Shown here piece after piece: positions 1 through 64,000 of a stretch of DNA of 64,000 nucleotides (position 1 is the first letter of the stretch; every line of letters begins with the position of its first letter). Position numbers and translations under genes: made by a program. This DNA comes from Mucilaginibacter sp. 14171R-50 (lineage in GTDB: Bacteria > Bacteroidota > Bacteroidia > Sphingobacteriales > Sphingobacteriaceae). The DNA is taken from the NCBI RefSeq assembly GCF_010093045.1, contig NZ_CP048115.1, forward strand, positions 2,108,001-2,172,000. The letters are read 5' to 3'. The notes beneath the pieces are model-generated. The model was not told the DNA's origin. It did not search any database and worked only from the letters and a program-made list of their open reading frames with translations.

Positions 1-785
1 GTTATATTTTTAAAGCTATTTTGCCGGATGATATCCTGCTCCATAATAGGGGCGAAAGACTCCTTCAGGCGATGGTCGTCGGCATCAATAATAACCAGGC
101 CATAACGGCCAAACAGTGCATTTACCAGGTAGCGGGTAGCATCAGCAAGCCTGTCGAATTTTGTGTAAGCGGTTTCAACCATTTCACCCAGTTCGGCCGA
201 GTGCCCGTCAATACCCAAAACGCCCTTGTATTGGTTGATGGCCTGCCGCATGGTGTCGGGGTTTATGCGCCCCGTTGCGCCTGAGGCCTCGTACCACCAG
301 TGTACCTTTTTACCACCTATATTGGTATAATTTATTTCGGCAAAGTCATGGTCCTCGGATGCCATCCAATATACCGGCACAAAATTTTTATCGGGGTGGG
401 CTTGTTTTAGTTGCCTGCACAGCTTTATAGTGGTTACTATCTTGTATATAAAATATAGCGGACCTGTAAATATGTTCAGCTGGTGCCCGGTGGTAACGGT
501 ATAGGTGTCGTTATTTTTTAACTGCCCGATACAATCGCGGATCATATCGGCCGATTGCAATTGGGGCGCATTGTTTTGCGAATTACCAAAATATTGCTCC
601 AATAAAACCTGAGCTAGCAGGTCGCGGTCGGCAATTACCTTTTTATGTTCAAAAAGTGCGGCGAAGCCCTGCAGGGTAGGGCGCTGACTATAAAATGACC
701 TCAGCTCCGGAACGTCGTCCAGATAATCGATAACCGTTTGGGAAAAGTATCCCGTGTCTTTATAGTCAATACAGGCTGCGTCCAT
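1..785 (-). CDS. bshC: Bacillithiol biosynthesis cysteine-adding enzyme BshC (N-terminal half, runs off left edge)
   Basis: The minus strand is open from an ATG at 785 to the window edge, giving about 261 codons of a family that is normally about 530 residues, so the gene is cut by the window and not broken. It starts MDAACIDYKDTGYFSQTVID and contains the family signature TGHQLNIFTGPLYFIYKI at about residue 115, followed by PVYWMASEDHDFAEIN. BshC is thought to join cysteine to glucosaminyl-malate in the last step of bacillithiol synthesis, a cytosolic low-molecular-weight thiol used by many Bacteroidota and Firmicutes. It lies downstream of rimO on the same strand, separated by a 120-base repeat-bearing spacer. 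The assignment rests on recognised motifs. Confidence 0.9.
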   Translation of the reverse strand, partial: MDAACIDYKDTGYFSQTVIDYLDDVPELRSFYSQRPTLQGFAALFEHKKVIADRDLLAQVLLEQYFGNSQNNAPQLQSADMIRDCIGQLKNNDTYTVTTGHQLNIFTGPLYFIYKIVTTIKLCRQLKQAHPDKNFVPVYWMASEDHDFAEINYTNIGGKKVHWWYEASGATGRINPDTMRQAINQYKGVLGIDGHSAELGEMVETAYTKFDRLADATRYLVNALFGRYGLVIIDADDHRLKESFAPIMEQDIIRQNSFKNI

Positions 786-792
786 TGTTTAT

Positions 793-833
793 TTCGAATA
801 TCGAACGTCGAATTTCGAATGTTGAATTTCGAA
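793..833. repeat. TTCGAA-rich degenerate repeat between rimO and bshC
   Basis: The spacer holds several slightly different copies of the unit TCGAATTTCGAA / TCGAATATCGAA in 41 bases. Similar AT-rich TTCGAA strings are common in intergenic DNA of Bacteroidota. No coding role is visible. Confidence 0.6.
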
Positions 834-905
834 AACACATTCAAGTAAAGAGTCGAAATTAAATTTAAAAAGCTTAATAGCAATATGCAGCCTTTAAAAT
901 CGGCT

Positions 906-2240
906 TTATTTTACAATTTGTCCATAAAGGTCAAAATCTTCCGCGGCGTTAATTTTTACATTGACAAAGCTGCCTACGGCTGCATAATCTACATTGGCGT
1001 CAATCAATACCTCGTTATCCACCTCCGGCGAATCAAATTCCGTACGGCCAACAAAATAGCCGCCATCTTTCTTGTCTATCAGCACTTTATAGATATTGCC
1101 TATCTTCTCCTGGTTTTTATCAAACGATATACCCTGCTGAATTTCCATAATGGAATCAGCGCGGCCTTGCTTTACTTCTTCAGGCACGTTATCAACCAAA
1201 GTGTGCGCATGCGTTTTTTCCTCATGCGAGTAAGTGAAGCAGCCCAGGCGGTCGAATTTGGTATCCTCTACCCATTGCGCCATTTCTTCAAAGTCCTGGT
1301 GTGTTTCGCCGGGGTAGCCGGTTATCAGCGTGGTACGCATGGCAATGTTTGGCACGCGGTCGCGTATCTCATTAACTACGTCGATGGTTTTTTGCTTGGT
1401 AAGTCCGCGCCGCATTGATTTAAGCATATTATCAGTGATATGCTGTAAAGGCATATCCAGGTACTTGCATATGTTATCCCGCTCGTTCATTACGTCCAAT
1501 ATCTCCATCGGGAAGCCGGAAGGGTAGGCATATTGCAGCCTGATCCACTCCACGCCGTTCACATCGCTCAGGCGGCGCAAAAGTTCGTCAAGGTTACGTT
1601 TTCCATACAGGTCCAGCCCGTAGTAGGTAAGGTCCTGCGCTATCAGTATCAGTTCTTTTGTACCGTTCTTTACCAGGTTTTCGGCATTTTTAACCAGTTG
1701 GTCTATAGGGGTGCTAACGTGTTTGCCACGCATCAGCGGGATGGCGCAGAACGAGCACGGGCGGTTGCAGCCTTCGGCAATTTTAAAATAGGCGAAGTGC
1801 GACGGAGTGGTAAGCAAACGCTCGCCGATCAATTCGTGGCGGTAATCGGCGCCAATATTTTGCAAGATATTTTGCAGGTCGTTTGTGCCAAAATAAGCGT
1901 CAACGTTGGTAATTTCAGATTCAAGCTCAGGTTTGTAGCGCTCGCTTAGGCAGCCTGTAACTATCACTTTCCCAACCTTACCTTGTTCTTTAAGTTCGCT
2001 GTATTGCAGTATAGTATCAATAGATTCCTGCTTGGCGTTATCAATAAAGCCGCAGGTGTTTATTACAATAATATCATCATTGCGTACCTGCTGCGATTCA
2101 TGCACCACATTAAAGGCGTTACCCTTAAGCTGGCCCATCAGCACCTCGCTGTCGTAAACATTTTTTGAACAGCCTAAAGTAACCACGTTTACACGGGGCT
2201 TGCTTTTAAGTATCGGTTTGATAATTTCTTTTGTCCTCAT
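906..2240 (-). CDS. rimO: Ribosomal protein uS12 methylthiotransferase RimO
   Basis: The 444-residue product is a full-length RimO, the radical SAM enzyme that adds a methylthio group to a conserved aspartate of ribosomal protein S12. The N-terminal UPF0004 domain has its three cluster cysteines (C24 in TLGCSKN, C63 in NTCGF, C97 in VTGCLSE). The radical SAM cluster motif is C158-N-R-P-C162-S-F-C165. The C-terminal TRAM region begins near residue 375. RimO rather than MiaB is supported by the N-terminal LGCSKN sequence and the length. It follows ftsY on the same strand, as in other Bacteroidota. A repeat hairpin lies just before its start. Confidence 0.95.
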   Translation of the reverse strand: MRTKEIIKPILKSKPRVNVVTLGCSKNVYDSEVLMGQLKGNAFNVVHESQQVRNDDIIVINTCGFIDNAKQESIDTILQYSELKEQGKVGKVIVTGCLSERYKPELESEITNVDAYFGTNDLQNILQNIGADYRHELIGERLLTTPSHFAYFKIAEGCNRPCSFCAIPLMRGKHVSTPIDQLVKNAENLVKNGTKELILIAQDLTYYGLDLYGKRNLDELLRRLSDVNGVEWIRLQYAYPSGFPMEILDVMNERDNICKYLDMPLQHITDNMLKSMRRGLTKQKTIDVVNEIRDRVPNIAMRTTLITGYPGETHQDFEEMAQWVEDTKFDRLGCFTYSHEEKTHAHTLVDNVPEEVKQGRADSIMEIQQGISFDKNQEKIGNIYKVLIDKKDGGYFVGRTEFDSPEVDNEVLIDANVDYAAVGSFVNVKINAAEDFDLYGQIVK

Positions 2241-2256
2241 TGCTCTTTTTCCACGC

Positions 2257-2339
2257 CGTCATTGCGAGGTACGAAGCAATCTCTGAACTCTGCATATCGG
2301 TTATGCCTTCGGTAGATTGCTTCGTTCCTCGCAATGACG
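2257..2339. repeat. Palindromic intergenic repeat, two 26-base arms
   Basis: The left arm (2257-2282, beginning CGTCATTGCGAGG) and the right arm (2314-2339) are reverse complements at 25 of 26 positions, with a 31-base loop. Sequences beginning GTCATTGCGAGGAACGAAGCAA are a widespread intergenic repeat class in several bacterial phyla. It sits between ftsY and rimO and could fold in the shared transcript. Confidence 0.85.
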
Positions 2340-2370
2340 CTCTGTTTATTTGCGGCTGCGCCGCTATATC

Positions 2371-3333
2371 TTACTTAAATAGGCTGTTCACAAACTCCGT
2401 CCTGTCAAACAATTGCAGGTGGTCCATGCCTTCGCCAACGCCGATGTATTTTACAGGTATCTTAAACTGATCGGATATACCTATCACCACGCCGCCTTTT
2501 GCGGTGCCATCAAGCTTGGTTAGGGCCAGGGCGTTAACGGCGGTAGCTTCGGTAAACTGTTTGCACTGCTCAATGGCGTTTTGCCCGGTTGATGCATCAA
2601 GCACCAGCAATATTTCATGCGGCGCATCGGGCACTACCTTTTGCATTACGTTCTTGATCTTGGTAAGCTCGTTCATCAGGCCTACCTTATTATGTAAACG
2701 CCCTGCGGTGTCAATAATTGCCACATCATCGCCATTGGCCACGGCCGAGCGCAGGGTATCGTAAGCTACAGAGGCGGGGTCGCTGCCCATGGCCTGCGCC
2801 ACAACCTTAACGCCTACACGCTCGCCCCAAAGCTTTATCTGGTCAACAGCCGCCGCGCGAAACGTATCGGCAGCGCCTAATACCACCTGGCTGCCCGCTT
2901 GCTTTAGCTTGTGGGCCAGTTTGCCAATAGTGGTGGTTTTACCTACACCGTTAACCCCAACCACCATTATAACATAGGGTTTTTGCGAGCCGTACTCAAA
3001 CGTACGGAAATCGTTGCTGTTGTTTTCAGCAAGCAGCTGCTGTATCTCGTCTTTTAAAAGGTTATTAAGTTCGGATGTGTTAACATACTTGTCTTTTGCT
3101 ACACGGGCCTGTATACGTTCTATGATCTTAAGCGTAGTGCTTACGCCCACGTCCGAAGTTACCAGTACTTCCTCCAGGTCGTCCAGCACATCATCGTCAA
3201 CGGTGCTTTTACCGGCAATTACCTTGGTTATTTTTGAGAAGAAGCTATCCTTGGTTTTTTCCAGGCCGGTATCAAGCGCCTGCTGTTCCTGCTGCGTAGT
3301 TTCCTTTTTCTTGAAAAAATCAAATAATCCCAT
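2371..3333 (-). CDS. ftsY: Signal recognition particle receptor FtsY
   Basis: The 320-residue product is the SRP-docking GTPase FtsY, which brings ribosome-SRP complexes to the inner-membrane translocon. Visible elements are an N-domain helical bundle, the P-loop [19 protein letters not shown] (G3) and [10 protein letters not shown] (G4/closing motif). The long acidic A domain of E. coli FtsY is absent, as is usual in this phylum. I chose the ATG at 3333 (MGLFDFFKK) over an upstream in-frame ATG at 3378, because [10 protein letters not shown] is the conserved Bacteroidota start. It follows the ribosomal protein operon, from which it is separated by a probable terminator. Confidence 0.95.
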
Positions 3334-3442
3334 AGTCAGATGTGCAGATTTTAAATGTGCAGATATGCAAATTAACAATTCGGAACGGGATGTTTGGTAA
3401 CCGAAACGTAATAACGCATCTTTATTTTAAACATCCACTATA

Positions 3443-3479
3443 ACAAAAAAAGCCCTCTCGTTATCACAAGACGGCTTTT
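3443..3479 (-). terminator. Rho-independent terminator after the DUF4295 gene
   Basis: On the minus strand a hairpin with arms at 3469-3478 and 3448-3457 (9 of 10 paired) is followed by a run of T. It lies 21 bases past the stop of the 52-residue DUF4295 gene, so the rpmB operon probably ends here at least partly. Confidence 0.7.
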
Positions 3480-3498
3480 ATATTTTTATCAAAGGTTA

Positions 3499-3657
3499 TT
3501 ACTGTTTACCAGCAATGGCGTCCTTAATGAAATCGTTCGCAACGATCTGCTCTTTGAACGAGTAAGCGCCGGTACGTGGCGACTTAGTCATGGTTATTAC
3601 CTTCGAAAATTCTTTTCCTTTGCCTGTTTTCAGGGTTGCAACTACTTTCTTTGCCAT
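3499..3657 (-). CDS. DUF4295 small protein
   Basis: This 52-residue gene begins MAKKVVATLKTGKGKEFSK and ends DAIAGKQ. It is basic and strongly resembles the DUF4295 family, found almost only in Bacteroidota directly downstream of rpmB and rpmG. Its role is not established. Its constant position in a ribosomal operon and its basic charge suggest a ribosome-associated or translation-linked function, but that is inference. Start and stop are well defined, and the next gene upstream (rpmG) is 74 bases away on the same strand. Confidence 0.9.
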   Translation of the reverse strand: MAKKVVATLKTGKGKEFSKVITMTKSPRTGAYSFKEQIVANDFIKDAIAGKQ

Positions 3658-3731
3658 GTTTTTATGTTTTAATAAGTTGTGCTTACAATAGCGGTTAATT
3701 AGTAACCGTATCTACAGCTATCAAGCTTAAA

Positions 3732-3914
3732 TTATTTAATCTCTTTGTGTAAAGTTACTTTTCTTAAAACCGGGTTAAATTTCTTCATCTCCAGTCTTTC
3801 GGTAGTGTTTTTTTTGTTTTTGGTGGTAATGTAACGAGACATACCCGGCATGCCGCTGGTTTTATGCTCTGTGCATTCTAAAATTACCTGAACCCTGTTG
3901 CCTTTCTTAGCCAT
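3732..3914 (-). CDS. rpmG: 50S ribosomal protein L33
   Basis: The 60-residue basic product has the L33 pattern: [18 protein letters not shown], then [11 protein letters not shown] and a C-terminal [14 protein letters not shown]. Only one cysteine of the zinc-ribbon set (in LECTEH) is visible, so this appears to be a zinc-independent (C-minus) form. It is the second gene of the rpmB-rpmG-DUF4295 operon. Confidence 0.96.
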
Positions 3915-3991
3915 TTTCTGTTATGTTTTGAGTTGCCTGCCAATTGTTAAGATATCACATCTTTAACCATAGCCCCAACAATCTATTAATA

Positions 3992-4225
3992 TTAAATAGA
4001 GCCTTTTTTTACAAACTTGTTGATACAAGCTGTTATACCGTTTTTGCTGATAGTTTTAAGCGCCGAAGTAGATACTTTTAACGTGATCCATTTATCTTCT
4101 TCAGGGATATAAAACCTTTTAAGCTTTAAGTTAGGATAAAACTTGCGCTTGGTTTTAACGTTTGAGTTAGAAACGTTAAAGCCGTTCATGTAGCCTTTTC
4201 CTGTTAAATCACAAATTCTTGACAT
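3992..4225 (-). CDS. rpmB: 50S ribosomal protein L28
   Basis: The 77-residue product has the L28 hallmarks MSRICDLTGKGYMNGFNVS, then KTKRKFYPNLKLKRFYIPEE and a C-terminal ITACINKFVKK. It is the first gene of the operon and faces away from acs. The 250-base divergent region upstream carries a possible minus-strand promoter box. Confidence 0.97.
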   Translation of the reverse strand: MSRICDLTGKGYMNGFNVSNSNVKTKRKFYPNLKLKRFYIPEEDKWITLKVSTSALKTISKNGITACINKFVKKGSI

Positions 4226-4343
4226 GACAAATATTTTTTAATTCTCGTTCTTCTCCTAAAAAGAGTTTGCAAATATCAGGTTTTTAAGTGAGATAGACAA
4301 CAGTGTTTTTAAAATATTTTTTAATAATCTTTTTTACCGGCAG

Positions 4344-4351
4344 CAAAGATA
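4344..4351 (-). promoter_or_regulatory. Possible -7 box (TATCTTTG) for the rpmB operon
   Basis: The minus strand reads TATCTTTG, an exact fit to the Bacteroidota -7 consensus TAnnTTTG, 119 bases before the rpmB start. No good -33 TTG is present at the usual spacing, so this is tentative. It would give a leader of about 110 bases. Confidence 0.35.
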
Positions 4352-4475
4352 TATTTCGCACTATTATCCATAGTGAGCCGGTTAAACGTACTTTTTAAAA
4401 AAATTTAAAAAGTTGTATTTTTAATAGGTAGATAAAGTAGAAATTACTAATTTACACCACCATTTATATACTACC

Positions 4476-6377
4476 ATGCAAGTTAAATCATTTGAAGAAT
4501 ACCAGCAGGTGTACCGCAAAAGCGTTGAACAACCTGAACAATTTTGGGAGGAAATAGCCAATAATTTCCAATGGAAAAAAAAGTGGGACAAGGTACTGGA
4601 GTGGAACTTTAAAGAACCAAAAGTAGAATGGTTTAAAGGCGCCAAACTTAACATTACTGAAAACTGCCTGGACCGCCACCTTGAAAAAAACGGTGATACC
4701 CCCGCTATTATCTGGGAACCCAATGACCCGACCGAAGACCACCGTATATTAACCTATAAACAACTGCATGGCAAGGTTTGCCAGTTTGCCAACGTGTTAA
4801 AAAACAACGGCGCCAAAAAAGGCGATCGTATATGTATATATATGCCTATGGTGCCCGAACTGGCCATTGCCGTTTTGGCCTGCGCCCGTATAGGCGCTAT
4901 CCATTCGGTGGTGTTTGGCGGGTTTTCGGCACAATCAATTGCCGACAGGATAAAAGATGCCGAATGCAATATTGTAATTACTGCCGATGGCGGGTACAGG
5001 GGTAATAAAGAGATCCCGCTGAAATCAATTATCGACGACTCGCTGGTACAATGCTCATCGGTACAAAAGGTTATTGTGTTAACCAGAAGCCGTACGCCCG
5101 TGTCAATGATCAAAGGGCGCGACGTGTGGTGGGAAGATGAAGTAAAAAAAGTAGAGACCCAGGGTAACCCCGATTGCCCGGCCGAAGAAATGGATGCCGA
5201 AGATATGCTGTTTATCCTATATACATCGGGCTCAACCGGTAAGCCAAAAGGCGTAGTGCACACCTGCGGGGGGTATATGGTTTATACAGGCTATACGTTT
5301 AGTAACGCTTTTCAGTACCAGCCCGGCGAGGTTTATTTTTGTACCGCTGATATCGGATGGATAACCGGTCACTCCTACATTGCCTACGGGCCGCTTACCC
5401 AGGGGGCAACATCGGTAATGTTCGAGGGGATACCATCATGGCCAAACCAGGGCCGCCTGTGGGAAATTGTGGCGAAATATAAGGTGAACATATTATATAC
5501 CGCGCCAACCGCCATACGCTCGCTGATGAGCTTTGGAGACGAAGCTTTGGAGGGGAAAGATTTTAGCTCGCTTACCAAGCTTGGCTCGGTTGGCGAACCT
5601 ATTAACGAGGAAGCCTGGCACTGGTTTAACGATAAGATAGGGCAGGGTAAATGCCCTATTGTTGATACCTGGTGGCAAACCGAAACAGGCGGCTTTATGA
5701 TATCGCCCATTGCCGGCATAACGCCAACCAAACCTGGTTACGCCACCTTACCGCTGCCGGGGGTACAACCCGTATTGGTTGACGAGAATGGTAAAGAGAT
5801 TGAGGGTAATGGTGTAAGCGGCAACCTTTGCATGAAATTTCCATGGCCGGGCATGCTGCGCACTACCTACGGCGACCATGAGCGCTGCCGCCAAACTTAT
5901 TTTGCCACTTATCCTGACTTGTACTTTACCGGCGACGGCTGCCTGCGCGATGAAGACGGTTATTATCGTATAACCGGTCGTGTAGATGATGTGCTGAACG
6001 TATCGGGCCACCGTATTGGCACCGCCGAAGTAGAGAACGCCATTAACATGCACAGCAGTGTTGTGGAAAGTGCCGTAGTGGGTTATCCGCATGATATTAA
6101 GGGGCAGGGCGTTTATGCCTTTGTGGTATGCCCCAACCTGCACGACGACCCCGAACTTACCAGGAAGGATATCATCATGACCGTTGCGCGCATTATTGGC
6201 GCCATTGCCAAGCCGGATAAGATCCAGTTTGTAAGCGGCCTGCCGAAAACGCGCTCGGGCAAAATTATGCGCAGGATTTTGAGAAAAATTGCCGAGGGTG
6301 ATACCTCTAATTTAGGCGATACCAGCACTTTACTTGACCCGGCGGTGGTTGACGAGATAAAGGCTGGGGCGTTGTAA
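4476..6377 (+). CDS. acs: Acetyl-CoA synthetase (AMP-forming)
   Basis: The 633-residue product activates acetate with ATP and CoA to acetyl-CoA through an acetyl-adenylate. The ACS N-terminal cap is followed by the adenylate-forming signature YTSGSTGKPKGVVHT near residue 250, the WWQTETGG motif near residue 400, the hinge GRVDDVLNVSGHR and the acetylatable lysine K596 in TRSGKIMRR. Length and motifs match true Acs rather than propionyl- or acetoacetyl-CoA synthetases. It is transcribed alone, divergent from rpmB. The C-terminal SGK motif suggests control by lysine acetylation, as in other Acs enzymes (family knowledge). Confidence 0.96.
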   Translation: MQVKSFEEYQQVYRKSVEQPEQFWEEIANNFQWKKKWDKVLEWNFKEPKVEWFKGAKLNITENCLDRHLEKNGDTPAIIWEPNDPTEDHRILTYKQLHGKVCQFANVLKNNGAKKGDRICIYMPMVPELAIAVLACARIGAIHSVVFGGFSAQSIADRIKDAECNIVITADGGYRGNKEIPLKSIIDDSLVQCSSVQKVIVLTRSRTPVSMIKGRDVWWEDEVKKVETQGNPDCPAEEMDAEDMLFILYTSGSTGKPKGVVHTCGGYMVYTGYTFSNAFQYQPGEVYFCTADIGWITGHSYIAYGPLTQGATSVMFEGIPSWPNQGRLWEIVAKYKVNILYTAPTAIRSLMSFGDEALEGKDFSSLTKLGSVGEPINEEAWHWFNDKIGQGKCPIVDTWWQTETGGFMISPIAGITPTKPGYATLPLPGVQPVLVDENGKEIEGNGVSGNLCMKFPWPGMLRTTYGDHERCRQTYFATYPDLYFTGDGCLRDEDGYYRITGRVDDVLNVSGHRIGTAEVENAINMHSSVVESAVVGYPHDIKGQGVYAFVVCPNLHDDPELTRKDIIMTVARIIGAIAKPDKIQFVSGLPKTRSGKIMRRILRKIAEGDTSNLGDTSTLLDPAVVDEIKAGAL

Positions 6378-6392
6378 GAGGGGAATCAAGAA
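6378..6392. repeat. Left copy of a 15-base inverted repeat flanking the orphan gene
   Basis: GAGGGGAATCAAGAA starts directly after the acs stop codon. It matches the reverse complement of 6944-6958 at 14 of 15 positions. Confidence 0.6.
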
Positions 6393-6412
6393 GTTTAGAA
6401 TCAAGAGGCAAG

Positions 6413-6826
6413 ATGGAAGTTGATCTGACAAATTCTGAATTATTTAAAAGTTTTGCAGAATTTGAGCAGGACGGTGTATATATTGATTTGCATAACGAAT
6501 TTGATTGTAAGGTTATAGCGTTTTCAAGCGATACAAAACAGCTAACGCTTACCTTTAAAGCTAATGAATGTTGTAAACGAGGAATAAATAGCGTTGAACT
6601 TGTTTTTGACGATTGCATTATTGAACACTATTCCGCTAAGCTTAATAAATCAGATACTGATTCGGGCACACTTGACTTGATGTATAGAGGCCGTTTTGAA
6701 ATAAGTAGCGGGCACTTGGGCGAGGTGTCCGATACCGGGAAACATTATTACTATATTAATTTTTTGCCTGATGTATCCATTGAACTTTTTTCAAAAAGCG
6801 TTAGAGCAAAGGTCTATTTGGGATAA
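6413..6826 (+). CDS. Hypothetical 137-residue protein
   Basis: I do not recognise this family. The product is acidic, has no signal peptide or membrane segment, and looks like a small cytosolic beta-rich domain, with alternating hydrophobic strands such as VYIDLHNEF, KQLTLTFKAN, VELVFDDCII and YYYINFLPDVSIELF. The size and composition resemble immunity-type or small standalone domains, but nothing allows assignment. The gene uses more AT-rich codons than acs. It lies between inverted repeats at 6378-6392 and 6944-6958, which may mean it came in as a small cassette. The start at 6413 lies 35 bases past acs. Confidence 0.65.
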   Translation: MEVDLTNSELFKSFAEFEQDGVYIDLHNEFDCKVIAFSSDTKQLTLTFKANECCKRGINSVELVFDDCIIEHYSAKLNKSDTDSGTLDLMYRGRFEISSGHLGEVSDTGKHYYYINFLPDVSIELFSKSVRAKVYLG

Positions 6827-6943
6827 CTATTTATGTCCTTGATGTTGTCGCAGTGTTTTCTGAAAGCGACCCTGCGCCGCATGCAAGGATTTTAAAGTCA
6901 GGAAGCAGAAAAATATGTTTTGTCCTGGTTCCTGGTTCTTGAT

Positions 6944-6958
6944 TTCTTGAATCCCCTC
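6944..6958. repeat. Right copy of the 15-base inverted repeat
   Basis: TTCTTGAATCCCCTC is the inverted partner of 6378-6392. The preceding bases (CCTGGTTCCTGGTTCTTGA, 6924-6942) repeat the CTTGGTTC-like units often seen in Bacteroidota spacers. Confidence 0.6.
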
Positions 6959-7017
6959 AAACCAAACCCCTCCCAATCTGTTAATCCTATACATCTAAAT
7001 ATATAGGAGAACATACA

Positions 7018-7203
7018 ATGGATAAGTTAGAATTAAAAGGCGGCTGGAACGAGTTGAAAGGGAAGATAAAACAAGCTTATGGCGACCTGACCGATGACGA
7101 TCTGGCACACGAAGAAGGGAAAGACGATGAAACACTCGGCCGCATCCAGCAAAAAACCGGCAAAACCCGTGAAGAATTGGTTGACTGGATAAACAGTCTT
7201 TAG
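7018..7203 (+). CDS. CsbD-family stress-response protein
   Basis: The 61-residue product has the CsbD pattern [24 protein letters not shown] followed by [13 protein letters not shown], a small charged helical protein. CsbD members are induced by general stress in other bacteria, but their molecular role is unknown. A clear purine-rich site (AGGAG) lies 9 bases before the ATG, unusual for this window. The gene stands alone and ends in a terminator shared with the convergent gene. Confidence 0.9.
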
Positions 7204-7253
7204 AGATTGGATATTGATGATCAGCGATTAGTTGATCATTTATGATTAAGACG

Positions 7254-7285
7254 AAAGGATAAAGGCAAAGCTTTGTCCTTTTTCT
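7254..7285. terminator. Bidirectional terminator between csbD-like and DUF1684 genes
   Basis: An 11-base stem (7254-7264 with 7271-7281, one mismatch) and a six-base loop precede TTTCTTTT. It lies between two convergent genes. Confidence 0.65.
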
Positions 7286-7304
7286 TTTCGCCCCCGTCAA
7301 CTAT

Positions 7305-7910
7305 TTATAAATGTTTTTTCTCGCCGGTATATTGTTTTTCGCCTGCTTTAACCTTTAGGTCCAGGTAGTTCTCGCGCGGGGGCATGGGGCACTGGTAACC
7401 ATCGCTGTAGGCGCAATACGGGTTATAAGCTTTGTTAAAGTCCAGTTCAATGTAGCCGTTTTTTATATCGGTGGTTTTAAGGTCGATGTAACGTCCGCCG
7501 CCATAACTCTCTTCAGAATTTGTTTTATCCAGGAAAGGCAAAAAAAGATAACCGGCAAACTCCGGCCGTTTTGATAGGCTGACATTTTGGTAGATGTTCA
7601 ATTGCTGCGCCTTGCCTTTAAGCATAAACTTCACAACTGCATATTTAACATACGCCTGCTGTGCGCCATTAAAGGTAGGCATACTAAAAACGTCTTGGTT
7701 TGTAAGTAGCTCCACCTCTGCATTAACGCGATAAGTGCTGTCGGCATCAAAAAAATGCAGGTTCTGCAGATCGGCTTCCTTTAACGGCGAATGTTTATCT
7801 GATATAAAATCTGCCTTGTACTGTTGGCGATGAGTTGCAAGCATGGCTTTGTAATCCTGTGCCGTGCAATTAAAAGTTATCAGTGTTAAAAAAAGTAAAA
7901 GGTACTTCAT
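7305..7910 (-). CDS. DUF1684 exported protein
   Basis: The 201-residue product has a signal peptide (MKYLLLFLTLITFNCTAQ, cleavable or possibly a lipobox NC) and the DUF1684 signature near the C terminus: YGGGRYIDLKTTD, then LDFNKAYNPYCAYSDGYQCPMPPREN. The two cysteines in CAYSDGYQC are typical of the family. The function is unknown and it is expected in the periplasm or at the membrane. I chose the ATG at 7910 because an in-frame extension to 8039 would overlap the next gene and lacks a signal sequence. It diverges from the porin at 8034. Confidence 0.85.
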   Translation of the reverse strand: MKYLLLFLTLITFNCTAQDYKAMLATHRQQYKADFISDKHSPLKEADLQNLHFFDADSTYRVNAEVELLTNQDVFSMPTFNGAQQAYVKYAVVKFMLKGKAQQLNIYQNVSLSKRPEFAGYLFLPFLDKTNSEESYGGGRYIDLKTTDIKNGYIELDFNKAYNPYCAYSDGYQCPMPPRENYLDLKVKAGEKQYTGEKKHL

Positions 7911-8009
7911 ATTCTTTTCATCTGTCGGCAAGTTACACCATTGCATCGGTAATAAATAAAGCGTAGATATTTTTTTATTTTTAATTATAATTAATCTAAA
8001 TAAGGATAA

Positions 8010-8017
8010 TATATTTG
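8010..8017 (+). promoter_or_regulatory. Possible -7 box (TATATTTG) for the porin operon
   Basis: TATATTTG fits the Bacteroidota TAnnTTTG box exactly and ends 16 bases before the porin ATG, so the leader would be very short. The -33 element is not convincing. Confidence 0.45.
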
Positions 8018-8033
8018 CTGTCAAAATTACGCT

Positions 8034-9263
8034 ATGCAATTAAAGAGCTTTACCTTAATCACATTCTTAATAGCCGGTTTATTTTTCACCGGCGCGTCGG
8101 CTCAGGTTTTAACGCAGGAAGATTCCCTTTCAGCAGGATTAATATATAAACAGCAGGCAACGGTTATATCCGGTTACGGCGAGGCCAAATATGGCATAGA
8201 TACCAAAAGAAAGAGCGCCGAAGCGAGACTGAAACGAGTAGTGCTGTTCCTGGGGCATAAATTCAATAATAAGATATCACTGTTTACCGAATTGGAGGTT
8301 GAAGACGCACTGGTAGCCAACGGTGGCACCGGGGCCGGCGAAATTGCGATGGAACAAGCTTTCCTGAAATTTAACCTGAACCCAAATACTTATTTGGTGG
8401 CCGGCTTGTTTGTGCCCCGCATAGGTTTTATTAACGAAAACCACCTGCCCACAACCTTTAACGGGGTTGACAGGCCCTTCCTTGAAGAACAAATTATTCC
8501 GTCTACCTGGCGCGAGATAGGCGTCGGTCTATACGGTCAGTTTACGCAGGTACCGGGCTTGAATTATAGCTTATCAGTAACCAACGGGTTAAACTCCGAA
8601 GGGTTTAACAGCACCACGGGCATAGGCGGCGGCAGGCAGTTGGGCCAGGCCGCCAATGGCTTAAACCTGGGGGTTAACGCGGCATTGTTATACTATGCGG
8701 GCGATTTCAGGGTGCAGGCATCGGGTTATATTGGCGGCTCTACTGCTAAAGAACAGCGTGTGGCCGATAGCCTTGAGCTCAACTCCGGTCCGTTTGGCAA
8801 CCCGGTATCATTAGGCGAGGTTAACGTACAGTACGCCAGATCGGGAATTACCGTGCGTGCAATAGGCACCATAGTAAATATCAAAAATGCCGATGCCATT
8901 AACCGCGCTTTTGCCAGCAATACCCCGCAAACCATGTACGGGGGCTATGCCGAAGTAGGGTACGACCTGCTATACCCTGCCAGCAAAGGCGAAAAGGCAT
9001 TTATCCTTTTTGGCCGGTACGAGTATTTGAATATGAACGCTAAAATACCATCAAACGGTATCGAAAATAAGGCTAGTGAAAAGCATTATATAGTTGGCGG
9101 CTTTACTTATAAGCCCATAAGGGGCATTGCTATTAAAGGCGACTACGTACGCCGCTTAACCGGCGAATTTAACCAGGCGCTTATTGTGACGCCTTTCCCG
9201 CAGCAGGTACCTTACTTTAAAAACAACGGGTTTATAAACTTAGGCGTAGCCTATAATTTTTAA
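8034..9263 (+). CDS. Phosphate-selective-porin-like outer-membrane beta-barrel protein
   Basis: The 409-residue product has a signal peptide (MQLKSFTLITFLIAGLFFTGASAQ) and a barrel that ends in an aromatic residue (GVAYNF), as outer-membrane barrels do. The pattern AEARLKRVVLFLGHKFNNKISLFTELEVEDA and the later FVPRIGFINENHLPTTFNGVDRP resembles porin O/P-type families of Bacteroidota. Its substrate is unknown. It is the first of four same-strand genes with gaps of 4 to 28 bases (Rieske, imelysin, di-haem oxidoreductase), so it may admit a metal or redox-active ligand to that system. Confidence 0.8.
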   Translation: MQLKSFTLITFLIAGLFFTGASAQVLTQEDSLSAGLIYKQQATVISGYGEAKYGIDTKRKSAEARLKRVVLFLGHKFNNKISLFTELEVEDALVANGGTGAGEIAMEQAFLKFNLNPNTYLVAGLFVPRIGFINENHLPTTFNGVDRPFLEEQIIPSTWREIGVGLYGQFTQVPGLNYSLSVTNGLNSEGFNSTTGIGGGRQLGQAANGLNLGVNAALLYYAGDFRVQASGYIGGSTAKEQRVADSLELNSGPFGNPVSLGEVNVQYARSGITVRAIGTIVNIKNADAINRAFASNTPQTMYGGYAEVGYDLLYPASKGEKAFILFGRYEYLNMNAKIPSNGIENKASEKHYIVGGFTYKPIRGIAIKGDYVRRLTGEFNQALIVTPFPQQVPYFKNNGFINLGVAYNF

Positions 9264-9267
9264 GTGT

Positions 9268-9693
9268 ATGAGCACCAGGAGAAGCTTTATTAAATCGGGA
9301 TGCGCGGCATGTATTTTAATGGGTGCGGGGATGTCTTTTTTAGAATCATGCTCAACCCCTTTGCCCATGATCAAGCTGGCAAGTACAACAGGCGGGCAAA
9401 TAGCGGTAGGCACGGATGCTTTTGCCAATAAAGGCAATATGTTGGTGGTGCGTAGTAAACAGTTGGAGTATGATATCCTGCTGATCAAAAATGCTGATGC
9501 TTATAAAGCGCTTTATTTAAGGTGCACGCACGAGGGCGTTGGCCTTACGCCCGCAGCCAACAAAATATTCTGCAGCGCCCATGGCAGCGTGTTCGACCTG
9601 GAAGGCAAGGTGGTTAAAGAGCCCGCCCTGCGCCCTTTAAAAACTTATCCAACCGAAGTTATCAATAATCAAATCATCATACATTTAAGTTAA
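9268..9693 (+). CDS. Rieske [2Fe-2S] protein with Tat signal
   Basis: The 141-residue product begins with a twin-arginine signal (STRRSFIKSGCAAC) and a possible lipobox (LESC, C28). The Rieske cluster ligands are present: C86-T-H88 and C102-S-A-H105-G. It is a single small Rieske domain rather than a full bc1 subunit, so it is likely a periplasmic or membrane-tethered electron carrier. It starts 4 bases after the porin stop and lies 5 bases before the imelysin gene, so it is translationally close to both. Electron exchange with the di-haem protein downstream is a plausible but unproven role. Confidence 0.9.
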   Translation: MSTRRSFIKSGCAACILMGAGMSFLESCSTPLPMIKLASTTGGQIAVGTDAFANKGNMLVVRSKQLEYDILLIKNADAYKALYLRCTHEGVGLTPAANKIFCSAHGSVFDLEGKVVKEPALRPLKTYPTEVINNQIIIHLS

Positions 9694-9698
9694 TACCT

Positions 9699-10763
9699 AT
9701 GAATACTTTTATCAAACGATCGCTCGCCGTGGTGTTGCCGTTAACGTTGCTTGGGTTATCATGCTCAAAAAATAATCCGGATAATAATGCTGATAACAGC
9801 ACTTTAAAAACAGAAGTGCTGGCCAATATATCTGCCAACGTTTGCGCTGCTTCATATGAAGATATGTATGCTAAAACACAGGAGCTGCAGGCCGCGGTAA
9901 CCGCGCTGAATATCACAACCAATGATGATAATTTAGCAACTGCCCGTGTTAAATGGAAAGCTATACGCACCACCTGGGAGCAAAGCGAGGCCTGGTTATT
10001 TGGCCCTGTTGAATCTGAGAACATTGACCCGCGCATTGATACCTGGCCCGTTGATTTTAACGCGCTTGAAACTATATTAAATAGCAACGATGTATTGAAT
10101 GAGGCTTACGTTGACGGCCTTGACGACGCATTAAAGGGCTTTCACCCGATAGAGTATTTATTGTGGGGACAGAACGGAGCCAAAACCGCTGCCCAGCTTA
10201 AGCCGCGCGAAAAAGATTTTTTGGCCGCGCTTACCCAAAACCTGGTAAAACTTTCAAAAGAAGTAAGGGATAACTGGACAAATGGTTATACCGCCCAGCT
10301 GGCTAACGCAGGGAAAGGTTCGGGCGAGTTTACCACACAGCAAGCCGCTTTTGTGCAAATAGCCGATGCAATGGCAGGTATATGCGGCGAAGTTGCCGAT
10401 TCAAAACTGAAGGAACCATTTGACGCGCAGGACCCTATGCTGGAAGAAAGCCCCTTCGCTAAAAACTCGATCACCGATTTTACAAATAATATAAAGGGTA
10501 TACTGGCTATTTACCAGGGGCGGTTTGCTGCCGATGGTAAGGGCATAGAAGACGTGGTTCGCGCCAATAATCTATCGTTAGATGCCGAGATAAAAAGCAA
10601 GCATGCTGCAGCAATTGCCGCGCTTGGCGCTATTGATAAGCCATTTGGCGAAGCGATAGTGTCAGAGCAGTCGAAAGTACAAAACGCGATGACCAAGATA
10701 ACAGAACTTGCCGAAGTGCTTGATAGCAAACTAAAGCCATTTTTGGTTCAGTACACTAAATAA
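9699..10763 (+). CDS. Imelysin-family lipoprotein
   Basis: The 354-residue product has a lipoprotein signal (lipobox LGLSC, C22) and the imelysin motif GxHxxE as GFHPIEYLLWG, with H149 and E152. Imelysin-like proteins (IrpA, EfeO-type, ICMP) are iron-regulated and proposed to bind iron, not to act as peptidases. A second helical bundle follows after residue 200. The partner genes on either side are a Rieske protein and a di-haem oxidoreductase. No iron-box operator was identified in the sequence, so iron regulation remains inference. Confidence 0.9.
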   Translation: MNTFIKRSLAVVLPLTLLGLSCSKNNPDNNADNSTLKTEVLANISANVCAASYEDMYAKTQELQAAVTALNITTNDDNLATARVKWKAIRTTWEQSEAWLFGPVESENIDPRIDTWPVDFNALETILNSNDVLNEAYVDGLDDALKGFHPIEYLLWGQNGAKTAAQLKPREKDFLAALTQNLVKLSKEVRDNWTNGYTAQLANAGKGSGEFTTQQAAFVQIADAMAGICGEVADSKLKEPFDAQDPMLEESPFAKNSITDFTNNIKGILAIYQGRFAADGKGIEDVVRANNLSLDAEIKSKHAAAIAALGAIDKPFGEAIVSEQSKVQNAMTKITELAEVLDSKLKPFLVQYTK

Positions 10764-10791
10764 CAACATACCCCGCGCGAACATACCCGAC

Positions 10792-12186
10792 ATGAGAAAA
10801 ACTACTATTGCTATATTATTTATCCTGGCCACTATGGTTGCTTTGCAGGTAGCGTGCCGGAAAGCTGATAGCGTATCGCCAGATGATAACCCCGATAGCG
10901 AGTGGTTAAGCGGCGGCAGCCAAACTGCTTTTGACGAGGGCGGCGGGGCTTTTTCGCATGCCTTTGCAACGCTGCCGGCAAATCTGCTGCGGGTGCATGA
11001 AATTGGCGACGGGCAATTCAACGCTACTTTTGTTTCGGCGCCGGCGCCGTTAAACCCGGGGTTAGGGCCTATATTTAATAATGTAGCCTGCAGCTCGTGC
11101 CACGTATCCGACGGGCGCGGTAAGGTGCCCGGGCTGGGCGAATCAGCGGCCAATATGCTGTTCAGACTAAGCATCCCCGGCGAAGGCGAGCACGGCAACC
11201 CCGTGCCGGTGCCCGGCTATGGAGATCAGCTGCAAACCCGCGCCCTGCTCGGTAAAACACGCGAAGGCGATATAGCCATCACCTATACCGAAACTACCTA
11301 CAAGTTTGCGGATGGCGCAACTTATAAGCTACGCGCGCCAACTTATACTTTTACAGCTTTGTACACCGCCATGCCAGGTAATGTAATGCTATCGCCGCGG
11401 GTTGCAGCGCCTGTATTTGGGCTTGGGCTTTTAGAGGCTATTACAGACGGCACTATTTTGGCGAATGCCGATCCTGATGATGCCGACGGCGATGGTATAA
11501 GCGGTAAAGCCAACATGGTTTGGGATGTGCTAAAAAATAAAAAGGTATTAGGGCGTTTTGGGTGGAAGGCAAACCAGCCAAGTTTGTTGCAGCAGGTAGC
11601 CGCGGCCTATAACGGCGATATCGGTATCACCAATTCGCTGTTTCCGAAAGAGAGCAGTGAAGGCCAGACCCAATTTGACAGCGACCCTAATAGTAAATCA
11701 TACGAGTTAACCGATAGCCTGCTGCATAGTGTGCAGTTTTACGTGCGTACGCTTTCGGTCCCGGCACGCCGTAACGCCGCTGATAACAAAGTTATAGCAG
11801 GCAAGGGCTTGTTCAGATCGGCCGGGTGTATAAAATGCCACAAGGCCGATATACGCACCGGCGTTGATGTAAGCCTGCCGCAGGTAAGCAATCAATTGAT
11901 ACATCCTTATACCGACCTGCTTTTGCATGATATGGGTGCGGGGCTTGCTGATAACCGCCCCGATTTTATGGCAAGCGGCACCGAGTGGCGTACGGCCCCG
12001 CTATGGGGCATAGGCCTCACCCAAAAGGTGAACGGCCATACCAACTTTTTACACGATGGCCGCGCACGTAACATAATTGAAGCCATTATGTGGCATGGCG
12101 GCGAGGCGGCATCGGCAAAAAATAAGGTAAATAATATGTCGAAAACAGAGCGCGACGCGCTGGTGGCGTTTGTCGAATCGCTATAA
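10792..12186 (+). CDS. Di-haem oxidoreductase (DHOR/DUF1111) lipoprotein
   Basis: The 464-residue product has a lipoprotein signal (ALQVAC, C22) and two haem c sites, C100-S-S-C-H104 and a later CIKCH near residue 350. The region GKANMVWDVLKNKKVLGRFGWKANQPSLLQQ and the ending GGEAASAKNKVNNMSKTERDALVAFVESL are typical of the DHOR family, related to MauG and di-haem peroxidases. Such genes often neighbour imelysin genes. It is the last gene of the operon and is followed by a strong terminator. Confidence 0.9.
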   Translation: MRKTTIAILFILATMVALQVACRKADSVSPDDNPDSEWLSGGSQTAFDEGGGAFSHAFATLPANLLRVHEIGDGQFNATFVSAPAPLNPGLGPIFNNVACSSCHVSDGRGKVPGLGESAANMLFRLSIPGEGEHGNPVPVPGYGDQLQTRALLGKTREGDIAITYTETTYKFADGATYKLRAPTYTFTALYTAMPGNVMLSPRVAAPVFGLGLLEAITDGTILANADPDDADGDGISGKANMVWDVLKNKKVLGRFGWKANQPSLLQQVAAAYNGDIGITNSLFPKESSEGQTQFDSDPNSKSYELTDSLLHSVQFYVRTLSVPARRNAADNKVIAGKGLFRSAGCIKCHKADIRTGVDVSLPQVSNQLIHPYTDLLLHDMGAGLADNRPDFMASGTEWRTAPLWGIGLTQKVNGHTNFLHDGRARNIIEAIMWHGGEAASAKNKVNNMSKTERDALVAFVESL

Positions 12187-12207
12187 TTGTATAAAACCCA
12201 TTATAAA

Positions 12208-12240
12208 AAGCTCTTAACATTTTGTTAAGGGCTTTTTTTT
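12208..12240 (+). terminator. Rho-independent terminator after the imelysin/di-haem operon
   Basis: The arms AAGCTCTTAAC (12208-12218) and GTTAAGGGCTT (12224-12234) form an 11-base stem with a 5-base loop, followed by eight T. Confidence 0.9.
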
Positions 12241-12282
12241 AGCGTATTATTGTCTATCGTACATTTATAACCAATTATTAAC

Positions 12283-14475
12283 GTGAGACGCAAAAATTAC
12301 CTGTTAACCGCATGCCTTATTGCGGCTGCCTTATTCGCAAATGCACAAGTTGTCACTATCCCCGTAGAAACGCAGCATAATGCACTGGTGCTGCAAACAG
12401 ATGCTCAAAAAAACCTGAAGATGGTTTATTTTGGCACCAGGCTGAGTAATGCCCGTGAGTATAGCACTATCCAAAAAATGTACAAACCCAACGACGATTC
12501 GGGGATATTGGACGATGCTTATACGCCATCCGGATCGGCAAACCTGGCCGAGCCTGCTATAACGGTTACCCATGCCGATGGAAACAAATCCCTCGATCTG
12601 CATTATGTAAGCCACAGCGTAAATAAACTGAACGACAACGTTTCGTTGTTAACCGTTACCCTTAAAGACCCCGCTTATCCATTTGAAGTAAAACTGTACT
12701 ATAAAACCTATTTTAACGAGGATGTTACCGAACAATGGTCGGTAATTGAGCATCATGAGAAAGGCGTAGTTACCCTGAATAAGTTCGCGTCGGCAAACCT
12801 TAATTTTAAGGCGGATAGCTACTGGCTAAAACAGTATCACGGCAATTGGGCTACCGAAATGAAACCCGAAGAAAGCAAATTAACCCACGGTATTAAAACC
12901 ATCGACAGCAAACTGGGAACCCGCGCCAACCTATACGAGCCATCTACCTTTATTATAAGCATGGATAAACCCGCTGCCGAGGATGAAGGAAAGGTGCTGT
13001 TAGGGTCGTTAGAATGGTCTGGCAATTTCAGGGTAGATTTTGAGCTGAGCCCCGAGCCATCAAATTATTTGCGACTGATAGCGGGCATAAACAATGCCGC
13101 AGCCGAGTACCATTTAAAACCGGGTGAAGAATTTGCAACTCCCGCGCTGGTTTATACCTTCAGCGACCATGGCACAGGCGATGCCAGCCGCAAAATGCAC
13201 CGCTGGGCACGCAAATACAAAATTGTTGATGGCCAGGGCAGCAGGCTTACCCTACTGAACAACTGGGAATCGACCTACTTTGATTTTAACGAACCTAAGC
13301 TGGCCCAGTTAATTAAGGATACAAAAAAGCTTGGTGTAGATATGTTTTTACTTGACGATGGCTGGTTTGGCAACAATCACCCGCGTAATGGCGATACCGC
13401 CGGCCTGGGCGACTGGCAGCCGAACAGATTGAAATTACCAAACGGCATAGCGCCACTTATTAAAGAGGCGCAGGCCAACGGTGTAAAGTTCGGGATCTGG
13501 ATAGAACCAGAAATGGTTAACCCAGCCAGCGATCTTTACAAAGCACACCCGGATTGGGTGATCAAAGAGAGCGGCCGGCCCGAAAAATATTTTCGCAACC
13601 AGCTGGTACTTGATCTGACCAACCCTAAGGTGCAGGATTTCGTTTTTGGAATAGTTGATAACCTGTTTACCAAAAACCCCGATCTGGCGTATCTGAAATG
13701 GGATTGTAACGCGGTTATTTATAACGCGCATTCGCAATATTTAAAAGGCAATCAATCGCACCTGTACACCGATTATGTGCGTGGGTTGTATAAAGTGCTG
13801 GATAGGGTACGGGCCAAATATCCTAAAGTACCGCTGATGCTATGCTCGGGCGGGGGCGGCCGTGTTGATTACGGCGCGCTGAAATACTTTACCGAGTACT
13901 GGCCAAGCGATAATACCGACCCGCTTGAAAGGGTATTTATCCAGTGGGAATATTCATATTTTTTCCCGGCTATTGCCAGCTCAAACCACGTTACCGACTG
14001 GGGTAAACAGCCAATCAAATACAAAGTCGATGTTGCCATGATGGGTAAAATGGGCTTCGATATTGTGGTAAGCAAGCTTAATGAGCACGAACTGGCTTTT
14101 TGCCACGAAGCAATAAACAACTATAATAACCTTAAAGATATTATTTGGCACGGAGATCAATACCGCCTGCAAAGCCCGTGGGGCAACGATGTGGCATCGC
14201 TGATGTATGTGAATAGTGCACGGTCAAAAGCAGTGGTATTTAATTACCTGGTGAATAACAGGTATAATTCGGGCAGCAAGGCGCCCATCCGTTTTAAGGG
14301 GCTCGATCCGCAGAAAAAATACTCGGTTAAGGAGACCAACTTATACCCGGGCACCGGCTCTGTTTTGGAAGGCAACCTTGTTTACCAGGGCGACTTTTTA
14401 ATGAATGTTGGTATCAACCCCGAAGTAAGCAGTTACCATACCAGTGTAGTGATACAACTGGATGAAGTGAATTGA
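12283..14475 (+). CDS. GH36 alpha-galactosidase / alpha-N-acetylgalactosaminidase
   Basis: The 730-residue exported enzyme has a signal peptide (MRRKNYLLTACLIAAALFANAQ), an N-terminal beta-supersandwich, a TIM barrel and a C-terminal beta domain, the normal GH36 layout and length. The nucleophile is D474 in YLKWDCN and the acid/base D543 in WPSDNTDP. The motif DDGWFG (near residue 362) lines the active site. GH36 removes terminal alpha-linked galactose, and some members remove alpha-GalNAc. Specificity cannot be read from these motifs. The start is GTG, chosen because it gives a complete signal peptide. It precedes the LacI gene and belongs to the utilisation locus. Confidence 0.9.
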   Translation: MRRKNYLLTACLIAAALFANAQVVTIPVETQHNALVLQTDAQKNLKMVYFGTRLSNAREYSTIQKMYKPNDDSGILDDAYTPSGSANLAEPAITVTHADGNKSLDLHYVSHSVNKLNDNVSLLTVTLKDPAYPFEVKLYYKTYFNEDVTEQWSVIEHHEKGVVTLNKFASANLNFKADSYWLKQYHGNWATEMKPEESKLTHGIKTIDSKLGTRANLYEPSTFIISMDKPAAEDEGKVLLGSLEWSGNFRVDFELSPEPSNYLRLIAGINNAAAEYHLKPGEEFATPALVYTFSDHGTGDASRKMHRWARKYKIVDGQGSRLTLLNNWESTYFDFNEPKLAQLIKDTKKLGVDMFLLDDGWFGNNHPRNGDTAGLGDWQPNRLKLPNGIAPLIKEAQANGVKFGIWIEPEMVNPASDLYKAHPDWVIKESGRPEKYFRNQLVLDLTNPKVQDFVFGIVDNLFTKNPDLAYLKWDCNAVIYNAHSQYLKGNQSHLYTDYVRGLYKVLDRVRAKYPKVPLMLCSGGGGRVDYGALKYFTEYWPSDNTDPLERVFIQWEYSYFFPAIASSNHVTDWGKQPIKYKVDVAMMGKMGFDIVVSKLNEHELAFCHEAINNYNNLKDIIWHGDQYRLQSPWGNDVASLMYVNSARSKAVVFNYLVNNRYNSGSKAPIRFKGLDPQKKYSVKETNLYPGTGSVLEGNLVYQGDFLMNVGINPEVSSYHTSVVIQLDEVN

Positions 14476-14529
14476 TATCGACATAGCTTAATAGTCGGGC
14501 ATGTTTAAGCGAATAGGGTTACAGCGTTT

Positions 14530-14570
14530 ACGTTCGGCGCACGTGAACACCGTGAACATTCATGAACACC
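14530..14570. repeat. Dispersed 41-base GTGAACA repeat, copy 1
   Basis: This stretch begins ACGTTCGGCGCACGTGAACA and matches the reverse complement of 51067-51107 at 38 of 41 positions. Inside it the unit GTGAACA(CC) recurs. It sits between GH36 and the LacI gene. Confidence 0.85.
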
Positions 14571-14768
14571 TGATTATCAGTAATATGCGATTTTAAGGGT
14601 TTTGCCTTTTTTATGAATAGCGGGCTTGCAGCATGCCAGGGCCATTACTATTTAAGGTAATTGCGTAAGGGCCAACTGTATTGTACTATTGTTGCGGCAG
14701 CCAAATTGTTAGGTTTACAATTAATATAGTATTTTAGCTATCTGAGAATTGCCCGCAACAGCATATAA

Positions 14769-15803
14769 ATGTCAAGGAATAACTTACCTACTATTAAAGA
14801 GATAGCCAAGCGGCTTAATGTATCGGCGTCCACCGTATCGCGGGCCCTGCACGATCATCCCAGCATTGGTTTGGTAACCACAATGCGGGTACATAAGGTT
14901 GCCAAAGAACTTGGCTACGAAGCCAATAAAATGGCCATCTACTTTAAAGAGCGGAAAACCTATACCATAGGTGTTATCATCCCCGACCTGTCTGAGCCGT
15001 TTTTTTCGGCGGCGCTAACCGGGGTAGAGGATGCCGCCGAAGCGAGCAATTACAACGTGATCATCGGGCAATCGCTTGATAATTTTGAGCGGGAGAAGAA
15101 GATAGTAGAGAATATGAAAGACCACCGGGTAGATGGCGTGCTGGTATCGCTTACCAAGGAAACATCTACCTACGACCACTTCGACAGCCTGAAAAAATAT
15201 AACATCCCCGTAGTTTTCTTTGACAGGGTGCCCAGCCGCAAGGATATCAATTATGTAGCCTGTAACCTTGTTTCGGGCATGCTGCAGGCCATAACCAAAC
15301 TGGTGAACATTGGCCACACCCGTATCGGCCTTATCAACGGCCCCGCAAAACTATCGGCCACGCTGCAGCGCTTAGAGATATACATCCGTTGCTTAAAAGA
15401 GAACAACCTGCCGGTAGATCAGGAGATTATTGTATCAACAACCCTGGCTAAGGCCGATAATCTGAAGGCCATAAACAAGCTGATAGAACTGGAAGAGCGG
15501 CCAACTGCTGTTATTGTATTTAACGATTATGTGTTACTTGATTGCATTGCTGCCGTTAAATCCGAAGGGCTGGTGGTGAATAAGGATATCAGCTTCATCA
15601 GCTTTGCCAACCTGCCCATCTGGGAGTATATGGATAGCGTGCCACTGGCCTCGATAGAGCAGTTTGCCTACAAGCAATCGTCAATGGCGGCAGGCTTTCT
15701 TTTCGAGCTGATCAACAATGCCGCAAAACCCAATGCCCCCGAACTGCCGCTGCTTCAGCACATCATCGATTCGGAGATGGTGGATTATATGCCCGCCAAA
15801 TAA
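14769..15803 (+). CDS. LacI-family transcriptional regulator
   Basis: The 344-residue product starts with a LacI helix-turn-helix and hinge (TIKEIAKRLNVSASTVSRALHDHPSIG, residues 7-33), followed by a periplasmic-binding-protein-like effector domain (TIGVIIPDLSEPFFSAALTGVE from residue 66). The ligand is probably a sugar released by the locus. Three LacI-type palindromes lie just downstream, upstream of susC, and are its likely targets. A TTGCGTAA half-site at 14661-14668 lies before its own start, which could mean autoregulation. Confidence 0.93.
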   Translation: MSRNNLPTIKEIAKRLNVSASTVSRALHDHPSIGLVTTMRVHKVAKELGYEANKMAIYFKERKTYTIGVIIPDLSEPFFSAALTGVEDAAEASNYNVIIGQSLDNFEREKKIVENMKDHRVDGVLVSLTKETSTYDHFDSLKKYNIPVVFFDRVPSRKDINYVACNLVSGMLQAITKLVNIGHTRIGLINGPAKLSATLQRLEIYIRCLKENNLPVDQEIIVSTTLAKADNLKAINKLIELEERPTAVIVFNDYVLLDCIAAVKSEGLVVNKDISFISFANLPIWEYMDSVPLASIEQFAYKQSSMAAGFLFELINNAAKPNAPELPLLQHIIDSEMVDYMPAK

Positions 15804-15894
15804 TTGTCTCTTCTTTTCAATCATCGCACACTTTAGTGGCGTTTTGCGGCAAATAATGCCAATAATAATCTGCTAATCAGTAAATAAGTAAATT

Positions 15895-15914
15895 TTACGC
15901 AAACGGTTGCGTAA
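15895..15914 (+). promoter_or_regulatory. LacI-type operator 1
   Basis: TTACGCAAACGGTTGCGTAA is a 20-base palindrome with a single mismatched pair and the central CG typical of LacI-family sites. It is centred at 15904.5. Confidence 0.8.
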
Positions 15915-15920
15915 AAATAG

Positions 15921-15937
15921 AACAAACGTTTGCGTAA
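15921..15937 (+). promoter_or_regulatory. LacI-type operator 2
   Basis: The core CAAACGTTTG (15923-15932) is a perfect 10-base palindrome, extended on the right by CGTAA as in the other two sites. The centre is 23 bases from site 1. Confidence 0.75.
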
Positions 15938-15940
15938 ACT

Positions 15941-15958
15941 ATGCAACCGTTTGCGTAA
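15941..15958 (+). promoter_or_regulatory. LacI-type operator 3
   Basis: GCAACCGTTTGC (15943-15954) with the flanking GTAA has one mismatched pair. It is centred 21 bases from site 2, so the sites lie near the same face of the helix, about 110 bases before the susC start. Confidence 0.75.
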
Positions 15959-16067
15959 TGCTGTTTTGGTTTTGGCTGAAAGGGTCGGCCTTTCGTTAAC
16001 AACAATTTTACATCACTTTTACGATAACCAAATAAATAAGCAAAAACTATAAACTAATTCACATAAT

Positions 16068-19000
16068 ATGATCAGGAAAATTTTACTTATCTGTTTTTGC
16101 GCCATCATGTTTTGCCTGCAGGGTTTCTCGCAAACCTTACCGGTAACAGGGCGTGTGGTATCGGCGCTTGATAAGCAGCCCATGGCCGGCGTAACTGTTT
16201 CTGTTAAAGGCACAACCGCAGGCGCCATGACAAACATTAACGGCGAGTTTACGGTAAACGTGCCCGCCGGTAAGGCAACATTAGTTGTACGCTTTTTAGG
16301 CTACCTTCCTAAAGAGGTGCCGGTTACAGGCGGCCAAACAGGCATCCAGGTACAACTAACCGAGGATGTGCAGCAGCTTACCGATGTTGTGGTAGTAGGT
16401 TATACCAGCAAAAAGCAAAACGAGCTTACCAGCGCTGTTAGCGTAGTATCGGCCAATAAGCTTAAGGATGTTACCGCAAACGATATTGGCACCATGCTGC
16501 AGGGCAAGGTGGCCGGTTTAAATGTGGTGAACAGCTCGGGCGCGCCGGGTGCAGCTGCCGAGATCAGGCTTCGTGGCGTATCATCTGTTAATGCCAATCA
16601 AAGCCCGCTTATTGTGGTTGATGGCATTATTGGCGGTAACTACGACCCTAACGATGTAGAAAGCATTACTGTATTGAAGGATGCGGGCGCTACCGCCCTT
16701 TACGGTTCGCAGGCCAACGCCGGCGTGGTTATCATCACTACCAAAACCGCAAAGCAGGGCGAAACCAGGTTCGAGGCTAAGATATCAACCGGTTTCCGCA
16801 CGGCCGATTTTGGTAAGATGAAAGTAATGAACAGTAACGAGCTTTACGATTATCAAAAGGAATTTTATCGCGATTATATAGTTGGTGCCCCCGATAACTC
16901 CTATAAGATAGACCTTGTAAAGTTTTATAACGAGCGCCCGCTATCGTTACGCAGCCAGGATTATAACTGGTCTAAAGAATCGTTTAAAAAAGCCCCTATT
17001 TATAACTTTTACTTATCTGCCAGCGGCAAAACAGAAAAGAACGATTACTACGTTGGCGCATCATACTATAAAGAAAAAGGTACTTTTATCAACACTAATT
17101 TCGAGCGTGTAAACTTACGCGGCAATTCAACCTACCATTTTTCAAAAAAGCTTGATGTTACCAATAACATTAACCTGAGCGCATCGCAGGGCAAAAGCTA
17201 CGATTACATGGATGTGTACTATTCGTTCCTGAACATGCCTTGGGATAACCCCTATGATGCAAACGGCCAGCCAATTTATGTAGATGGCAACTCTACCTTT
17301 AAATGGTGGTCGCGCGATAAGATCAATCCCCTTAATACGGTAAAAAACTCCGATCACTCTTACAAAGGGTTCAATGTAAACTATGATCTGGGTATCAATT
17401 ACCGCATTACCAACTGGCTAACATTTACCAGCACCAACCGCGTAGCGGCATCGTTTGACAAAGGTACAAACTACGTATCGCCGATAGCGGCAGGTACCTA
17501 CCATGGCACCGGGTACATTGACGAACTGAACACCCTTAACTACGGCCTTATCAGCAACCAGTTATTCAAATTTGATTTTAAAATGGGCGACCACAGCCTT
17601 AGCGGTTTTGTGGGCGGGGCGTTTGAAACCAGTAAGAGCGAATATTCGGGCGCATCGGGCAAAGGCCTGCCCGAAGGTTTAAAGGTGCTTAACGTGGTAT
17701 CAAACAACCAGCTGGTAAACGGCGCGAATAATAAATACATCCTGCAATCATTGCTTTCGCAGGTAAACTATAACTACAAAAACAAATACTTCCTTTCTGG
17801 ATCGTTCCGGTACGATGGTTCATCTAACTTCGCGCCAAGCAAACAATACGGCGGCTTCCCGTCTATATCTGCCGCATGGCTGGCCAGCAACGAAGATTTC
17901 CTGGCAGACAACAATATCATCAACAACTTAAAGCTGCGTGGCAGTTATGGTATTACAGGTACGCAGGATATCGGCGCGTCGCGGTACCTGGGCCTGTTCT
18001 CGTTAACTACCCAGTATAACTCGCTGGTTGGCGCGGTGCCATACCAATTGGCCAATCCTAATTTAACATGGGAGAGCAAACGCCAGATAAACGCCGGTAT
18101 CGACATCGGTTTATTTAAGCGGTTGAATTTAACGGTAGATGTTTACCGTAACGATACTAAAGACCTGTTGCTGCAGGTATCGCAGCCGCTGTCGGTAGGT
18201 TTCGAAACCAGGTGGGAAAACGCCGGAACTGTAGTAAACAAGGGTATTGAGGTGGGCATCAGCTCGACCAATGTACTAACCAAAGATTTTGAATGGAACA
18301 CCGATTTTACCATTAATTTTAACAACAACAAGTTATCAGGCTTCCCATCGGATATTATCAAGACCGGGTCGTGGAGCATCTCGCAGATCTACCGCAACGG
18401 CGGCGACCTGTTTGAGTTTTACATGCCAAAATGGTTAGGCGTAGATGCGCAAACCGGCGCCCCTGTTTGGGAAAAGATCATCTACAATACCGATGGTAAA
18501 GCAGTGGCCAGCGAAAAAACATCAGATTACGCACAGGCTACCAACCAGGAAGTTGGTTCGGCATTGCCTAAATTTCAGGGTGGCTTTAATAACAGTTTCA
18601 GGTATAAAAGCTTTAACTTAAGGGTGAGCACTTACTTTAACTACGGTAACAAAGTATTTAGCAATAACTTAAGGTTTATGATGAACGACGGCCACGAACC
18701 ATATTACAACCAGATAAAACTGCCTGATGGCGCTAAAATATGGAGCGGCCCCGGCGATACCCAGGCTACAGAGCCAAGCCCTCAAAACTCGGCAAACTCT
18801 ACCGAAACCTCAACCCGCTATTTAAAAGACGGCAGCTATTTTACTATCAGGAATATCGCTTTCAGCTATACCCTGCCAACCGCGTGGGCACAAAAAATAG
18901 CCATGAAGGGTGTAACCGTTGGCGTAACTGCCGATAACGTGGCTACGTTCTCGAACTTTTTGGGCCAGGACCCGCAAACTACCATTACACCGGGCAGCTT

Positions 19001-19076
19001 TGCAACACCGGGCGTGTCAGACTTTAAGTACCCAAACAACCGCCAATATTTGTTAACCGTTAACTTTAACTTTTAA
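16068..19076 (+). CDS. SusC/RagA TonB-dependent outer-membrane transporter
   Basis: The 1002-residue product has a signal peptide ending GFSQ, a carboxypeptidase-regulatory-like domain (TGRVVSALDKQPMAGVTVSVKGT, about residues 27-110), a TonB-box region near DVVVVGYTSKKQ, a plug domain (TVLKDAGATALYGSQANAGVVIITTK) and a long barrel ending LTVNFNF. SusC proteins take glycan fragments through the outer membrane using TonB energy. With the SusD partner starting 29 bases later it forms the import pore of the locus. The three LacI-type sites upstream probably control it. Confidence 0.97.
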   Translation: MIRKILLICFCAIMFCLQGFSQTLPVTGRVVSALDKQPMAGVTVSVKGTTAGAMTNINGEFTVNVPAGKATLVVRFLGYLPKEVPVTGGQTGIQVQLTEDVQQLTDVVVVGYTSKKQNELTSAVSVVSANKLKDVTANDIGTMLQGKVAGLNVVNSSGAPGAAAEIRLRGVSSVNANQSPLIVVDGIIGGNYDPNDVESITVLKDAGATALYGSQANAGVVIITTKTAKQGETRFEAKISTGFRTADFGKMKVMNSNELYDYQKEFYRDYIVGAPDNSYKIDLVKFYNERPLSLRSQDYNWSKESFKKAPIYNFYLSASGKTEKNDYYVGASYYKEKGTFINTNFERVNLRGNSTYHFSKKLDVTNNINLSASQGKSYDYMDVYYSFLNMPWDNPYDANGQPIYVDGNSTFKWWSRDKINPLNTVKNSDHSYKGFNVNYDLGINYRITNWLTFTSTNRVAASFDKGTNYVSPIAAGTYHGTGYIDELNTLNYGLISNQLFKFDFKMGDHSLSGFVGGAFETSKSEYSGASGKGLPEGLKVLNVVSNNQLVNGANNKYILQSLLSQVNYNYKNKYFLSGSFRYDGSSNFAPSKQYGGFPSISAAWLASNEDFLADNNIINNLKLRGSYGITGTQDIGASRYLGLFSLTTQYNSLVGAVPYQLANPNLTWESKRQINAGIDIGLFKRLNLTVDVYRNDTKDLLLQVSQPLSVGFETRWENAGTVVNKGIEVGISSTNVLTKDFEWNTDFTINFNNNKLSGFPSDIIKTGSWSISQIYRNGGDLFEFYMPKWLGVDAQTGAPVWEKIIYNTDGKAVASEKTSDYAQATNQEVGSALPKFQGGFNNSFRYKSFNLRVSTYFNYGNKVFSNNLRFMMNDGHEPYYNQIKLPDGAKIWSGPGDTQATEPSPQNSANSTETSTRYLKDGSYFTIRNIAFSYTLPTAWAQKIAMKGVTVGVTADNVATFSNFLGQDPQTTITPGSFATPGVSDFKYPNNRQYLLTVNFNF

Positions 19077-19105
19077 GCAGGTTGCAGCCTAATAAAATTA
19101 AGTAT

Positions 19106-20623
19106 ATGAAAAAGAAAATATTCTCTATTATAACCCTTGTGTTAGTTGCGGCAAGCAGCTGTAAAAACTTAGATGTTACCCCAAGCGATGCCATCAGTAC
19201 CGGTACGCTGGTAACCACCAGCGATGGTTTAACCAATGCCCTTAACGGAGCCTACGCTTTGTTTAAAGACCATATTGAGTTTAACGGCACGGTTGACCAG
19301 AATAACATGTACCTGCGCCAGTTTTATCACCTGAGCGATTTTGCCAGTGATGATATTGTTTGCGGGCAGGTAACAACCGACCCATTGTATTACAGCTTTA
19401 GCCTCGATCATTCGCCGGCACAGGGCAACACACGTTATTTCTGGTACATTTCGTACAAGATCATCACTGGTGTTAACACGGTTATAGATGCGGTTGAAAA
19501 ATCGGGCAAAACAGACGCCGCTACCAATCAATTATTGGGCGAGTGTTACTTCCTGCGTTCCTTCTGCCACTTTAACCTGGTAAGGCTATTTGCCAAGCCA
19601 TACACGGTAGATCCTAACGCGCCGGGCATCATCCTGCGCGATAACCTTACCGATCCATCAAAAAAAGCGCGCTCAACCGTTCAGGAGGTTTACGATTCTG
19701 TTATTGCCGACGCCGAAAAAGCAGCCGGTTTAATGACCCGGCCGCGCGGTGTACAGTATGCATCGCAGGAAGCAGCGTGGTCGTTACTTGCGCGTGTAAA
19801 CCTGTATAAAGAAGATAACGCAAAGGCTATTGAGTATGCCAATAAAGTAATTAACTCGGGCAAATTTACCTTAGCCAACAAAAACGAGTACAAAACCCTG
19901 TTTGCCAATGCTGCTACCAGCAGCGAAACCATCTGGTGCGTAGCGTTTACCCCGGTTGACGATTATGGTAAATTTGGCTCTATCGCATCAATGATCTACT
20001 CAGACGGTAACTCGGGCTGGGGCGAGGAGTATGCTTCATCTTCATTACGGTCGGCGATGTCGGCTCACCCCGAAGATGTGCGCTGGTCGTACATCGTTCC
20101 CCTGTCAGATGGTGCAGGTGGCGTTCAAAAGAAAAACGGCATCGAGATCTATTACATCAGTAAATTCTCGTTCCAGGGCGGCCTGCCAAATTTAAGCTCG
20201 CCAATTATGTTCAGGATAGCCGAAATGTACCTGATACGTGCCGAAGCCGAAGCCAAAACCGGAAAAACCGCCGATGCGCTTGACGATGTGGATATGATTC
20301 GCAAGAACCGCGGACTGGAGGGCTCGCTTTATAACAAGGTAGTACCGGGCGGCAAAACCGCTTTGGATGTAGTATTGGACGAAAAACGTTTAGAGATGGC
20401 ATTTGAAGGCCACCGTACTTATGACGTATTCCGTAACAAACGCACGCTTAACAAGGCTTACTGGGGTTACCACCTTACCGGTTTAAAAGAAACCGATATC
20501 GATCTGTCTAAAACGCCGGCGGGGTATCCTAACCTAACAGTGCCGTACACCAGTCCGCGCATTATTTATTATTTGCCTATCGACGAGGTGTTAAGCAACC
20601 CGTTAGCCACACAAAACCCATAA
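19106..20623 (+). CDS. SusD/RagB glycan-binding surface lipoprotein
   Basis: The 505-residue product has a lipoprotein signal (VAASSC) and the SusD layout of TPR-like helices: FLRSFCHFNLVRLFAKPY (SusD-like N domain), then FRIAEMYLIRAEAEAKTG and EKRLEMAFEGHRTYDVFR in the RagB domain, ending NPLATQNP. SusD caps the SusC pore and binds glycan. I chose the ATG at 19106 over an in-frame TTG at 19082, because it gives a clean signal peptide. Confidence 0.96.
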   Translation: MKKKIFSIITLVLVAASSCKNLDVTPSDAISTGTLVTTSDGLTNALNGAYALFKDHIEFNGTVDQNNMYLRQFYHLSDFASDDIVCGQVTTDPLYYSFSLDHSPAQGNTRYFWYISYKIITGVNTVIDAVEKSGKTDAATNQLLGECYFLRSFCHFNLVRLFAKPYTVDPNAPGIILRDNLTDPSKKARSTVQEVYDSVIADAEKAAGLMTRPRGVQYASQEAAWSLLARVNLYKEDNAKAIEYANKVINSGKFTLANKNEYKTLFANAATSSETIWCVAFTPVDDYGKFGSIASMIYSDGNSGWGEEYASSSLRSAMSAHPEDVRWSYIVPLSDGAGGVQKKNGIEIYYISKFSFQGGLPNLSSPIMFRIAEMYLIRAEAEAKTGKTADALDDVDMIRKNRGLEGSLYNKVVPGGKTALDVVLDEKRLEMAFEGHRTYDVFRNKRTLNKAYWGYHLTGLKETDIDLSKTPAGYPNLTVPYTSPRIIYYLPIDEVLSNPLATQNP

Positions 20624-20655
20624 TTTAATTATCACACAGTAACATACATATTGAT

Positions 20656-21522
20656 ATGAAAAATTTAAAAGCTTACCTGTTCGTGCTATCGGTAGTTATA
20701 GCAAGTGCGGTACTCAGTTCATGTAAAAAGGATAGCTATGTAGCCCAAACCGATCTGCTTTATGATGTAGAAGTTGATGGCTCTACCGCCACCTTTAAAG
20801 TTAAAACCGAGGGCGTAACAGGTTACAAATGGGATTTTGGCGATGGTGAAACATCTACCGAAGCCAGCCCCACCCATACCTATCCGGGCAAGGGCAAGTA
20901 TGTGCCAACGCTAACCGCATCGGTAAACGGTAAAAGCGTTGAGGCATCAACTGTGCTGCGTATAGCCAAAACATCGCCGGTGAAGATCAACGATAACTCG
21001 CTCGATGATTGGGCAGCTGTTACCAAAGATGTTATTCCACTGGGTGCAACCAAGGGCATTTTCAGGAATGTAAAAATGGATTACGATGGTAACTACGTGT
21101 ACCTGTACGGCGAAATGACCGGAAAAAAATCAGACGCGGTTATTTTTGATATGTATATCGATTCTGATAATGATGCGGGCACAGGATTGCTAACCGGCAC
21201 TTTCCCCGATGGTGGCTACGACATCCTGCTGGAAGGTCAGCTGCTCACCGCTGGTGTGGATATTTTTTACCATAACAGCGCCGATCAGAACGCCTTTTCG
21301 TTCGCCCCGCAGTCAATAGCCGAGGCCTACACAGTAGGTACAGTTAAGGATGAAGCCGGTGTGGTGAAGTTTGAAATGCGTATTGCACGCGGTAAGCTTA
21401 AAGGCTTAACAGGTTCGGGCATGCGTATAGCTTTACAGGCCATAAAAAACGACTGGTCGGTAGTGCTGGGCAACGCGCCCGACGAAGGGACCTCGAGTTT
21501 CTTCTTAGACATGAGCGAATAG
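20656..21522 (+). CDS. PKD-domain surface lipoprotein (SusE/F-position)
   Basis: The 288-residue product has a lipobox (AVLSSC) and a PKD domain with the signature YKWDFGDGETSTEASPTHTY at about residues 57-76. It is followed by a roughly 170-residue beta domain (residues 110-288) with VYLYGEMTG and FDMYIDSDND, resembling DOMON/CBM9-like carbohydrate-binding folds. Its place right after SusD suggests a surface glycan-binding protein like SusE/SusF, although the sequence is not of those families. The exact ligand is unknown. Confidence 0.8.
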   Translation: MKNLKAYLFVLSVVIASAVLSSCKKDSYVAQTDLLYDVEVDGSTATFKVKTEGVTGYKWDFGDGETSTEASPTHTYPGKGKYVPTLTASVNGKSVEASTVLRIAKTSPVKINDNSLDDWAAVTKDVIPLGATKGIFRNVKMDYDGNYVYLYGEMTGKKSDAVIFDMYIDSDNDAGTGLLTGTFPDGGYDILLEGQLLTAGVDIFYHNSADQNAFSFAPQSIAEAYTVGTVKDEAGVVKFEMRIARGKLKGLTGSGMRIALQAIKNDWSVVLGNAPDEGTSSFFLDMSE

Positions 21523-21575
21523 CGTTTAGTTGATTTATATCTGTTTATTAGGCTGTAAAATATACATCAGGCACT

Positions 21576-22700
21576 ATGGCAAAAAGTACAACTGCTGATC
21601 AGTTAGCCAACGGGCGTTTAGTATCGTTAGATGTTATGCGCGGCATGATCATGATACTGCTTTGCGGCGAAAGCTGCGCGCTTTATGAAGCGATAAGGCA
21701 TATCGATCCTGCCAAACCTATGGGCGGACTGATCAACCAGTTCTTTCATCATCCGTGGCACGGGCTGCATTTCTGGGATTTAGTTCAGCCCGCGTTTATG
21801 TTCATGGCGGGTGCCGCGATGTATATTTCTTACAGCCGCAAACTGGATAAAGGCATTAGCTGGAACGATAATCTGCGCCATATATTAATACGCAGCCTTA
21901 AGCTTTTTATTTGCGGTGTAGCGCTGCATTGCTTTTATGCCGGCAAGCCGGTTTGGGAACTTTGGAATGTGCTAACACAGCTATCGTTCACTACCATAGT
22001 AGCATATCTCATCATCGATAAATCGTACACGTGGCAAATTGTGTTTAGCATTGGCCTGCTTATCCTAACCGAAGTCTTATACCGCACCATACTTATGCCT
22101 GGTTTCGACCAGCCGTTTGTAGAAGGCAAAAACTTTGGGGCGTATGTTGATACCCTGCTTATGGGTAAAATAAACAGCGATGGCTGGGTAACCATCAATT
22201 GCATACCAACAGCGGCGCATACCATTTGGGGTGTGTTGGCAGGTAAACTGTTAATATCAAACAAAAGCATCAGTTATAAAATAAAGGCCTTAATTGCAGC
22301 CGGCATTGTAGCCCTTGTAATTGGTTTCGGGCTCGACCTTTCGGGTGTAACACCTATCATCAAACGGATAAGCACCAGCGCGTTCGCGTTTGCATCGGTG
22401 GGTTGGGTGTTGTTGATACTGGCTGCAGTTTACTGGTTGGTTGATGTAAAGCGCAACAATAAATACGCATGGATATTTACCGTGGTAGGCATGAACGCCA
22501 TATTCATCTACCTGTTTTTTGAAACGGTTGGCGCGCAATGGGTTAATGGCAAAGTGGCCATTTTTACCGGCGATATGCTGCACCTGTTCCTGAACGTTCC
22601 GTTAGGCGTAGCGGCTGTGGTATCGGCCATTGCCACGCTAATTGCCGAGTGGGGCCTGTGCTACTGGCTGTATAAACGGAACATCTTTTTTAAACTATAA
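21576..22700 (+). CDS. DUF5009 / HGSNAT-like membrane acyltransferase-type protein
   Basis: The 374-residue product has about ten hydrophobic segments and the N-terminal signature RLVSLDVMRGMIMILLCGES found in DUF5009 and heparan-alpha-glucosaminide N-acetyltransferase-like (NagX/YeiB-like) proteins. Members of this superfamily may move acetyl groups across the membrane onto amino sugars. In this locus it could acetylate or deacetylate hexosamine in the periplasm, which would fit an amino-sugar glycan, but this has not been shown. It starts 53 bases after the PKD gene and is probably in the same operon. Confidence 0.8.
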   Translation: MAKSTTADQLANGRLVSLDVMRGMIMILLCGESCALYEAIRHIDPAKPMGGLINQFFHHPWHGLHFWDLVQPAFMFMAGAAMYISYSRKLDKGISWNDNLRHILIRSLKLFICGVALHCFYAGKPVWELWNVLTQLSFTTIVAYLIIDKSYTWQIVFSIGLLILTEVLYRTILMPGFDQPFVEGKNFGAYVDTLLMGKINSDGWVTINCIPTAAHTIWGVLAGKLLISNKSISYKIKALIAAGIVALVIGFGLDLSGVTPIIKRISTSAFAFASVGWVLLILAAVYWLVDVKRNNKYAWIFTVVGMNAIFIYLFFETVGAQWVNGKVAIFTGDMLHLFLNVPLGVAAVVSAIATLIAEWGLCYWLYKRNIFFKL

Positions 22701-22731
22701 ACGTCTACCTATACTAAAACCGCATTATATC

Positions 22732-24282
22732 ATGATAAAAAAATTTACAGGTTACGCCCTGGGCGTTTCCTTAGCAGCCATACTGCTGGCCTTTTCGTGT
22801 AACGATAAAAGCGCCAACCTGGTTAAGGTTGAAAAAGTGAACGTTACCTACACCGAAAGCGCCGAAGATTTCCCTAACCCCGAGCGTGGCTTTTACCGCT
22901 ACTCCGAAGTGCACTCCAGCAATTACGAGGTATTGACGGAGGCAGAACTGAAAGCATACCGCTCACCGCAAAGTATACAGGGGGCGAACTACCAGGTAGC
23001 AAGCACACTGGTTTTCAGGTATTATGTTTTGGATGATGTGGTTAACAAGGCCATATCCGCCAGTTTTTTAACCAACTTAAAAAAGGATTTTGAAGCAGCC
23101 CGCGCGGCAGGTGTTAAGCTTATCCCGCGGTTTGTATATACCGCTACCGCCAAGCCGGGTAACTGCCCCGAAGGATTTATTTGTCCGCTGTATGGCGATG
23201 CACCCAAAACCATTATTCTGAACCACATTGCACAGCTAAAGCCTGTATTGCATGATAATGCCGATGTTATTGCCTGTGTACAACTGGGCTTTATAGGCGT
23301 ATGGGGCGAGCAATATTACAGCGACTTTTTTGGTGATGCCTCAAACAACGGTAACCAAAACAACCGATTAACCGATAACAACTGGAAAGACAGGATAGAG
23401 GTGATCAAAGCTATGCTGGATGCCGTGCCTGCCGACAGGATGATACAGCTGCGCTACCCGCAGTTAAAGCAGCGTTACCTGTATGGTGTTAATTCCCCGC
23501 TTACATCGGCGCCTTTAACAGAAAGTGGTGCATTCAACGAAACCGATATGGCCCGCTTAGGCTACCATAACGATTGCTTTATGGCCAGCAGTAACGATTT
23601 TGGTACTTACGAGGATTATGGCAATAGTTCATCGCCACGCACATCAGACGGCGCGGTACTGAACACCCTGAAAGATTACTTTAAGGCCGACAGCAAGTTT
23701 GTAGTAGTTGGCGGCGAAACCTGCTCTGACGACTTCAGCCCCACCAACGATTGCGAGCCGGCCGGTAAGATCCAGGCCGAGTTTGCTGCCCTGCACTATA
23801 GCTTTATAAATGCCCATTACAACACCGAGGTAAATAACGATTGGCAGGATGGTGGTTGTATGGATAACATTAAACGCAACCTGGGCTATCGTTTTGTGCT
23901 GCAAAGCGCTGTACTGCCCGATAACGTGGTTAAAGGTACTGACCTGAACATTGTGCTGAATATCAAAAATGCGGGTTATGCATCGCCATATAATAAGCGC
24001 CCGGCCAAACTGCTGCTGCGCAATACTAAAACCGGCGAAGTAAAATCGTTCGATTTGGCTACCGATGTACGCAAATGGTATAGCGGTGATAACAAAGTGA
24101 CCGAAACCATCGCCATCCCTTCTGATTTCCCTGCAGGTGATTACGAAATGCTGCTTAACCTGCCCGATGCTTATGCAAGCCTTGCAGGCAAGCCGGAGTT
24201 CAGCATCCGTTTAGCCAATAATGATGTGTGGGAAGCTACAACAGGTTATAACAAGTTAAACCATACTATTAAAGTTAACTAA
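22732..24282 (+). CDS. DUF4874/DUF4832 lipoprotein, predicted glycan-active
   Basis: The 516-residue product has a lipobox (LLAFSC) and an N-terminal DUF4874 region (TESAEDFPNPERGFYRYSEV, from about residue 37), predicted to be TIM-barrel-like, with conserved acidic and aromatic residues in CVQLGFIGVWGEQYY and the HYNTEVNNDWQDGG stretch. A C-terminal DUF4832 region follows that looks like a beta-sandwich (KGTDLNIVLNIKNAGYASPYNKRPAKL). The family is uncharacterised. Its fold suggests an enzyme acting on polysaccharide at the cell surface. The ATG at 22732 was chosen over an earlier in-frame start that would overlap the previous gene. Confidence 0.82.
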   Translation: MIKKFTGYALGVSLAAILLAFSCNDKSANLVKVEKVNVTYTESAEDFPNPERGFYRYSEVHSSNYEVLTEAELKAYRSPQSIQGANYQVASTLVFRYYVLDDVVNKAISASFLTNLKKDFEAARAAGVKLIPRFVYTATAKPGNCPEGFICPLYGDAPKTIILNHIAQLKPVLHDNADVIACVQLGFIGVWGEQYYSDFFGDASNNGNQNNRLTDNNWKDRIEVIKAMLDAVPADRMIQLRYPQLKQRYLYGVNSPLTSAPLTESGAFNETDMARLGYHNDCFMASSNDFGTYEDYGNSSSPRTSDGAVLNTLKDYFKADSKFVVVGGETCSDDFSPTNDCEPAGKIQAEFAALHYSFINAHYNTEVNNDWQDGGCMDNIKRNLGYRFVLQSAVLPDNVVKGTDLNIVLNIKNAGYASPYNKRPAKLLLRNTKTGEVKSFDLATDVRKWYSGDNKVTETIAIPSDFPAGDYEMLLNLPDAYASLAGKPEFSIRLANNDVWEATTGYNKLNHTIKVN

Positions 24283-24295
24283 GCAGGAGCGCAGG

Positions 24296-25906
24296 ATGAC
24301 CAAAGCCTTAAAGATATGTTTGTTTTTTGCTGTGACGTTATGCGCCGCCGGTGCACGGCTTTGCGCGCAGACAACTGTGGTGATTAAGGAGGGCGAGATG
24401 TGGTATGGCGGTGCGGTGAACGAAGCACACCTGATGCCCTTTCAGGACGGTTACAGCTACAACATGTACGGCGATACCCGCGGCAACCAAGCCGTGCCGC
24501 TGCTGGTATCTACCAAAGGCAGGTTCATTTGGAGCGGGGAGCCTTTTAAGTTCGCCGTTGAAAAGAACAGACTGCTTATAACTGATCTGAAGGGTGAGCT
24601 AACGATCGATTCGACAGGGACGGACTTGCGTGAAGCATTTAAAAATGCCGCGAAGCGATTTTTCCCCGCAAAGGGCAAACTTCCTGATACATTATTATTC
24701 AGCAAACCGCAATACAATACCTGGATAGAGCTGGTTTATAATCAAAACCAAAAGGATATTTTAAGTTATGCAAGGGCTATCATCGATAATGGTTTCCCGC
24801 CGGGCGTTATCATGATAGACGATAACTGGGCCGATTATTACGGAAAGTTTGACTTCAGGCTCGATAGGTTTAGCAACGCTACAGCGATGGTTGATACCCT
24901 GCACAGCTTAGGGTTTAAGGTGATGCTTTGGGTAAGTCCGTTCATTTCTCCCGATACCGAAGTGGGCAGGGAGGTGGCAGCCAAAAAGCTGGTGCTGTTC
25001 GATAATGAAGGCGATGCGGGCAAAACCTGGGCGCAGGCATCTAAACCTGCTATCATCAGCTGGTGGAACGGCTACAGCACGGTGCTCGATCTTACCAATC
25101 CCGGTGCTATGACCTGGTTTCGCGGGCGTTTAGATCATATGGTAAATACCTATCACCTGGATGGCTTTAAGTTTGACGCCGGCGATGCAGAGTTTTACCC
25201 TGCAAACAGCATATCGTACAAAAAAGTAACTCCTAATGAGCATAGCAGGCTTTGGGGCGAAGTGGGCTTACATTATCCCCTCAACGAGTACCGCGCCATG
25301 TGGAAAATGGGCGGCGAGCCGCTGGTGCAGCGCCTGCGCGATAAAAAGCACAGTTGGGAGGACCTTCAAAAACTAATACCGCATTTGACCACAGCAGGCT
25401 TGCTGGGATACCAGTTTACTTGCCCCGATATGATAGGCGGCGGCGAGTACGGCTCCTTTATCGGAAGGGATAAGCTGGATGAAACTTTAGTGGTACGCTC
25501 GGCGCAATGCTCGGCACTAATGCCTATGATGCAGTTTTCGGTCGCGCCCTGGCGTGTGCTCTCAAAATCAAACTTAGCAGCGGTAAAAAAAGCCGTTGAT
25601 ATACGGGCTAAGTACACACCATACATTATGCAACTGGTAAAAGCTGCCGCTAAAACCGGCGAACCCGTTGCCCGCAGCATGGAGTACGCATTTCCTAACC
25701 AAGGGTATGCTCATGTACAAGGTCAGTTTATGCTGGGCAGCAAATACCTGGTAGCACCCATGGTAGCGGCAGGCAACCTCAAAACCGTTTATCTGCCCAA
25801 AGGAAAATGGAGAAGCGATGCGGGTAAAACGGTAAAAGGCCCGGCCAAAATAGAAGTGGAAGTAGCGGCGGACAGGCTGCCCGTATTTGAATTAATAAAA
25901 GATTAA
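24296..25906 (+). CDS. GH31-family alpha-glycosidase, exported
   Basis: The 536-residue product has a signal peptide (ICLFFAVTLCAAGARLCAQ) and a GH31 TIM barrel: VIMIDDNWADYYGKFDF, VMLWVSPFISPDTE, and the nucleophile region GFKFDAGDAEFYP with D294. It is shorter than classical GH31 enzymes (700 or more residues) because the N-terminal beta domain is small. GH31 includes alpha-glucosidases, alpha-xylosidases, sulfoquinovosidases and a subgroup of alpha-N-acetylgalactosaminidases. The sequence alone does not decide. It starts 13 bases after the DUF4832 gene. Confidence 0.88.
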   Translation: MTKALKICLFFAVTLCAAGARLCAQTTVVIKEGEMWYGGAVNEAHLMPFQDGYSYNMYGDTRGNQAVPLLVSTKGRFIWSGEPFKFAVEKNRLLITDLKGELTIDSTGTDLREAFKNAAKRFFPAKGKLPDTLLFSKPQYNTWIELVYNQNQKDILSYARAIIDNGFPPGVIMIDDNWADYYGKFDFRLDRFSNATAMVDTLHSLGFKVMLWVSPFISPDTEVGREVAAKKLVLFDNEGDAGKTWAQASKPAIISWWNGYSTVLDLTNPGAMTWFRGRLDHMVNTYHLDGFKFDAGDAEFYPANSISYKKVTPNEHSRLWGEVGLHYPLNEYRAMWKMGGEPLVQRLRDKKHSWEDLQKLIPHLTTAGLLGYQFTCPDMIGGGEYGSFIGRDKLDETLVVRSAQCSALMPMMQFSVAPWRVLSKSNLAAVKKAVDIRAKYTPYIMQLVKAAAKTGEPVARSMEYAFPNQGYAHVQGQFMLGSKYLVAPMVAAGNLKTVYLPKGKWRSDAGKTVKGPAKIEVEVAADRLPVFELIKD

Positions 25907-25924
25907 ATTTATAAATATTATATA

Positions 25925-27055
25925 GTGCAAAGTTCTAAAAACATAGCTGAGGTTGTATCGCACTTTCAATGTGCTGCCGATGTGGGTTCGCAAAAAGCTT
26001 ATGGCTCGGGGCATATCAACGACACCTTCTTTTTAAGCAATGTATCGGCCGGCGGGCCCGATTACCTGTTGCAGCGCATTAACCATAGCATTTTTACCAA
26101 TGTAGAAAAGCTTACCGATAATATGCGCAAGGTAACCGAGCACCTAAGAGGCAAGATGGAGGCCTTTGGGTACGGGGATCCTAAAAAGGAGGTAATGACC
26201 CTTATACCTGCGGATAACGGCCGCTTTTTTTACAAGGATAGCGCAGGCGATTACTGGCGTATGTTTTACTTTTTAAGCGATACCAAAAGCTACGATGTGG
26301 TGCAAACCGAAAAGCAGGCCTACGAGGGCGGTAAGGCTTTTGGCAGGTTCCAGGCTATGCTGGCGGATATACCACCGGGCGAGATGTTTGAGGTAATACC
26401 CGACTTTCACAACATCCGGAAACGCTTGCAGCATCTGGACGAAGCTGTTGCAAAAGATGCCTGCGGGCGTGTGGCAGCAGTTGCCGCCGAACTGGACATA
26501 GTTAAAAAGTACGCGGCATCTATGCAATATTTTCAACAGCCCGAACAGGTTGCATTGCTACCCAGGCGCGTGATACATAACGATACCAAGTTTAACAATG
26601 TATTGCTGAACAGCAACGACGAGGCGCAGTGCGTTATCGATCTGGAAACGGTGATGGATGGATACGTAGCCTATGATTTTGGCGATGCGATCCGTACTAT
26701 CGTCAACACCACTACCGAAGACGAGGCCGACCTGAGCAAGATACAGCTTAACCTGCCGCTGTTTAACGCTTACGTGCGGGGCTATTTAAAGGAAGCATCT
26801 GCATTTTTAACCGATGCTGAAGTTAACTCGCTGATGAAGGGTGCCCTGTTGCTTCCTTTTATGCAGGCCGTAAGGTTTTTAACCGATTATATTAACGGCG
26901 ATACCTACTTTAAAATAAAGTTTGAAGGGCACAACCTGCAGCGTGCAAGGGCACAGTTCCAGCTGGTAAAAATGCTTGAAGCCAACGCTGCCGATATGCA
27001 GCAAACCATACTCAGCGAAATGGAGAAATATAAAACAGCGCATACCAATGGATAA
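25925..27055 (+). CDS. Phosphotransferase, N-acetylhexosamine 1-kinase-like (APH fold)
   Basis: The 376-residue cytosolic product has an APH-type kinase fold: an N-lobe with YLLQRINHSIFTNVEKL, the catalytic loop RVIHNDTKFNNVLL (around residue 220) and the metal-binding CVIDLETVMDGYVAYDFGDAIR. The spacing and the QRIN segment recall NahK, which makes GlcNAc-1-P or GalNAc-1-P. In the locus it would phosphorylate imported amino sugar. The start is GTG. Its last 8 bases overlap the next gene, a sign of translational coupling. Confidence 0.8.
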   Translation: MQSSKNIAEVVSHFQCAADVGSQKAYGSGHINDTFFLSNVSAGGPDYLLQRINHSIFTNVEKLTDNMRKVTEHLRGKMEAFGYGDPKKEVMTLIPADNGRFFYKDSAGDYWRMFYFLSDTKSYDVVQTEKQAYEGGKAFGRFQAMLADIPPGEMFEVIPDFHNIRKRLQHLDEAVAKDACGRVAAVAAELDIVKKYAASMQYFQQPEQVALLPRRVIHNDTKFNNVLLNSNDEAQCVIDLETVMDGYVAYDFGDAIRTIVNTTTEDEADLSKIQLNLPLFNAYVRGYLKEASAFLTDAEVNSLMKGALLLPFMQAVRFLTDYINGDTYFKIKFEGHNLQRARAQFQLVKMLEANAADMQQTILSEMEKYKTAHTNG

Positions 27056-27704
27056 GGGTATAGCCGCAAATATTCCGTACCTTACGGGTGCCGGTAACCT
27101 TGCATCTGTTGAAGGGGTTTCGCAGGCGCTGGATGGATTGGAGCGCAGGCAGATCATACACGCGCCCTGGGCAGGTACCGAGGAACAGCCAACGGCATCG
27201 TTCGCGCTGGCTTATAATGACACGGATATCTATCTGAAATATTACGTAACAGAGCACACTTTAAAGGCCGAATACAGTAAATTTAACGACCCGGTATTTG
27301 AAGATAGTTGTGTGGAGTTCTTTATCGCGTTTGATGACGATGTAAATTACTACAACCTGGAGTTTAACTGCATGGGCACTTGCAGGGCGCAGTACGGGCA
27401 ATATAAAACCGGGCGTACATTTTTGCCGGTAAACCTGCTGCAAACCATCAGGCACCAAACGCTGATAAAACAGGGTATTGATAATATCAACTGGGAGCTT
27501 ACTTTATGCATCCCCAAAAACATATTCAAGTTTCATCCCGGGCTATCATTAACAAAAAGCCGGGCAAAGGTTAACTTTTATAAATGCGGCGACGGCCTGC
27601 CTCAACCACACTTTTTATGCTGGAGCAGGGTAGAGGCCAGGAAGCCCGAGTTTCACCTGAGCCGGTTTTTTAAAGAAGTAACATTTAGTCCGCAGGTATA
27701 TTAA
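27048..27704 (+). CDS. Carbohydrate-binding family 9-like protein
   Basis: The 218-residue product carries a CBM9-like beta-sandwich: DIYLKYYVTEHTLKAEYSKFNDPVFEDSCVEFFIAFD, then YYNLEFNCMGTCRAQYG. No signal peptide is visible, so it may be intracellular, odd for a binding module. The start ATGGATAAG overlaps the stop of the kinase gene by 8 bases, so the two are probably made together. The function is not known. Confidence 0.8.
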   Translation: MDKGIAANIPYLTGAGNLASVEGVSQALDGLERRQIIHAPWAGTEEQPTASFALAYNDTDIYLKYYVTEHTLKAEYSKFNDPVFEDSCVEFFIAFDDDVNYYNLEFNCMGTCRAQYGQYKTGRTFLPVNLLQTIRHQTLIKQGIDNINWELTLCIPKNIFKFHPGLSLTKSRAKVNFYKCGDGLPQPHFLCWSRVEARKPEFHLSRFFKEVTFSPQVY

Positions 27705-27719
27705 CATTAAACTTAACCT

Positions 27720-29015
27720 ATGTCAGATACAACAGCACTCAGCAACAGGCAATCAAAGCTAAGCCCCATATATATTATTGGGATGCTGTTTTTTATTTTC
27801 GGGTTCATCACCTGGCTAAATTCGGTATTGATACCATACCTTAAATTAGCCTGCGAGCTAACCACCGTTGAAGCTTACCTGGTAACCTTTGCATTCTATA
27901 TATCTTATTTCGTGCTGGCAATACCATCAGCCTGGATCTTGAAATTAACAGGCTTTAAAAAGGGCATGTCTGTAGGCCTGGGTATTATGGCCGTGGGCGC
28001 CCTGGTATTTATACCGGCGGCGTTAACCCGTTATTACGGGTTGTTTTTATTGGGCTTGTTTATCCAGGGATCGGGGCTGGCGTTGCTGCAAACGGCGTCC
28101 AACCCCTACATCACCATACTGGGCCCGCCCGAAAGTGCTGCCAAACGCATTAGTATTATGGGGGTTTGCAATAAAATAGCCGGGGCCCTGGCGCCCATTA
28201 TACTGGGTGCTATCGCCCTAAAAAACGCCGACGGCTTAAAAGAGCGCCTGGAGGCAATGGCGCCTGCCGCTAAACTCACAGAGCTAAACGAACTGGCGTC
28301 GCGGGTTATTATGCCTTATATAATTATCGTAATTGTACTGCTCATTTTAGCGGTGGTAATATATTACTCCAGCCTGCCCGAGATAGATACCGATCAGGAA
28401 GACGAAACAACAGCCGTTAACAATACCGGCAAAACCAGCATTATGCAATTTCCGCATTTGCTGTTAGGCGTGTTAACGCTGTTTTTTTATGTAGGGGCCG
28501 AGGTTATTGCCGGCGATACCATCATCAACTACGGCAGCACGCAGGGCATCCCCTTAAATATTGCTAAATTTTTTACAACCTGTACATTGATATGTATGCT
28601 TATAGGCTATTTTGTGGGTATTGCCTGCATCCCCAAATACCTTAACCAGGAAAAAGCCATGAAAATATCGGCCGTATTAGGGCTGGTACTTTCGGCTGTG
28701 GCTATACTAACCACAGGGTATGTGTCGGTATCAGCAGTAGCTTTATTAGGACTGGCAAACTCGCTCGTTTGGCCTGCAATATGGCCAATGGCGTTAGCTG
28801 GCCTGGGCAGGTTCACAAAAATAGGGTCATCATTATTAATTATGGGCATAGCGGGCGGCGCGATAGTACCTTTGGCTTACGGTGCTTTGGCCCAGTCATT
28901 AAATCCCAGCCACGGCTACCTGGTATTGATACCGGCTTACCTCGTTATTCTGTATTATGCTATTGGCGGGCACAAGGTAGGCAGGCCAAAAACTTCAACA
29001 CATCAACAATTATAA
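27720..29015 (+). CDS. Sugar MFS transporter, FucP/NagP type
   Basis: The 431-residue product has 12 predicted membrane segments and the fucose/glucose/GlcNAc permease pattern: FFIFGFITWLNSVLIPYLK in segment 1, LLQTASNPYITILGP, and NSLVWPAIWPMALAGLGRFTK in segment 10. Members carry sugar with protons across the inner membrane. Together with the kinase and NagB it suggests import of an amino sugar. It starts 15 bases after the CBM9-like gene. Confidence 0.92.
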   Translation: MSDTTALSNRQSKLSPIYIIGMLFFIFGFITWLNSVLIPYLKLACELTTVEAYLVTFAFYISYFVLAIPSAWILKLTGFKKGMSVGLGIMAVGALVFIPAALTRYYGLFLLGLFIQGSGLALLQTASNPYITILGPPESAAKRISIMGVCNKIAGALAPIILGAIALKNADGLKERLEAMAPAAKLTELNELASRVIMPYIIIVIVLLILAVVIYYSSLPEIDTDQEDETTAVNNTGKTSIMQFPHLLLGVLTLFFYVGAEVIAGDTIINYGSTQGIPLNIAKFFTTCTLICMLIGYFVGIACIPKYLNQEKAMKISAVLGLVLSAVAILTTGYVSVSAVALLGLANSLVWPAIWPMALAGLGRFTKIGSSLLIMGIAGGAIVPLAYGALAQSLNPSHGYLVLIPAYLVILYYAIGGHKVGRPKTSTHQQL

Positions 29016-29041
29016 TCATCAATAAATAAAAACTAAAAGTT

Positions 29042-30391
29042 ATGGATCGCAGACAATTTGTTTGGAATACCGCTGTAGGATTAGCCGGGCTAACAATTTT
29101 GCCTTCAGGGTTATTATTCGCAAAAAATGCAGATAAGGTAAGGTTGGGTTATATAGGCGTTGGCCTGCGCGGCCGCAACCATATTGGCGAAGGTTTGCTT
29201 CGCGATGATGTAGAAATAGTTGCCATTTGCGACACACAGGAAAGTTCGCTGAAAGCCTGCCGCGAGCAATTTGTGAAGGCCAAAAAGAAACTGCCTGCAG
29301 AGTATACCGGCGGAGTAAATGCCTATAAAAAACTGTTGGACCGTAAAGATATTGACGGGGTAATTATTGCTACACCATGGGAGTTTCATAAAGATCAGGC
29401 TATTGATGCCATGCGCGCCGGTAAATATGTTGGCTGCGAGGTTATTGCCGGCATTACCGAGCAGGACCACTGGGATATTTTAAAGGTGTATGATGAAACC
29501 AAGGTGCCATACATGACATTGGAGAACGTTTGCTACCGCCGCGATGTAATGGCTGCCCTGAACATGTGCAGGCAAAACCTGTTTGGCGAATTGGTTCATC
29601 TTGAAGGCGGCTACCAGCACGATCTGCGCGGGGTTTTGTTTAACGATGGCAAAAGTGCGTATGGCAAAGGCGTAGAGTTTGGCCCCAATGCGGTAAGCGA
29701 AGCGCAATGGCGCACCCAATGGAATATTGACCGCGACGGCGATATTTACCCAACCCACGGTGCGGGCCCGGTTATGAATTATATTGATATTAACCGCGGT
29801 AACAGCTTTACCAACCTGGTATCGTTCTCATCTAAATCTCGCGGGCTTAATGCTTACATAGAAAAGTTATCGCCGGGCAATAAAAACGGGAAAATCCACT
29901 TTAAAAATGGCGACGTAACTACTACTACTATCAACTGCGCCAACGGCGAAACCGTTACGCTTAGCCATGATACACACCTGCCGCGCCCATATTCGTTAGG
30001 GTTTAGGGTACAGGGCACCAAGGGTATCTGGATGGATGTTGCCGACGGGGTTTATATCGAAGGCCAATCGGCCAAGTACGATGAGTGGGATAAGGCAAGC
30101 GTTTGGTTCGAAAAATACGACCACCCGGTTTGGAAGAAGTTTGAGAAATATGCCGAAGGCGCGGGCCACGGCGGTATGGACTGGTTTGTGTTTAACGCCT
30201 TTGTAGAATCGGTTAAACAAAAGAAACAAACGCCTATTGATATCTACGACTCGCTGACCATGAGCGTGATCACCCCGCTATCAGAAAAATCAATTGCCGA
30301 AGGCAATACACCGCAAAAGTTCCCCGACTTTACAAGGGGCAAATGGAAAGAGCGTAAAAATACCTTTGCTTTAGACGACAGCGGATTTTAA
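29042..30391 (+). CDS. GH109-like Gfo/Idh/MocA-fold glycosidase (alpha-N-acetylgalactosaminidase family)
   Basis: The 449-residue product has a Tat-like signal (DRRQFVWNTAVGLAGL), a Rossmann domain (KVRLGYIGVGLRGRNHIGEG) and the segments TPWEFHKDQAIDAMRAGKYVGCEV, then ENVCYRRDVMAALNMC and THGAGPVMNYIDINRG. These are hallmarks of GH109, which cleaves alpha-GalNAc using NAD in a redox mechanism. The match is to the family; the substrate has not been tested. Export with bound cofactor fits the Tat signal. It is 26 bases downstream of the transporter. Confidence 0.88.
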   Translation: MDRRQFVWNTAVGLAGLTILPSGLLFAKNADKVRLGYIGVGLRGRNHIGEGLLRDDVEIVAICDTQESSLKACREQFVKAKKKLPAEYTGGVNAYKKLLDRKDIDGVIIATPWEFHKDQAIDAMRAGKYVGCEVIAGITEQDHWDILKVYDETKVPYMTLENVCYRRDVMAALNMCRQNLFGELVHLEGGYQHDLRGVLFNDGKSAYGKGVEFGPNAVSEAQWRTQWNIDRDGDIYPTHGAGPVMNYIDINRGNSFTNLVSFSSKSRGLNAYIEKLSPGNKNGKIHFKNGDVTTTTINCANGETVTLSHDTHLPRPYSLGFRVQGTKGIWMDVADGVYIEGQSAKYDEWDKASVWFEKYDHPVWKKFEKYAEGAGHGGMDWFVFNAFVESVKQKKQTPIDIYDSLTMSVITPLSEKSIAEGNTPQKFPDFTRGKWKERKNTFALDDSGF

Positions 30392-30425
30392 ATAAGATAA
30401 AAAGTTTAAGAAATGTTACCGGCCG

Positions 30426-30453
30426 GTGGGCCTGCCGAAAGGCAGGCTCCCAC
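30426..30453. repeat. Hairpin GTGGG-CCTGCC / GGCAGG-CT-CCCAC upstream of nagB
   Basis: An imperfect 11-base stem with loop GAAA sits between GH109 and nagB. A second stem-loop, GGGCATAGCTGTGCCC (30460-30475), follows it directly. Confidence 0.7.
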
Positions 30454-30499
30454 ATGGCAGGGCATAGCTGTGCCCAAACCTAACCAACCCCCACAAAAA

Positions 30500-32419
30500 A
30501 TGCTACTAAACTTATTAGAAGAAACCCGGTACGAGAAGGTGCCGGTAAAAATATACCCTAACGATACAGAGGCGAGCCTTGACGTTGCCAAGCGTATAGC
30601 GCTCATCATCAAACAAAAACAAGCCGAAGGCAAGATCGCAGTGTTAGGGTTAGCCACCGGCGTATCGCCCATAAAAGTTTATCGCGAACTGATAAGGCTG
30701 CATAAAGAGGAGGGCCTGAGCTTTAAAAATGTGGTAACCTTTAACCTTGATGAATATTACCCCATACAGCCCGATTCGGCCCAGAGCTATGTGCGGTTCA
30801 TGAAAGAGAACCTGTTTGATCATGTGGATATAGATATGGCTAACGTAAACATTCCGGATGGTACGCTGGCCGAGCAGGACATAGCAGCGTTTTGCCTGGC
30901 ATACGAGCAGAAGATAAATAGCTACGGCGGTATCGATGTTCAGCTTTTGGGTATCGGGCGTACCGGCCACATCGGTTTTAACGAGCCGGGCTCGGCGCCA
31001 AACTCGGGCACACGTTTAGTAACCCTTAACGACCTTACCCGCCGCGATGCTTCAAAAGATTTCGGCGGTAAAGAAAACGTGCCCACCAAGGCTATCACCA
31101 TGGGTATAGGCACCATATTTAAGGCCCGCGAAATTATCCTGCTGGCATGGAACGGAAAAAAGGCCCCCATCATAAAAAAAGCAGTAGAAGGTGCGATATC
31201 CCCCGATGTACCGGCAACGTACCTCCAAAATTCAGATAACGTCGAGTTTATTATTGATAGCGACGCATCGGTAAGCCTCACCCGTTTTGATACTCCCTGG
31301 CTGGTTAAGGATTGCGTTTGGGACGATACGCTCATCAAGAAGGCGGTGATATGGCTCGCAAAAACGCTTAATAAACCCATCCTTAAACTTACCGAGAACG
31401 ATTACAATAACAACGGCATGGCCCAGCTGGCAACGCAACTTGGCCCGGTTTATAATATCAATATCAGCATATTTAATAATATACAACACACCATTACCGG
31501 CTGGCCGGGCGGCAAGTTCAACGCCGACGATAGTCAGCGGCCCGAGCGTGCCAACCCCGCCGTAAAACGTTCGATAGTGTTTTCGCCGCACCCGGATGAT
31601 GATGTGATATCCATGGGAGGCACCTTTATCCGCCTGGCCGACCAGGGGCACGAGGTGCATGTAGCCTACCAAACATCGGGCAATACCGCCGTTTGGGACG
31701 ACGAGATGCTGCGGTATGTAGAGTTTGCCATGGATTTTGCCCGTTCGCAATCTCAGGATGCCGCTTATCTTGAAAGCCTGTATAAGAGCATGACCGCCTT
31801 TTTGGAAACAAAGCGGCCAAATCAAAGTGATACCGAGGCCATCCGTATTGTAAAGGGGTTGATACGAAAGGGCGAAGCTATTGCCGGGGCTAGGCTGGCC
31901 GGCTTGCATGATGAGCGCATTCACTTTATGGACCTGCCCTTCTACGACCGCAGTAAATTTGAAAAGAGCGTATCCTTTGAGGATGATATCAAACAAACTA
32001 TGCAGCTTTTGCAGGATGTAAAACCTCACCAGATATTTACCGCCGGCGACTTTGCCGACCCGCATGGCACACACAAGGTATGCTTTGAAATATTGCTGGA
32101 AGCTTTTAACCGCCTGCGGCAGATAGAAGAATGGACAAAAGATTGCTGGATATGGCTGTACCGCGGCGCATGGCACGAGTTTGAGATCCACGAAATTGAA
32201 ATGGCGGTGCCACTATCCCCACAGGAAGTTTTGCGCAAACGCCTGGCCATCTTTAAGCACCAGTCGCAAAAGGATATCCCGGTGTTCCCCGGCGACGATG
32301 CCCGCGAATTTTGGGTACGCGCCGAAGACCGTACGCAGGAAACCGCCCGGCTGTACAACCAGCTTGGCTTAGCCGAATACGAAGCGATAGAGGCTTTTGT
32401 AAGGTGGAAGGTTGAATAA
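30500..32419 (+). CDS. nagB: Long glucosamine-6-phosphate deaminase with C-terminal PIG-L/LmbE domain
   Basis: The 639-residue product has a NagB isomerase/deaminase domain in the first 300 residues (VVTFNLDEYYPIQPDSAQSY and GIGRTGHIGFNEPGS). From about residue 340 it has a PIG-L/LmbE deacetylase-like domain with the metal motif FSPHPDDDVIS and a later DPHGTHK. NagB turns glucosamine-6-P into fructose-6-P plus ammonia. The fused domain could remove the acetyl group first. An in-frame ATG at 30413 would add 29 residues encoded largely by a repeat hairpin, so I prefer 30500. It is the last sugar gene of the locus. Confidence 0.9.
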   Translation: MLLNLLEETRYEKVPVKIYPNDTEASLDVAKRIALIIKQKQAEGKIAVLGLATGVSPIKVYRELIRLHKEEGLSFKNVVTFNLDEYYPIQPDSAQSYVRFMKENLFDHVDIDMANVNIPDGTLAEQDIAAFCLAYEQKINSYGGIDVQLLGIGRTGHIGFNEPGSAPNSGTRLVTLNDLTRRDASKDFGGKENVPTKAITMGIGTIFKAREIILLAWNGKKAPIIKKAVEGAISPDVPATYLQNSDNVEFIIDSDASVSLTRFDTPWLVKDCVWDDTLIKKAVIWLAKTLNKPILKLTENDYNNNGMAQLATQLGPVYNINISIFNNIQHTITGWPGGKFNADDSQRPERANPAVKRSIVFSPHPDDDVISMGGTFIRLADQGHEVHVAYQTSGNTAVWDDEMLRYVEFAMDFARSQSQDAAYLESLYKSMTAFLETKRPNQSDTEAIRIVKGLIRKGEAIAGARLAGLHDERIHFMDLPFYDRSKFEKSVSFEDDIKQTMQLLQDVKPHQIFTAGDFADPHGTHKVCFEILLEAFNRLRQIEEWTKDCWIWLYRGAWHEFEIHEIEMAVPLSPQEVLRKRLAIFKHQSQKDIPVFPGDDAREFWVRAEDRTQETARLYNQLGLAEYEAIEAFVRWKVE

Positions 32420-32473
32420 GTGAAGTACGCCTGGCTAAAGCTTTTATACCGGACAGAATTATTATATTTGTAT

Positions 32474-32674
32474 ATGGACGCATTGATTGTTTACCCGGAA
32501 AATAAAGAGCAATTGACCGCTTTAAAAGCAGTGATGAAAGCAATGAAAATTTCATTCGAGCAAAAAAACATTGTTTATCCGCAGCATGTGGTGGATGGTG
32601 TAAACGAATCTTTGAAACAATCTGATCAAGGTCAGTTAACGGCTTTTACAAGCATCAAGGACTTATTGAATTAA
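32474..32674 (+). CDS. DUF2683-type antitoxin
   Basis: The 66-residue product begins MDALIVYPENKEQLTALKAVMKAMKISFEQK, a short helical pattern typical of antitoxins of the DUF2683 group in Bacteroidota. It directly precedes a ParE/RelE toxin with no gap: its TAA is immediately followed by the toxin ATG. A TATATTTG box at 32463-32470 ends 3 bases before the ATG, so the transcript could be leaderless. A GTG at 32420 is an alternative start but adds a non-conserved extension. Confidence 0.8.
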   Translation: MDALIVYPENKEQLTALKAVMKAMKISFEQKNIVYPQHVVDGVNESLKQSDQGQLTAFTSIKDLLN

Positions 32675-32959
32675 ATGAGCTTACAGATTTATTTTACTCC
32701 ACGCTCAAAGGAAACATTTAAATCTACTTACAACTTTATTAAGAATGAATTTGGGGTGAGCGTAGCTGAGAAGTTTTCAATCAAGACCGAAAAAACAATT
32801 AAATTGATAGCTGATCACCCATTAATGTTTAAAGTTTCAACAATTGCTACTGATGTTAGGGTTGGCTTGATTACAAAGCAATGTTCTATTTTTTATAAAG
32901 TTACTGAAACTACCATTCACCTCTTATTTTTTTGGGATAATCGCCAGGAACCTTTATAG
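32675..32959 (+). CDS. ParE/RelE-family toxin
   Basis: The 94-residue product has the type II toxin fold pattern SLQIYFTPRSKETFKSTYNFIKNEFG, then KTIKLIADHPLMF and CSIFYKVTETTIHLLFFWDNRQEP. Members inhibit gyrase (ParE) or cleave mRNA (RelE); the target here is not assigned. It shares one operon with the upstream antitoxin and lies at the right edge of the utilisation locus. Confidence 0.88.
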   Translation: MSLQIYFTPRSKETFKSTYNFIKNEFGVSVAEKFSIKTEKTIKLIADHPLMFKVSTIATDVRVGLITKQCSIFYKVTETTIHLLFFWDNRQEPL

Positions 32960-33031
32960 TTATTAAGCCCAATTTCTTTTATATTGCAATAACCTATAAC
33001 CCGTAACTTCAAAGCGGGGGTCCGTTACATC

Positions 33032-34528
33032 ATGAGCATAAAAAGACGATCGTTCCTCAAAAAAACATTGATAGCCGGCGCGGGTGCAGGTTTGGTGCCG
33101 CAATTTTTGCAAGCTAAGGATGGCACTGCTAACGCCGTCGCGCCCGTTGATTTTCCGCTTGCCGCTGCGGGTAAAAAAGTGATAGTAGCCGGTGCAGGTA
33201 TCACCGGACTGTGCTGCGCCTACGAACTGATGAAGGCCGGGCACCATGTAACCGTACTGGAAGCATCCGGCAGGTATGGCGGGCATGTGTTTACAGGTCG
33301 CGATGGTCTGTCGGATGGACTGTATGCCGATTATGGCGCCGACCATATCACCAAACCAGGCTACGAGAAGTTTTTTGAATATGTAAATGAGTTTAACCTC
33401 ACTGTTATACCCTATCCCAATGCCGAAGGATCGGAAGCAGCAAAGGATGGACATGTGCTGAAAATGATAGGCGGCAAATTCTACACCGAAGAAATGCTGC
33501 GCGACCCTGCCGTATTAACAAAGTTTGGCTTCAATGACAAGGAAGTCAAATTTTTATCGCAAAACCCGGGCTATGCTTTAAGCTCGTTATACATTAAGCC
33601 TTACCTGGCAAAATTTAAAGACCCGTACCAGCCGTTTGGCGTTGGGTACGATGACTATGACAACTTCCCGATAACGGATATATTTAAAAAGGAAGGTGCA
33701 TCGCCGGCTGCATTGGATTGGCTGGGCGGTTCGCATACTTCGGCGCTTTACTATTTGTGGCGCGCCTACATTATGGAGCAGCGCGGCATCCCGCTATCAG
33801 AAGGCGATACCTACCATTTAAAGGATGGTAACGAGCAACTGCCAATGGCTTTTGCCAAGCGCCTTGGCTCAAGGCTAAAGCTTAACCACCCGGTGCTGGG
33901 CATTAAGCACGATAGCAAGGGTGTAACCGTTACCTACAAAGCCTTTGGTTTTGATGATGAGAAGGAAATTACCGCCGATGTGTTGATTAATTGTATTACC
34001 CTGCCGATATTTAAAAACATCCCGGTTACACCTGCATTGTCGCCCGCCAAGCAATATGTAGTTGATAATATGGCTTATTCCTCACATCCATTTTATGTAT
34101 TTGAAGCTGCCACCCGCTTTTGGCTGGATGATGGTTTTAAAAGCATCAATATGCAGTTTGAGCATCCTGATATCTCATCTATTTGGGAAGAAACCAACCA
34201 GGTGGATAGCAAGCGCATTGTTTTAAAAGCTTATGGTCCGGGTGGCCTGTCGCCGCAGCGGGTGTTGGCGGCCTTTCGCGAGGTGTACCCGGGCAAGCAC
34301 GATACCATTGAACAAGCCCTTACCAAAGACTGGACAAAAGATAAGTTTGCACCGGCTTGCGAGATGGAACCTTTCGCGATAGGGCAGATGAACAAATTTT
34401 GGCCGCAGTTGATGATGCCCGAAGGCCGCATTTATTTTGCAGGCACTTATGCCGATAACATGAGCAGGGGGATGGAATCGTGCATCCGATCGGCGCAGCG
34501 GGTGGCAATGGAGGTGAACAAGCTATAA
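33032..34528 (+). CDS. FAD-dependent amine oxidase with Tat signal
   Basis: The 498-residue product has a Tat signal (KRRSFLKKTLIAGAGAG) and an FAD-binding motif VAGAGITGLCCAYELMKAG with the ending EGRIYFAGTYADN of amine oxidases. Such enzymes oxidise amines or amino acids with oxygen, in the periplasm. The gene ends 6 bases before a cytochrome c gene, which suggests that the electrons pass to a cytochrome instead of only to oxygen. The substrate is unknown. Confidence 0.88.
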   Translation: MSIKRRSFLKKTLIAGAGAGLVPQFLQAKDGTANAVAPVDFPLAAAGKKVIVAGAGITGLCCAYELMKAGHHVTVLEASGRYGGHVFTGRDGLSDGLYADYGADHITKPGYEKFFEYVNEFNLTVIPYPNAEGSEAAKDGHVLKMIGGKFYTEEMLRDPAVLTKFGFNDKEVKFLSQNPGYALSSLYIKPYLAKFKDPYQPFGVGYDDYDNFPITDIFKKEGASPAALDWLGGSHTSALYYLWRAYIMEQRGIPLSEGDTYHLKDGNEQLPMAFAKRLGSRLKLNHPVLGIKHDSKGVTVTYKAFGFDDEKEITADVLINCITLPIFKNIPVTPALSPAKQYVVDNMAYSSHPFYVFEAATRFWLDDGFKSINMQFEHPDISSIWEETNQVDSKRIVLKAYGPGGLSPQRVLAAFREVYPGKHDTIEQALTKDWTKDKFAPACEMEPFAIGQMNKFWPQLMMPEGRIYFAGTYADNMSRGMESCIRSAQRVAMEVNKL

Positions 34529-34534
34529 GGGTTT

Positions 34535-35245
34535 ATGAAAAGGCAATTTTTACTTATAACGGTTATCAGCGTCGCGGTGTCGTTGTTTTCATTTACGGCT
34601 ATTGTACAGCAAAATGCCGCCCCGTTGGTTAAGATCACCGCTCCTAAAGTAAATACCTTTACCTGGGGCAGCCCTGTAAGCTACAGCATAAGCGTGGCTG
34701 ACAAAGAAGATGGCGACTCGAAATTTGATGAGATAAATGGCCTCGAAGTGCTGCTGGAAGTAAAATTCGTGCCGGGTAACGCTAAATTGCCACCGGGCAA
34801 CCAGGCAGCGCCCGATGAAGCCGGCCTGGCGGTGATGCGTGCGTCAAACTGCTTTAACTGCCACAACTTCAACAGTAAATTAATAGGCCCGTCTTTTAAC
34901 GATATTGTGGCACGGTACCCGCTTTCGGCGGCTAATGTGGCATTATTAACCAGGCGCATCAGGGAAGGCTCTGCAGGTATATGGGGCAAGGCTGCTATGC
35001 CTACGCACCCCGAGCTTACCGCCGCCGAAACCGAGGCCGCCGTTAAGTGGATGTTTAAGCAGGCTGCAGATCCAAACGTTACCTATTACACCGGGCTTGA
35101 TGGCCTGTTCCGAACCAAAGCGGCGCCTGCCGATAAGAAAGGGACCTACGTTATTACCGCCAGTTATACCGACCATGGCTTAAAAGCCTCGCCCGGCAAA
35201 CAGCGAATGACCGGCCGGGATGTAATGGTGTTGCAAAGCAAATGA
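34535..35245 (+). CDS. Single-haem cytochrome c with beta domains
   Basis: The 236-residue product has a signal peptide (ISVAVSLFSFTAIVQQ), an N-terminal beta region (VKITAPKVNTFTWGSPVSYSISVADKEDG), one haem site C-F-N-C-H (near residue 108) followed by LIGPSFNDIVARYP, the distal methionine in WGKAAMPTHPELT, and a further C-terminal beta stretch. The layout resembles cytochrome segments fused to sugar dehydrogenases or ThuA-like proteins. It is the likely electron acceptor of the amine oxidase upstream. Confidence 0.85.
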   Translation: MKRQFLLITVISVAVSLFSFTAIVQQNAAPLVKITAPKVNTFTWGSPVSYSISVADKEDGDSKFDEINGLEVLLEVKFVPGNAKLPPGNQAAPDEAGLAVMRASNCFNCHNFNSKLIGPSFNDIVARYPLSAANVALLTRRIREGSAGIWGKAAMPTHPELTAAETEAAVKWMFKQAADPNVTYYTGLDGLFRTKAAPADKKGTYVITASYTDHGLKASPGKQRMTGRDVMVLQSK

Positions 35246-35298
35246 ACTACTATAGCCCGGCAGCGGTTGCTTATTCAGCACCGCCGCCGCGGGGCAAT

Positions 35299-35766
35299 TT
35301 ATTTCTGTTTAACGTAAGTTTCTATGATCTCGTGATTGATATTCAGGCTGTCTATCTTTTCGATGCCTTTTTGAATCAGCGTATCACCTTTAAACATTAC
35401 AGTAAAGTCAAAGTCTCGGCCCTCCCATTCGCGGGCGTTCAGGTAAGCCAGGTGTTCGGTGTATTTATCACCCTTAAAATCATACGTGCCGCCGCCTGCC
35501 GTATAGGTGGCGTCTTTGCCCTTGCCTTTGCTCAGGTCGTGCCGCATAAACGCAAAGTGCGTGTCATTTAAAATTTTCAGCATTTCCTGGTTGGGCACAG
35601 GGTAGTCTTTTACGGTGTCGCCTTTGGTAACCGTTACCGCCGATACCAGTTTCCAGGTGCCGGTCATTGGCGAGGCGGCAGGTGTTTCTGATGTTGTCGC
35701 GGCAGGCTTTTGCGTGCACGATGCCAGCGCAATGGCCGCAAGGGGTAATAAACGTGTAAGTTTCAT
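35299..35766 (-). CDS. Lipocalin-like lipoprotein
   Basis: The 155-residue product has a lipobox (AIALASC) and a low-complexity linker rich in A, T and P, then a small beta-barrel-like domain with the pattern MTGTWKLVSAVTVTKGD, GTYDFKGDKYTEHLAY and FTVMFKGDTLIQKG. This resembles lipocalin-like DUF families of Bacteroidota. No function is known. It is divergent from the DUF72 gene. Confidence 0.75.
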   Translation of the reverse strand: MKLTRLLPLAAIALASCTQKPAATTSETPAASPMTGTWKLVSAVTVTKGDTVKDYPVPNQEMLKILNDTHFAFMRHDLSKGKGKDATYTAGGGTYDFKGDKYTEHLAYLNAREWEGRDFDFTVMFKGDTLIQKGIEKIDSLNINHEIIETYVKQK

Positions 35767-35843
35767 TTCGAGATTTAAGGTTTGTTGAATTTACTGCTAA
35801 TATAAGCGCAACAATAGTAAATGCAACTGTGTTAAGCTATTGT

Positions 35844-36602
35844 ATGGAAAACGCCACGCAAAATTTTTACTCGGGGGCCAGCGGCCTGGTGCTGCCGGTA
35901 CCCAATAAATCGTTATACCCGCCCGAGTTTCAGGACAGGTCGCGATTGTGTTATTATGGCTCGTTATTTAACAGTATCGAGATAAACAGCTCTTTTTACA
36001 GGCTTCCGCAAGCATCAACTGTGAAAAAGTGGACAACCGAAGTGCCTGATAATTTCAAGTTTACTTACAAGCTCTGGCGCGATATCACCCATAACAAGCA
36101 ACTGCTTTTTAACCCCGAAGATATAGAGCGCTTTATGCAGGTGATAGATGGGGCTGGCGATAAAAAAGGCAGCCTGCTGATACAGTTCCCGGGGAGCAAT
36201 GATGTATCGAACATAAGGCAATTGGAAAAACTGCTGATCAACCTGCAGGATACCGGCTTGTGTGTGGGCTGGGATGTGGCGGTAGAGTTTAGGAACAGCA
36301 GTTGGTATAAAGATGAAGTTTACGAAATGTTGGATAACTACAACTGCGCAATGGTGATACAGGATATGCCCAAATCGCTTACACCAATGGTAGATATGGC
36401 AACCGAATTTAAGTACCTGCGTTTTCACGGGCCCAATGGCGGCTATCGCGGCAGTTATACCGATGATTTTTTATATGAATACGCCCAGTATATCACCGAG
36501 TGGCTAAACGATGGCAAAAGGGTTTATGCCTATTTTAACAATACCATGGGCGATGCGGTTAATAACCTGGTAACCTTAAACGGGTATGTAAAGCAACTTT
36601 AA
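35844..36602 (+). CDS. DUF72 protein
   Basis: The 252-residue product has the DUF72 (YecE-like) TIM-barrel pattern: NFYSGASGLVLPVPNKSLYPPEF, LFNSIEINSSFYRLP, TYKLWRDITHNK, WDVAVEFRNSSWY and KYLRFHGPNGGYRGSY. The family function is not established. The ATG at 35844 was chosen over a GTG at 35829 because the conserved sequence starts there. It stands alone between opposing genes. Confidence 0.9.
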   Translation: MENATQNFYSGASGLVLPVPNKSLYPPEFQDRSRLCYYGSLFNSIEINSSFYRLPQASTVKKWTTEVPDNFKFTYKLWRDITHNKQLLFNPEDIERFMQVIDGAGDKKGSLLIQFPGSNDVSNIRQLEKLLINLQDTGLCVGWDVAVEFRNSSWYKDEVYEMLDNYNCAMVIQDMPKSLTPMVDMATEFKYLRFHGPNGGYRGSYTDDFLYEYAQYITEWLNDGKRVYAYFNNTMGDAVNNLVTLNGYVKQL

Positions 36603-36603
36603 G

Positions 36604-37887
36604 TTACTGTTTAAGGTCGATGTCTGTGTTCTCGGTCCTGTCAACAATGGCTTTGATCACGCTGTCCAACTCCTGGGCCGAGGTTTCAAGGAAGCTTATT
36701 ATCTCTTTATTCACCTCGCTATCACTGTCTGCATTGATCATGGGTATCAGCCCTAAAATACGGCACAAAGGTGCGCGCACAATATGCGATTGCATGTAGG
36801 CTATTTCACGCAGTTGGGTGTTTTGTTTTTCAATGGCTTGTGTGTATAGTATGCTTTCGGTAATGTCGCGGGCAATCACCAAACGCTCGCTTTTACCCCT
36901 GTAAACTATACTGCTGCATCTTACTTCTACGTGAAACTCTTTCCCGTTTTTAGCTTTATGGATAACAGTTGAAATAGAAGGTACATTGTGGTCTAATTGT
37001 TCAAGTGTTTCAATAAGGTTACCGATCTTTTCTGGCGGCCTGATGTCTTTGATGGTCATCGTGTTGAACTCTTCCCTGGTAAAGCCGTATTGCCGTATAG
37101 CGGCGCCATTTACCTGCAAAAACTGCAATGTATCCGGATCAAATATCCACATAGGCGATGGGTTGCGGAAAAACAGGCTTTTATAGTGGCTCTCTGTTTC
37201 CGTTAGTTGCGCGTTCAGTGCGGTCGTCTCCGCTATGCGCCGCTGCAAATTGTGCCGCAACCTGGCCTCCTTTATAATGTTTTTTTCGAGGCCTATGATT
37301 ATATGTCGTAATACGATTACAACCGCTATATTCAGAAATATAAAATTGGAGGTAATGAACACCCAGGTATCAAGGGGATACATGGCTATAAGCGGAGAAT
37401 TGAACAGCCTGAAATAAATTACCCCTGCAAAGAATAGGTAGATGCCGAAATTTACCACCAATGACAACAAAATGGCGCGGCCATTAAACAACAACGTGAT
37501 AAAAACAGCCAGCGCCAGCAGGTAAATGCTCCCCATTCCAAAAGAACCTAAAGAAACCATTACAATAATAGCCAGCACATAAAAAACAATAACTACGTAT
37601 AATTTTTTGAAAGATGTTTTGATACGCTGGTTAAGGGAAATTGCCGGGATTGTTATGATCGCAAATACATCATATGCCGGAATAAAAACATGGCCTTTGT
37701 TCAACAGGATGATAACGCTGGGAATTAACGCTACGAGGCTTGCAGGTGTTGAGTAAAGGATAATTTTAATGAAAAGATTTTCGCGCCAGGCCGTTAAACT
37801 CTCAACTTCATCCCCTGAATTGTCTTTAAGCGCGTTTTTGCCAAATATCTTATAAACCTTCCAGATATGATGTAACGAGATAGACAT
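36604..37887 (-). CDS. Membrane PAS-domain protein with H-box but no kinase ATPase domain
   Basis: The 427-residue product has about six membrane helices (roughly residues 35-205), a coiled linker, a PAS domain (FFRNPSPMWIFDPDTLQFLQVN, near residue 240) and a short dimerisation region with the histidine in QSHIVRAPLCRILGLIP. It ends about 50 residues later without any HATPase domain. The start at 37887 is ATG; an in-frame TTG at 37920 is less likely. Proteins of this form may act as phosphotransfer or regulatory partners instead of as kinases. It is convergent with DUF72. Confidence 0.8.
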   Translation of the reverse strand: MSISLHHIWKVYKIFGKNALKDNSGDEVESLTAWRENLFIKIILYSTPASLVALIPSVIILLNKGHVFIPAYDVFAIITIPAISLNQRIKTSFKKLYVVIVFYVLAIIVMVSLGSFGMGSIYLLALAVFITLLFNGRAILLSLVVNFGIYLFFAGVIYFRLFNSPLIAMYPLDTWVFITSNFIFLNIAVVIVLRHIIIGLEKNIIKEARLRHNLQRRIAETTALNAQLTETESHYKSLFFRNPSPMWIFDPDTLQFLQVNGAAIRQYGFTREEFNTMTIKDIRPPEKIGNLIETLEQLDHNVPSISTVIHKAKNGKEFHVEVRCSSIVYRGKSERLVIARDITESILYTQAIEKQNTQLREIAYMQSHIVRAPLCRILGLIPMINADSDSEVNKEIISFLETSAQELDSVIKAIVDRTENTDIDLKQ

Positions 37888-37967
37888 GTTAGGAATTAAG
37901 TAATAAGATATTTTTCCCAAGATAATTAAAATATGTTTTACAACGCGGTCGATTTATTTTTTTGTAA

Positions 37968-38003
37968 TTAAAAAAGGCCGCTATGAATGCATAGCGGCCT
38001 TTT
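37968..38003 (-). terminator. Terminator after the SDR gene
   Basis: A perfect 14-base stem (37972-37985 with 37990-38003) with a 4-base loop is followed by T on the minus strand. It lies 17 bases past the SDR stop. Confidence 0.85.
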
Positions 38004-38020
38004 CTCTTGATACCTGACAA

Positions 38021-38761
38021 TTACCAGGGCAACTCTTCCCCTAAATGGATAAAACGGCCATTGGGGCCATCTTCGCCTGCAAGCGCAAGTTCTACACTGG
38101 TTTTCGCGCCGTCAACAATCTCCATTGGTGCAACATCGGTACCGCCAAGCTCGGTTTTAACCCAGCCGGGGTGCGCGGAGTTTACCTTAATGCCGGTGCC
38201 TTCCAACTCGATAGCCAGGTGATTGGTAAACATGTTCAACGCGGCTTTTGAAGCATCGTACGATAGTACCTTAATATCCTTGATAGGGCTATCAGTTTCC
38301 GCATGCAGTGTAAGCGAACCTAATATGCTTGATAAATTAACAATGCGGCCTGCACTGCTTTTCTTGAGCAAAGGGAGCAAAGCGTTGGTTACATACACCA
38401 CGCTGAAAAAGTTTGTCTGAAACACGTATTCAAACTCTTCTTCATCAGTTGCGGATGTTATCTTTTCAAACAGCGACCGTTTTGGCGCCACACCCGCGTT
38501 GTTCACCAGTATATCCAGCCTGCCGAATTTTTCTTCTACGTATTTTGCCAAAGCAGCACGGTCGTCGGCGCTGGTTACTTCCAGTTTGGCGCCGTACGCA
38601 TCAATACCCAGTTGTTTAAGCTTATTTGCCGAATCGTTAGCCACATCTAAGCTACGTGCTGTTAAAATAACAGTTACGCCCTGCTCGCCAAGCTGTTTGG
38701 CAGTTTCGAACCCTATGCCACGGTTAGCGCCTGTTATAAGGGCTATTTTTTGATCTTTCAT
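38021..38761 (-). CDS. SDR-family NAD(P)-dependent oxidoreductase
   Basis: The 246-residue product has the Rossmann motif TGANRGIGFETAK at residues 10-22, NNAG, the catalytic serine in NLSSILGS and the YDASK motif, all of a classical short-chain dehydrogenase. The substrate is unknown. The gene follows a TetR regulator on the same strand, and the same palindrome lies before both genes, so it is probably repressed by that regulator and induced by a small molecule such as a quinone or a toxic carbonyl. Confidence 0.9.
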   Translation of the reverse strand: MKDQKIALITGANRGIGFETAKQLGEQGVTVILTARSLDVANDSANKLKQLGIDAYGAKLEVTSADDRAALAKYVEEKFGRLDILVNNAGVAPKRSLFEKITSATDEEEFEYVFQTNFFSVVYVTNALLPLLKKSSAGRIVNLSSILGSLTLHAETDSPIKDIKVLSYDASKAALNMFTNHLAIELEGTGIKVNSAHPGWVKTELGGTDVAPMEIVDGAKTSVELALAGEDGPNGRFIHLGEELPW

Positions 38762-38800
38762 GTTTATGTGTTTTTTTGTTGTGAATTGATTGTTAGTTAT

Positions 38801-38814
38801 AGACCGTTCGGTCT
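38801..38814 (-). promoter_or_regulatory. TetR operator before the SDR gene
   Basis: AGACCGTTCGGTCT is an inverted repeat (AGACCG-NN-CGGTCT), 40 bases before the SDR start. It is identical to the site before the TetR gene. Confidence 0.8.
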
Positions 38815-38836
38815 TTTTTATGTCATAAAAAAAGTG

Positions 38837-39424
38837 TTATACTACCTGGGCTTCAATTTCCGCCTTAAGCATTTTAATAATGGTACCGATATTATGGTTA
38901 TTGCCCATAACGCGGGCTATCATAATTGCACCCTCCATCATTGTAAAAAGTTTTATAGCAAATTCGCGGGCGTTCCACGATGCGTGAAATTCGCCGGTAC
39001 CAATGCCTTCAATAATCACATTGGTAACCCGCTTTACCGACCACTCCATACCCTTTCGCACCTTTTCGTTGATCACCGCGTTGGTATCATCCGCCTCCAT
39101 GCCAAAGTTTATCATAGGGCAGCCGCCCTGCAGCGGCGGGTTGTCGGGGTTGCTTAAAAAATCAAGGTAGGCAAATAGTTTTCCTTTGGCCGTTTTCTCT
39201 TTGTTCATCGCTGCCGCAATTTTTTCGCTTAACGATGTCAGGCAGTAATCTACCACGGCGCAGGATAACGCTTCTTTACTTTCAAAATGACCGTATAGGC
39301 CGCCCTTGGCCATTTTGGTGGCTTCCATTATATCGCTCATGGCTGTACCTGCAACACCTTTAGTATTAAACAGCGGTGCTGATTGCTCTATAATAAACTG
39401 ACGGGTTCTTTCTGCTTTGGTCAT
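38837..39424 (-). CDS. TetR/AcrR-family transcriptional regulator
   Basis: The 195-residue product has an N-terminal TetR helix-turn-helix (TRQFIIEQSAPLFNTKGVAGTAMSDIMEATKMAKGGLYGHFESKEAL) and a helical ligand domain with the pattern QGGCPMINFGMEADD, seen in the QacR/YcdC-like group. I chose the ATG at 39424 over an upstream in-frame start because the HTH begins just after it. It probably represses itself and the SDR gene through the two AGACCG palindromes. Confidence 0.92.
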   Translation of the reverse strand: MTKAERTRQFIIEQSAPLFNTKGVAGTAMSDIMEATKMAKGGLYGHFESKEALSCAVVDYCLTSLSEKIAAAMNKEKTAKGKLFAYLDFLSNPDNPPLQGGCPMINFGMEADDTNAVINEKVRKGMEWSVKRVTNVIIEGIGTGEFHASWNAREFAIKLFTMMEGAIMIARVMGNNHNIGTIIKMLKAEIEAQVV

Positions 39425-39442
39425 CTTTTTTGGTTGACGGAT

Positions 39443-39473
39443 CAAATATAGACCGTTCGGTCTGATCCTGCAA
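39443..39473 (-). promoter_or_regulatory. Promoter of the TetR gene with operator in the spacer
   Basis: On the minus strand TTG (39471-39473) and TATATTTG (39443-39450) are 20 bases apart, close to the Bacteroidota -33/-7 arrangement. The operator AGACCG-NN-CGGTCT (39450-39463) fills the spacer, so a bound repressor would block the polymerase. Confidence 0.7.
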
Positions 39474-39564
39474 CTGATTGTATTATAAATGTTACTATAA
39501 TGACAAACGCACCGGTTAAACCATAAGCCGCCTGCTGCAGTCATACATCAAAAATTAACAAAAC

Positions 39565-40254
39565 ATGAAAAAATTACTTTTGATGATAACATTCCTGGCA
39601 GGTACGGTGGTATTTGCCCAGGCACAAACCCAAAGGGCACGTAAAACCCCTGAACAACGCGCACAGTTTGCAACACAGGCGCTTACTAAAAAGCTAAGCC
39701 TTTCGGCAGATCAGTCGGCTAAAGTAAGTGCTATTATGGCTAACCGCGCCGCGCAGATGGATAGCCTGCGTGCAAACAAATCGGCCGACCGCAAGGCGAA
39801 CATGCAGGCACGCAAAGCTATTGCTGTTAAAACCAATACCGATGTAAAAGCCCTTTTAACTGCCGACCAGCTAAAAGCGTATGCAGGTTTAAGGCATAAC
39901 TTTAAAGGCAGAATGCACGGCAAACGCGGTGGCCGGCATATAGCACCCGAACAAAAGGCACAACGTATGAGCAAAGTGCTGCAAAAAAAATTAACGCTGT
40001 CTGAAGACCAATACGCTAAAGTGAACGCTATTTTGCTGAAACGCGCTACCCAAATGGATAGCCTGAAAGCAAACCGTTCTGCAACCGACCGTAAGGCTAA
40101 CAAAGAAAACCGTAAGGCCATAATGAGCCAGACCGACGGCGAACTTAAAGCTGTGTTAAATGCCGACCAGCTGAAAAGCTATACCGACATGAAGAACAAG
40201 TTTAAAGAAAGAATGAAAAACAGGAGAGGCCCTAAAGCCCCAACTGCCGGATAA
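39565..40254 (+). CDS. Spy/CpxP-like periplasmic protein with internal duplication
   Basis: The 229-residue product has a signal peptide (MKKLLLMITFLAGTVVFAQAQ) and two similar helical units of about 85 residues, near residues 29-112 and 127-214. Each has the pattern PEQ.A..-KKLSLS.DQ-AKV.AI-R-QMDSL-AN-DRKAN and ends with LNADQLKSY. This recalls the LTxxQ chaperone family and DUF4890-like proteins. It is strongly basic. A role as a periplasmic chaperone or stress protein is inference. Confidence 0.8.
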   Translation: MKKLLLMITFLAGTVVFAQAQTQRARKTPEQRAQFATQALTKKLSLSADQSAKVSAIMANRAAQMDSLRANKSADRKANMQARKAIAVKTNTDVKALLTADQLKAYAGLRHNFKGRMHGKRGGRHIAPEQKAQRMSKVLQKKLTLSEDQYAKVNAILLKRATQMDSLKANRSATDRKANKENRKAIMSQTDGELKAVLNADQLKSYTDMKNKFKERMKNRRGPKAPTAG

Positions 40255-40276
40255 TTTTTGTGAGTGAGTGATGATA

Positions 40277-40312
40277 AAGCGGGCAGCCCCATGTGGTTGT
40301 CCGCTTTTTTTT
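40277..40312 (+). terminator. Terminator after the Spy-like gene
   Basis: A 12-base stem (40277-40288 with 40295-40306, two wobble pairs) is followed by a run of T. Confidence 0.75.
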
Positions 40313-40401
40313 GGGAGCCGGCCGTCGTAAACAACCTTTAAAATGTCGCGTATGCACCTTACAGGAGAGAGCGAAAGCAGGTAGATTTGTTTAAAAAGAT
40401 A

Positions 40402-40605
40402 ATGAAAGAAGCAAAAACCGACCACCCGTTTAATAAATTATCGCAACCCGCGCAACGGGCGCTGGTCAATGCGGGTATAACAGGTGTGCGGGACCTATCG
40501 CGGTTTACCGAAAAAGAGATCATGAAATTACATGGCATCGGCAAAAGTGCTATACCTGTTTTAAAGGAAGCTTTGCATAGGCATGATCTTTCTTTCGCCA
40601 GCTAA
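40402..40605 (+). CDS. Small helix-hairpin-helix DNA-binding protein
   Basis: The 67-residue product has the pattern FNKLSQPAQRALVNAGITGVRDLSRFTEKEIMKLHGIGKSA, like the RNA polymerase alpha C-terminal domain or a double helix-hairpin-helix. The ATG at 40402 was preferred to a TTG at 40387. Similar small proteins in Bacteroidota have unknown roles, possibly DNA binding. It is followed by a DUF4287 gene 24 bases later. Confidence 0.8.
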   Translation: MKEAKTDHPFNKLSQPAQRALVNAGITGVRDLSRFTEKEIMKLHGIGKSAIPVLKEALHRHDLSFAS

Positions 40606-40629
40606 CTCTACTATCAATAAACAACAATT

Positions 40630-40854
40630 ATGTCATTCCAAGCGTACTTAAACACGATCAAACAGAAAACAGGAAAGGGCCCGGCAGATTTCAGGGCTAT
40701 GGCCGAAGAAAAAGGTTTTACCAAAAACGGAGAGCTTGCTGCGAAAGCGGGCGATATTACTAACTGGCTGAAAGCAGATTTTGAATTGGGCCATGGCCAC
40801 GCTATGGCAATTTTTGCGCTGCTTAAAGGCATCAAGGACGAAGGCAGCGTTTAA
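40630..40854 (+). CDS. DUF4287 protein
   Basis: The 74-residue product has the DUF4287 pattern SFQAYLNTIKQKTGKGPADFRAMAEEKGF, then AGDITNWLKADFELGHGHAMAIFALLKG. It is a small helical protein of unknown function. It is likely co-transcribed with the small HhH gene and ends in a terminator shared with the convergent GH30 gene. Confidence 0.88.
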   Translation: MSFQAYLNTIKQKTGKGPADFRAMAEEKGFTKNGELAAKAGDITNWLKADFELGHGHAMAIFALLKGIKDEGSV

Positions 40855-40890
40855 AAAGAGAAGCTCCGTCTGCCGGAGCTTCTCCTTTTA
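40854..40890. terminator. Bidirectional terminator between DUF4287 and GH30
   Basis: GAGAAGCTCCG (40858-40868) pairs perfectly with CGGAGCTTCTC (40874-40884), with AAAAA on the left and TTTTA on the right. Confidence 0.85.
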
Positions 40891-40901
40891 AAGAACCATA
40901 G

Positions 40902-42365
40902 TTATTGTACAACCAGTGTTGCAATGGAATGCGGCGCGCTTACGGTTTTGGCGGCCTTGCCTTTTATCCATAAGCTGTATTCTATCTTCTCGTCGGTGCG
41001 GTTCATTACCACTACGGCTATCGATCCGTTAGGGTTCTGGTAAGCGGTGGTCAACAGCTTATCGCGGCTTGCCGAGGCGGCGATGCGTTTAGCGCCGGGT
41101 TTAATGTATTTGGAGAAATGACCAATATAATAGTACGAATTGGTATAAAGCAATTGGCCGGTGCGGGTATCGGCATGTACCGGGGCGAAGCAAAAATTGC
41201 CAACATGATTAGGCCCGCCTTTTTCATCTAACAGGATGTTCCAGTCGGTCCAGCCTACGGTGCCGGCATTAAAATCGTTTATCATCGACAGGCCGTAGCG
41301 CTCGCCCAGGTTCCAGTCGTCCAAACGGTTAAAATCAAATTTCTCTACGCAGCCCTCGGTAAATATCAGGTTCTTATCCGGGAAGGCGGCATGGGTAAGG
41401 CGGGTGTTCTCAAAATTCTGGCCAGCGCCTGTCCAGGTCTCGTACCAGTGAAAGCCGATACCCCAAACATATCTGGCGGCCGCAGGGTCTTCTAAAATGG
41501 TGCTTGCGCGCTGGTAAAGCAAGTCGCGGTTGTGGTCCCAAACAATAAGTTTTTTTGCTTTCATGCCCTGTTTCCAAAGTGTTGGGCCTAAATAATTCTT
41601 TACAAAGTCGCGCTCCTCTTCGGCCGTGTACTTACATGATTCCCACGTTTGCGTAGCCATAGGCTCGTTTTGTACCGAAAGGCCCCATATTGGTATGCCC
41701 TGCGCTTCGTACGCTTTAATGAACTTTACATAAAAGTTTGCCCAGCTTTGCGCAAACGCAGGTTTAAGCTTCCCGCCGTGCAGTACGTCGTTGTTATCTT
41801 TCATAAATGCAGGTGGGCTCCAGGGCGATACATACATGGTTAGCTTACCCCCTGCCGCCGCGGTTGCCGCTTTTATGAATGGTATGCGGTATTTTTTATC
41901 GTGGCTGATGTCAAAGGTTGATAGGGATTTATCGCTATTGCTAACATAGCTGTAACTGCCGCTGCTAAAATCGCAGCTTTGAATATTGGTACGGGCGAGG
42001 GTAAAGCCAATACCCGAGGTTTTACTGTAATAAGCTTCTAAAAGCTCTGTTTGCTTATCTTTTGGCAGCTTGTAAAATGTTTCGGCAACGGCATCGGTTA
42101 ATGCGCCGCCAATGCCAAGCATGGTTTGAAACTGCTTTTCGGGGTCAACAAAAACCACCGTTTCGGTTTCGGGCGGTTGCGGGTCCGACGAAAATTTTAA
42201 CTCGCCTGCGGGGGCAAGCCTTTTGTTGGAGCCCTTTTCGGTGACATACATTTTTACCGTTTTATTGGCTGCTGAGTACGGCACTTTCTTTTTTGCGGCG
42301 GGTGCCTGGCTAAAAGCGCCTGCCGCGAAGCATAACAGGCCGGCAATTAAAAATCCTTTCTTCAT
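40902..42365 (-). CDS. GH30-family glucosidase/endoglucanase
   Basis: The 487-residue product has a signal peptide (MKKGFLIAGLLCFAAGAFSQ) and a GH30 TIM barrel: MLGIGGALTDAVAE, TMYVSPWSPPAFMK, SVQNEPMATQTWESC with the acid/base glutamate, and LIFTEGCVEKFD with the nucleophile. A C-terminal beta domain follows. GH30 members cut beta-1,6-glucan, glucosylceramide or xylan; the Bacteroidota forms are often beta-1,6-glucanases of fungal wall. It is downstream of a ThuA gene by 58 bases and probably shares its promoter. Confidence 0.92.
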   Translation of the reverse strand: MKKGFLIAGLLCFAAGAFSQAPAAKKKVPYSAANKTVKMYVTEKGSNKRLAPAGELKFSSDPQPPETETVVFVDPEKQFQTMLGIGGALTDAVAETFYKLPKDKQTELLEAYYSKTSGIGFTLARTNIQSCDFSSGSYSYVSNSDKSLSTFDISHDKKYRIPFIKAATAAAGGKLTMYVSPWSPPAFMKDNNDVLHGGKLKPAFAQSWANFYVKFIKAYEAQGIPIWGLSVQNEPMATQTWESCKYTAEEERDFVKNYLGPTLWKQGMKAKKLIVWDHNRDLLYQRASTILEDPAAARYVWGIGFHWYETWTGAGQNFENTRLTHAAFPDKNLIFTEGCVEKFDFNRLDDWNLGERYGLSMINDFNAGTVGWTDWNILLDEKGGPNHVGNFCFAPVHADTRTGQLLYTNSYYYIGHFSKYIKPGAKRIAASASRDKLLTTAYQNPNGSIAVVVMNRTDEKIEYSLWIKGKAAKTVSAPHSIATLVVQ

Positions 42366-42423
42366 GGGGTGAGGGCTGAAGTTATGGTTTGAATTGATTG
42401 AATATTTACGAGGTTAAGTTGTG

Positions 42424-43266
42424 TTATTTTGTTCCGGCCTTTCTGCCGTTTCCCAGCCATAACAGCGCGTCAATTGTCAGCTTATCCTGTACGGGATTGT
42501 TAAATGTTTGGGATAGTTCTTTATTGGTATGATGTTCGTAGTCTATATCGTTATGACCAAAGTTAAAGTAGATCATTTTATAATTTTTATTTGTCCACAC
42601 GATGGGATAATAGCCGCTGTGCCATATCTCCTGCGGTTTGGGCCCGGTGCCTAACGGAAAGCTCACCGGATCTATCGAAGCCAGTATCTTTATATCCGGA
42701 TTTTTAGTAAGGTCTTTTTCCCATCGGTACCATTCGCAGGGTGAGGTTTTAAAATCCTGCGGCATGTTTTTGGTAGCGGGGTGCATCCGGTCTTCTACCT
42801 TTAAAACAGCGAAAACCGGTCGCCAGGTGTTGCTTTTATACTGGCCGGCGCCCAAAAACTCGTTGTGGTACCAATCCCAATTTTGCGGATAATCTGACGG
42901 GGTAAGGGCAAATGCCGCGAAGTGGAAACCCATCCAGCCGCCGCCGTTTTTCATGTAGGTTTCAAAGGCCGCGCGCTGGGCGGGGTCCTCCGGCCGGGTA
43001 TCTAGAAATATCACCACCTTATAATTGGCCAGGAATTTAGCGTTAAGGTTGTTCCAGTTACTGGTAGAGTCATACCCGAAATTGTATTTTTTGGCCATTT
43101 GCGGGAACCACCTGTTGGCCTCGTGCACAAAGCTGATGTGCGCCTGATCGTTCTTGGCGGTGTAAAAAGCAATTACTTTGAACTTCTGCTGGGCAAAGGC
43201 GCCCGTAAAGATGCACAGACAAAATACACATAGCGCAAGCGCCCTGGTTTTAAAAATAAAGGTCAT
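42424..43266 (-). CDS. ThuA-domain protein
   Basis: The 280-residue product has a signal peptide (MTFIFKTRALALCVFCLCIFTGAFAQ) and the ThuA/trehalose-utilisation glutamine-amidotransferase-like fold: KVVIFLDTRPEDPAQRAAFETYMKNGGGWMGFHFAA, then RMHPATKNMP and YKMIYFNFGHND. Members are linked to sugar metabolism but the reaction is unknown. It is the first gene of the two-gene unit with GH30. Confidence 0.9.
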   Translation of the reverse strand: MTFIFKTRALALCVFCLCIFTGAFAQQKFKVIAFYTAKNDQAHISFVHEANRWFPQMAKKYNFGYDSTSNWNNLNAKFLANYKVVIFLDTRPEDPAQRAAFETYMKNGGGWMGFHFAAFALTPSDYPQNWDWYHNEFLGAGQYKSNTWRPVFAVLKVEDRMHPATKNMPQDFKTSPCEWYRWEKDLTKNPDIKILASIDPVSFPLGTGPKPQEIWHSGYYPIVWTNKNYKMIYFNFGHNDIDYEHHTNKELSQTFNNPVQDKLTIDALLWLGNGRKAGTK

Positions 43267-43367
43267 GATGTCGCTTTGTATTGGTTTCGCAAAGCTAATT
43301 TACTATATTATAGTGTACATTTTACATGCCCTATATTTTATTCTGCGAAAACGATTGAGTGGACTGC

Positions 43368-43751
43368 CTATTTCACCAGTTGCTGATACAGTCGGGTAAG
43401 GCTATCCTCGCCATCTACACAAAAACCAGGGTGCACCTTTGAGGTTTGCACAACCGTACTGCGCGTAGCCGTAAGCCATCTGAAACGCGATGCTGCATCC
43501 AACTCGCCAATAGGGCCGGCATCTTTACCACCCATGGCGATACGCTGAAACGACAGCAGGTTTTCTTCCAGCGCTTCAATATCCAGGTCTTTTGACAAAG
43601 CCAGCAGGCGGTCTTTATCAATGCTGTACCTCATTTTTAAAAACTGCTGTTTTTTGCAAAACAACACCACGCCTACGTTTATAAATTCCTCGCGCTCTAC
43701 CCTGGGCACAACGCGTATCACGGCATACTCAAATAAGTGCCTGTCTTGCAT
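43368..43751 (-). CDS. DUF3037 protein
   Basis: The 127-residue product has the DUF3037 pattern LFEYAVIRVVPRVEREEFINVGVVLFCKKQQFL. The family is normally encoded beside a HipA-like kinase, as here: its start overlaps the end of that gene by 23 bases, so the pair is likely co-translated. The function is not known. Confidence 0.9.
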   Translation of the reverse strand: MQDRHLFEYAVIRVVPRVEREEFINVGVVLFCKKQQFLKMRYSIDKDRLLALSKDLDIEALEENLLSFQRIAMGGKDAGPIGELDAASRFRWLTATRSTVVQTSKVHPGFCVDGEDSLTRLYQQLVK

Positions 43752-44524
43752 CGTGCGCCTCCTTTACAAAAATATTCGAGTGTGCTAAGCGGGTGTTCAA
43801 AAACTTAGCGTATATCTGCCGCTGCTCGTCGGCGGTTTCAAAAGAGCGGTCGGTTAGCCATTCATCGGGTATCAGGTTAACCACCGATTGTATGAAATCA
43901 TGAGTTAGTACCGCTTTAAAAGTGGCATCAACCGCCTCCAGTTCAGTCGCCTTGCGAAGCAGCACATGATCCTTTATCTGCACAAACGGGGCGCATAGCC
44001 TGTTCTTCCCATTTGTCCATACTATGATGAAAATATAGGGCAGCGCCGTGGTCTATCAGCCAAAGCTCACGGTTAAACATCAGCATATTGGTGTTGCGGG
44101 CGGTACGGTCAACGTTCATCAGCAGCGCATCCAGCCAAACAATTTGCGAAGCTGTTTCGGGCGTTACAAAAGTAACCGCCGGGTCGAACGTGATAGAACC
44201 CGAAAGATAATGCAGCGCCAGGTTTAGCCCTACGCTAAATTTTAACAGGTCCTGTATCTCCTCGTCGGGTTCGGTACGGCCAAAGGCTTCATCAAGATTG
44301 GCAAATACCAGCTCAGGTACTTTAAAACCCAGCTTACGGGCAATTTCGCCACCTATCAGGTCGGCTATCAGCGCTTTTGGCCCTTGCCCCGCGCCACGGA
44401 ATTTAAGCACATATAAAAAGCCGTCGTCGGCCTCGGCAATAGCAGGCAATGAGCCGCCCTCGCGCAACGGGGTAACGTAGCGGGTAACATTAACAGTGCG
44501 TAATTGGGGTGCGGTATTAGCCAT
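43729..44524 (-). pseudogene. HipA-like kinase gene interrupted by a frameshift
   Basis: Two reading frames on the minus strand together make one HipA-family kinase-like protein of about 265 residues. Frame 1 (44524 to 43943) has GGSLPAIAEADDGFLYVLKFRG, AQ-type kinase motifs and NVDRTARNTNMLMF, LIDHGAALYFHHSMDKWEEQAM. Frame 2 (to 43729) continues as FVQIKDHVLLRKATELEAVDATF. The switch falls at a run of four C (on + strand, GGGG at 43988-43991); three C would restore one frame. It may be a true inactivation, a programmed slip or a sequence error. Confidence 0.7.
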
Positions 44525-44582
44525 GGTTTATGTGAGGCTAATATAGGGATTATTGGTAAATAGATTTGCTTGCGTGTTGTTG

Positions 44583-44703
44583 ACTCACCCCGCGGCACTG
44601 CGTGCGCGACCCTCTCTGCTGAGCAAAGAGGGTGGAGAAATTTCTAACCCTCTTTCCGCTTGCGGAGAGAGGGTGGTCGAGCGGAGCAACGACCGGGTGA
44701 GTA
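44583..44703. repeat. Terminal-inverted-repeat element, copy 1
   Basis: The stretch starts ACTCACCCCG and ends CGGGTGAGTA. It shares most of its first 55 bases with 49061-49115. It lies between the HipA-like gene and asmA and carries extra bases in its right half (a GGTCG...CGACC hairpin). Confidence 0.8.
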
Positions 44704-44734
44704 AAATATAGGAGCGATGAGCATGTCGGTTAGC

Positions 44735-44792
44735 TACTCACCTGACTACGCTGCGCTGCCCCACCCTTTTTGAGCAGCAAAGGAGGTGGGGC
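44735..44792. repeat. Degenerate third copy of the TACTCACC element
   Basis: TACTCACC is followed by a GCCCCACC...GGTGGGGC hairpin (44758-44792), with GAGCAGCAAAG inside as in the other copies. It is clearly a decayed relative. Confidence 0.6.
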
Positions 44793-44809
44793 GTTGTTTG
44801 GGTTTACTC

Positions 44810-44838
44810 GTAGCGATGGGTTTTATACCCATCGCTAC
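44810..44838. repeat. Perfect 11-base hairpin, REP-like
   Basis: GTAGCGATGGG pairs exactly with CCCATCGCTAC across a loop TTTTATA, 130 bases before asmA. The rest of the 443-base spacer (44525-44967) holds these repeats and no gene. Confidence 0.8.
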
Positions 44839-44967
44839 CTTGGGCACAATCAAAACCTGTCAATCGTATAAATCCGCTTCATCCCGGTTTATTCCTTCCC
44901 GTTCTTAACCATTCTGTTACAAAGCAAACAAAACACCTTATTTAGGTATTACCCTTGTAAATGCTAT

Positions 44968-47397
44968 ATGCCTAAGTGGTTAAAAACTTCGCTTAAAATA
45001 CTTGCCGGCCTGGTACTGCTGGTTGTGCTGATATTGATTGGGGCTACCTTGTATATCACTTACAATAAAGCAAAGGTGCTTGAGATGGTGAACCGCCAGC
45101 TGGATAAGAGCGTGGATGGCACACTGATCATCGGCGATATGAAGCCCCGTTTCTTCAGCGGTTTTCCTGATGTTTCGTTAACCCTGCAAAACGTGCTTAT
45201 CCGCGATAAAAAGTACGCGCAGCATAAGCATACCCTGCTGGATGCCAAAGATTTTAATATATCATTAAATACAGTAGCCTTGCTTAGGGGTGTTATAGAT
45301 ATTAACCACATTGATATCAGCAACGCGGCTATCGACCTGTTTACGGATAGCACCGGGTACAGCAATACCGCCGTGTTCAAAAAGGATAACAAAAAGTTAA
45401 AGGATAACCCATCAGAGAGCAGTTCGTCTACCATGTTAAAAAAATTCAGCTTAAGTAATGTTAATTTTACTATAGACGACCGCAGCAAGCACAAGCTGTT
45501 CAATTTTGCGGTGAACGACATTAGCGGGAAAATGCAGTACCCGGATAGCGGCTGGCGTGCTGATTTCCATTTGGATGTACAGGCCAAAAGCATGGCGTTT
45601 AACAGCCTGCGGGGTAGTTTTATCAAAAATAAACAGCTAAAAGGTGATTTTAAGGCCGGGTATAACGAAAAAAGCGGGAAGGTAAATGTGGCTGTTTCGC
45701 CGCTAAAAATTGGCGACGATCCTTTTAAAATAAACGCCGTTTTTGCAACTGCCGATAAGCCATCGGCCAGCTTTACTATAAACATTGTTGCCGACCAGAT
45801 ACTGTGGCGGAACGCTTCGGCTTTGCTGGCGCCCAATATTACACAGGTGCTTAACCGATTTGACATCAGCAAGCCTATGGATGTAACCTGCAGCCTGAAC
45901 GGCAGCTTTGCGGGCGGCAGCGGCGGCCCTAAACTGTATGTTACCGCTAAAATAAGGAATAGCAAAGTAACCATACCCGGCGCCGAACTGGACAATTGCA
46001 GCTTTGATGGCATTTACAGTAATAATTATATTAAGGATAAGGGTTACGGCGATGATAACTCCTTTATTAAACTCATTGGCCTTAAAGGCAGCTACAACCA
46101 TTTGCCTTTTACCATAGATACCGGCAGCATTGTTAACCTGCTGAAGCCCATTGCCACAGGTAATTTTAAATCGAGTTTCCCGGCGGCCGATCTCAACTGG
46201 TTTTTGGAAGACGATGTGGCGAAATTTAATAACGGATCGGCAGATATGAACCTGCGTTATACGGCTGATATCATCGATTACAAGATAAACAAACCCATCA
46301 TCCGCGGATCCATCAACCTGCGTAATACCGATATTTATTACCTGCCCCGTAACCTCAAATTAAAAAACAACTCGCTGTCGCTGAACTTTGTTGGCGACGA
46401 TCTGATACTAAACAACATTCGGCTGCAAAGCGGCCGCAGCGTTGTAACGATGGAAGGCCGGGTAAATAATTTTTTAAATCTTTACTACAACGCCCCCGAA
46501 AAGATATTGCTTACCTGGCAAATCCACAGCCCGCAATTATATCTTAACGAGTTTATGGGTTTTCTAAGCCCGCGTAAAGGCGCCCCCGCCGCAAAAACCC
46601 GGGGCAATAGCGGCAATGTGGTCGATCAGTTAAGCAATGTACTTGAACGTGGCAAGGCCGAAATGCACATGCAGGTAGGCAAGGTTTATTATAAAAAGTT
46701 TTTAGCTACCGATGCCAACGCGCACCTCATCACCACCGACGATGGTGTGATTATAAAAAATATCAGCCTTAAGCACGCCGGAGGGTCGCTGCGGGTAAAC
46801 GGCAAGGTGATGCAGGGCAACGCGCTAAACAGGTTTGCTGTAAATACAACCATTAGCCACGTTAATATGCGTGAGTTCTTTTTAGCGTTTAATAATTTTG
46901 GCCTGCAGGATTTTACTGCCGAGAACCTGAAAGGATTTTTATCGGCCAAAACAAGTATTACCGGTGGCGTAACCGATGCAGGCAACCTGGTTCCCCGATC
47001 GATAAAAGGCACGCTTGACCTTAATTTGCAGGATGCCGCTTTAATTAACTTTCAACCATTAATGGGCGTGGGCAAATTCGCGTTCCCTTTCCGTAATCTT
47101 AAAAACATCACCATACCTAACCTTGACGCGCACTTTTTGGTAAATGGTGATATGATTACCATAAAACCGATGCAGGTAAGCAGCAGTATACTGAATGTGG
47201 ATGTAGCCGGTGTTTACGGCTTAACCCATGGTACCGATATTGCCCTGGATATCCCGTTGCGTAGCCCCAAGGATGATTTCAAAATAAACGACCTTGCGGA
47301 GCGTGCAAAAAAACGTTACAAAGGCATTGTACTGCATATACGCGCCCACGAAGAGGAAGGAAAAATGAAGATAGGGTGGAATAAAAACCACAAGTAG
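44968..47397 (+). CDS. AsmA-family inner-membrane/periplasmic protein
   Basis: The 809-residue product has one N-terminal membrane helix (LKILAGLVLLVVLILIGATLYI) and a long periplasmic beta-rich body with the AsmA N-terminal pattern VNRQLDKSVDGTLIIGDMKPRFFSGFPDVSLTLQNVLI and AsmA_2-type end (LNRFAVNTTISHVNMREFF). AsmA-like proteins of other bacteria form lipid-transfer bridges between the membranes. Its target here is unknown. It is a single gene. Confidence 0.9.
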   Translation: MPKWLKTSLKILAGLVLLVVLILIGATLYITYNKAKVLEMVNRQLDKSVDGTLIIGDMKPRFFSGFPDVSLTLQNVLIRDKKYAQHKHTLLDAKDFNISLNTVALLRGVIDINHIDISNAAIDLFTDSTGYSNTAVFKKDNKKLKDNPSESSSSTMLKKFSLSNVNFTIDDRSKHKLFNFAVNDISGKMQYPDSGWRADFHLDVQAKSMAFNSLRGSFIKNKQLKGDFKAGYNEKSGKVNVAVSPLKIGDDPFKINAVFATADKPSASFTINIVADQILWRNASALLAPNITQVLNRFDISKPMDVTCSLNGSFAGGSGGPKLYVTAKIRNSKVTIPGAELDNCSFDGIYSNNYIKDKGYGDDNSFIKLIGLKGSYNHLPFTIDTGSIVNLLKPIATGNFKSSFPAADLNWFLEDDVAKFNNGSADMNLRYTADIIDYKINKPIIRGSINLRNTDIYYLPRNLKLKNNSLSLNFVGDDLILNNIRLQSGRSVVTMEGRVNNFLNLYYNAPEKILLTWQIHSPQLYLNEFMGFLSPRKGAPAAKTRGNSGNVVDQLSNVLERGKAEMHMQVGKVYYKKFLATDANAHLITTDDGVIIKNISLKHAGGSLRVNGKVMQGNALNRFAVNTTISHVNMREFFLAFNNFGLQDFTAENLKGFLSAKTSITGGVTDAGNLVPRSIKGTLDLNLQDAALINFQPLMGVGKFAFPFRNLKNITIPNLDAHFLVNGDMITIKPMQVSSSILNVDVAGVYGLTHGTDIALDIPLRSPKDDFKINDLAERAKKRYKGIVLHIRAHEEEGKMKIGWNKNHK

Positions 47398-47398
47398 C

Positions 47399-47845
47399 TT
47401 ATATCAACCGCTTGCAGGTAGCCACTAATACCCCTTTATCGTATATCTCCAGGTTGCCTTCGTGGTTAATTTTGTAAACTTCGTCGGGGCGTTCAACACT
47501 AACGTATTTATCGCCATCCTTTTTTATTTCAGATGCGGCAGGGGTAATGGGTGGGGTATCGTTAAGCGTAAGATTAGTGCCTGTGAAAGTAATGGCCTGT
47601 ATATACACCTTATGGCCGCTGCTGATCACCTCGTACGCAATTTCTTCGCCCTTGTCAGATTTGATTGCCTCATCGTGCCATGCGCCTACCAGCTTACCCG
47701 AGTCAACAGCCGCGCCATGCTTTATTAACGCGGTGCTATCTTTAGCAGGTGTATTGGTTTTGGCCGATCTATCGCACGAGGCGATGGTAATGATAAGTAA
47801 CGCAAGCGTCGATAGTTGTGCAAAACGGTTTATAATGTTGTTCAT
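47399..47845 (-). CDS. Hypothetical lipocalin-like lipoprotein
   Basis: The 148-residue product has a lipobox (TIASC) and a beta-rich domain starting GKLVGAWHDEAIKSDKGEEIAYEV and ending YDKGVLVATCKRLI. It looks like the small lipocalin-like lipoproteins common in Bacteroidota. No function can be given. It is convergent with asmA, with a one-base gap. Confidence 0.7.
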   Translation of the reverse strand: MNNIINRFAQLSTLALLIITIASCDRSAKTNTPAKDSTALIKHGAAVDSGKLVGAWHDEAIKSDKGEEIAYEVISSGHKVYIQAITFTGTNLTLNDTPPITPAASEIKKDGDKYVSVERPDEVYKINHEGNLEIYDKGVLVATCKRLI

Positions 47846-47937
47846 AGTTTATGACAGATTAAAAGGCGAAGATAGCAAATACCTTTTTATGCTTTTTCCG
47901 TGTACTATGAGGTTACTACAAGGCCGCCCCGATGTGA

Positions 47938-48924
47938 TCAATTCTTATCCATAAACTTTAAATTGCCTGCGTTATATCTATTGCCGGTATCCGGGAATTT
48001 TTTCAATAAAGCTTCAATTTCTTCAAGAATTTTTGGGGACAGTTCTACATCTACACTGCCCGCGTTTTCCTGCAAATATTTACGCTTCTTGGTGCCGGGG
48101 ATAGGGATGATGTTATCACCCCGGCCCAGTACCCAGGCAAGCGCTAATTGCGCGGGTGTACAGTTTATTTCGTTCGCTATATCTGCAAAACCTTCGGCCA
48201 GCAAGCGGTTGTTCTCGGCATGGTCCTGCTGGTAACGCGGCAGCGTTTTCCTGAAATCTCCTTCTTTTAGTTCGCTTACATCCAGCTTGTTGGTAACTAA
48301 CCCCCGTGCCAGCGGACTAAACGGAACAAAAGAAATTCCCAACTCGTTGCATAGCGGCATTATTTCGGCTTCTACATCACGGGTAAGCAACGAATATTCG
48401 CTTTGCAGGGCGGCGATAGGGTGCACCGCATACGCACGGCGGATGCTGTTAAGCGATGCTTCCGAAAGGCCTATATATTTTACCTTGCCTTCTTTTACCA
48501 GGTCGGCCATGCCGCCAACGGTTTCTTCAATGGGTATATTAGGGTCTACACGGTGGGCGTAATAAAGGTCTATCACATCCGTTTGCAGGCGTTTAAGGCT
48601 GGCCTCTACCGCAGTACGCATGTAAGCAGGCGAGCCATTGAACCCCGATAGCTTGCCGGTGCTATCCGCAGTAAACCCAAACTTGGTGGCGATGAATATT
48701 TTATCCCGGTTGGGTTTCAGCACCTGCGACACCAGCTTTTCGTTTTGCCCGCTGCCATAAACATCAGCGGTGTCCCAAAAGTTTATGCCAAGTTCAAAGG
48801 CTTTGTTTAAGGTGGCTATAGATTCTGCATCGTCAGGTTCGCCGTAAGCGTGGCTCATACCCATGCAGCCCAGTCCAATTGCCGAAAGCCGCACACCGGT
48901 TTTGCCTAAAGTTCTGTATTTCAT
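47938..48924 (-). CDS. Aldo/keto reductase
   Basis: The 328-residue product has the AKR barrel: [28 protein letters not shown], the aspartate and tyrosine in [17 protein letters not shown], the lysine in [18 protein letters not shown] and the NADP-binding end [15 protein letters not shown]. It belongs to the YhdN/GsvA-like group acting on small aldehydes and ketones. The ATG at 48924 was chosen over an in-frame start at 49032 because homology begins there. Confidence 0.93.
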
Positions 48925-49060
48925 AGTTGGTAGTGTAAATGTAAAGTGAAGGTACGGGGAGTATCTAACATAAGCAACGCTGTAACCCGCTTGTTGTTGT
49001 AATATTCGGTAATCTATAACAATTGCCGTCATGCCGACCTGAGTTTATCGCTGGTACAAC

Positions 49061-49172
49061 TACTCACCCCGCGACACTTCGTGCGCGACCCTCTCTGCTG
49101 CGCAAAGAGGGTGAAGAAAAAGCGATCAAGCACCCCCTCTTTGCACAGCAGAGAGGGGGCAGGGGGTGAGTA
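49061..49172. repeat. Terminal-inverted-repeat element, copy 2
   Basis: This 112-base element has perfect 10-base ends, TACTCACCCC and GGGGTGAGTA, and an inner inverted pair CCCTCTCTGCTG...CAGCAGAGAGGG. It lies in the 338-base spacer between the aldo/keto reductase and GH43, in which no gene is seen. Confidence 0.85.
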
Positions 49173-49262
49173 AATCTCCGCCAAAACAAGTTCGGCATAG
49201 CGCATACTTTTATCCCCATAAAAACAGATATTTGATCTGCTAACCAATTTGCATCTTCCGAT

Positions 49263-51011
49263 ATGAAATTACGCGTCTTATCCATACTTATATTAGCGTT
49301 TGCCATTAACGCATCGGCACAAACCAAACGCTTAACCTATTGTAACCCGTTGAATCTCGACTACGGCTACACGCCATTTGAAAATTTTGCTGCATGGGGT
49401 AAGCACCGCGCCACTGCCGACCCAACCATGACCCTCTTTAAAGGCAATTACTACCTGTTCAGCACCAACCAGTTTGGCTATTGGTGGAGCAGCGATATGC
49501 TGAATTGGAAGTTTGTTTCGCGCAAGTTTGTAAGGCCGTACAACGAGGTAAAGGGCGATGAGCTTTGCGCCCCCGGCACCTTGGTTTTGGGCGATACCCT
49601 GCTGGTTATCGGTTCTACTTACAACAAGGATTTTACACTGTGGATGAGCACCGACCCCCGCACCGATACCTGGAAAGCAGCTAAGGATTACTTTAAGGTG
49701 GGCGCATGGGACCCCGGTTTGTTTGCAGATGATGACGGCCGGGTATATATCTATCATGGCAGCAGTAATACCCTTCCGATGTACGGGCAGGAGATAGACC
49801 GCAAAACATTTGAACCCATCGGCCCAAAAAAGGAGATGATCAAACTCGACTGGGAGAAACACGGCTGGGAGCGCTTTGGCGAGAACAATGATAACGTGTT
49901 CCTGACCGGCTTTATGGAAGGCGGCTGGATGAACAAGCATAACGGCAAATACTATCTGCAGTATGCCGCGCCGGGTACCGAAGGCAGGGGTTACGGGGAT
50001 GGCGTGTATGTGGGCGATAAACCGCTTGGTCCGTTCACTTATCAAAAGCATAACCCTTTCAGCTATAAGCCAGGCGGCTTTGCAAAAGGTGCCGGGCATG
50101 GCGCCACCTGGGCCGATAAATATGGCAATTACTGGCACATCAGTACTATGGTTGTTGATGTAAAGAACAACTTTGAGCGCCGTATTGGCTTTTGGCCGGC
50201 CGGTTTTGATAACGATGGTGTACTGTATGCCAATACCGCCTATGGCGATTATCCACATTATTTGGCATCCGGGAAAGAAGATCACCTCAAAAGCAATTTT
50301 ACCGGCTGGATGCTGCTGAATTATAGCAAACCGGTGCAGGTATCATCAACCCTGGGGGCTTATGTGCCAAACCTGGCGGTAGATGAGGATATCAAAACTT
50401 ACTGGAGCGCAAAAACCGCCAGCAAAGGCGAATGGCTGCAAACTGATCTGGGCGAGGTAAGCACCGTGCGGGCGATACAAATCAACTATGCCGACCAGGA
50501 TGCCACCTTTATAGGCAAATCGCTGGGCGTATTTCACCAATATATCATCAGTTCATCCATTGATGGTAAAACCTGGCGAACGCTGGTAGATAAAAGCAGG
50601 AACAAAACCGATGTTCCGCACGATTATATTGAGTTGAAAACCCCGGCCAGGGCCCGTTATTTAAAGATAACCAACCTGCACATGCCTACCGGAAAGTTCG
50701 CGCTGTCGGGTTTCAGGGTGTTTGGCAAAGGCGCGGGTACACCGCCCGATACCGTTAAAAACTTTATTGTGCTGCGCGGCAAGGCCGAAAGCCGTAACTC
50801 GTGGCTGCGCTGGCAGCAAACAGACGGCGCTGTTGGCTACACCATTTATACAGGCACAGAACCGGATAAATTGTATAATAACATTATGGTTTATAACGTA
50901 AACGAGTACTATTTTAATGGTATGGAAAAGGATACGCCTTACTATTTCGAGATTGAAGCCTTTAACGAGAACGGGATAAGTAAGCGGACGAAGGTAATGA
51001 AGGTGGAGTAG
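49263..51011 (+). CDS. GH43-like glycosidase with F5/8C and Fn3-like domains
   Basis: The 582-residue exported product (signal MKLRVLSILILAFAINASAQ) has a five-blade propeller: the base D53 in ATADPTM, VGAWDPGLFADDDGRVYIYHG and the general acid in TGFMEGGWMNKH. It is followed by a discoidin-type F5/8C domain (PNLAVDEDIKTYWSAKTASKGEWLQTDLG) and an Fn3-like end. GH43 attacks arabinan, xylan or galactan side chains. The substrate is undecided. Confidence 0.9.
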   Translation: MKLRVLSILILAFAINASAQTKRLTYCNPLNLDYGYTPFENFAAWGKHRATADPTMTLFKGNYYLFSTNQFGYWWSSDMLNWKFVSRKFVRPYNEVKGDELCAPGTLVLGDTLLVIGSTYNKDFTLWMSTDPRTDTWKAAKDYFKVGAWDPGLFADDDGRVYIYHGSSNTLPMYGQEIDRKTFEPIGPKKEMIKLDWEKHGWERFGENNDNVFLTGFMEGGWMNKHNGKYYLQYAAPGTEGRGYGDGVYVGDKPLGPFTYQKHNPFSYKPGGFAKGAGHGATWADKYGNYWHISTMVVDVKNNFERRIGFWPAGFDNDGVLYANTAYGDYPHYLASGKEDHLKSNFTGWMLLNYSKPVQVSSTLGAYVPNLAVDEDIKTYWSAKTASKGEWLQTDLGEVSTVRAIQINYADQDATFIGKSLGVFHQYIISSSIDGKTWRTLVDKSRNKTDVPHDYIELKTPARARYLKITNLHMPTGKFALSGFRVFGKGAGTPPDTVKNFIVLRGKAESRNSWLRWQQTDGAVGYTIYTGTEPDKLYNNIMVYNVNEYYFNGMEKDTPYYFEIEAFNENGISKRTKVMKVE

Positions 51012-51066
51012 ATATCCGCCTGGTAACGCACTTGTGTCAGCGATAACGTCAATGGTCTGATTATGA

Positions 51067-51107
51067 GGCGTTCACGAGTGTTCACGGTGTTCACGTGCGC
51101 CGAACGT
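51067..51107. repeat. Dispersed 41-base GTGAACA repeat, copy 2 (inverted)
   Basis: It matches the reverse complement of 14530-14570 at 38 of 41 positions and lies between GH43 and accA. Confidence 0.85.
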
Positions 51108-51266
51108 GAACACCCTTTATCATTCATAAAGAACGGGTTAGCCTTTGGCGTAAAATTTGCACGTTTATGATTTCGCCGGGGCATATCATTAAATTGCAGG
51201 CAATGAAAAATCTTAATTAAACAATATGCCGTTTGATTTATTTAATTTAGCGGCCAATAAAATTGT

Positions 51267-52223
51267 ATGAAGATTACATTTGATTTTGAAAAACCACTGG
51301 CCGAGTTACAGGGGCAGATAGAAAAGGTAAAGCAGGTAGAAGAGAAGAACAAGCTCGATATGTCTGCCACCATTGCCGAACTGGAAGCCAAGATGGAAAC
51401 CGCCAAGAAAGAGATATATGCCAACCTGACCGGCTGGCAAAAAGTGCAGATATCGCGCCATCCTGAGCGTCCGTATACACTGCAATATCTGGAACTAATG
51501 TGCGACGACTTTATTGAAATGCACGGCGACCGTACCGTAGGCGATGATAAAGCCATAATCGGCGGTTTTGGTACCCTTAACGGGCAAACCGTTATGTTTA
51601 TTGGTCACCAAAAGGGGCGTAACACCAAGGAACGCCAGTACCGCAATTTTGGTATGGCTAACCCCGAAGGTTACCGCAAGGCGCTAAGACTGATGAAAAT
51701 GGCCGAGAAGTTTGGCAAGCCGGTTGTTACCCTGATCGATACCCCTGGTGCATTCCCGGGCCTTGAGGCTGAAGAGCGTGGACAGGGCGAAGCTATCGCC
51801 CGCAACCTGTTGGAAATGGCTGTACTTAAAGTGCCTGTTATCTGCGTGGTGATAGGGGAAGGTGCATCGGGTGGGGCTTTGGGTATAGGTATCGGCGACA
51901 GGGTGCTGATGCTTGATAACTCGTGGTATTCAGTTATCTCGCCCGAAAATTGTTCAACCATCCTGTTCAAAACCTGGGAGCAAAAAGAGCGTGCAGCGGA
52001 GATGCTGAAGCTAACATCGACAGAGATGCTGAAGAACAAGTTGATTGACGGCGTGATAAAAGAACCTCTTGGCGGCGCCCACCAGGACCCGGTTGCCATG
52101 GCTGCCATTTTAAAGAAACAATTGCTTAAAGATCTTAAAACTTTAGGCGAACGTAATATTGACGAACTGGTTGCCGAACGTATAGAAAAGTTTTGCAGCA
52201 TGGGGGTTGTTGAAGAAAATTAA
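51267..52223 (+). CDS. accA: Acetyl-CoA carboxylase carboxyltransferase subunit alpha
   Basis: The 318-residue product is AccA, which with AccD moves the carboxyl from carboxybiotin to acetyl-CoA in fatty acid synthesis. The hallmarks are the N-terminal coiled coil, [63 protein letters not shown] and [15 protein letters not shown]. It is a single gene ending in a terminator. Confidence 0.97.
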
Positions 52224-52243
52224 TTCTCTTTAAAAGAAGATAG

Positions 52244-52270
52244 AAAGCGGCCAATGGCCGCTTTTATTTT
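52244..52270 (+). terminator. Terminator after accA
   Basis: AAAGCGGCC (52244-52252) pairs with GGCCGCTTT (52256-52264) and is followed by TATTTTT. Confidence 0.85.
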
Positions 52271-52294
52271 TATGGGGTATTACAAAACAAAAAG

Positions 52295-52636
52295 ATGGAA
52301 ACTCAGAATCTAACGGTAGTTGATATAAATGAAGAAACTGCAATTGAGGCAGCATACAAGAATATACCGGTTGCTGCTGTGAATAGCCACGTAATAAGGC
52401 TAAGCGTGATGACGGAACCCTACTTCTGGCACTTTCACCCCGAATCTGACGAAAGCTTTTTGGTGTTGGAAGGCTCGGTATTTATCGACCTGGAAGACAG
52501 GACTATTGAGTTACTCCCCAACCAGTTATTTACCATCCCTAAAAATGTTATCCACCGTACCAGGCCAAATGGCAAACGGTCTGTTAACCTCACCTTCGAA
52601 AGCCAAAACATTACTACAGTTAAGGTTGAAATATAA
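52295..52636 (+). CDS. Small cupin-domain protein
   Basis: The 113-residue product is a single cupin barrel with the motif 1 pattern FWHFHPESDESFLVLEGSVFIDLED and motif 2 LLPNQLFTIPKNVIHRTRPNG. It lacks a signal peptide. Metal ligands H and E of motif 1 and H of motif 2 are present, so a metal site is likely. The function is unknown. Confidence 0.88.
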   Translation: METQNLTVVDINEETAIEAAYKNIPVAAVNSHVIRLSVMTEPYFWHFHPESDESFLVLEGSVFIDLEDRTIELLPNQLFTIPKNVIHRTRPNGKRSVNLTFESQNITTVKVEI

Positions 52637-52828
52637 TGCGGACACAGCTGTTGAACTGCTGTATTGCGCGCGTCTCGATCGATATCACGTCCATTGTTCT
52701 GATGATTGCCCCATTACGCTTGTTAAGCGCGACACATTGCCAAGGGGCGGTAGCGGCCGCCTGGTATCATTTGCCGTTGACGATATGATAACCTATCGCG
52801 CTAATTTGAGTATAAAATCATGGTTAAC

Positions 52829-52905
52829 ATGGTTAACACAATTAAGCTGTTTTTTTAATTAAAACATTGATTATCAATTGTTTAATTAAAAATCGTGTTA
52901 ACCAT
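52829..52905. repeat. Long AT-rich palindrome in a gene-free spacer
   Basis: ATGGTTAACAC (52829-52839) and GTGTTAACCAT (52895-52905) pair perfectly. An inner AT-rich pair, TTAATTAAAACATTGAT with ATCAATTGTTTAATTAA, nearly closes the structure. The rest of the 335-base spacer (52637-52971) has no recognisable gene. Confidence 0.8.
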
Positions 52906-52971
52906 ATAATTATCTGTCCAAGGCAGGTTTATTACATACACGCTTAAAGAAGCAATAGCGCTATGGAGCCT

Positions 52972-55845
52972 TTATAAAGGTAATTCGAAATAAAAGGTGC
53001 TGCCGTGGCCCAGCTCGCTTTCGGCCCAAATCCTGCCGTTGTGCTGCTTAACAATTTCTGCACTTACATACAGCCCTATACCAAAGCCGGCTATATGCTG
53101 CGTATCGGCCGAATCCACCCGGTAATAGCGATCGAATATTTTTTCGAGGTCATCTAACCGCATGCCCATGCCTTTATCTTTAACGCTAACCATAACATAT
53201 TCGCCCTTAAGGGTACAGGATACATCGATATCTGTATGCTTAGGGGAATATTTTACAGCATTGCTGAGCAGATTTGACAGAACTGAGCCGATCTTGTTGC
53301 GATCTGCAACTATTTCAATCTCATTGCATGCTGCCAGTTTTATGGCGTGGGCATTGGTTGTTAATTGCACTTCATCTATCATTTCCCTGATCAGGTTGTC
53401 GAAATTAAACCGTTGTTTTTCAACGATCATTTTCCCCGACTCCAGGCGCGAGATATTAAGAAAGCCGTTGATCAGGTCGGTCATTCGCTTTACCTGCAGA
53501 TTGGCTTTTTCCATGGCGCCCTTCAGGAATGGGTCTGGCGAGTGCCTGAGCTTGGCGTTAGCCACCTGGATAATGGCGTTTAACGATGTTAATGGGGTTT
53601 TTAGTTCGTGGCTGGCCATGCCGATAAAGCCATCCTTCTGGCGCTGCACTTTTTTACCGGCTTCCAGTTCCTCTTCGAGCCTGTTCTTCGTGGTGAGCAG
53701 TTCTTTTTCGCTCTCTTCTATACGCTGGCGGGCAACTACCTGCTCGGTTACATCAATAGTGATGGCGATAATGCCGATAATGAAGCCCTCTGAGTTTTTG
53801 AACGGTTCATATACAAAATTTTGATACACCACATCTTCTTTTCCGTTGCGCAACAATGTAACCGGCATTTCGCTGGTGGTAAAAGCCACACCGGTATTGT
53901 ATACCGCCGCCATCACTTCCTCAAGCCCCTGGTTGCGCGCGTCGGGCAGGGCTTCAAACACGGGGCGGTTCAAAACATTTTCAATACGCTTGCCCCACAG
54001 TTCTACCATCAGCCTGTTGGCCACTTTAATTACATGCTCGGGCCCTACAAGTATACACATGGCAACCGGTGCCTGCAATATCATCTCGTTAAGGTTCTTC
54101 TCGTTGCGTTCTACCGCATGTTTGGCAACGTTCAGGTCGGTTACATCAGCGGCGGTGTTCATTACGCCGTACACATTGCCGGCGGCATCAAACAGCGGTG
54201 TAAAGCTGTAGTTGAAATAGTAAATTTGTTGTTCGCCATCAACAAGTATATCCACCCGCTGGTTGCGGGCATGGAAAGGCTCACCGGTTTTAAATACTGT
54301 ATCGAGCTGCGAAAATATTTCCTGGTTTTCAAGTTCCGGAAGTATCTCTTTATATGATCTTCCAATCACATCGTTGCCCTTTCCCCATACATCGATGATG
54401 TTTTGATTGGCAAGTAGTATCTTCATGTCGGCCCCGATGTAAACACCTATCGGGAACGGAGCGCTTTCTACCACACTGCGAAGCCGGCTTTCGCTTTCTT
54501 CGAAGTTCGCTATCATTTCGCGCAGGTTTAGTTGCGTTAAATTCAGCTCTTCGTTTGTTGTGCCCAGTTCTTCGTTCATGGCAGCCAGTTCTTCGTTAAG
54601 CGATTGTTGCTCGCCGTAGCTTACCTCAAGTGCCTTACGTGCACTCACCTGGCTGGTAATGTCTTCAGCTGCCACTATTACTCCGGTAACCACGCCATCT
54701 TCACCGGTTATCGGGTCGTAGTAAAAGCTTACGTATTTCAGCTGCTCCTGGTTATCTATGGTTAAACGAAGCGCTTCCTCCTGTTGCCCGTAAGGCTTAC
54801 CTGTACGCATTACATTGCGCAGCAGTTCGGGGAACGGCTGGTCGCTTAGTTCGGGAAGTATATCCAATAATTTACGGCCCGTGATCTCAGGTAACGATTT
54901 GTTCCATAAGGCCGCTAATTGCTGATTGGCGATCTCAACAACGAAATCGGGCCCCTGAAGGATCATCAGGGCGTAATGGGCGGTCATGATAAGCGTACGG
55001 AGGCTGCGCTCGCTTTGCTGCACCTGCTCGCGGGCGTATACCATGTCTGTAACTTCTATAACAAATACCATCACCCCATCGATGATGTCGTGGTCATTGG
55101 TGCGTGGCTGATATATAAAATTAAAATAGCGGTCTTCTATGGGGCTATCGGGCGTGCGGCGCAGCGGAACCAGCAATTCTTTGCCTTCAAACATGCGCCC
55201 TGTTTGGTACACATCCTGCAGAATGCCCGATATCTCCTGCCCCTTTAATTCCGGTAATGCATCCAGCAGGGGCCTGCCTAATAAGTGGCGGCCGGGAAAT
55301 AGCTGCTGGTAAAGCGGGTTTATAAATTCAAATACAAACTCAGGGCCATCCAGCACACATATACCCGCGGGCATTTGCATAAAAAACTGTGATAGGCGCT
55401 CCCTTTCTTTTTCAGCCTGTTTACGTGCCAGCAATAGCTCCTGCTCATAGCGTTTACGGTCGGTGTTATCAGTTAAGATACAATCAACCGCCAATAATTG
55501 TCCGTCATCATCTTTAACCGATACTGCCCCCAAAAGCACATGCACTATTTCTCCGGTCCGGGTTAGCAATTCGTAGCTTAGTTCTTTAACGCTGCCGCTT
55601 AAGTTTAGCATCGGCCGGAAAAACATTTCGTAATGTACCTGCCCGCCTTTTGAAAGCAGTTCGCTAAACTTCATTTTGCCGGTTACTTCTTCGGCAGTGT
55701 AGCCCAGCCAATTTAAAAGGGTGTGATTGATCCTGATGATCGTACCATTCGCCGTAAAGGTAACATAACCGCAGGGTGCCTGATGGTATAGACGCCCCGG
55801 GTCCATCGCTGCTTTAAGAAGGTTGTCTTTAAATTCGTCGCTCAT
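52972..55845 (-). CDS. Multi-PAS sensor histidine kinase (partner of RsbQ-like hydrolase)
   Basis: The 957-residue product has about five PAS domains with no membrane segment. The first one, with APCGYVTFTANGTIIRINHTLLNWLGY (from about residue 24), is of the RsbP type; the others repeat the pattern VMLQGPDFVVEIAN / VFEALPD. A coiled coil follows (near residue 400). HisKA is at the end with H746 in GMASHELKTPL, and HATPase has NLLSNAVKYSP, DKGMGM and GFGIGLYVS. The gene starts 9 bases after the hydrolase stop, so the two should be made as a pair. No response regulator is linked directly. Confidence 0.92.
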   Translation of the reverse strand: MSDEFKDNLLKAAMDPGRLYHQAPCGYVTFTANGTIIRINHTLLNWLGYTAEEVTGKMKFSELLSKGGQVHYEMFFRPMLNLSGSVKELSYELLTRTGEIVHVLLGAVSVKDDDGQLLAVDCILTDNTDRKRYEQELLLARKQAEKERERLSQFFMQMPAGICVLDGPEFVFEFINPLYQQLFPGRHLLGRPLLDALPELKGQEISGILQDVYQTGRMFEGKELLVPLRRTPDSPIEDRYFNFIYQPRTNDHDIIDGVMVFVIEVTDMVYAREQVQQSERSLRTLIMTAHYALMILQGPDFVVEIANQQLAALWNKSLPEITGRKLLDILPELSDQPFPELLRNVMRTGKPYGQQEEALRLTIDNQEQLKYVSFYYDPITGEDGVVTGVIVAAEDITSQVSARKALEVSYGEQQSLNEELAAMNEELGTTNEELNLTQLNLREMIANFEESESRLRSVVESAPFPIGVYIGADMKILLANQNIIDVWGKGNDVIGRSYKEILPELENQEIFSQLDTVFKTGEPFHARNQRVDILVDGEQQIYYFNYSFTPLFDAAGNVYGVMNTAADVTDLNVAKHAVERNEKNLNEMILQAPVAMCILVGPEHVIKVANRLMVELWGKRIENVLNRPVFEALPDARNQGLEEVMAAVYNTGVAFTTSEMPVTLLRNGKEDVVYQNFVYEPFKNSEGFIIGIIAITIDVTEQVVARQRIEESEKELLTTKNRLEEELEAGKKVQRQKDGFIGMASHELKTPLTSLNAIIQVANAKLRHSPDPFLKGAMEKANLQVKRMTDLINGFLNISRLESGKMIVEKQRFNFDNLIREMIDEVQLTTNAHAIKLAACNEIEIVADRNKIGSVLSNLLSNAVKYSPKHTDIDVSCTLKGEYVMVSVKDKGMGMRLDDLEKIFDRYYRVDSADTQHIAGFGIGLYVSAEIVKQHNGRIWAESELGHGSTFYFELPL

Positions 55846-55854
55846 TAATGCCTG

Positions 55855-56646
55855 CTATATAAAAGCTTTAATAGCTTTGATTGTCTCCTGTGGTTCGCTG
55901 ATATGAGGGCAATGACCTGTTGCGTTTAGCATAACAAACTCGTTGCCGGGTGTGTGGGTTTTCACAAATTCGCCAACAGCCACAGGCGCAATGATATCAT
56001 CGCTGCACTGCAGGGTGAGGCTTTTAACGCCCAGTTTGGTCAGGTCGTCCCGGTTATCAGAAAAAAATGTTACCCGTGCAAATTCCCGGGCAACCTCCGG
56101 ATCGGTAGCGCAAAAACTACTGGTTAAAAAAGCACCCAACTCCGGGCGGTCGGCGTTGCCCATAATGGCCGGCGCCATAGTGCTTGACCACCCGAGGTAA
56201 TTACTCTCCATAAAATCGAACAGGCTCTCCATGTCCGAACGTTCAAAACCGCCCGTGTAATCCTGGTCGTTAAGGTACCGGGGCGATGGCCCTATAAAAA
56301 TGAGTTTTTTAAAATAAGCAGGTTGTTGCACGGCTGCCAGTAAGCCGATCATAGAGCTGACCGAATGCCCTACGAAGATAACGTCCTGTAAAGAAAGGGC
56401 CTCGCAAACGTCAAGCACATCTTGTGCGTACCCGTCAAGGCTGCCGTATTTTGCGGAGCTGTACTGACTTAGGTCGGATTGCCCGGAACCAACATAGTCG
56501 AAAAGCACTACCCGGTAGTCGTCTGAAAAGGCATCTACAACAAATTGCCATGACCGCTGATCGCAGCCAAAACCGTGTGCAAACAGCATAACTTGCTGGC
56601 CGTTCCCGATAATATTAACATTGTTGCGTTTAAGAATAGAACTCAT
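55855..56646 (-). CDS. rsbQ: RsbQ-like alpha/beta hydrolase
   Basis: The 263-residue product closely follows RsbQ of Bacillus: FVGHSVSSMIG with nucleophile S95, IGPSPRYLND, TDPEVAREFARVTFFSDNRDDL, LQCSDDIIAP with D217 and GHCPHISEP with H245. RsbQ acts with the PAS phosphatase RsbP in energy-stress sensing, probably by producing a small hydrophobic ligand; plant relatives are KAI2 and D14. Here the PAS partner is a histidine kinase instead of a phosphatase. It is cytosolic and leads the two-gene operon. Confidence 0.93.
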   Translation of the reverse strand: MSSILKRNNVNIIGNGQQVMLFAHGFGCDQRSWQFVVDAFSDDYRVVLFDYVGSGQSDLSQYSSAKYGSLDGYAQDVLDVCEALSLQDVIFVGHSVSSMIGLLAAVQQPAYFKKLIFIGPSPRYLNDQDYTGGFERSDMESLFDFMESNYLGWSSTMAPAIMGNADRPELGAFLTSSFCATDPEVAREFARVTFFSDNRDDLTKLGVKSLTLQCSDDIIAPVAVGEFVKTHTPGNEFVMLNATGHCPHISEPQETIKAIKAFI

Positions 56647-56811
56647 AGGTGTAAGGAAGAGCTAAGTAGTTTACCGGACGTTACGCCTAAGAAACAGCTT
56701 TGATACTTTATTGTTTGGCGTAACAAAACGATGACCACTTATGCACCTGTAGTTATTATGAAAAAGCCCCATTGAAAGCCTGTCCCCCGCAAAAAAACAA
56801 CCCGCAGGTTT

Positions 56812-57465
56812 TTATATTTTGATCAGATCGTTTTTTAAGGCGGATATAACCAGGCCTGTTCTTGATTTTACCTCAAATTTTTGAAACAGCGCCTCGCGGT
56901 AATTGTCGATGGTGTGAGGGCTAAGGTTCATCATGTCGGCAATTTGCTTATAGGTAAGGTCAGAGCAGCACAGCTCTAAAAATTTAAGCTCGTTTTGGTT
57001 AAGGCCAACAGGGGCGTTTTTAAGCGGCTGATTGTTTTGGATGTTGCGTAGTAATTTTCCCGACACAAGCTCGTTGATATAAAAAGATTGCGCGGCTATC
57101 CCTTTTATTGCGTTCACCAGGTCGGCAGCTTTTGATTGCTTTAGCATATACCCCCCTGCACCGCTTTTAAGCATGCCTATTATTGGTGTGTCTTCTTCAA
57201 ACATGCTTAAGGCAAGCACGCTTATGCCCGGGTGGTTTGCTTTCAGCCATTTTGTGCTCTCGTAGCCATTCATTACCGGCATGGTAATATCCATTAATAT
57301 AACATCCGGCAGGGGGTAAGCCGGCAGTTTTTTGATCATATCGGCACCGTTATCAGCGTCAAACAAAACGTTTATCTCGTTAGATTCGGTTAGCAGGCGT
57401 GCCAGCCCCTGGCGAAATAAGGTGTGATCGTCTACAATGGCAATATTTACTTTGTCGGTTTGCAT
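56812..57465 (-). CDS. NarL/LuxR-type response regulator
   Basis: The 217-residue product has a receiver domain (IVDDHTLFRQGLARLL with the acidic pair and phospho-acceptor D59 in DVILMDITMPVMNG, and lysine in YMLKQSKAAD) and a LuxR helix-turn-helix at about residues 150-210 (LNQNELKFLELCCSDLTYKQIADMMNLSPHTIDNYREALFQKF). It follows the sensor kinase gene by 3 bases, so it is the output of that four-gene unit. Confidence 0.95.
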   Translation of the reverse strand: MQTDKVNIAIVDDHTLFRQGLARLLTESNEINVLFDADNGADMIKKLPAYPLPDVILMDITMPVMNGYESTKWLKANHPGISVLALSMFEEDTPIIGMLKSGAGGYMLKQSKAADLVNAIKGIAAQSFYINELVSGKLLRNIQNNQPLKNAPVGLNQNELKFLELCCSDLTYKQIADMMNLSPHTIDNYREALFQKFEVKSRTGLVISALKNDLIKI

Positions 57466-57468
57466 CAG

Positions 57469-58257
57469 CTATTGGTAAGGCACTTTTACGGTTATGGCAG
57501 TTCCGTTATTTTTTGTGGAAACAATTGAAGCTGTGCCATTTATCATGGCGCTTCTTTTCTTAATATTATAAAGGCCCATGCCGTCCTTCCGCTCAGATAT
57601 TTTATCCACATCAAATCCAACGCCGTTATCGCGTACGGTGAGCAGTAAGTCATCGTTAACCGCTTCTAAATTAATAAATATCGCTGTTGCTTTTGCATGC
57701 TGAATAATATTATTTATGATTTCCTGAAACAGCCTGAAAAGGATCATATCTTTAGCACTATCGCGCGTAAATGGGATATTATTGTGCTCAAAGGTGATCG
57801 TAAACCTGTCTGACCGTTTTAGCCATTCCAGCTCAAATTCAATCGCTGCCGGCAATCCCTTACTGATAATTTCCTCGGCATGCAGCAGGCGCGATAACGC
57901 TTTTACTTCCTTTATCGATCGCAGGGTGAGGTCTTCAACCAAAGCTAATTTTTCGGCGGTGTTTTGCTGATCGGTAAGATTAACCGAGCTTAGTGTGATT
58001 GTGGTAAGGCTAAGTAACTGGCCGATATTATCATGCAGGTCGTAGGCAACGGTTTTAAGGGTTTGTTCCTGCACCTCCATCTGGGTTTTAAGCAGCTCAT
58101 TCTCGAAGTTTTTTTGCAAAGTAACGGTTTCCTCCTGGTGCTTCTTCTTCCGCCGGTTGTACGATAATACGTACAAAATAAGAAACAGGGGCGCTATCAG
58201 GAATATAATAGATGTTAACCCTATCAGGGAGATGATTTCCTTTGACGATATCTGCAT
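57469..58257 (-). CDS. HPK7-type sensor histidine kinase
   Basis: The 262-residue product has one membrane helix (IISLIGLTSIIFLIAPLFLILYVLSY), a coiled linker, the HPK7 H-box with H75 in AYDLHDNIGQLLSL and an ATPase domain ending KKRSAMINGTASIVS. There is no periplasmic sensing loop to speak of, so the signal probably comes from the partner membrane protein upstream. The start at 58257 lies within the last 34 bases of that gene. A start at 58275 is possible but adds a short N-terminal extension. Confidence 0.9.
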   Translation of the reverse strand: MQISSKEIISLIGLTSIIFLIAPLFLILYVLSYNRRKKKHQEETVTLQKNFENELLKTQMEVQEQTLKTVAYDLHDNIGQLLSLTTITLSSVNLTDQQNTAEKLALVEDLTLRSIKEVKALSRLLHAEEIISKGLPAAIEFELEWLKRSDRFTITFEHNNIPFTRDSAKDMILFRLFQEIINNIIQHAKATAIFINLEAVNDDLLLTVRDNGVGFDVDKISERKDGMGLYNIKKRSAMINGTASIVSTKNNGTAITVKVPYQ

Positions 58258-58880
58258 ATAAAAGCGTATGACCAAAAAAGATACATAATAATATCCAATA
58301 CGTTAAATATAATATACCTGATAGACCTGCTGAAGGTAATGTTCTCGTAATGCGATAGGTAATCTAAAAAATTATTGCACGCTGTGCTTCCAAAATAAAA
58401 AAACAGCGTGCCGCTTACCCACCAAAAAGGCGCCGAGAAAAGCAGCGGCTCAAAACGCTCATCGCGCAGTTTCAGGTAGTAAAAATACAAGCAGGCCAAT
58501 ACAAAAACTACCGACATTACTGATGCCGTGGTTGATACAAACTGGCTAAAATGATGATAAAGCAGATCGGTTACATACATCACCGTAAAAAGGCATAACC
58601 ATGTAACCAGCCATATAACTTTATAATTATAGGCCTTGTATAGGTGAAAGAAAAAATAACTTGTAAAGCCGCATTCAAACAATAAGTATACGTTGTATAT
58701 CTGATAATTTGATACACCCACAAATTCCCTTATATATATGCCTGCAACCTCTACCGAGCAGGTTAACAGCAAAAACGGAATAAATAGCTTCCAGGCCAGG
58801 GTCTTTTCCCGGTAAAGGAAAATAACGGCGGCCAGGAAGCAAAAAAACTCTGATGCGGTATTAATAGTGATGAAGATCAT
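58224..58880 (-). CDS. Seven-helix membrane protein, candidate sensor
   Basis: The 218-residue product has about seven hydrophobic segments with short loops (for example LFIPFLLLTCSVEVAGIYI, VIWLVTWLCLFTVMYVTDLLY and YIIFNVLDIIMYLFWSYAFICRY). It has no recognisable catalytic domain. It overlaps the kinase gene by 34 bases, which suggests tight coupling. A role as the signal-receiving subunit of the kinase is inference. Confidence 0.75.
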   Translation of the reverse strand: MIFITINTASEFFCFLAAVIFLYREKTLAWKLFIPFLLLTCSVEVAGIYIREFVGVSNYQIYNVYLLFECGFTSYFFFHLYKAYNYKVIWLVTWLCLFTVMYVTDLLYHHFSQFVSTTASVMSVVFVLACLYFYYLKLRDERFEPLLFSAPFWWVSGTLFFYFGSTACNNFLDYLSHYENITFSRSIRYIIFNVLDIIMYLFWSYAFICRYRQRKSSP

Positions 58881-58885
58881 TACAA

Positions 58886-59476
58886 TTAGGGAAGGAGCGT
58901 AGCGCCTGTTTCACTGCATTTTACCGGCGGCGGGCAAAGCTCGCCACGGTTCTCTGGTGTGCCGCCTACCATAAAACCTAATACAGGTTTATTTGATTTT
59001 GCCGGTTTGCTGGTGTAATAATCGCGGTGAAACTTTTGGTTTACTGCGTTTGTACTGTCTTTGGTTGATACCAATACCAGGGTATTGTAGCCCCAATAAT
59101 CGCGCGGGGGCACAATGCCGCCAATAATCTTACTGTTGTACGATGTATCATAACTGGCCATGTAAAAGCGGATCCCGTCGCCGCCTTCACTTTTGATCTT
59201 ATCAAGCAAGGCCTGTAAGCGATCGGCACTAAACCAAATACAGCGCGAGTTTGGTTTCTTTTTTATTTTCCCCACACCTTTTTCAACATACTGCGAATCT
59301 ACCCAACCGGCGTGTTTTTCGTAGTTATTTACATAAGCTTTAGCCCTTTCGTAGCTAAGGCTATCATAATTAAACTGCGACGCTTTTGAACTGGTAAGGT
59401 CGGCGTGTTGATTTTGGCAGGCGCTAAAAGCAAGCGTTGCTAAAACTGCATACAATAATGGCTTTTTGAATTGCAT
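58886..59476 (-). CDS. Hypothetical lipoprotein
   Basis: The 196-residue product has a lipobox (TLAFSAC) and an otherwise unrecognised alpha/beta domain with KPNSRCIWFSADRLQALLDKIKSEGGDGIRFYMASYD, ending GELCPPPVKCSETG with three cysteines near the end. It is 5 bases before the seven-helix gene and is the first gene of the lipoprotein / membrane protein / kinase / regulator unit, so it may deliver or bind the signal. The family is not known to me. Confidence 0.7.
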   Translation of the reverse strand: MQFKKPLLYAVLATLAFSACQNQHADLTSSKASQFNYDSLSYERAKAYVNNYEKHAGWVDSQYVEKGVGKIKKKPNSRCIWFSADRLQALLDKIKSEGGDGIRFYMASYDTSYNSKIIGGIVPPRDYWGYNTLVLVSTKDSTNAVNQKFHRDYYTSKPAKSNKPVLGFMVGGTPENRGELCPPPVKCSETGATLLP

Positions 59477-59773
59477 AATAGTTTGGGATTAAGGTTTACC
59501 GAAAGTGACCATTTAAACACAGATATACAAATTAATGCCTTGCCTTTTTTCCACCTTAACAGGAGTTAAAAAAAGCTATTTTCACCCTATAGCAATTACA
59601 TTTTATAATAGAGCTTTGTAAAGCAAACGTTGTGACAGCGATATGTGCAGAGTTATTTAAAGAGCGGCCTAAACGTTTTAAAGAAAAAATTATTGCGAAT
59701 TAATTAAATATTTTATATTTACAGTCTAATTAATAAAAGTATAAACAATATCTAAACCTTATCACTTTAAACT

Positions 59774-60316
59774 ATGGAACCTTATTTAGGAGAAATTAAA
59801 ATTTTTGCGGGCAGCTTTGCACCCAGCGGTTGGTTTTTTTGCGATGGCACCACTCTTGCCATCAGTCAGTACAGCGCTTTATTTTCCTTATTAGGTACAA
59901 CCTACGGGGGCGATGGCATGCAAACCTTTAACTTGCCGGATCTTCGCGGCCGTACACCTATCCACGCGGGCAACGGGCAGGGCAGGGGCGTATCAAAGTA
60001 TGTGCAAGGGCAAATAGGCGGTGTCGAAAATGTTACTTTAACAGTGCAGCAAATGCCGGCGCACACGCACGTAATTAACGCCGTATCTACCGACGGGACG
60101 GCGTTGACACCAACAGGGGCATATCCGGCTACAAGCCCGGGCGATCCGCTTACAGGCGCGGGTGTAAATATTTACTCCACAGCAACACCCGATGTAACCA
60201 TGAATAATGGTACGTTAACACCTGCAGGTGGCAGCCAGCCGGTAAACGTAGTAACGCCATATTTAGGTATAAATTACATCATAGCCTGGCAGGGTATTTA
60301 TCCTTCGAGACCATAA
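59774..60316 (+). CDS. Tail-collar domain (microcystin-dependent-like) protein
   Basis: The 180-residue product has the phage tail collar signature: YLGEIKIFAGSFAPSGWFFCDGTTLAISQYSALFSLLGTTYGGDGMQTFNLPDLRGRTPIH at the start and the ending YLGINYIIAWQGIYPSR, with a HTH-containing middle QQMPAHTHVINA. In Bacteroidota such genes occur outside phages with unknown function. No signal peptide is seen. No other phage genes are nearby. The AT-rich 297-base spacer 59477-59773 upstream holds no gene and probably carries its promoter. Confidence 0.88.
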   Translation: MEPYLGEIKIFAGSFAPSGWFFCDGTTLAISQYSALFSLLGTTYGGDGMQTFNLPDLRGRTPIHAGNGQGRGVSKYVQGQIGGVENVTLTVQQMPAHTHVINAVSTDGTALTPTGAYPATSPGDPLTGAGVNIYSTATPDVTMNNGTLTPAGGSQPVNVVTPYLGINYIIAWQGIYPSRP

Positions 60317-60355
60317 TATCAAGAATATTTAGTTAATGGATTTTTTTGAGCGCCA

Positions 60356-61276
60356 ATGAAAGTTGGCATCGTATCAAACTCAAAAATATGCTTGCCCCTG
60401 CTTTCGTACCTAAGCAGTATAAAAGCAGGGGTTATGCTATACTTCGGCAGTTCGTTGCCTGGTGATGTCAGCGTAAACGAAATGGCCGGCTTTTGCCGAA
60501 AGAACAACATACCGTTTTATGCCGAGGTGGATAAAAAGGAACTGTACAGCTGGCAGCAAATAAATGAACCGGATGTGATATTCATCTCCGGGTATGCGCA
60601 TAAAATAGCTGTTAAAGAACTGAGCGGTGTGCCAAAGGGAATGTTTAACATACACTTCGGCCGGCTACCGCATTACAGGGGGCCTTCGCCGGTTTTTTGG
60701 CAGTTAAAAAACGGCGAGGCACAATTGGGATTAGCCATACACCAATTAACCGATAAGCTGGATAGCGGGGCGGTTGTTTGGGAGCAAAATATTAAAAACG
60801 AGGAATACCATACCTACAGTTATATAAACCAGGCGTTTAGCCAGCTACAGGTGCAGGGAGTATCGCAAATACTTACTACACTATACAACAGGCAAACGAT
60901 AACCTATAAGATACAAGCCGAAACCGAAGCCCGCTATTACAAAAAGCCGCAGCTGGCTGATGTAATGATAAACTGGGACACAATGGATGCGAAAGGGATA
61001 CTTAACCTGATAAAAGCCTGCACAGCCTGGAACAACGGTGCAAGCGCTTTAATAAACGGTTACGAACTGAAGATTTTAGATGCCGAAGCCGCTTCAACAG
61101 AAGCCGATAACATACCCGGAACCATTACGATAGCAAATAACAAGTTTACTGTAGCCTGCATTAATAAGCAGGCTTTAAACATAAACTATTTTAATATAAA
61201 CAACACTTGTATACCGGCCCGGCATGCAGGTTTTTATGGTTTAAAAACTGGGCAAAAATTTATTAACAAAATTTAA
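60356..61276 (+). CDS. Methionyl-tRNA-formyltransferase-like protein (paralogue)
   Basis: The 306-residue product has the formyltransferase fold: N98 and H100 in MFNIHFGRLPHYRG and D136 in KLDSGAVVW form the N-H-D catalytic triad, and the C-terminal part has the Fmt_C pattern INWDTMDAKGILNLIKACTAWNNGAS. The N-terminal sequence is not that of housekeeping Fmt (MRIVFMGTPEFA type), so it is a paralogue that may formylate an amino sugar or another amine. It starts 40 bases after the tail-collar gene and 41 bases before a giant surface protein. Confidence 0.8.
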   Translation: MKVGIVSNSKICLPLLSYLSSIKAGVMLYFGSSLPGDVSVNEMAGFCRKNNIPFYAEVDKKELYSWQQINEPDVIFISGYAHKIAVKELSGVPKGMFNIHFGRLPHYRGPSPVFWQLKNGEAQLGLAIHQLTDKLDSGAVVWEQNIKNEEYHTYSYINQAFSQLQVQGVSQILTTLYNRQTITYKIQAETEARYYKKPQLADVMINWDTMDAKGILNLIKACTAWNNGASALINGYELKILDAEAASTEADNIPGTITIANNKFTVACINKQALNINYFNINNTCIPARHAGFYGLKTGQKFINKI

Positions 61277-61317
61277 TCGGTTTAACCGGCAAAAAACTGA
61301 ACGTTTAAAATTTTATT

Positions 61318-64000
61318 ATGAACAAACTTTTACCCCAGTTGAAGCAATCTTTAAAGACGAGAAAGTTCTCGATCTCGATGGCATTAATGCTGTTTATTTC
61401 GCTGATTGCCACCAATGTTAGTAAAGCACAGATATATTACGTTACCAATGATGCCGCGCCCACCAGTACAGCCAGCGGTGACGCTATTGTACGTATGGGC
61501 TACGATGGATCTAGCGCTACCGTACTTGCGTCAAGCATCACTAACTCGCCCAATTTATTGCAGATAGACTATGCAAATAACAGGGCTTTTGTTTATGAAG
61601 GATATCAGCCTGATCCTATACCGAACCCTAATAATTTGGCAATTAAGGTTATAAACTTAACTAACGGAACAGTGATCAGGTCAATACCTTTAGCGGTATT
61701 GGGGCGAGCGACATCACTTAAGTACGACCCGGTAAACGATTATATATATTATGTAACAGGAGATCCGTTAAGTGCAGACGCCGCTAACGCAACATCTAAC
61801 GACGCGCTGATAAGGGTAAAACCTGATGGAACTGGATCGACAATATTAGCTTCCGGATTTTGTAAAAACCCGGCCTTTTTAGCGCTTAATATAGCGAATA
61901 ACGAAATATATATTTATCAAAACTTATACGCCGACCCACGAATTTACGTGCGAAACCTCTCTGGCGGCGCTGTTCGTGACTTTGGCACTACTAAACCGGC
62001 AGCGCCTTATATAGGTGTAGACATGGCTTATGATAATATTAATAATTATATTTATTACTTAACGAGTGATAATAGTGACGCCGTTTCCCCTAAAGACGCC
62101 CTTAAACGCATTAATATTGATGGTACCGGCGAAACTACTATTGCATCAAGTATTGGTGGTGGCTTAGCATACGCTATGACTGTTGATCCGGGACACAATA
62201 AAGCCTATTTTTTTGACAAAGCAACCGGAGCTAACCGTGGTATTAACTCGGTTGATTTAACCACCGGTAGCGTATCGTTAGTTAACTCCATAGCTTCACC
62301 TACACTCATTCCGGGACTTGCGGTTGCAAATCTGCCCGTTATTACCACCACCGGCATTTCAAGTTACTCGGGCTTTTCGGCTACAATGGGTGGTAGCGTA
62401 ACACGCAGCGACGCAAGCGTTACAGAACGTGGCGTAGTTTACAGCAGTACTAACACTGTACCAACTATAGGCGCAAGCGGGGTTACCAAAGCTGCTAATG
62501 GTACCGGTACCGGCAGTTTTTCTGCAAGCGTATCTGGCCTTAGCGCTGCAACAACGTACTATGTAAGGGCTTACGCTACCAGCGGTGCCGGTACTGCTTA
62601 TGGCGGCGTTAACTCATTTACAACATTTTCCAATGATGCTACGCTTTCCGGCCTTAGCACCAGCGCGGGTACATTAACCCCTGCCTTTTCAAGCGCTACT
62701 GTTTCATACACGGCTTCGGTATCCAACGCTACTTCAACAATTACGGTAACGCCTGCAAAAACCGATGCCAATGCATCAATAAAAGTTAATGGTACGTCTG
62801 TAAGCTCTGGTTCGGCATCGGGCGCTATCAGTTTAAATGTTGGTGACAATGTGATAACCACAGTAGTAACCGCAGCAGATGGTGCTACAACTAAAACGTA
62901 CACTATAACCGTAACCCGTGCTAAAGCAGCGCAAACCATCACATTTGCATCTGCAGCTTCCAAAACCTATGGCGATGCTGATTTTGCACCCGGCGCTACG
63001 GCCAGCAGCGGTTTAACCGTTAGCTACAGCAGCGATAATGCGGCGGTGGCAACCATAGTAAGCGGGCAGATACACATTGTAGGGCAGGGCACGGCCAATA
63101 TAACCGCCTCGCAAGGCGGCGATGGAAGCTATTTACCTGCCACAAATGCGGTACAAACGCTTACCGTTAACAAATCAGCGGTTACGGTTACTGCCAATGC
63201 AGGCCAAACAAAAGTTTACGGTAATGCCGACCCAACATATGCGTACACAGTTACTTCGGGTACGGTTAAAAGCGGCGATAGCTTTAGCGGCACTTTAAGC
63301 CGTACAGCCGGCGAAAACGTGGGAGCCTATCCCATTACACAAGGAACCCTTGCGCTGAGCAATAATTATACGTTAACCTTTGTTAGCAACGATTTTGCTA
63401 TTACCAAGCGTGCTATTACTATAACACCTACTACACAAACCAAGGTATACGGTAATGCGGATCCTGCATCGTTTACTTATACCATAGGTGGTTTGGGACT
63501 GGCTAACGGCGATGGGATGACGGGCCTTTTCGAAAGGCCGGCCGGCGAAAATGTCGGAGTTTATACCCTGGGGATAGGTGCCAAGCACCCCGTTAATGTA
63601 AATAACGGAGCCGACCAGAGCGCTAATTATGATATTACCTTTGTAAGCAACACCTTAACTATTACCAAAAGGCCGTTAACCATTGCTCCGCTTCCGGTAA
63701 CAAAAGTTTATGGCCAGTCAGATTTCGCCGTCGGTGCACCTTACGCCCTAAACGGCACATCTGTTGCCCCGGGAGAAGGTATGACCGGCAGATTTGGCAG
63801 AGATAATACTTCTGAAAATGTGGGTGTTTATGCTTTAACATTAGGTAGCAAACACCCGGTTGATGTTAATACCGGGGAGGATAGATCTTCTAATTATGAC
63901 ATCTCTTTTATATCTAATACCTTTACCATCACCGCTAAATCATTAGCCGTTAATGTCTATTCCCAAACAAAGACATACGGCGATGCTGACCCTACGCTTA
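61318..64000 (+). CDS. Large secreted repeat protein with propeller, Ig-like and MBG domains (runs off right edge)
   Basis: The frame is open from the ATG at 61318 to the window end, at least 894 codons. It has a signal peptide (MALMLFISLIATNVSKAQ). A beta-propeller-like region with repeats of the type YDPVNDYIYYVTGD / IKVI-L fills about residues 40-340. An Fn3-like segment follows (ITTTGISSYSGFSATMGGSV...FYV-AYATSG), then a cadherin-like sandwich (NDATLSGLSTSAGTLTPAF), an Ig/BIG domain and several MBG repeats (KVYGNADPTYAYTVTSG, KVYGNADPASFTY, KTYGDADPTL). The C terminus, possibly a secretion-sorting domain, is outside. An adhesin role is likely. Confidence 0.9.
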   Translation, partial: MNKLLPQLKQSLKTRKFSISMALMLFISLIATNVSKAQIYYVTNDAAPTSTASGDAIVRMGYDGSSATVLASSITNSPNLLQIDYANNRAFVYEGYQPDPIPNPNNLAIKVINLTNGTVIRSIPLAVLGRATSLKYDPVNDYIYYVTGDPLSADAANATSNDALIRVKPDGTGSTILASGFCKNPAFLALNIANNEIYIYQNLYADPRIYVRNLSGGAVRDFGTTKPAAPYIGVDMAYDNINNYIYYLTSDNSDAVSPKDALKRINIDGTGETTIASSIGGGLAYAMTVDPGHNKAYFFDKATGANRGINSVDLTTGSVSLVNSIASPTLIPGLAVANLPVITTTGISSYSGFSATMGGSVTRSDASVTERGVVYSSTNTVPTIGASGVTKAANGTGTGSFSASVSGLSAATTYYVRAYATSGAGTAYGGVNSFTTFSNDATLSGLSTSAGTLTPAFSSATVSYTASVSNATSTITVTPAKTDANASIKVNGTSVSSGSASGAISLNVGDNVITTVVTAADGATTKTYTITVTRAKAAQTITFASAASKTYGDADFAPGATASSGLTVSYSSDNAAVATIVSGQIHIVGQGTANITASQGGDGSYLPATNAVQTLTVNKSAVTVTANAGQTKVYGNADPTYAYTVTSGTVKSGDSFSGTLSRTAGENVGAYPITQGTLALSNNYTLTFVSNDFAITKRAITITPTTQTKVYGNADPASFTYTIGGLGLANGDGMTGLFERPAGENVGVYTLGIGAKHPVNVNNGADQSANYDITFVSNTLTITKRPLTIAPLPVTKVYGQSDFAVGAPYALNGTSVAPGEGMTGRFGRDNTSENVGVYALTLGSKHPVDVNTGEDRSSNYDISFISNTFTITAKSLAVNVYSQTKTYGDADPTL

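Follow-up and report, generated by a model that had tools for sequence, protein, structure and literature searches.

How does a histidine kinase that has almost no sensor region of its own receive a signal? This question is raised by a four-gene operon of Mucilaginibacter sp. 14171R-50 (assembly GCF_010093045.1), which lies in a stretch of 64,000 nt on contig NZ_CP048115.1 (positions 2,108,001–2,172,000). The whole stretch was analysed and is called the window in the following, and all coordinates below refer to it. The genus fits the ten nearest named loci, which all come from Mucilaginibacter. The operon consists of four open reading frames (ORFs), all on the minus strand between 59476 and 56812, in the 5′ to 3′ order lipoprotein, seven-helix membrane protein (7TM), kinase and regulator. 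A preliminary description of this DNA had reported four tightly packed genes on the same strand, and this arrangement was borne out: a gap of 5 bp separates the lipoprotein and 7TM genes, the 7TM gene overlaps the kinase gene by 34 bp (with the kinase start at ATG 58257) and 3 bp lie between kinase and regulator. A PADLOC search for defence systems gave no match for the four operon proteins and two neighbours. The features are as follows.

59543..59587, minus strand: conserved upstream element, a candidate regulator site or promoter element, ending 66 bp before the ATG of the lipoprotein gene
58886..59476, minus strand: gene 1, lipoprotein (partner protein), 196 aa, with a GDGIRFYxA domain and a C-terminal CPPPxxC tail
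58916..58936, minus strand: codons of the CPPPVKC motif of gene 1 (residues 181–187, coordinates derived); C181, P182–P184 and C187 are invariant in 11 aligned rows
58224..58880, minus strand: gene 2, seven-helix membrane protein, 218 aa, near-obligate neighbour of bare kinases
57469..58257, minus strand: gene 3, bare HisKA_3 (HPK7) histidine kinase, 262 aa from the ATG, predicted phospho-acceptor H75
58180..58236, minus strand: single predicted transmembrane (TM) helix of the kinase, residues 8–26 (hydropathy, coordinates derived)
56812..57465, minus strand: gene 4, NarL/LuxR-type response regulator, 217 aa, predicted phospho-acceptor D59

The kinase belongs to the HPK7/HisKA_3 class, with the Pfam domains HATPase_c (2.8e-15) and HisKA_3 (9.1e-7) both above their curated cut-offs and the H, N, G1 and G2 boxes all present. 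Of its two possible starts, ATG 58257 (MQISSKE...) is more likely than TTG 58275, which would give 268 aa; the MQIS start is in frame in all ten relatives. A single TM helix, preceded by about 11 residues, is predicted by hydropathy ahead of the dimerisation domain, and neither a sensor domain nor a HAMP domain was found by Pfam scan, in agreement with the earlier claim of a kinase almost without sensor region. One TM helix is also predicted by hydropathy in 121 of 128 bare kinases from unique loci. Intramembrane-sensing kinases are defined by a pair of TM helices with a very short extracytoplasmic linker between them, and in the window kinase only one helix is predicted; nevertheless, it may operate like them. 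Its best NCBIfam model is LiaS (99.5 of 450 bits, far under the cut-off), and among solved structures its sequence finds VraS (5e-14) and DesK (2.1e-10). The regulator contains Response_reg and GerE domains over cut-off as well as the phospho-accepting aspartate, and is thus of the NarL/LuxR type.

The first two genes had been described as belonging to unknown families, and indeed neither the gene 1 product nor the 7TM protein has a Pfam or NCBIfam match over cut-off. The 7TM is nevertheless widespread. As a query, it finds matches in 27 of 60 genomes, one of them that of the window. The order 7TM, kinase, regulator recurs in all 30 loci around the best matches, among them the window's locus and a second copy at position 1138611 of that genome, and is therefore not due to chance. 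Within the class, a profile of 30 7TM proteins reaches 53 of 196 genera (86 of 395 genomes); across the phylum it has matches in 40 of 296 genomes, six of those outside the class. With a broader profile of 111 proteins at least 123 of the 395 genomes and at least 73 of the 196 genera are reached, both lower bounds, as at most seven candidates were scored per genome. In loci L001–L140 a kinase stands directly behind 135 of 150 7TM genes on the same strand, followed by a regulator in 126 cases, and 123 of the 150 overlap the kinase gene at its first possible start; these 150 include the refetched loci L031, L032, L040, L062 and part of L108, five loci which were omitted from the tail, kinase-TM, tree and overlap-pair counts. 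There are 129 unique 7TM–kinase pairs; with the earliest start that the kinase frame allows, 117 of them overlap, and 87 still do so when the last ATG within the first 20 kinase codons is taken instead. No fused 7TM–kinase ORF occurs in the fetched loci.

Were the 7TM the missing sensor, it should be absent beside kinases that have a sensor of their own. This prediction was tested in 29 near-complete genomes of the class, chosen for few contigs (21 with and 8 without an earlier 7TM match). The matches listed were used (150 of 154 for HisKA_3; 78 of 79 for the 7TM, as a second fragment from the same gene was dropped). A kinase was counted as linked if a 7TM match lay upstream of its HisKA_3 match at a distance of less than 700 bp, and its size was taken from the open frame. 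Among the matches listed, a 7TM precedes 55 of 56 bare HisKA_3 kinases (frame below 330 aa), one of five with a frame of 330–499 aa and none of 89 with a frame of at least 500 aa. The single exception is a bare kinase (G346) with a frame of 247 aa. In the eight genomes without a match to the narrower queries all ten listed bare kinases have a 7TM, and in the window's genome a 7TM lies beside each of the three bare kinases and beside none of the five longer HPK7-type matches. Conversely, 22 of the 78 7TM matches have no listed HisKA_3 kinase directly behind them; some are tandem 7TM copies and some have a kinase outside the matches listed (L020, L137, L138). A 7TM truly without kinase is found at L129 and, beyond the 29 genomes, also at L126 and L134. 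Judged by gene content, HisKA_3 kinases of this class that have no sensor of their own appear, as a near-rule, to be accompanied by a separately encoded 7TM.

Such a neighbour might also be a brake of the LiaF kind. The kinase would then sense by its own short helix, the 7TM would only restrain it, and the lipoprotein would be a second brake like SaeP/SaeQ. The LiaF-LiaS-LiaR system has the same kinase and regulator classes and the same gene order, and LiaS is the best NCBIfam model of the kinase, though with the low score given above. LiaF is reported to act as a negative regulator (PMC3543457), and SaePQ are needed to induce the phosphatase activity of SaeS and are dispensable for activation (PMC5083920). 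However, SaeS has two predicted TM helices with a nine-residue linker (PMC5083920), whereas only one helix is predicted here. A brake is furthermore not required beside every bare kinase, yet 55 of the 56 listed have a 7TM. This explanation is the best of the alternatives and is still unlikely.

The split sensor also has to account for the first gene. Its product carries a signal peptide with the lipobox AFSAC, the Cys20 of which is invariant in 11 of 11 rows, and has thus the sequence features of a bacterial lipoprotein. The NCBIfam lipoprotein model PG1828 covers residues 7–28, i.e. only the signal peptide, with 15.9 of 50 bits; among 134 upstream proteins scanned it was found in 17 (best 5.1e-7), and no Pfam family occurred in more than two (best 9.3e-4). 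A structure model of the gene 1 product (pLDDT 39.8) was unusable for fold assignment. The upstream proteins are highly diverse (77 to 367 aa). Each was taken to be the longest of the ORFs that end close to the 7TM start, a rule that may have selected the wrong ORF in a few cases. Most of them share a CPx1-5C tail within the last 100 residues, which is present in 106 of 136 upstream proteins compared to 7 of 374 other ORFs of loci L061–L140 and 0 of 128 kinases, and which ends a median of 9 residues from the C-terminus. At the 30 loci of the best 7TM hits, the upstream ORF always overlaps the 7TM gene or ends at most 46 bp away, and 27 of these ORFs have the tail. The synteny survey of the four genes thus found both first genes conserved with the kinase, as the split sensor of the preliminary description presupposed.

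In 73 of 139 upstream proteins there is no N-terminal hydrophobic stretch and 53 of the 139 are signal-peptide-like (hydropathy of the longest possible ORF; the refetched loci L062 and L108 are still contained). Since about half of the homologous loci lack a signal peptide, the first-gene product cannot be regarded as an envelope part everywhere. For the 104 labelled loci the 7TM tree requires at least 19 changes of the signal-peptide state (with shuffled labels a mean of 35 and a minimum of 26), so the state is clustered yet not fixed. The window lipoprotein is 33% alike to that of the second operon copy in the same genome. It also resembles a 142-aa form without signal peptide at L025 (E 5e-10 in that single comparison) and matches a family of roughly 100 aa without signal peptide (hhalign 80.6%, E 1.3e-5), and by these comparisons the lipoprotein and the signal-peptide-less partners are homologous. 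It is the partner protein that is conserved and not its compartment. With 73 of 139 partners devoid of a hydrophobic N-terminus, a shared mode of action in the periplasm is excluded for the whole set unless these are exported by another route. Hence, of the earlier idea that envelope parts feed a bare kinase, the split sensor survives with the 7TM as near-obligate neighbour of bare kinases, whereas an envelope location of the gene 1 product has no signal peptide to support it in about half of the loci.

A search with the roughly 100-aa family gave 17 matches in 9 of 12 genomes searched, and 16 of these matches stand immediately before a 7TM gene. In eleven cases the locus had already been reached through the 7TM, so that they add no independent evidence. 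The remaining six matches are new; five of them lie in front of a 7TM (one of the five, L181, being truncated), and the sixth, L195, has none beside it. The usual kinase follows at L192, but no recognisable kinase is present behind the 7TM at L181, L190, L191 and L196; at L190 a protein with receiver and adenylate/guanylate cyclase domains (PF00072, PF00211) takes this position, at L191 and L196 single-helix proteins without any Pfam match. As new partner matches precede a 7TM even without a kinase, the two behave as a unit, and to judge from this gene arrangement partner and 7TM look like a receptor unit.

The same data could be read as a protein-signal system comparable to Agr or ComQXPA. 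The gene 1 product, exported or presented, would be the signal or ligand of the 7TM receptor, which recognises its Cys-Pro tail, with kinase and regulator as read-out. The partner gene mostly stands directly before the 7TM gene, and a variable body with a constant tail close to the C-terminus is consistent with this reading. The partner has, however, a conserved domain, about half of the loci show no export signal on it and no processing enzyme was recognised, which makes a protein signal doubtful.

An AlphaFold2 model of the 7TM (mean pLDDT 65.2) has seven helices at residues 2–24, 28–54, 59–82, 88–108, 115–139, 150–178 and 187–216, and the charge distribution suggests that the N-terminus is outside and the C-terminus (CRYRQRK) inside. 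No significant Foldseek match was found for this model (best E 0.58), though rhodopsins and GPCRs make up many of the top rows. VIA-align superimposes the model (pLDDT 65), along almost its whole length, on a designed GPCR-like fold (Z 14.2, rmsd 3.6, 199 aligned) and on the GABA(B) receptor (Z 13.4, rmsd 3.9, 205 aligned), with Z values near those which unrelated helical bundles can reach, and a GPCR-like fold of the predicted structure is suggestive only. Sequence searches of solved structures with the 7TM and both partner forms yielded nothing convincing. The sole lysine of the predicted helix 7, K215, sits at the cytoplasmic end and not where microbial rhodopsins require it, and therefore a retinal pigment is unlikely. 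Homology to 7TMR-DISM_7TM (PF07695) was considered and rejected, as the profile does not match and hhalign gives a probability of 3.3%; of 30 relatives, two match the profile weakly (best 8.2e-4). A bolder version of the receptor idea holds that Bacteroidota possess a large unnamed family of stand-alone GPCR-like seven-helix receptors, each with a small partner of its own whose constant Cys-Pro tail is the ligand or a tethered agonist, and with separate bare kinases or, in one fetched case, the receiver-cyclase protein. If true, receptor and enzyme would be different genes, as in eukaryotic GPCR signalling; we regard it as improbable.

Further evidence on the split sensor comes from patristic distances at 108 loci with 7TM, kinase and regulator (FastTree approximations). 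The tree distances correlate with r = 0.73 for 7TM and kinase, 0.82 for kinase and regulator and 0.58 for 7TM and regulator. A chain from 7TM through kinase to regulator predicts that the last correlation vanishes once the kinase is given, and it drops to −0.05 (bootstrap −0.18 to 0.07). The 7TM–kinase correlation given the regulator is 0.55 (0.49–0.61), and none of 500 permutations was as high. The distances thus fit such a chain, although linkage and co-divergence do not prove a contact between 7TM and kinase. Some co-divergence is expected anyway for genes inherited as one operon.

Upstream of the first gene lies a conserved element, which reads GGGTGAAAATAGCTTTTTT ... TTAAGGTGGAAAAAAGG in the window; its two half-sites resemble each other and are spaced by 31 bp here. 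The element can be recognised in 11 Mucilaginibacter loci, and the spacing is 33–34 bp where counted (L147–L150). A genome search with up to three mismatches finds it once, at the operon itself, which fits autoregulation. The conserved element suggests that the operon is autoregulated, and it may be the site bound by the regulator. Such an element would also suit a scheme in which 7TM and lipoprotein are targets, or transport or effector functions, under two-component control and co-transcribed by convenience; no receptor family is assigned and 7TM genes without kinase exist. However, that scheme leaves unexplained why 55 of 56 sensorless but 0 of 89 long kinases have a 7TM, and why 7TM and kinase co-diverge beyond the regulator; it is very improbable.

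The divergent collar, formyltransferase and adhesin genes, which adjoin the operon in 9, 8 and 9 of 10 relatives, respectively, were rejected as target, the conserved element being situated by the operon promoter instead. In loci L061–L140 (about 4 kb of flanks) there is one formyltransferase-like match (L091) and no collar or adhesin match, while the flanks of L001–L060 are too short to judge; these neighbours are left as a lead. The RsbQ/multi-PAS kinase module adjoins the operon on the same strand, and the preliminary description had suggested that the regulator might also serve the multi-PAS kinase. One network with a shared regulator is extremely improbable in view of the 165-bp gap, the different kinase class (HisKA, not HisKA_3) and a neighbourhood kept in 0 of 10 named relatives.

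The split sensor as one signalling unit distributed over separate polypeptides is the reading we consider probable as a whole, and genomics supports it well. Its firmest part, which is highly probable, is the 7TM as an obligate sensory or regulatory subunit; that the partner is part of the sensor is held with less assurance and only somewhat favoured. In Mucilaginibacter and many relatives a stand-alone 7TM probably does the sensing for a nearly sensorless kinase. The 7TM would sense or gate and would touch the single N-terminal helix of the kinase inside the membrane. A signal at the 7TM would shift the balance of kinase autophosphorylation and phosphatase activity, while the partner, here a lipoprotein, would modulate the 7TM or present the signal to it. 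The kinase would phosphorylate the NarL-type regulator, which would act at least on the operon's own promoter. In this scheme the contact, the side and nature of the signal, the sign of control and the binding of the upstream element by the regulator are inferred.

Several known systems are comparable. LiaFSR/VraTSR of Firmicutes combine a membrane protein, an HPK7 kinase and a NarL-type regulator in one operon. They share the minimal-sensor kinase, the window kinase being similar to LiaS and to the solved VraS. However, LiaS has two TM helices, LiaF is of another family, to which the window 7TM shows no Pfam or NCBIfam match, and a Cys-Pro-tailed partner does not occur there. SaePQRS of Staphylococcus aureus has the same four kinds of part in one operon, i.e. 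a lipoprotein, a membrane protein, a near-sensorless kinase and a regulator, with four predicted TM helices in SaeQ and a HAMP domain in SaeS (PMC5083920). The window 7TM differs by seven helices in the model and its kinase by HisKA_3 and the lack of HAMP. SaeS is of a kinase class other than HisKA_3. In the sensory rhodopsin–transducer pairs (SRII/HtrII), a separate seven-helix receptor likewise signals via the TM helices of a second protein; it is, however, a light sensor with retinal and a chemotaxis transducer as output, whereas the window 7TM has K215 as the only lysine in its predicted helix 7. Seven helices and kinases are also combined in 7TMR-DISM proteins of the same bacteria (kinase profile in the same ORF in 9 of 21 fetched PF07695 loci), but there they are fused in one chain without detectable sequence relation to the window 7TM, and PF07695 has no match in the window's genome. 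DesK has the HisKA_3 catalytic core in common with the window kinase and senses in a membrane-driven manner by its own multi-helix sensor in the same protein, while the window operon has a separate gene for it. The module works like LiaFSR, SaePQRS and the SRII/HtrII pairs and is by the tested features a member of none. No description of it was found among titles and abstract openings of the open-licence literature, and it may be described elsewhere.

For two protein families without assignment, the 7TM and its partner, a likely role emerges from the analysis, and what began as one odd operon becomes a near-rule across a bacterial class. Many receptor–kinase pairs are thereby available for testing, together with a bacterial model that allows receptor and kinase to be mutated independently of each other.

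In three loci from other genomes (L190, L191 and L196), the pair formed by the seven-helix membrane protein (7TM) and its partner, the GIRxY-type protein encoded directly before it, is followed by outputs other than the usual kinase, and two of these loci also carry a small gene before the partner gene:

L190:3-785, (-), receiver and adenylate/guanylate cyclase protein (PF00072, PF00211) after the pair
L191:171-884, (-), single-helix protein after the pair, without Pfam match
L196:148-876, (-), single-helix protein after the pair, without Pfam match
L191:1833-2279, (-), small gene (~150 aa) 5' of the partner gene, same strand
L196:1797-2255, (-), small gene (~150 aa) 5' of the partner gene, same strand

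A weak helix-turn-helix match (HTH_3, 0.0011, below the cut-off) was obtained for one of the two small genes; the other has none. Judged by eye, the GIRxY domain occurs twice in the upstream proteins of L011-L021 (272-350 aa), in which the partner domain thus appears to be duplicated. Two or three 7TM genes each stand in tandem in L055, L087, L103, L115, L122 and L129, possibly encoding hetero-oligomeric receptors.

The operon of the window is adjoined by:

52972-56646, (-), RsbQ-like hydrolase, then HisKA kinase with five PAS_4 stretches
59774-63999, (+), divergent cluster of three genes

The hydrolase and PAS_4 kinase adjoin the operon in none of the ten Mucilaginibacter relatives whose operon neighbourhoods were compared. 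The divergent cluster encodes a phage-tail-collar protein (PF07484; neighbour in 9/10 relatives), a formyltransferase-like protein (PF00551/PF02911; 8/10) and a long MBG/cadherin-like protein whose reading frame extends past the window end (9/10). It may be a target of the operon's regulator or a separate system in its own right.
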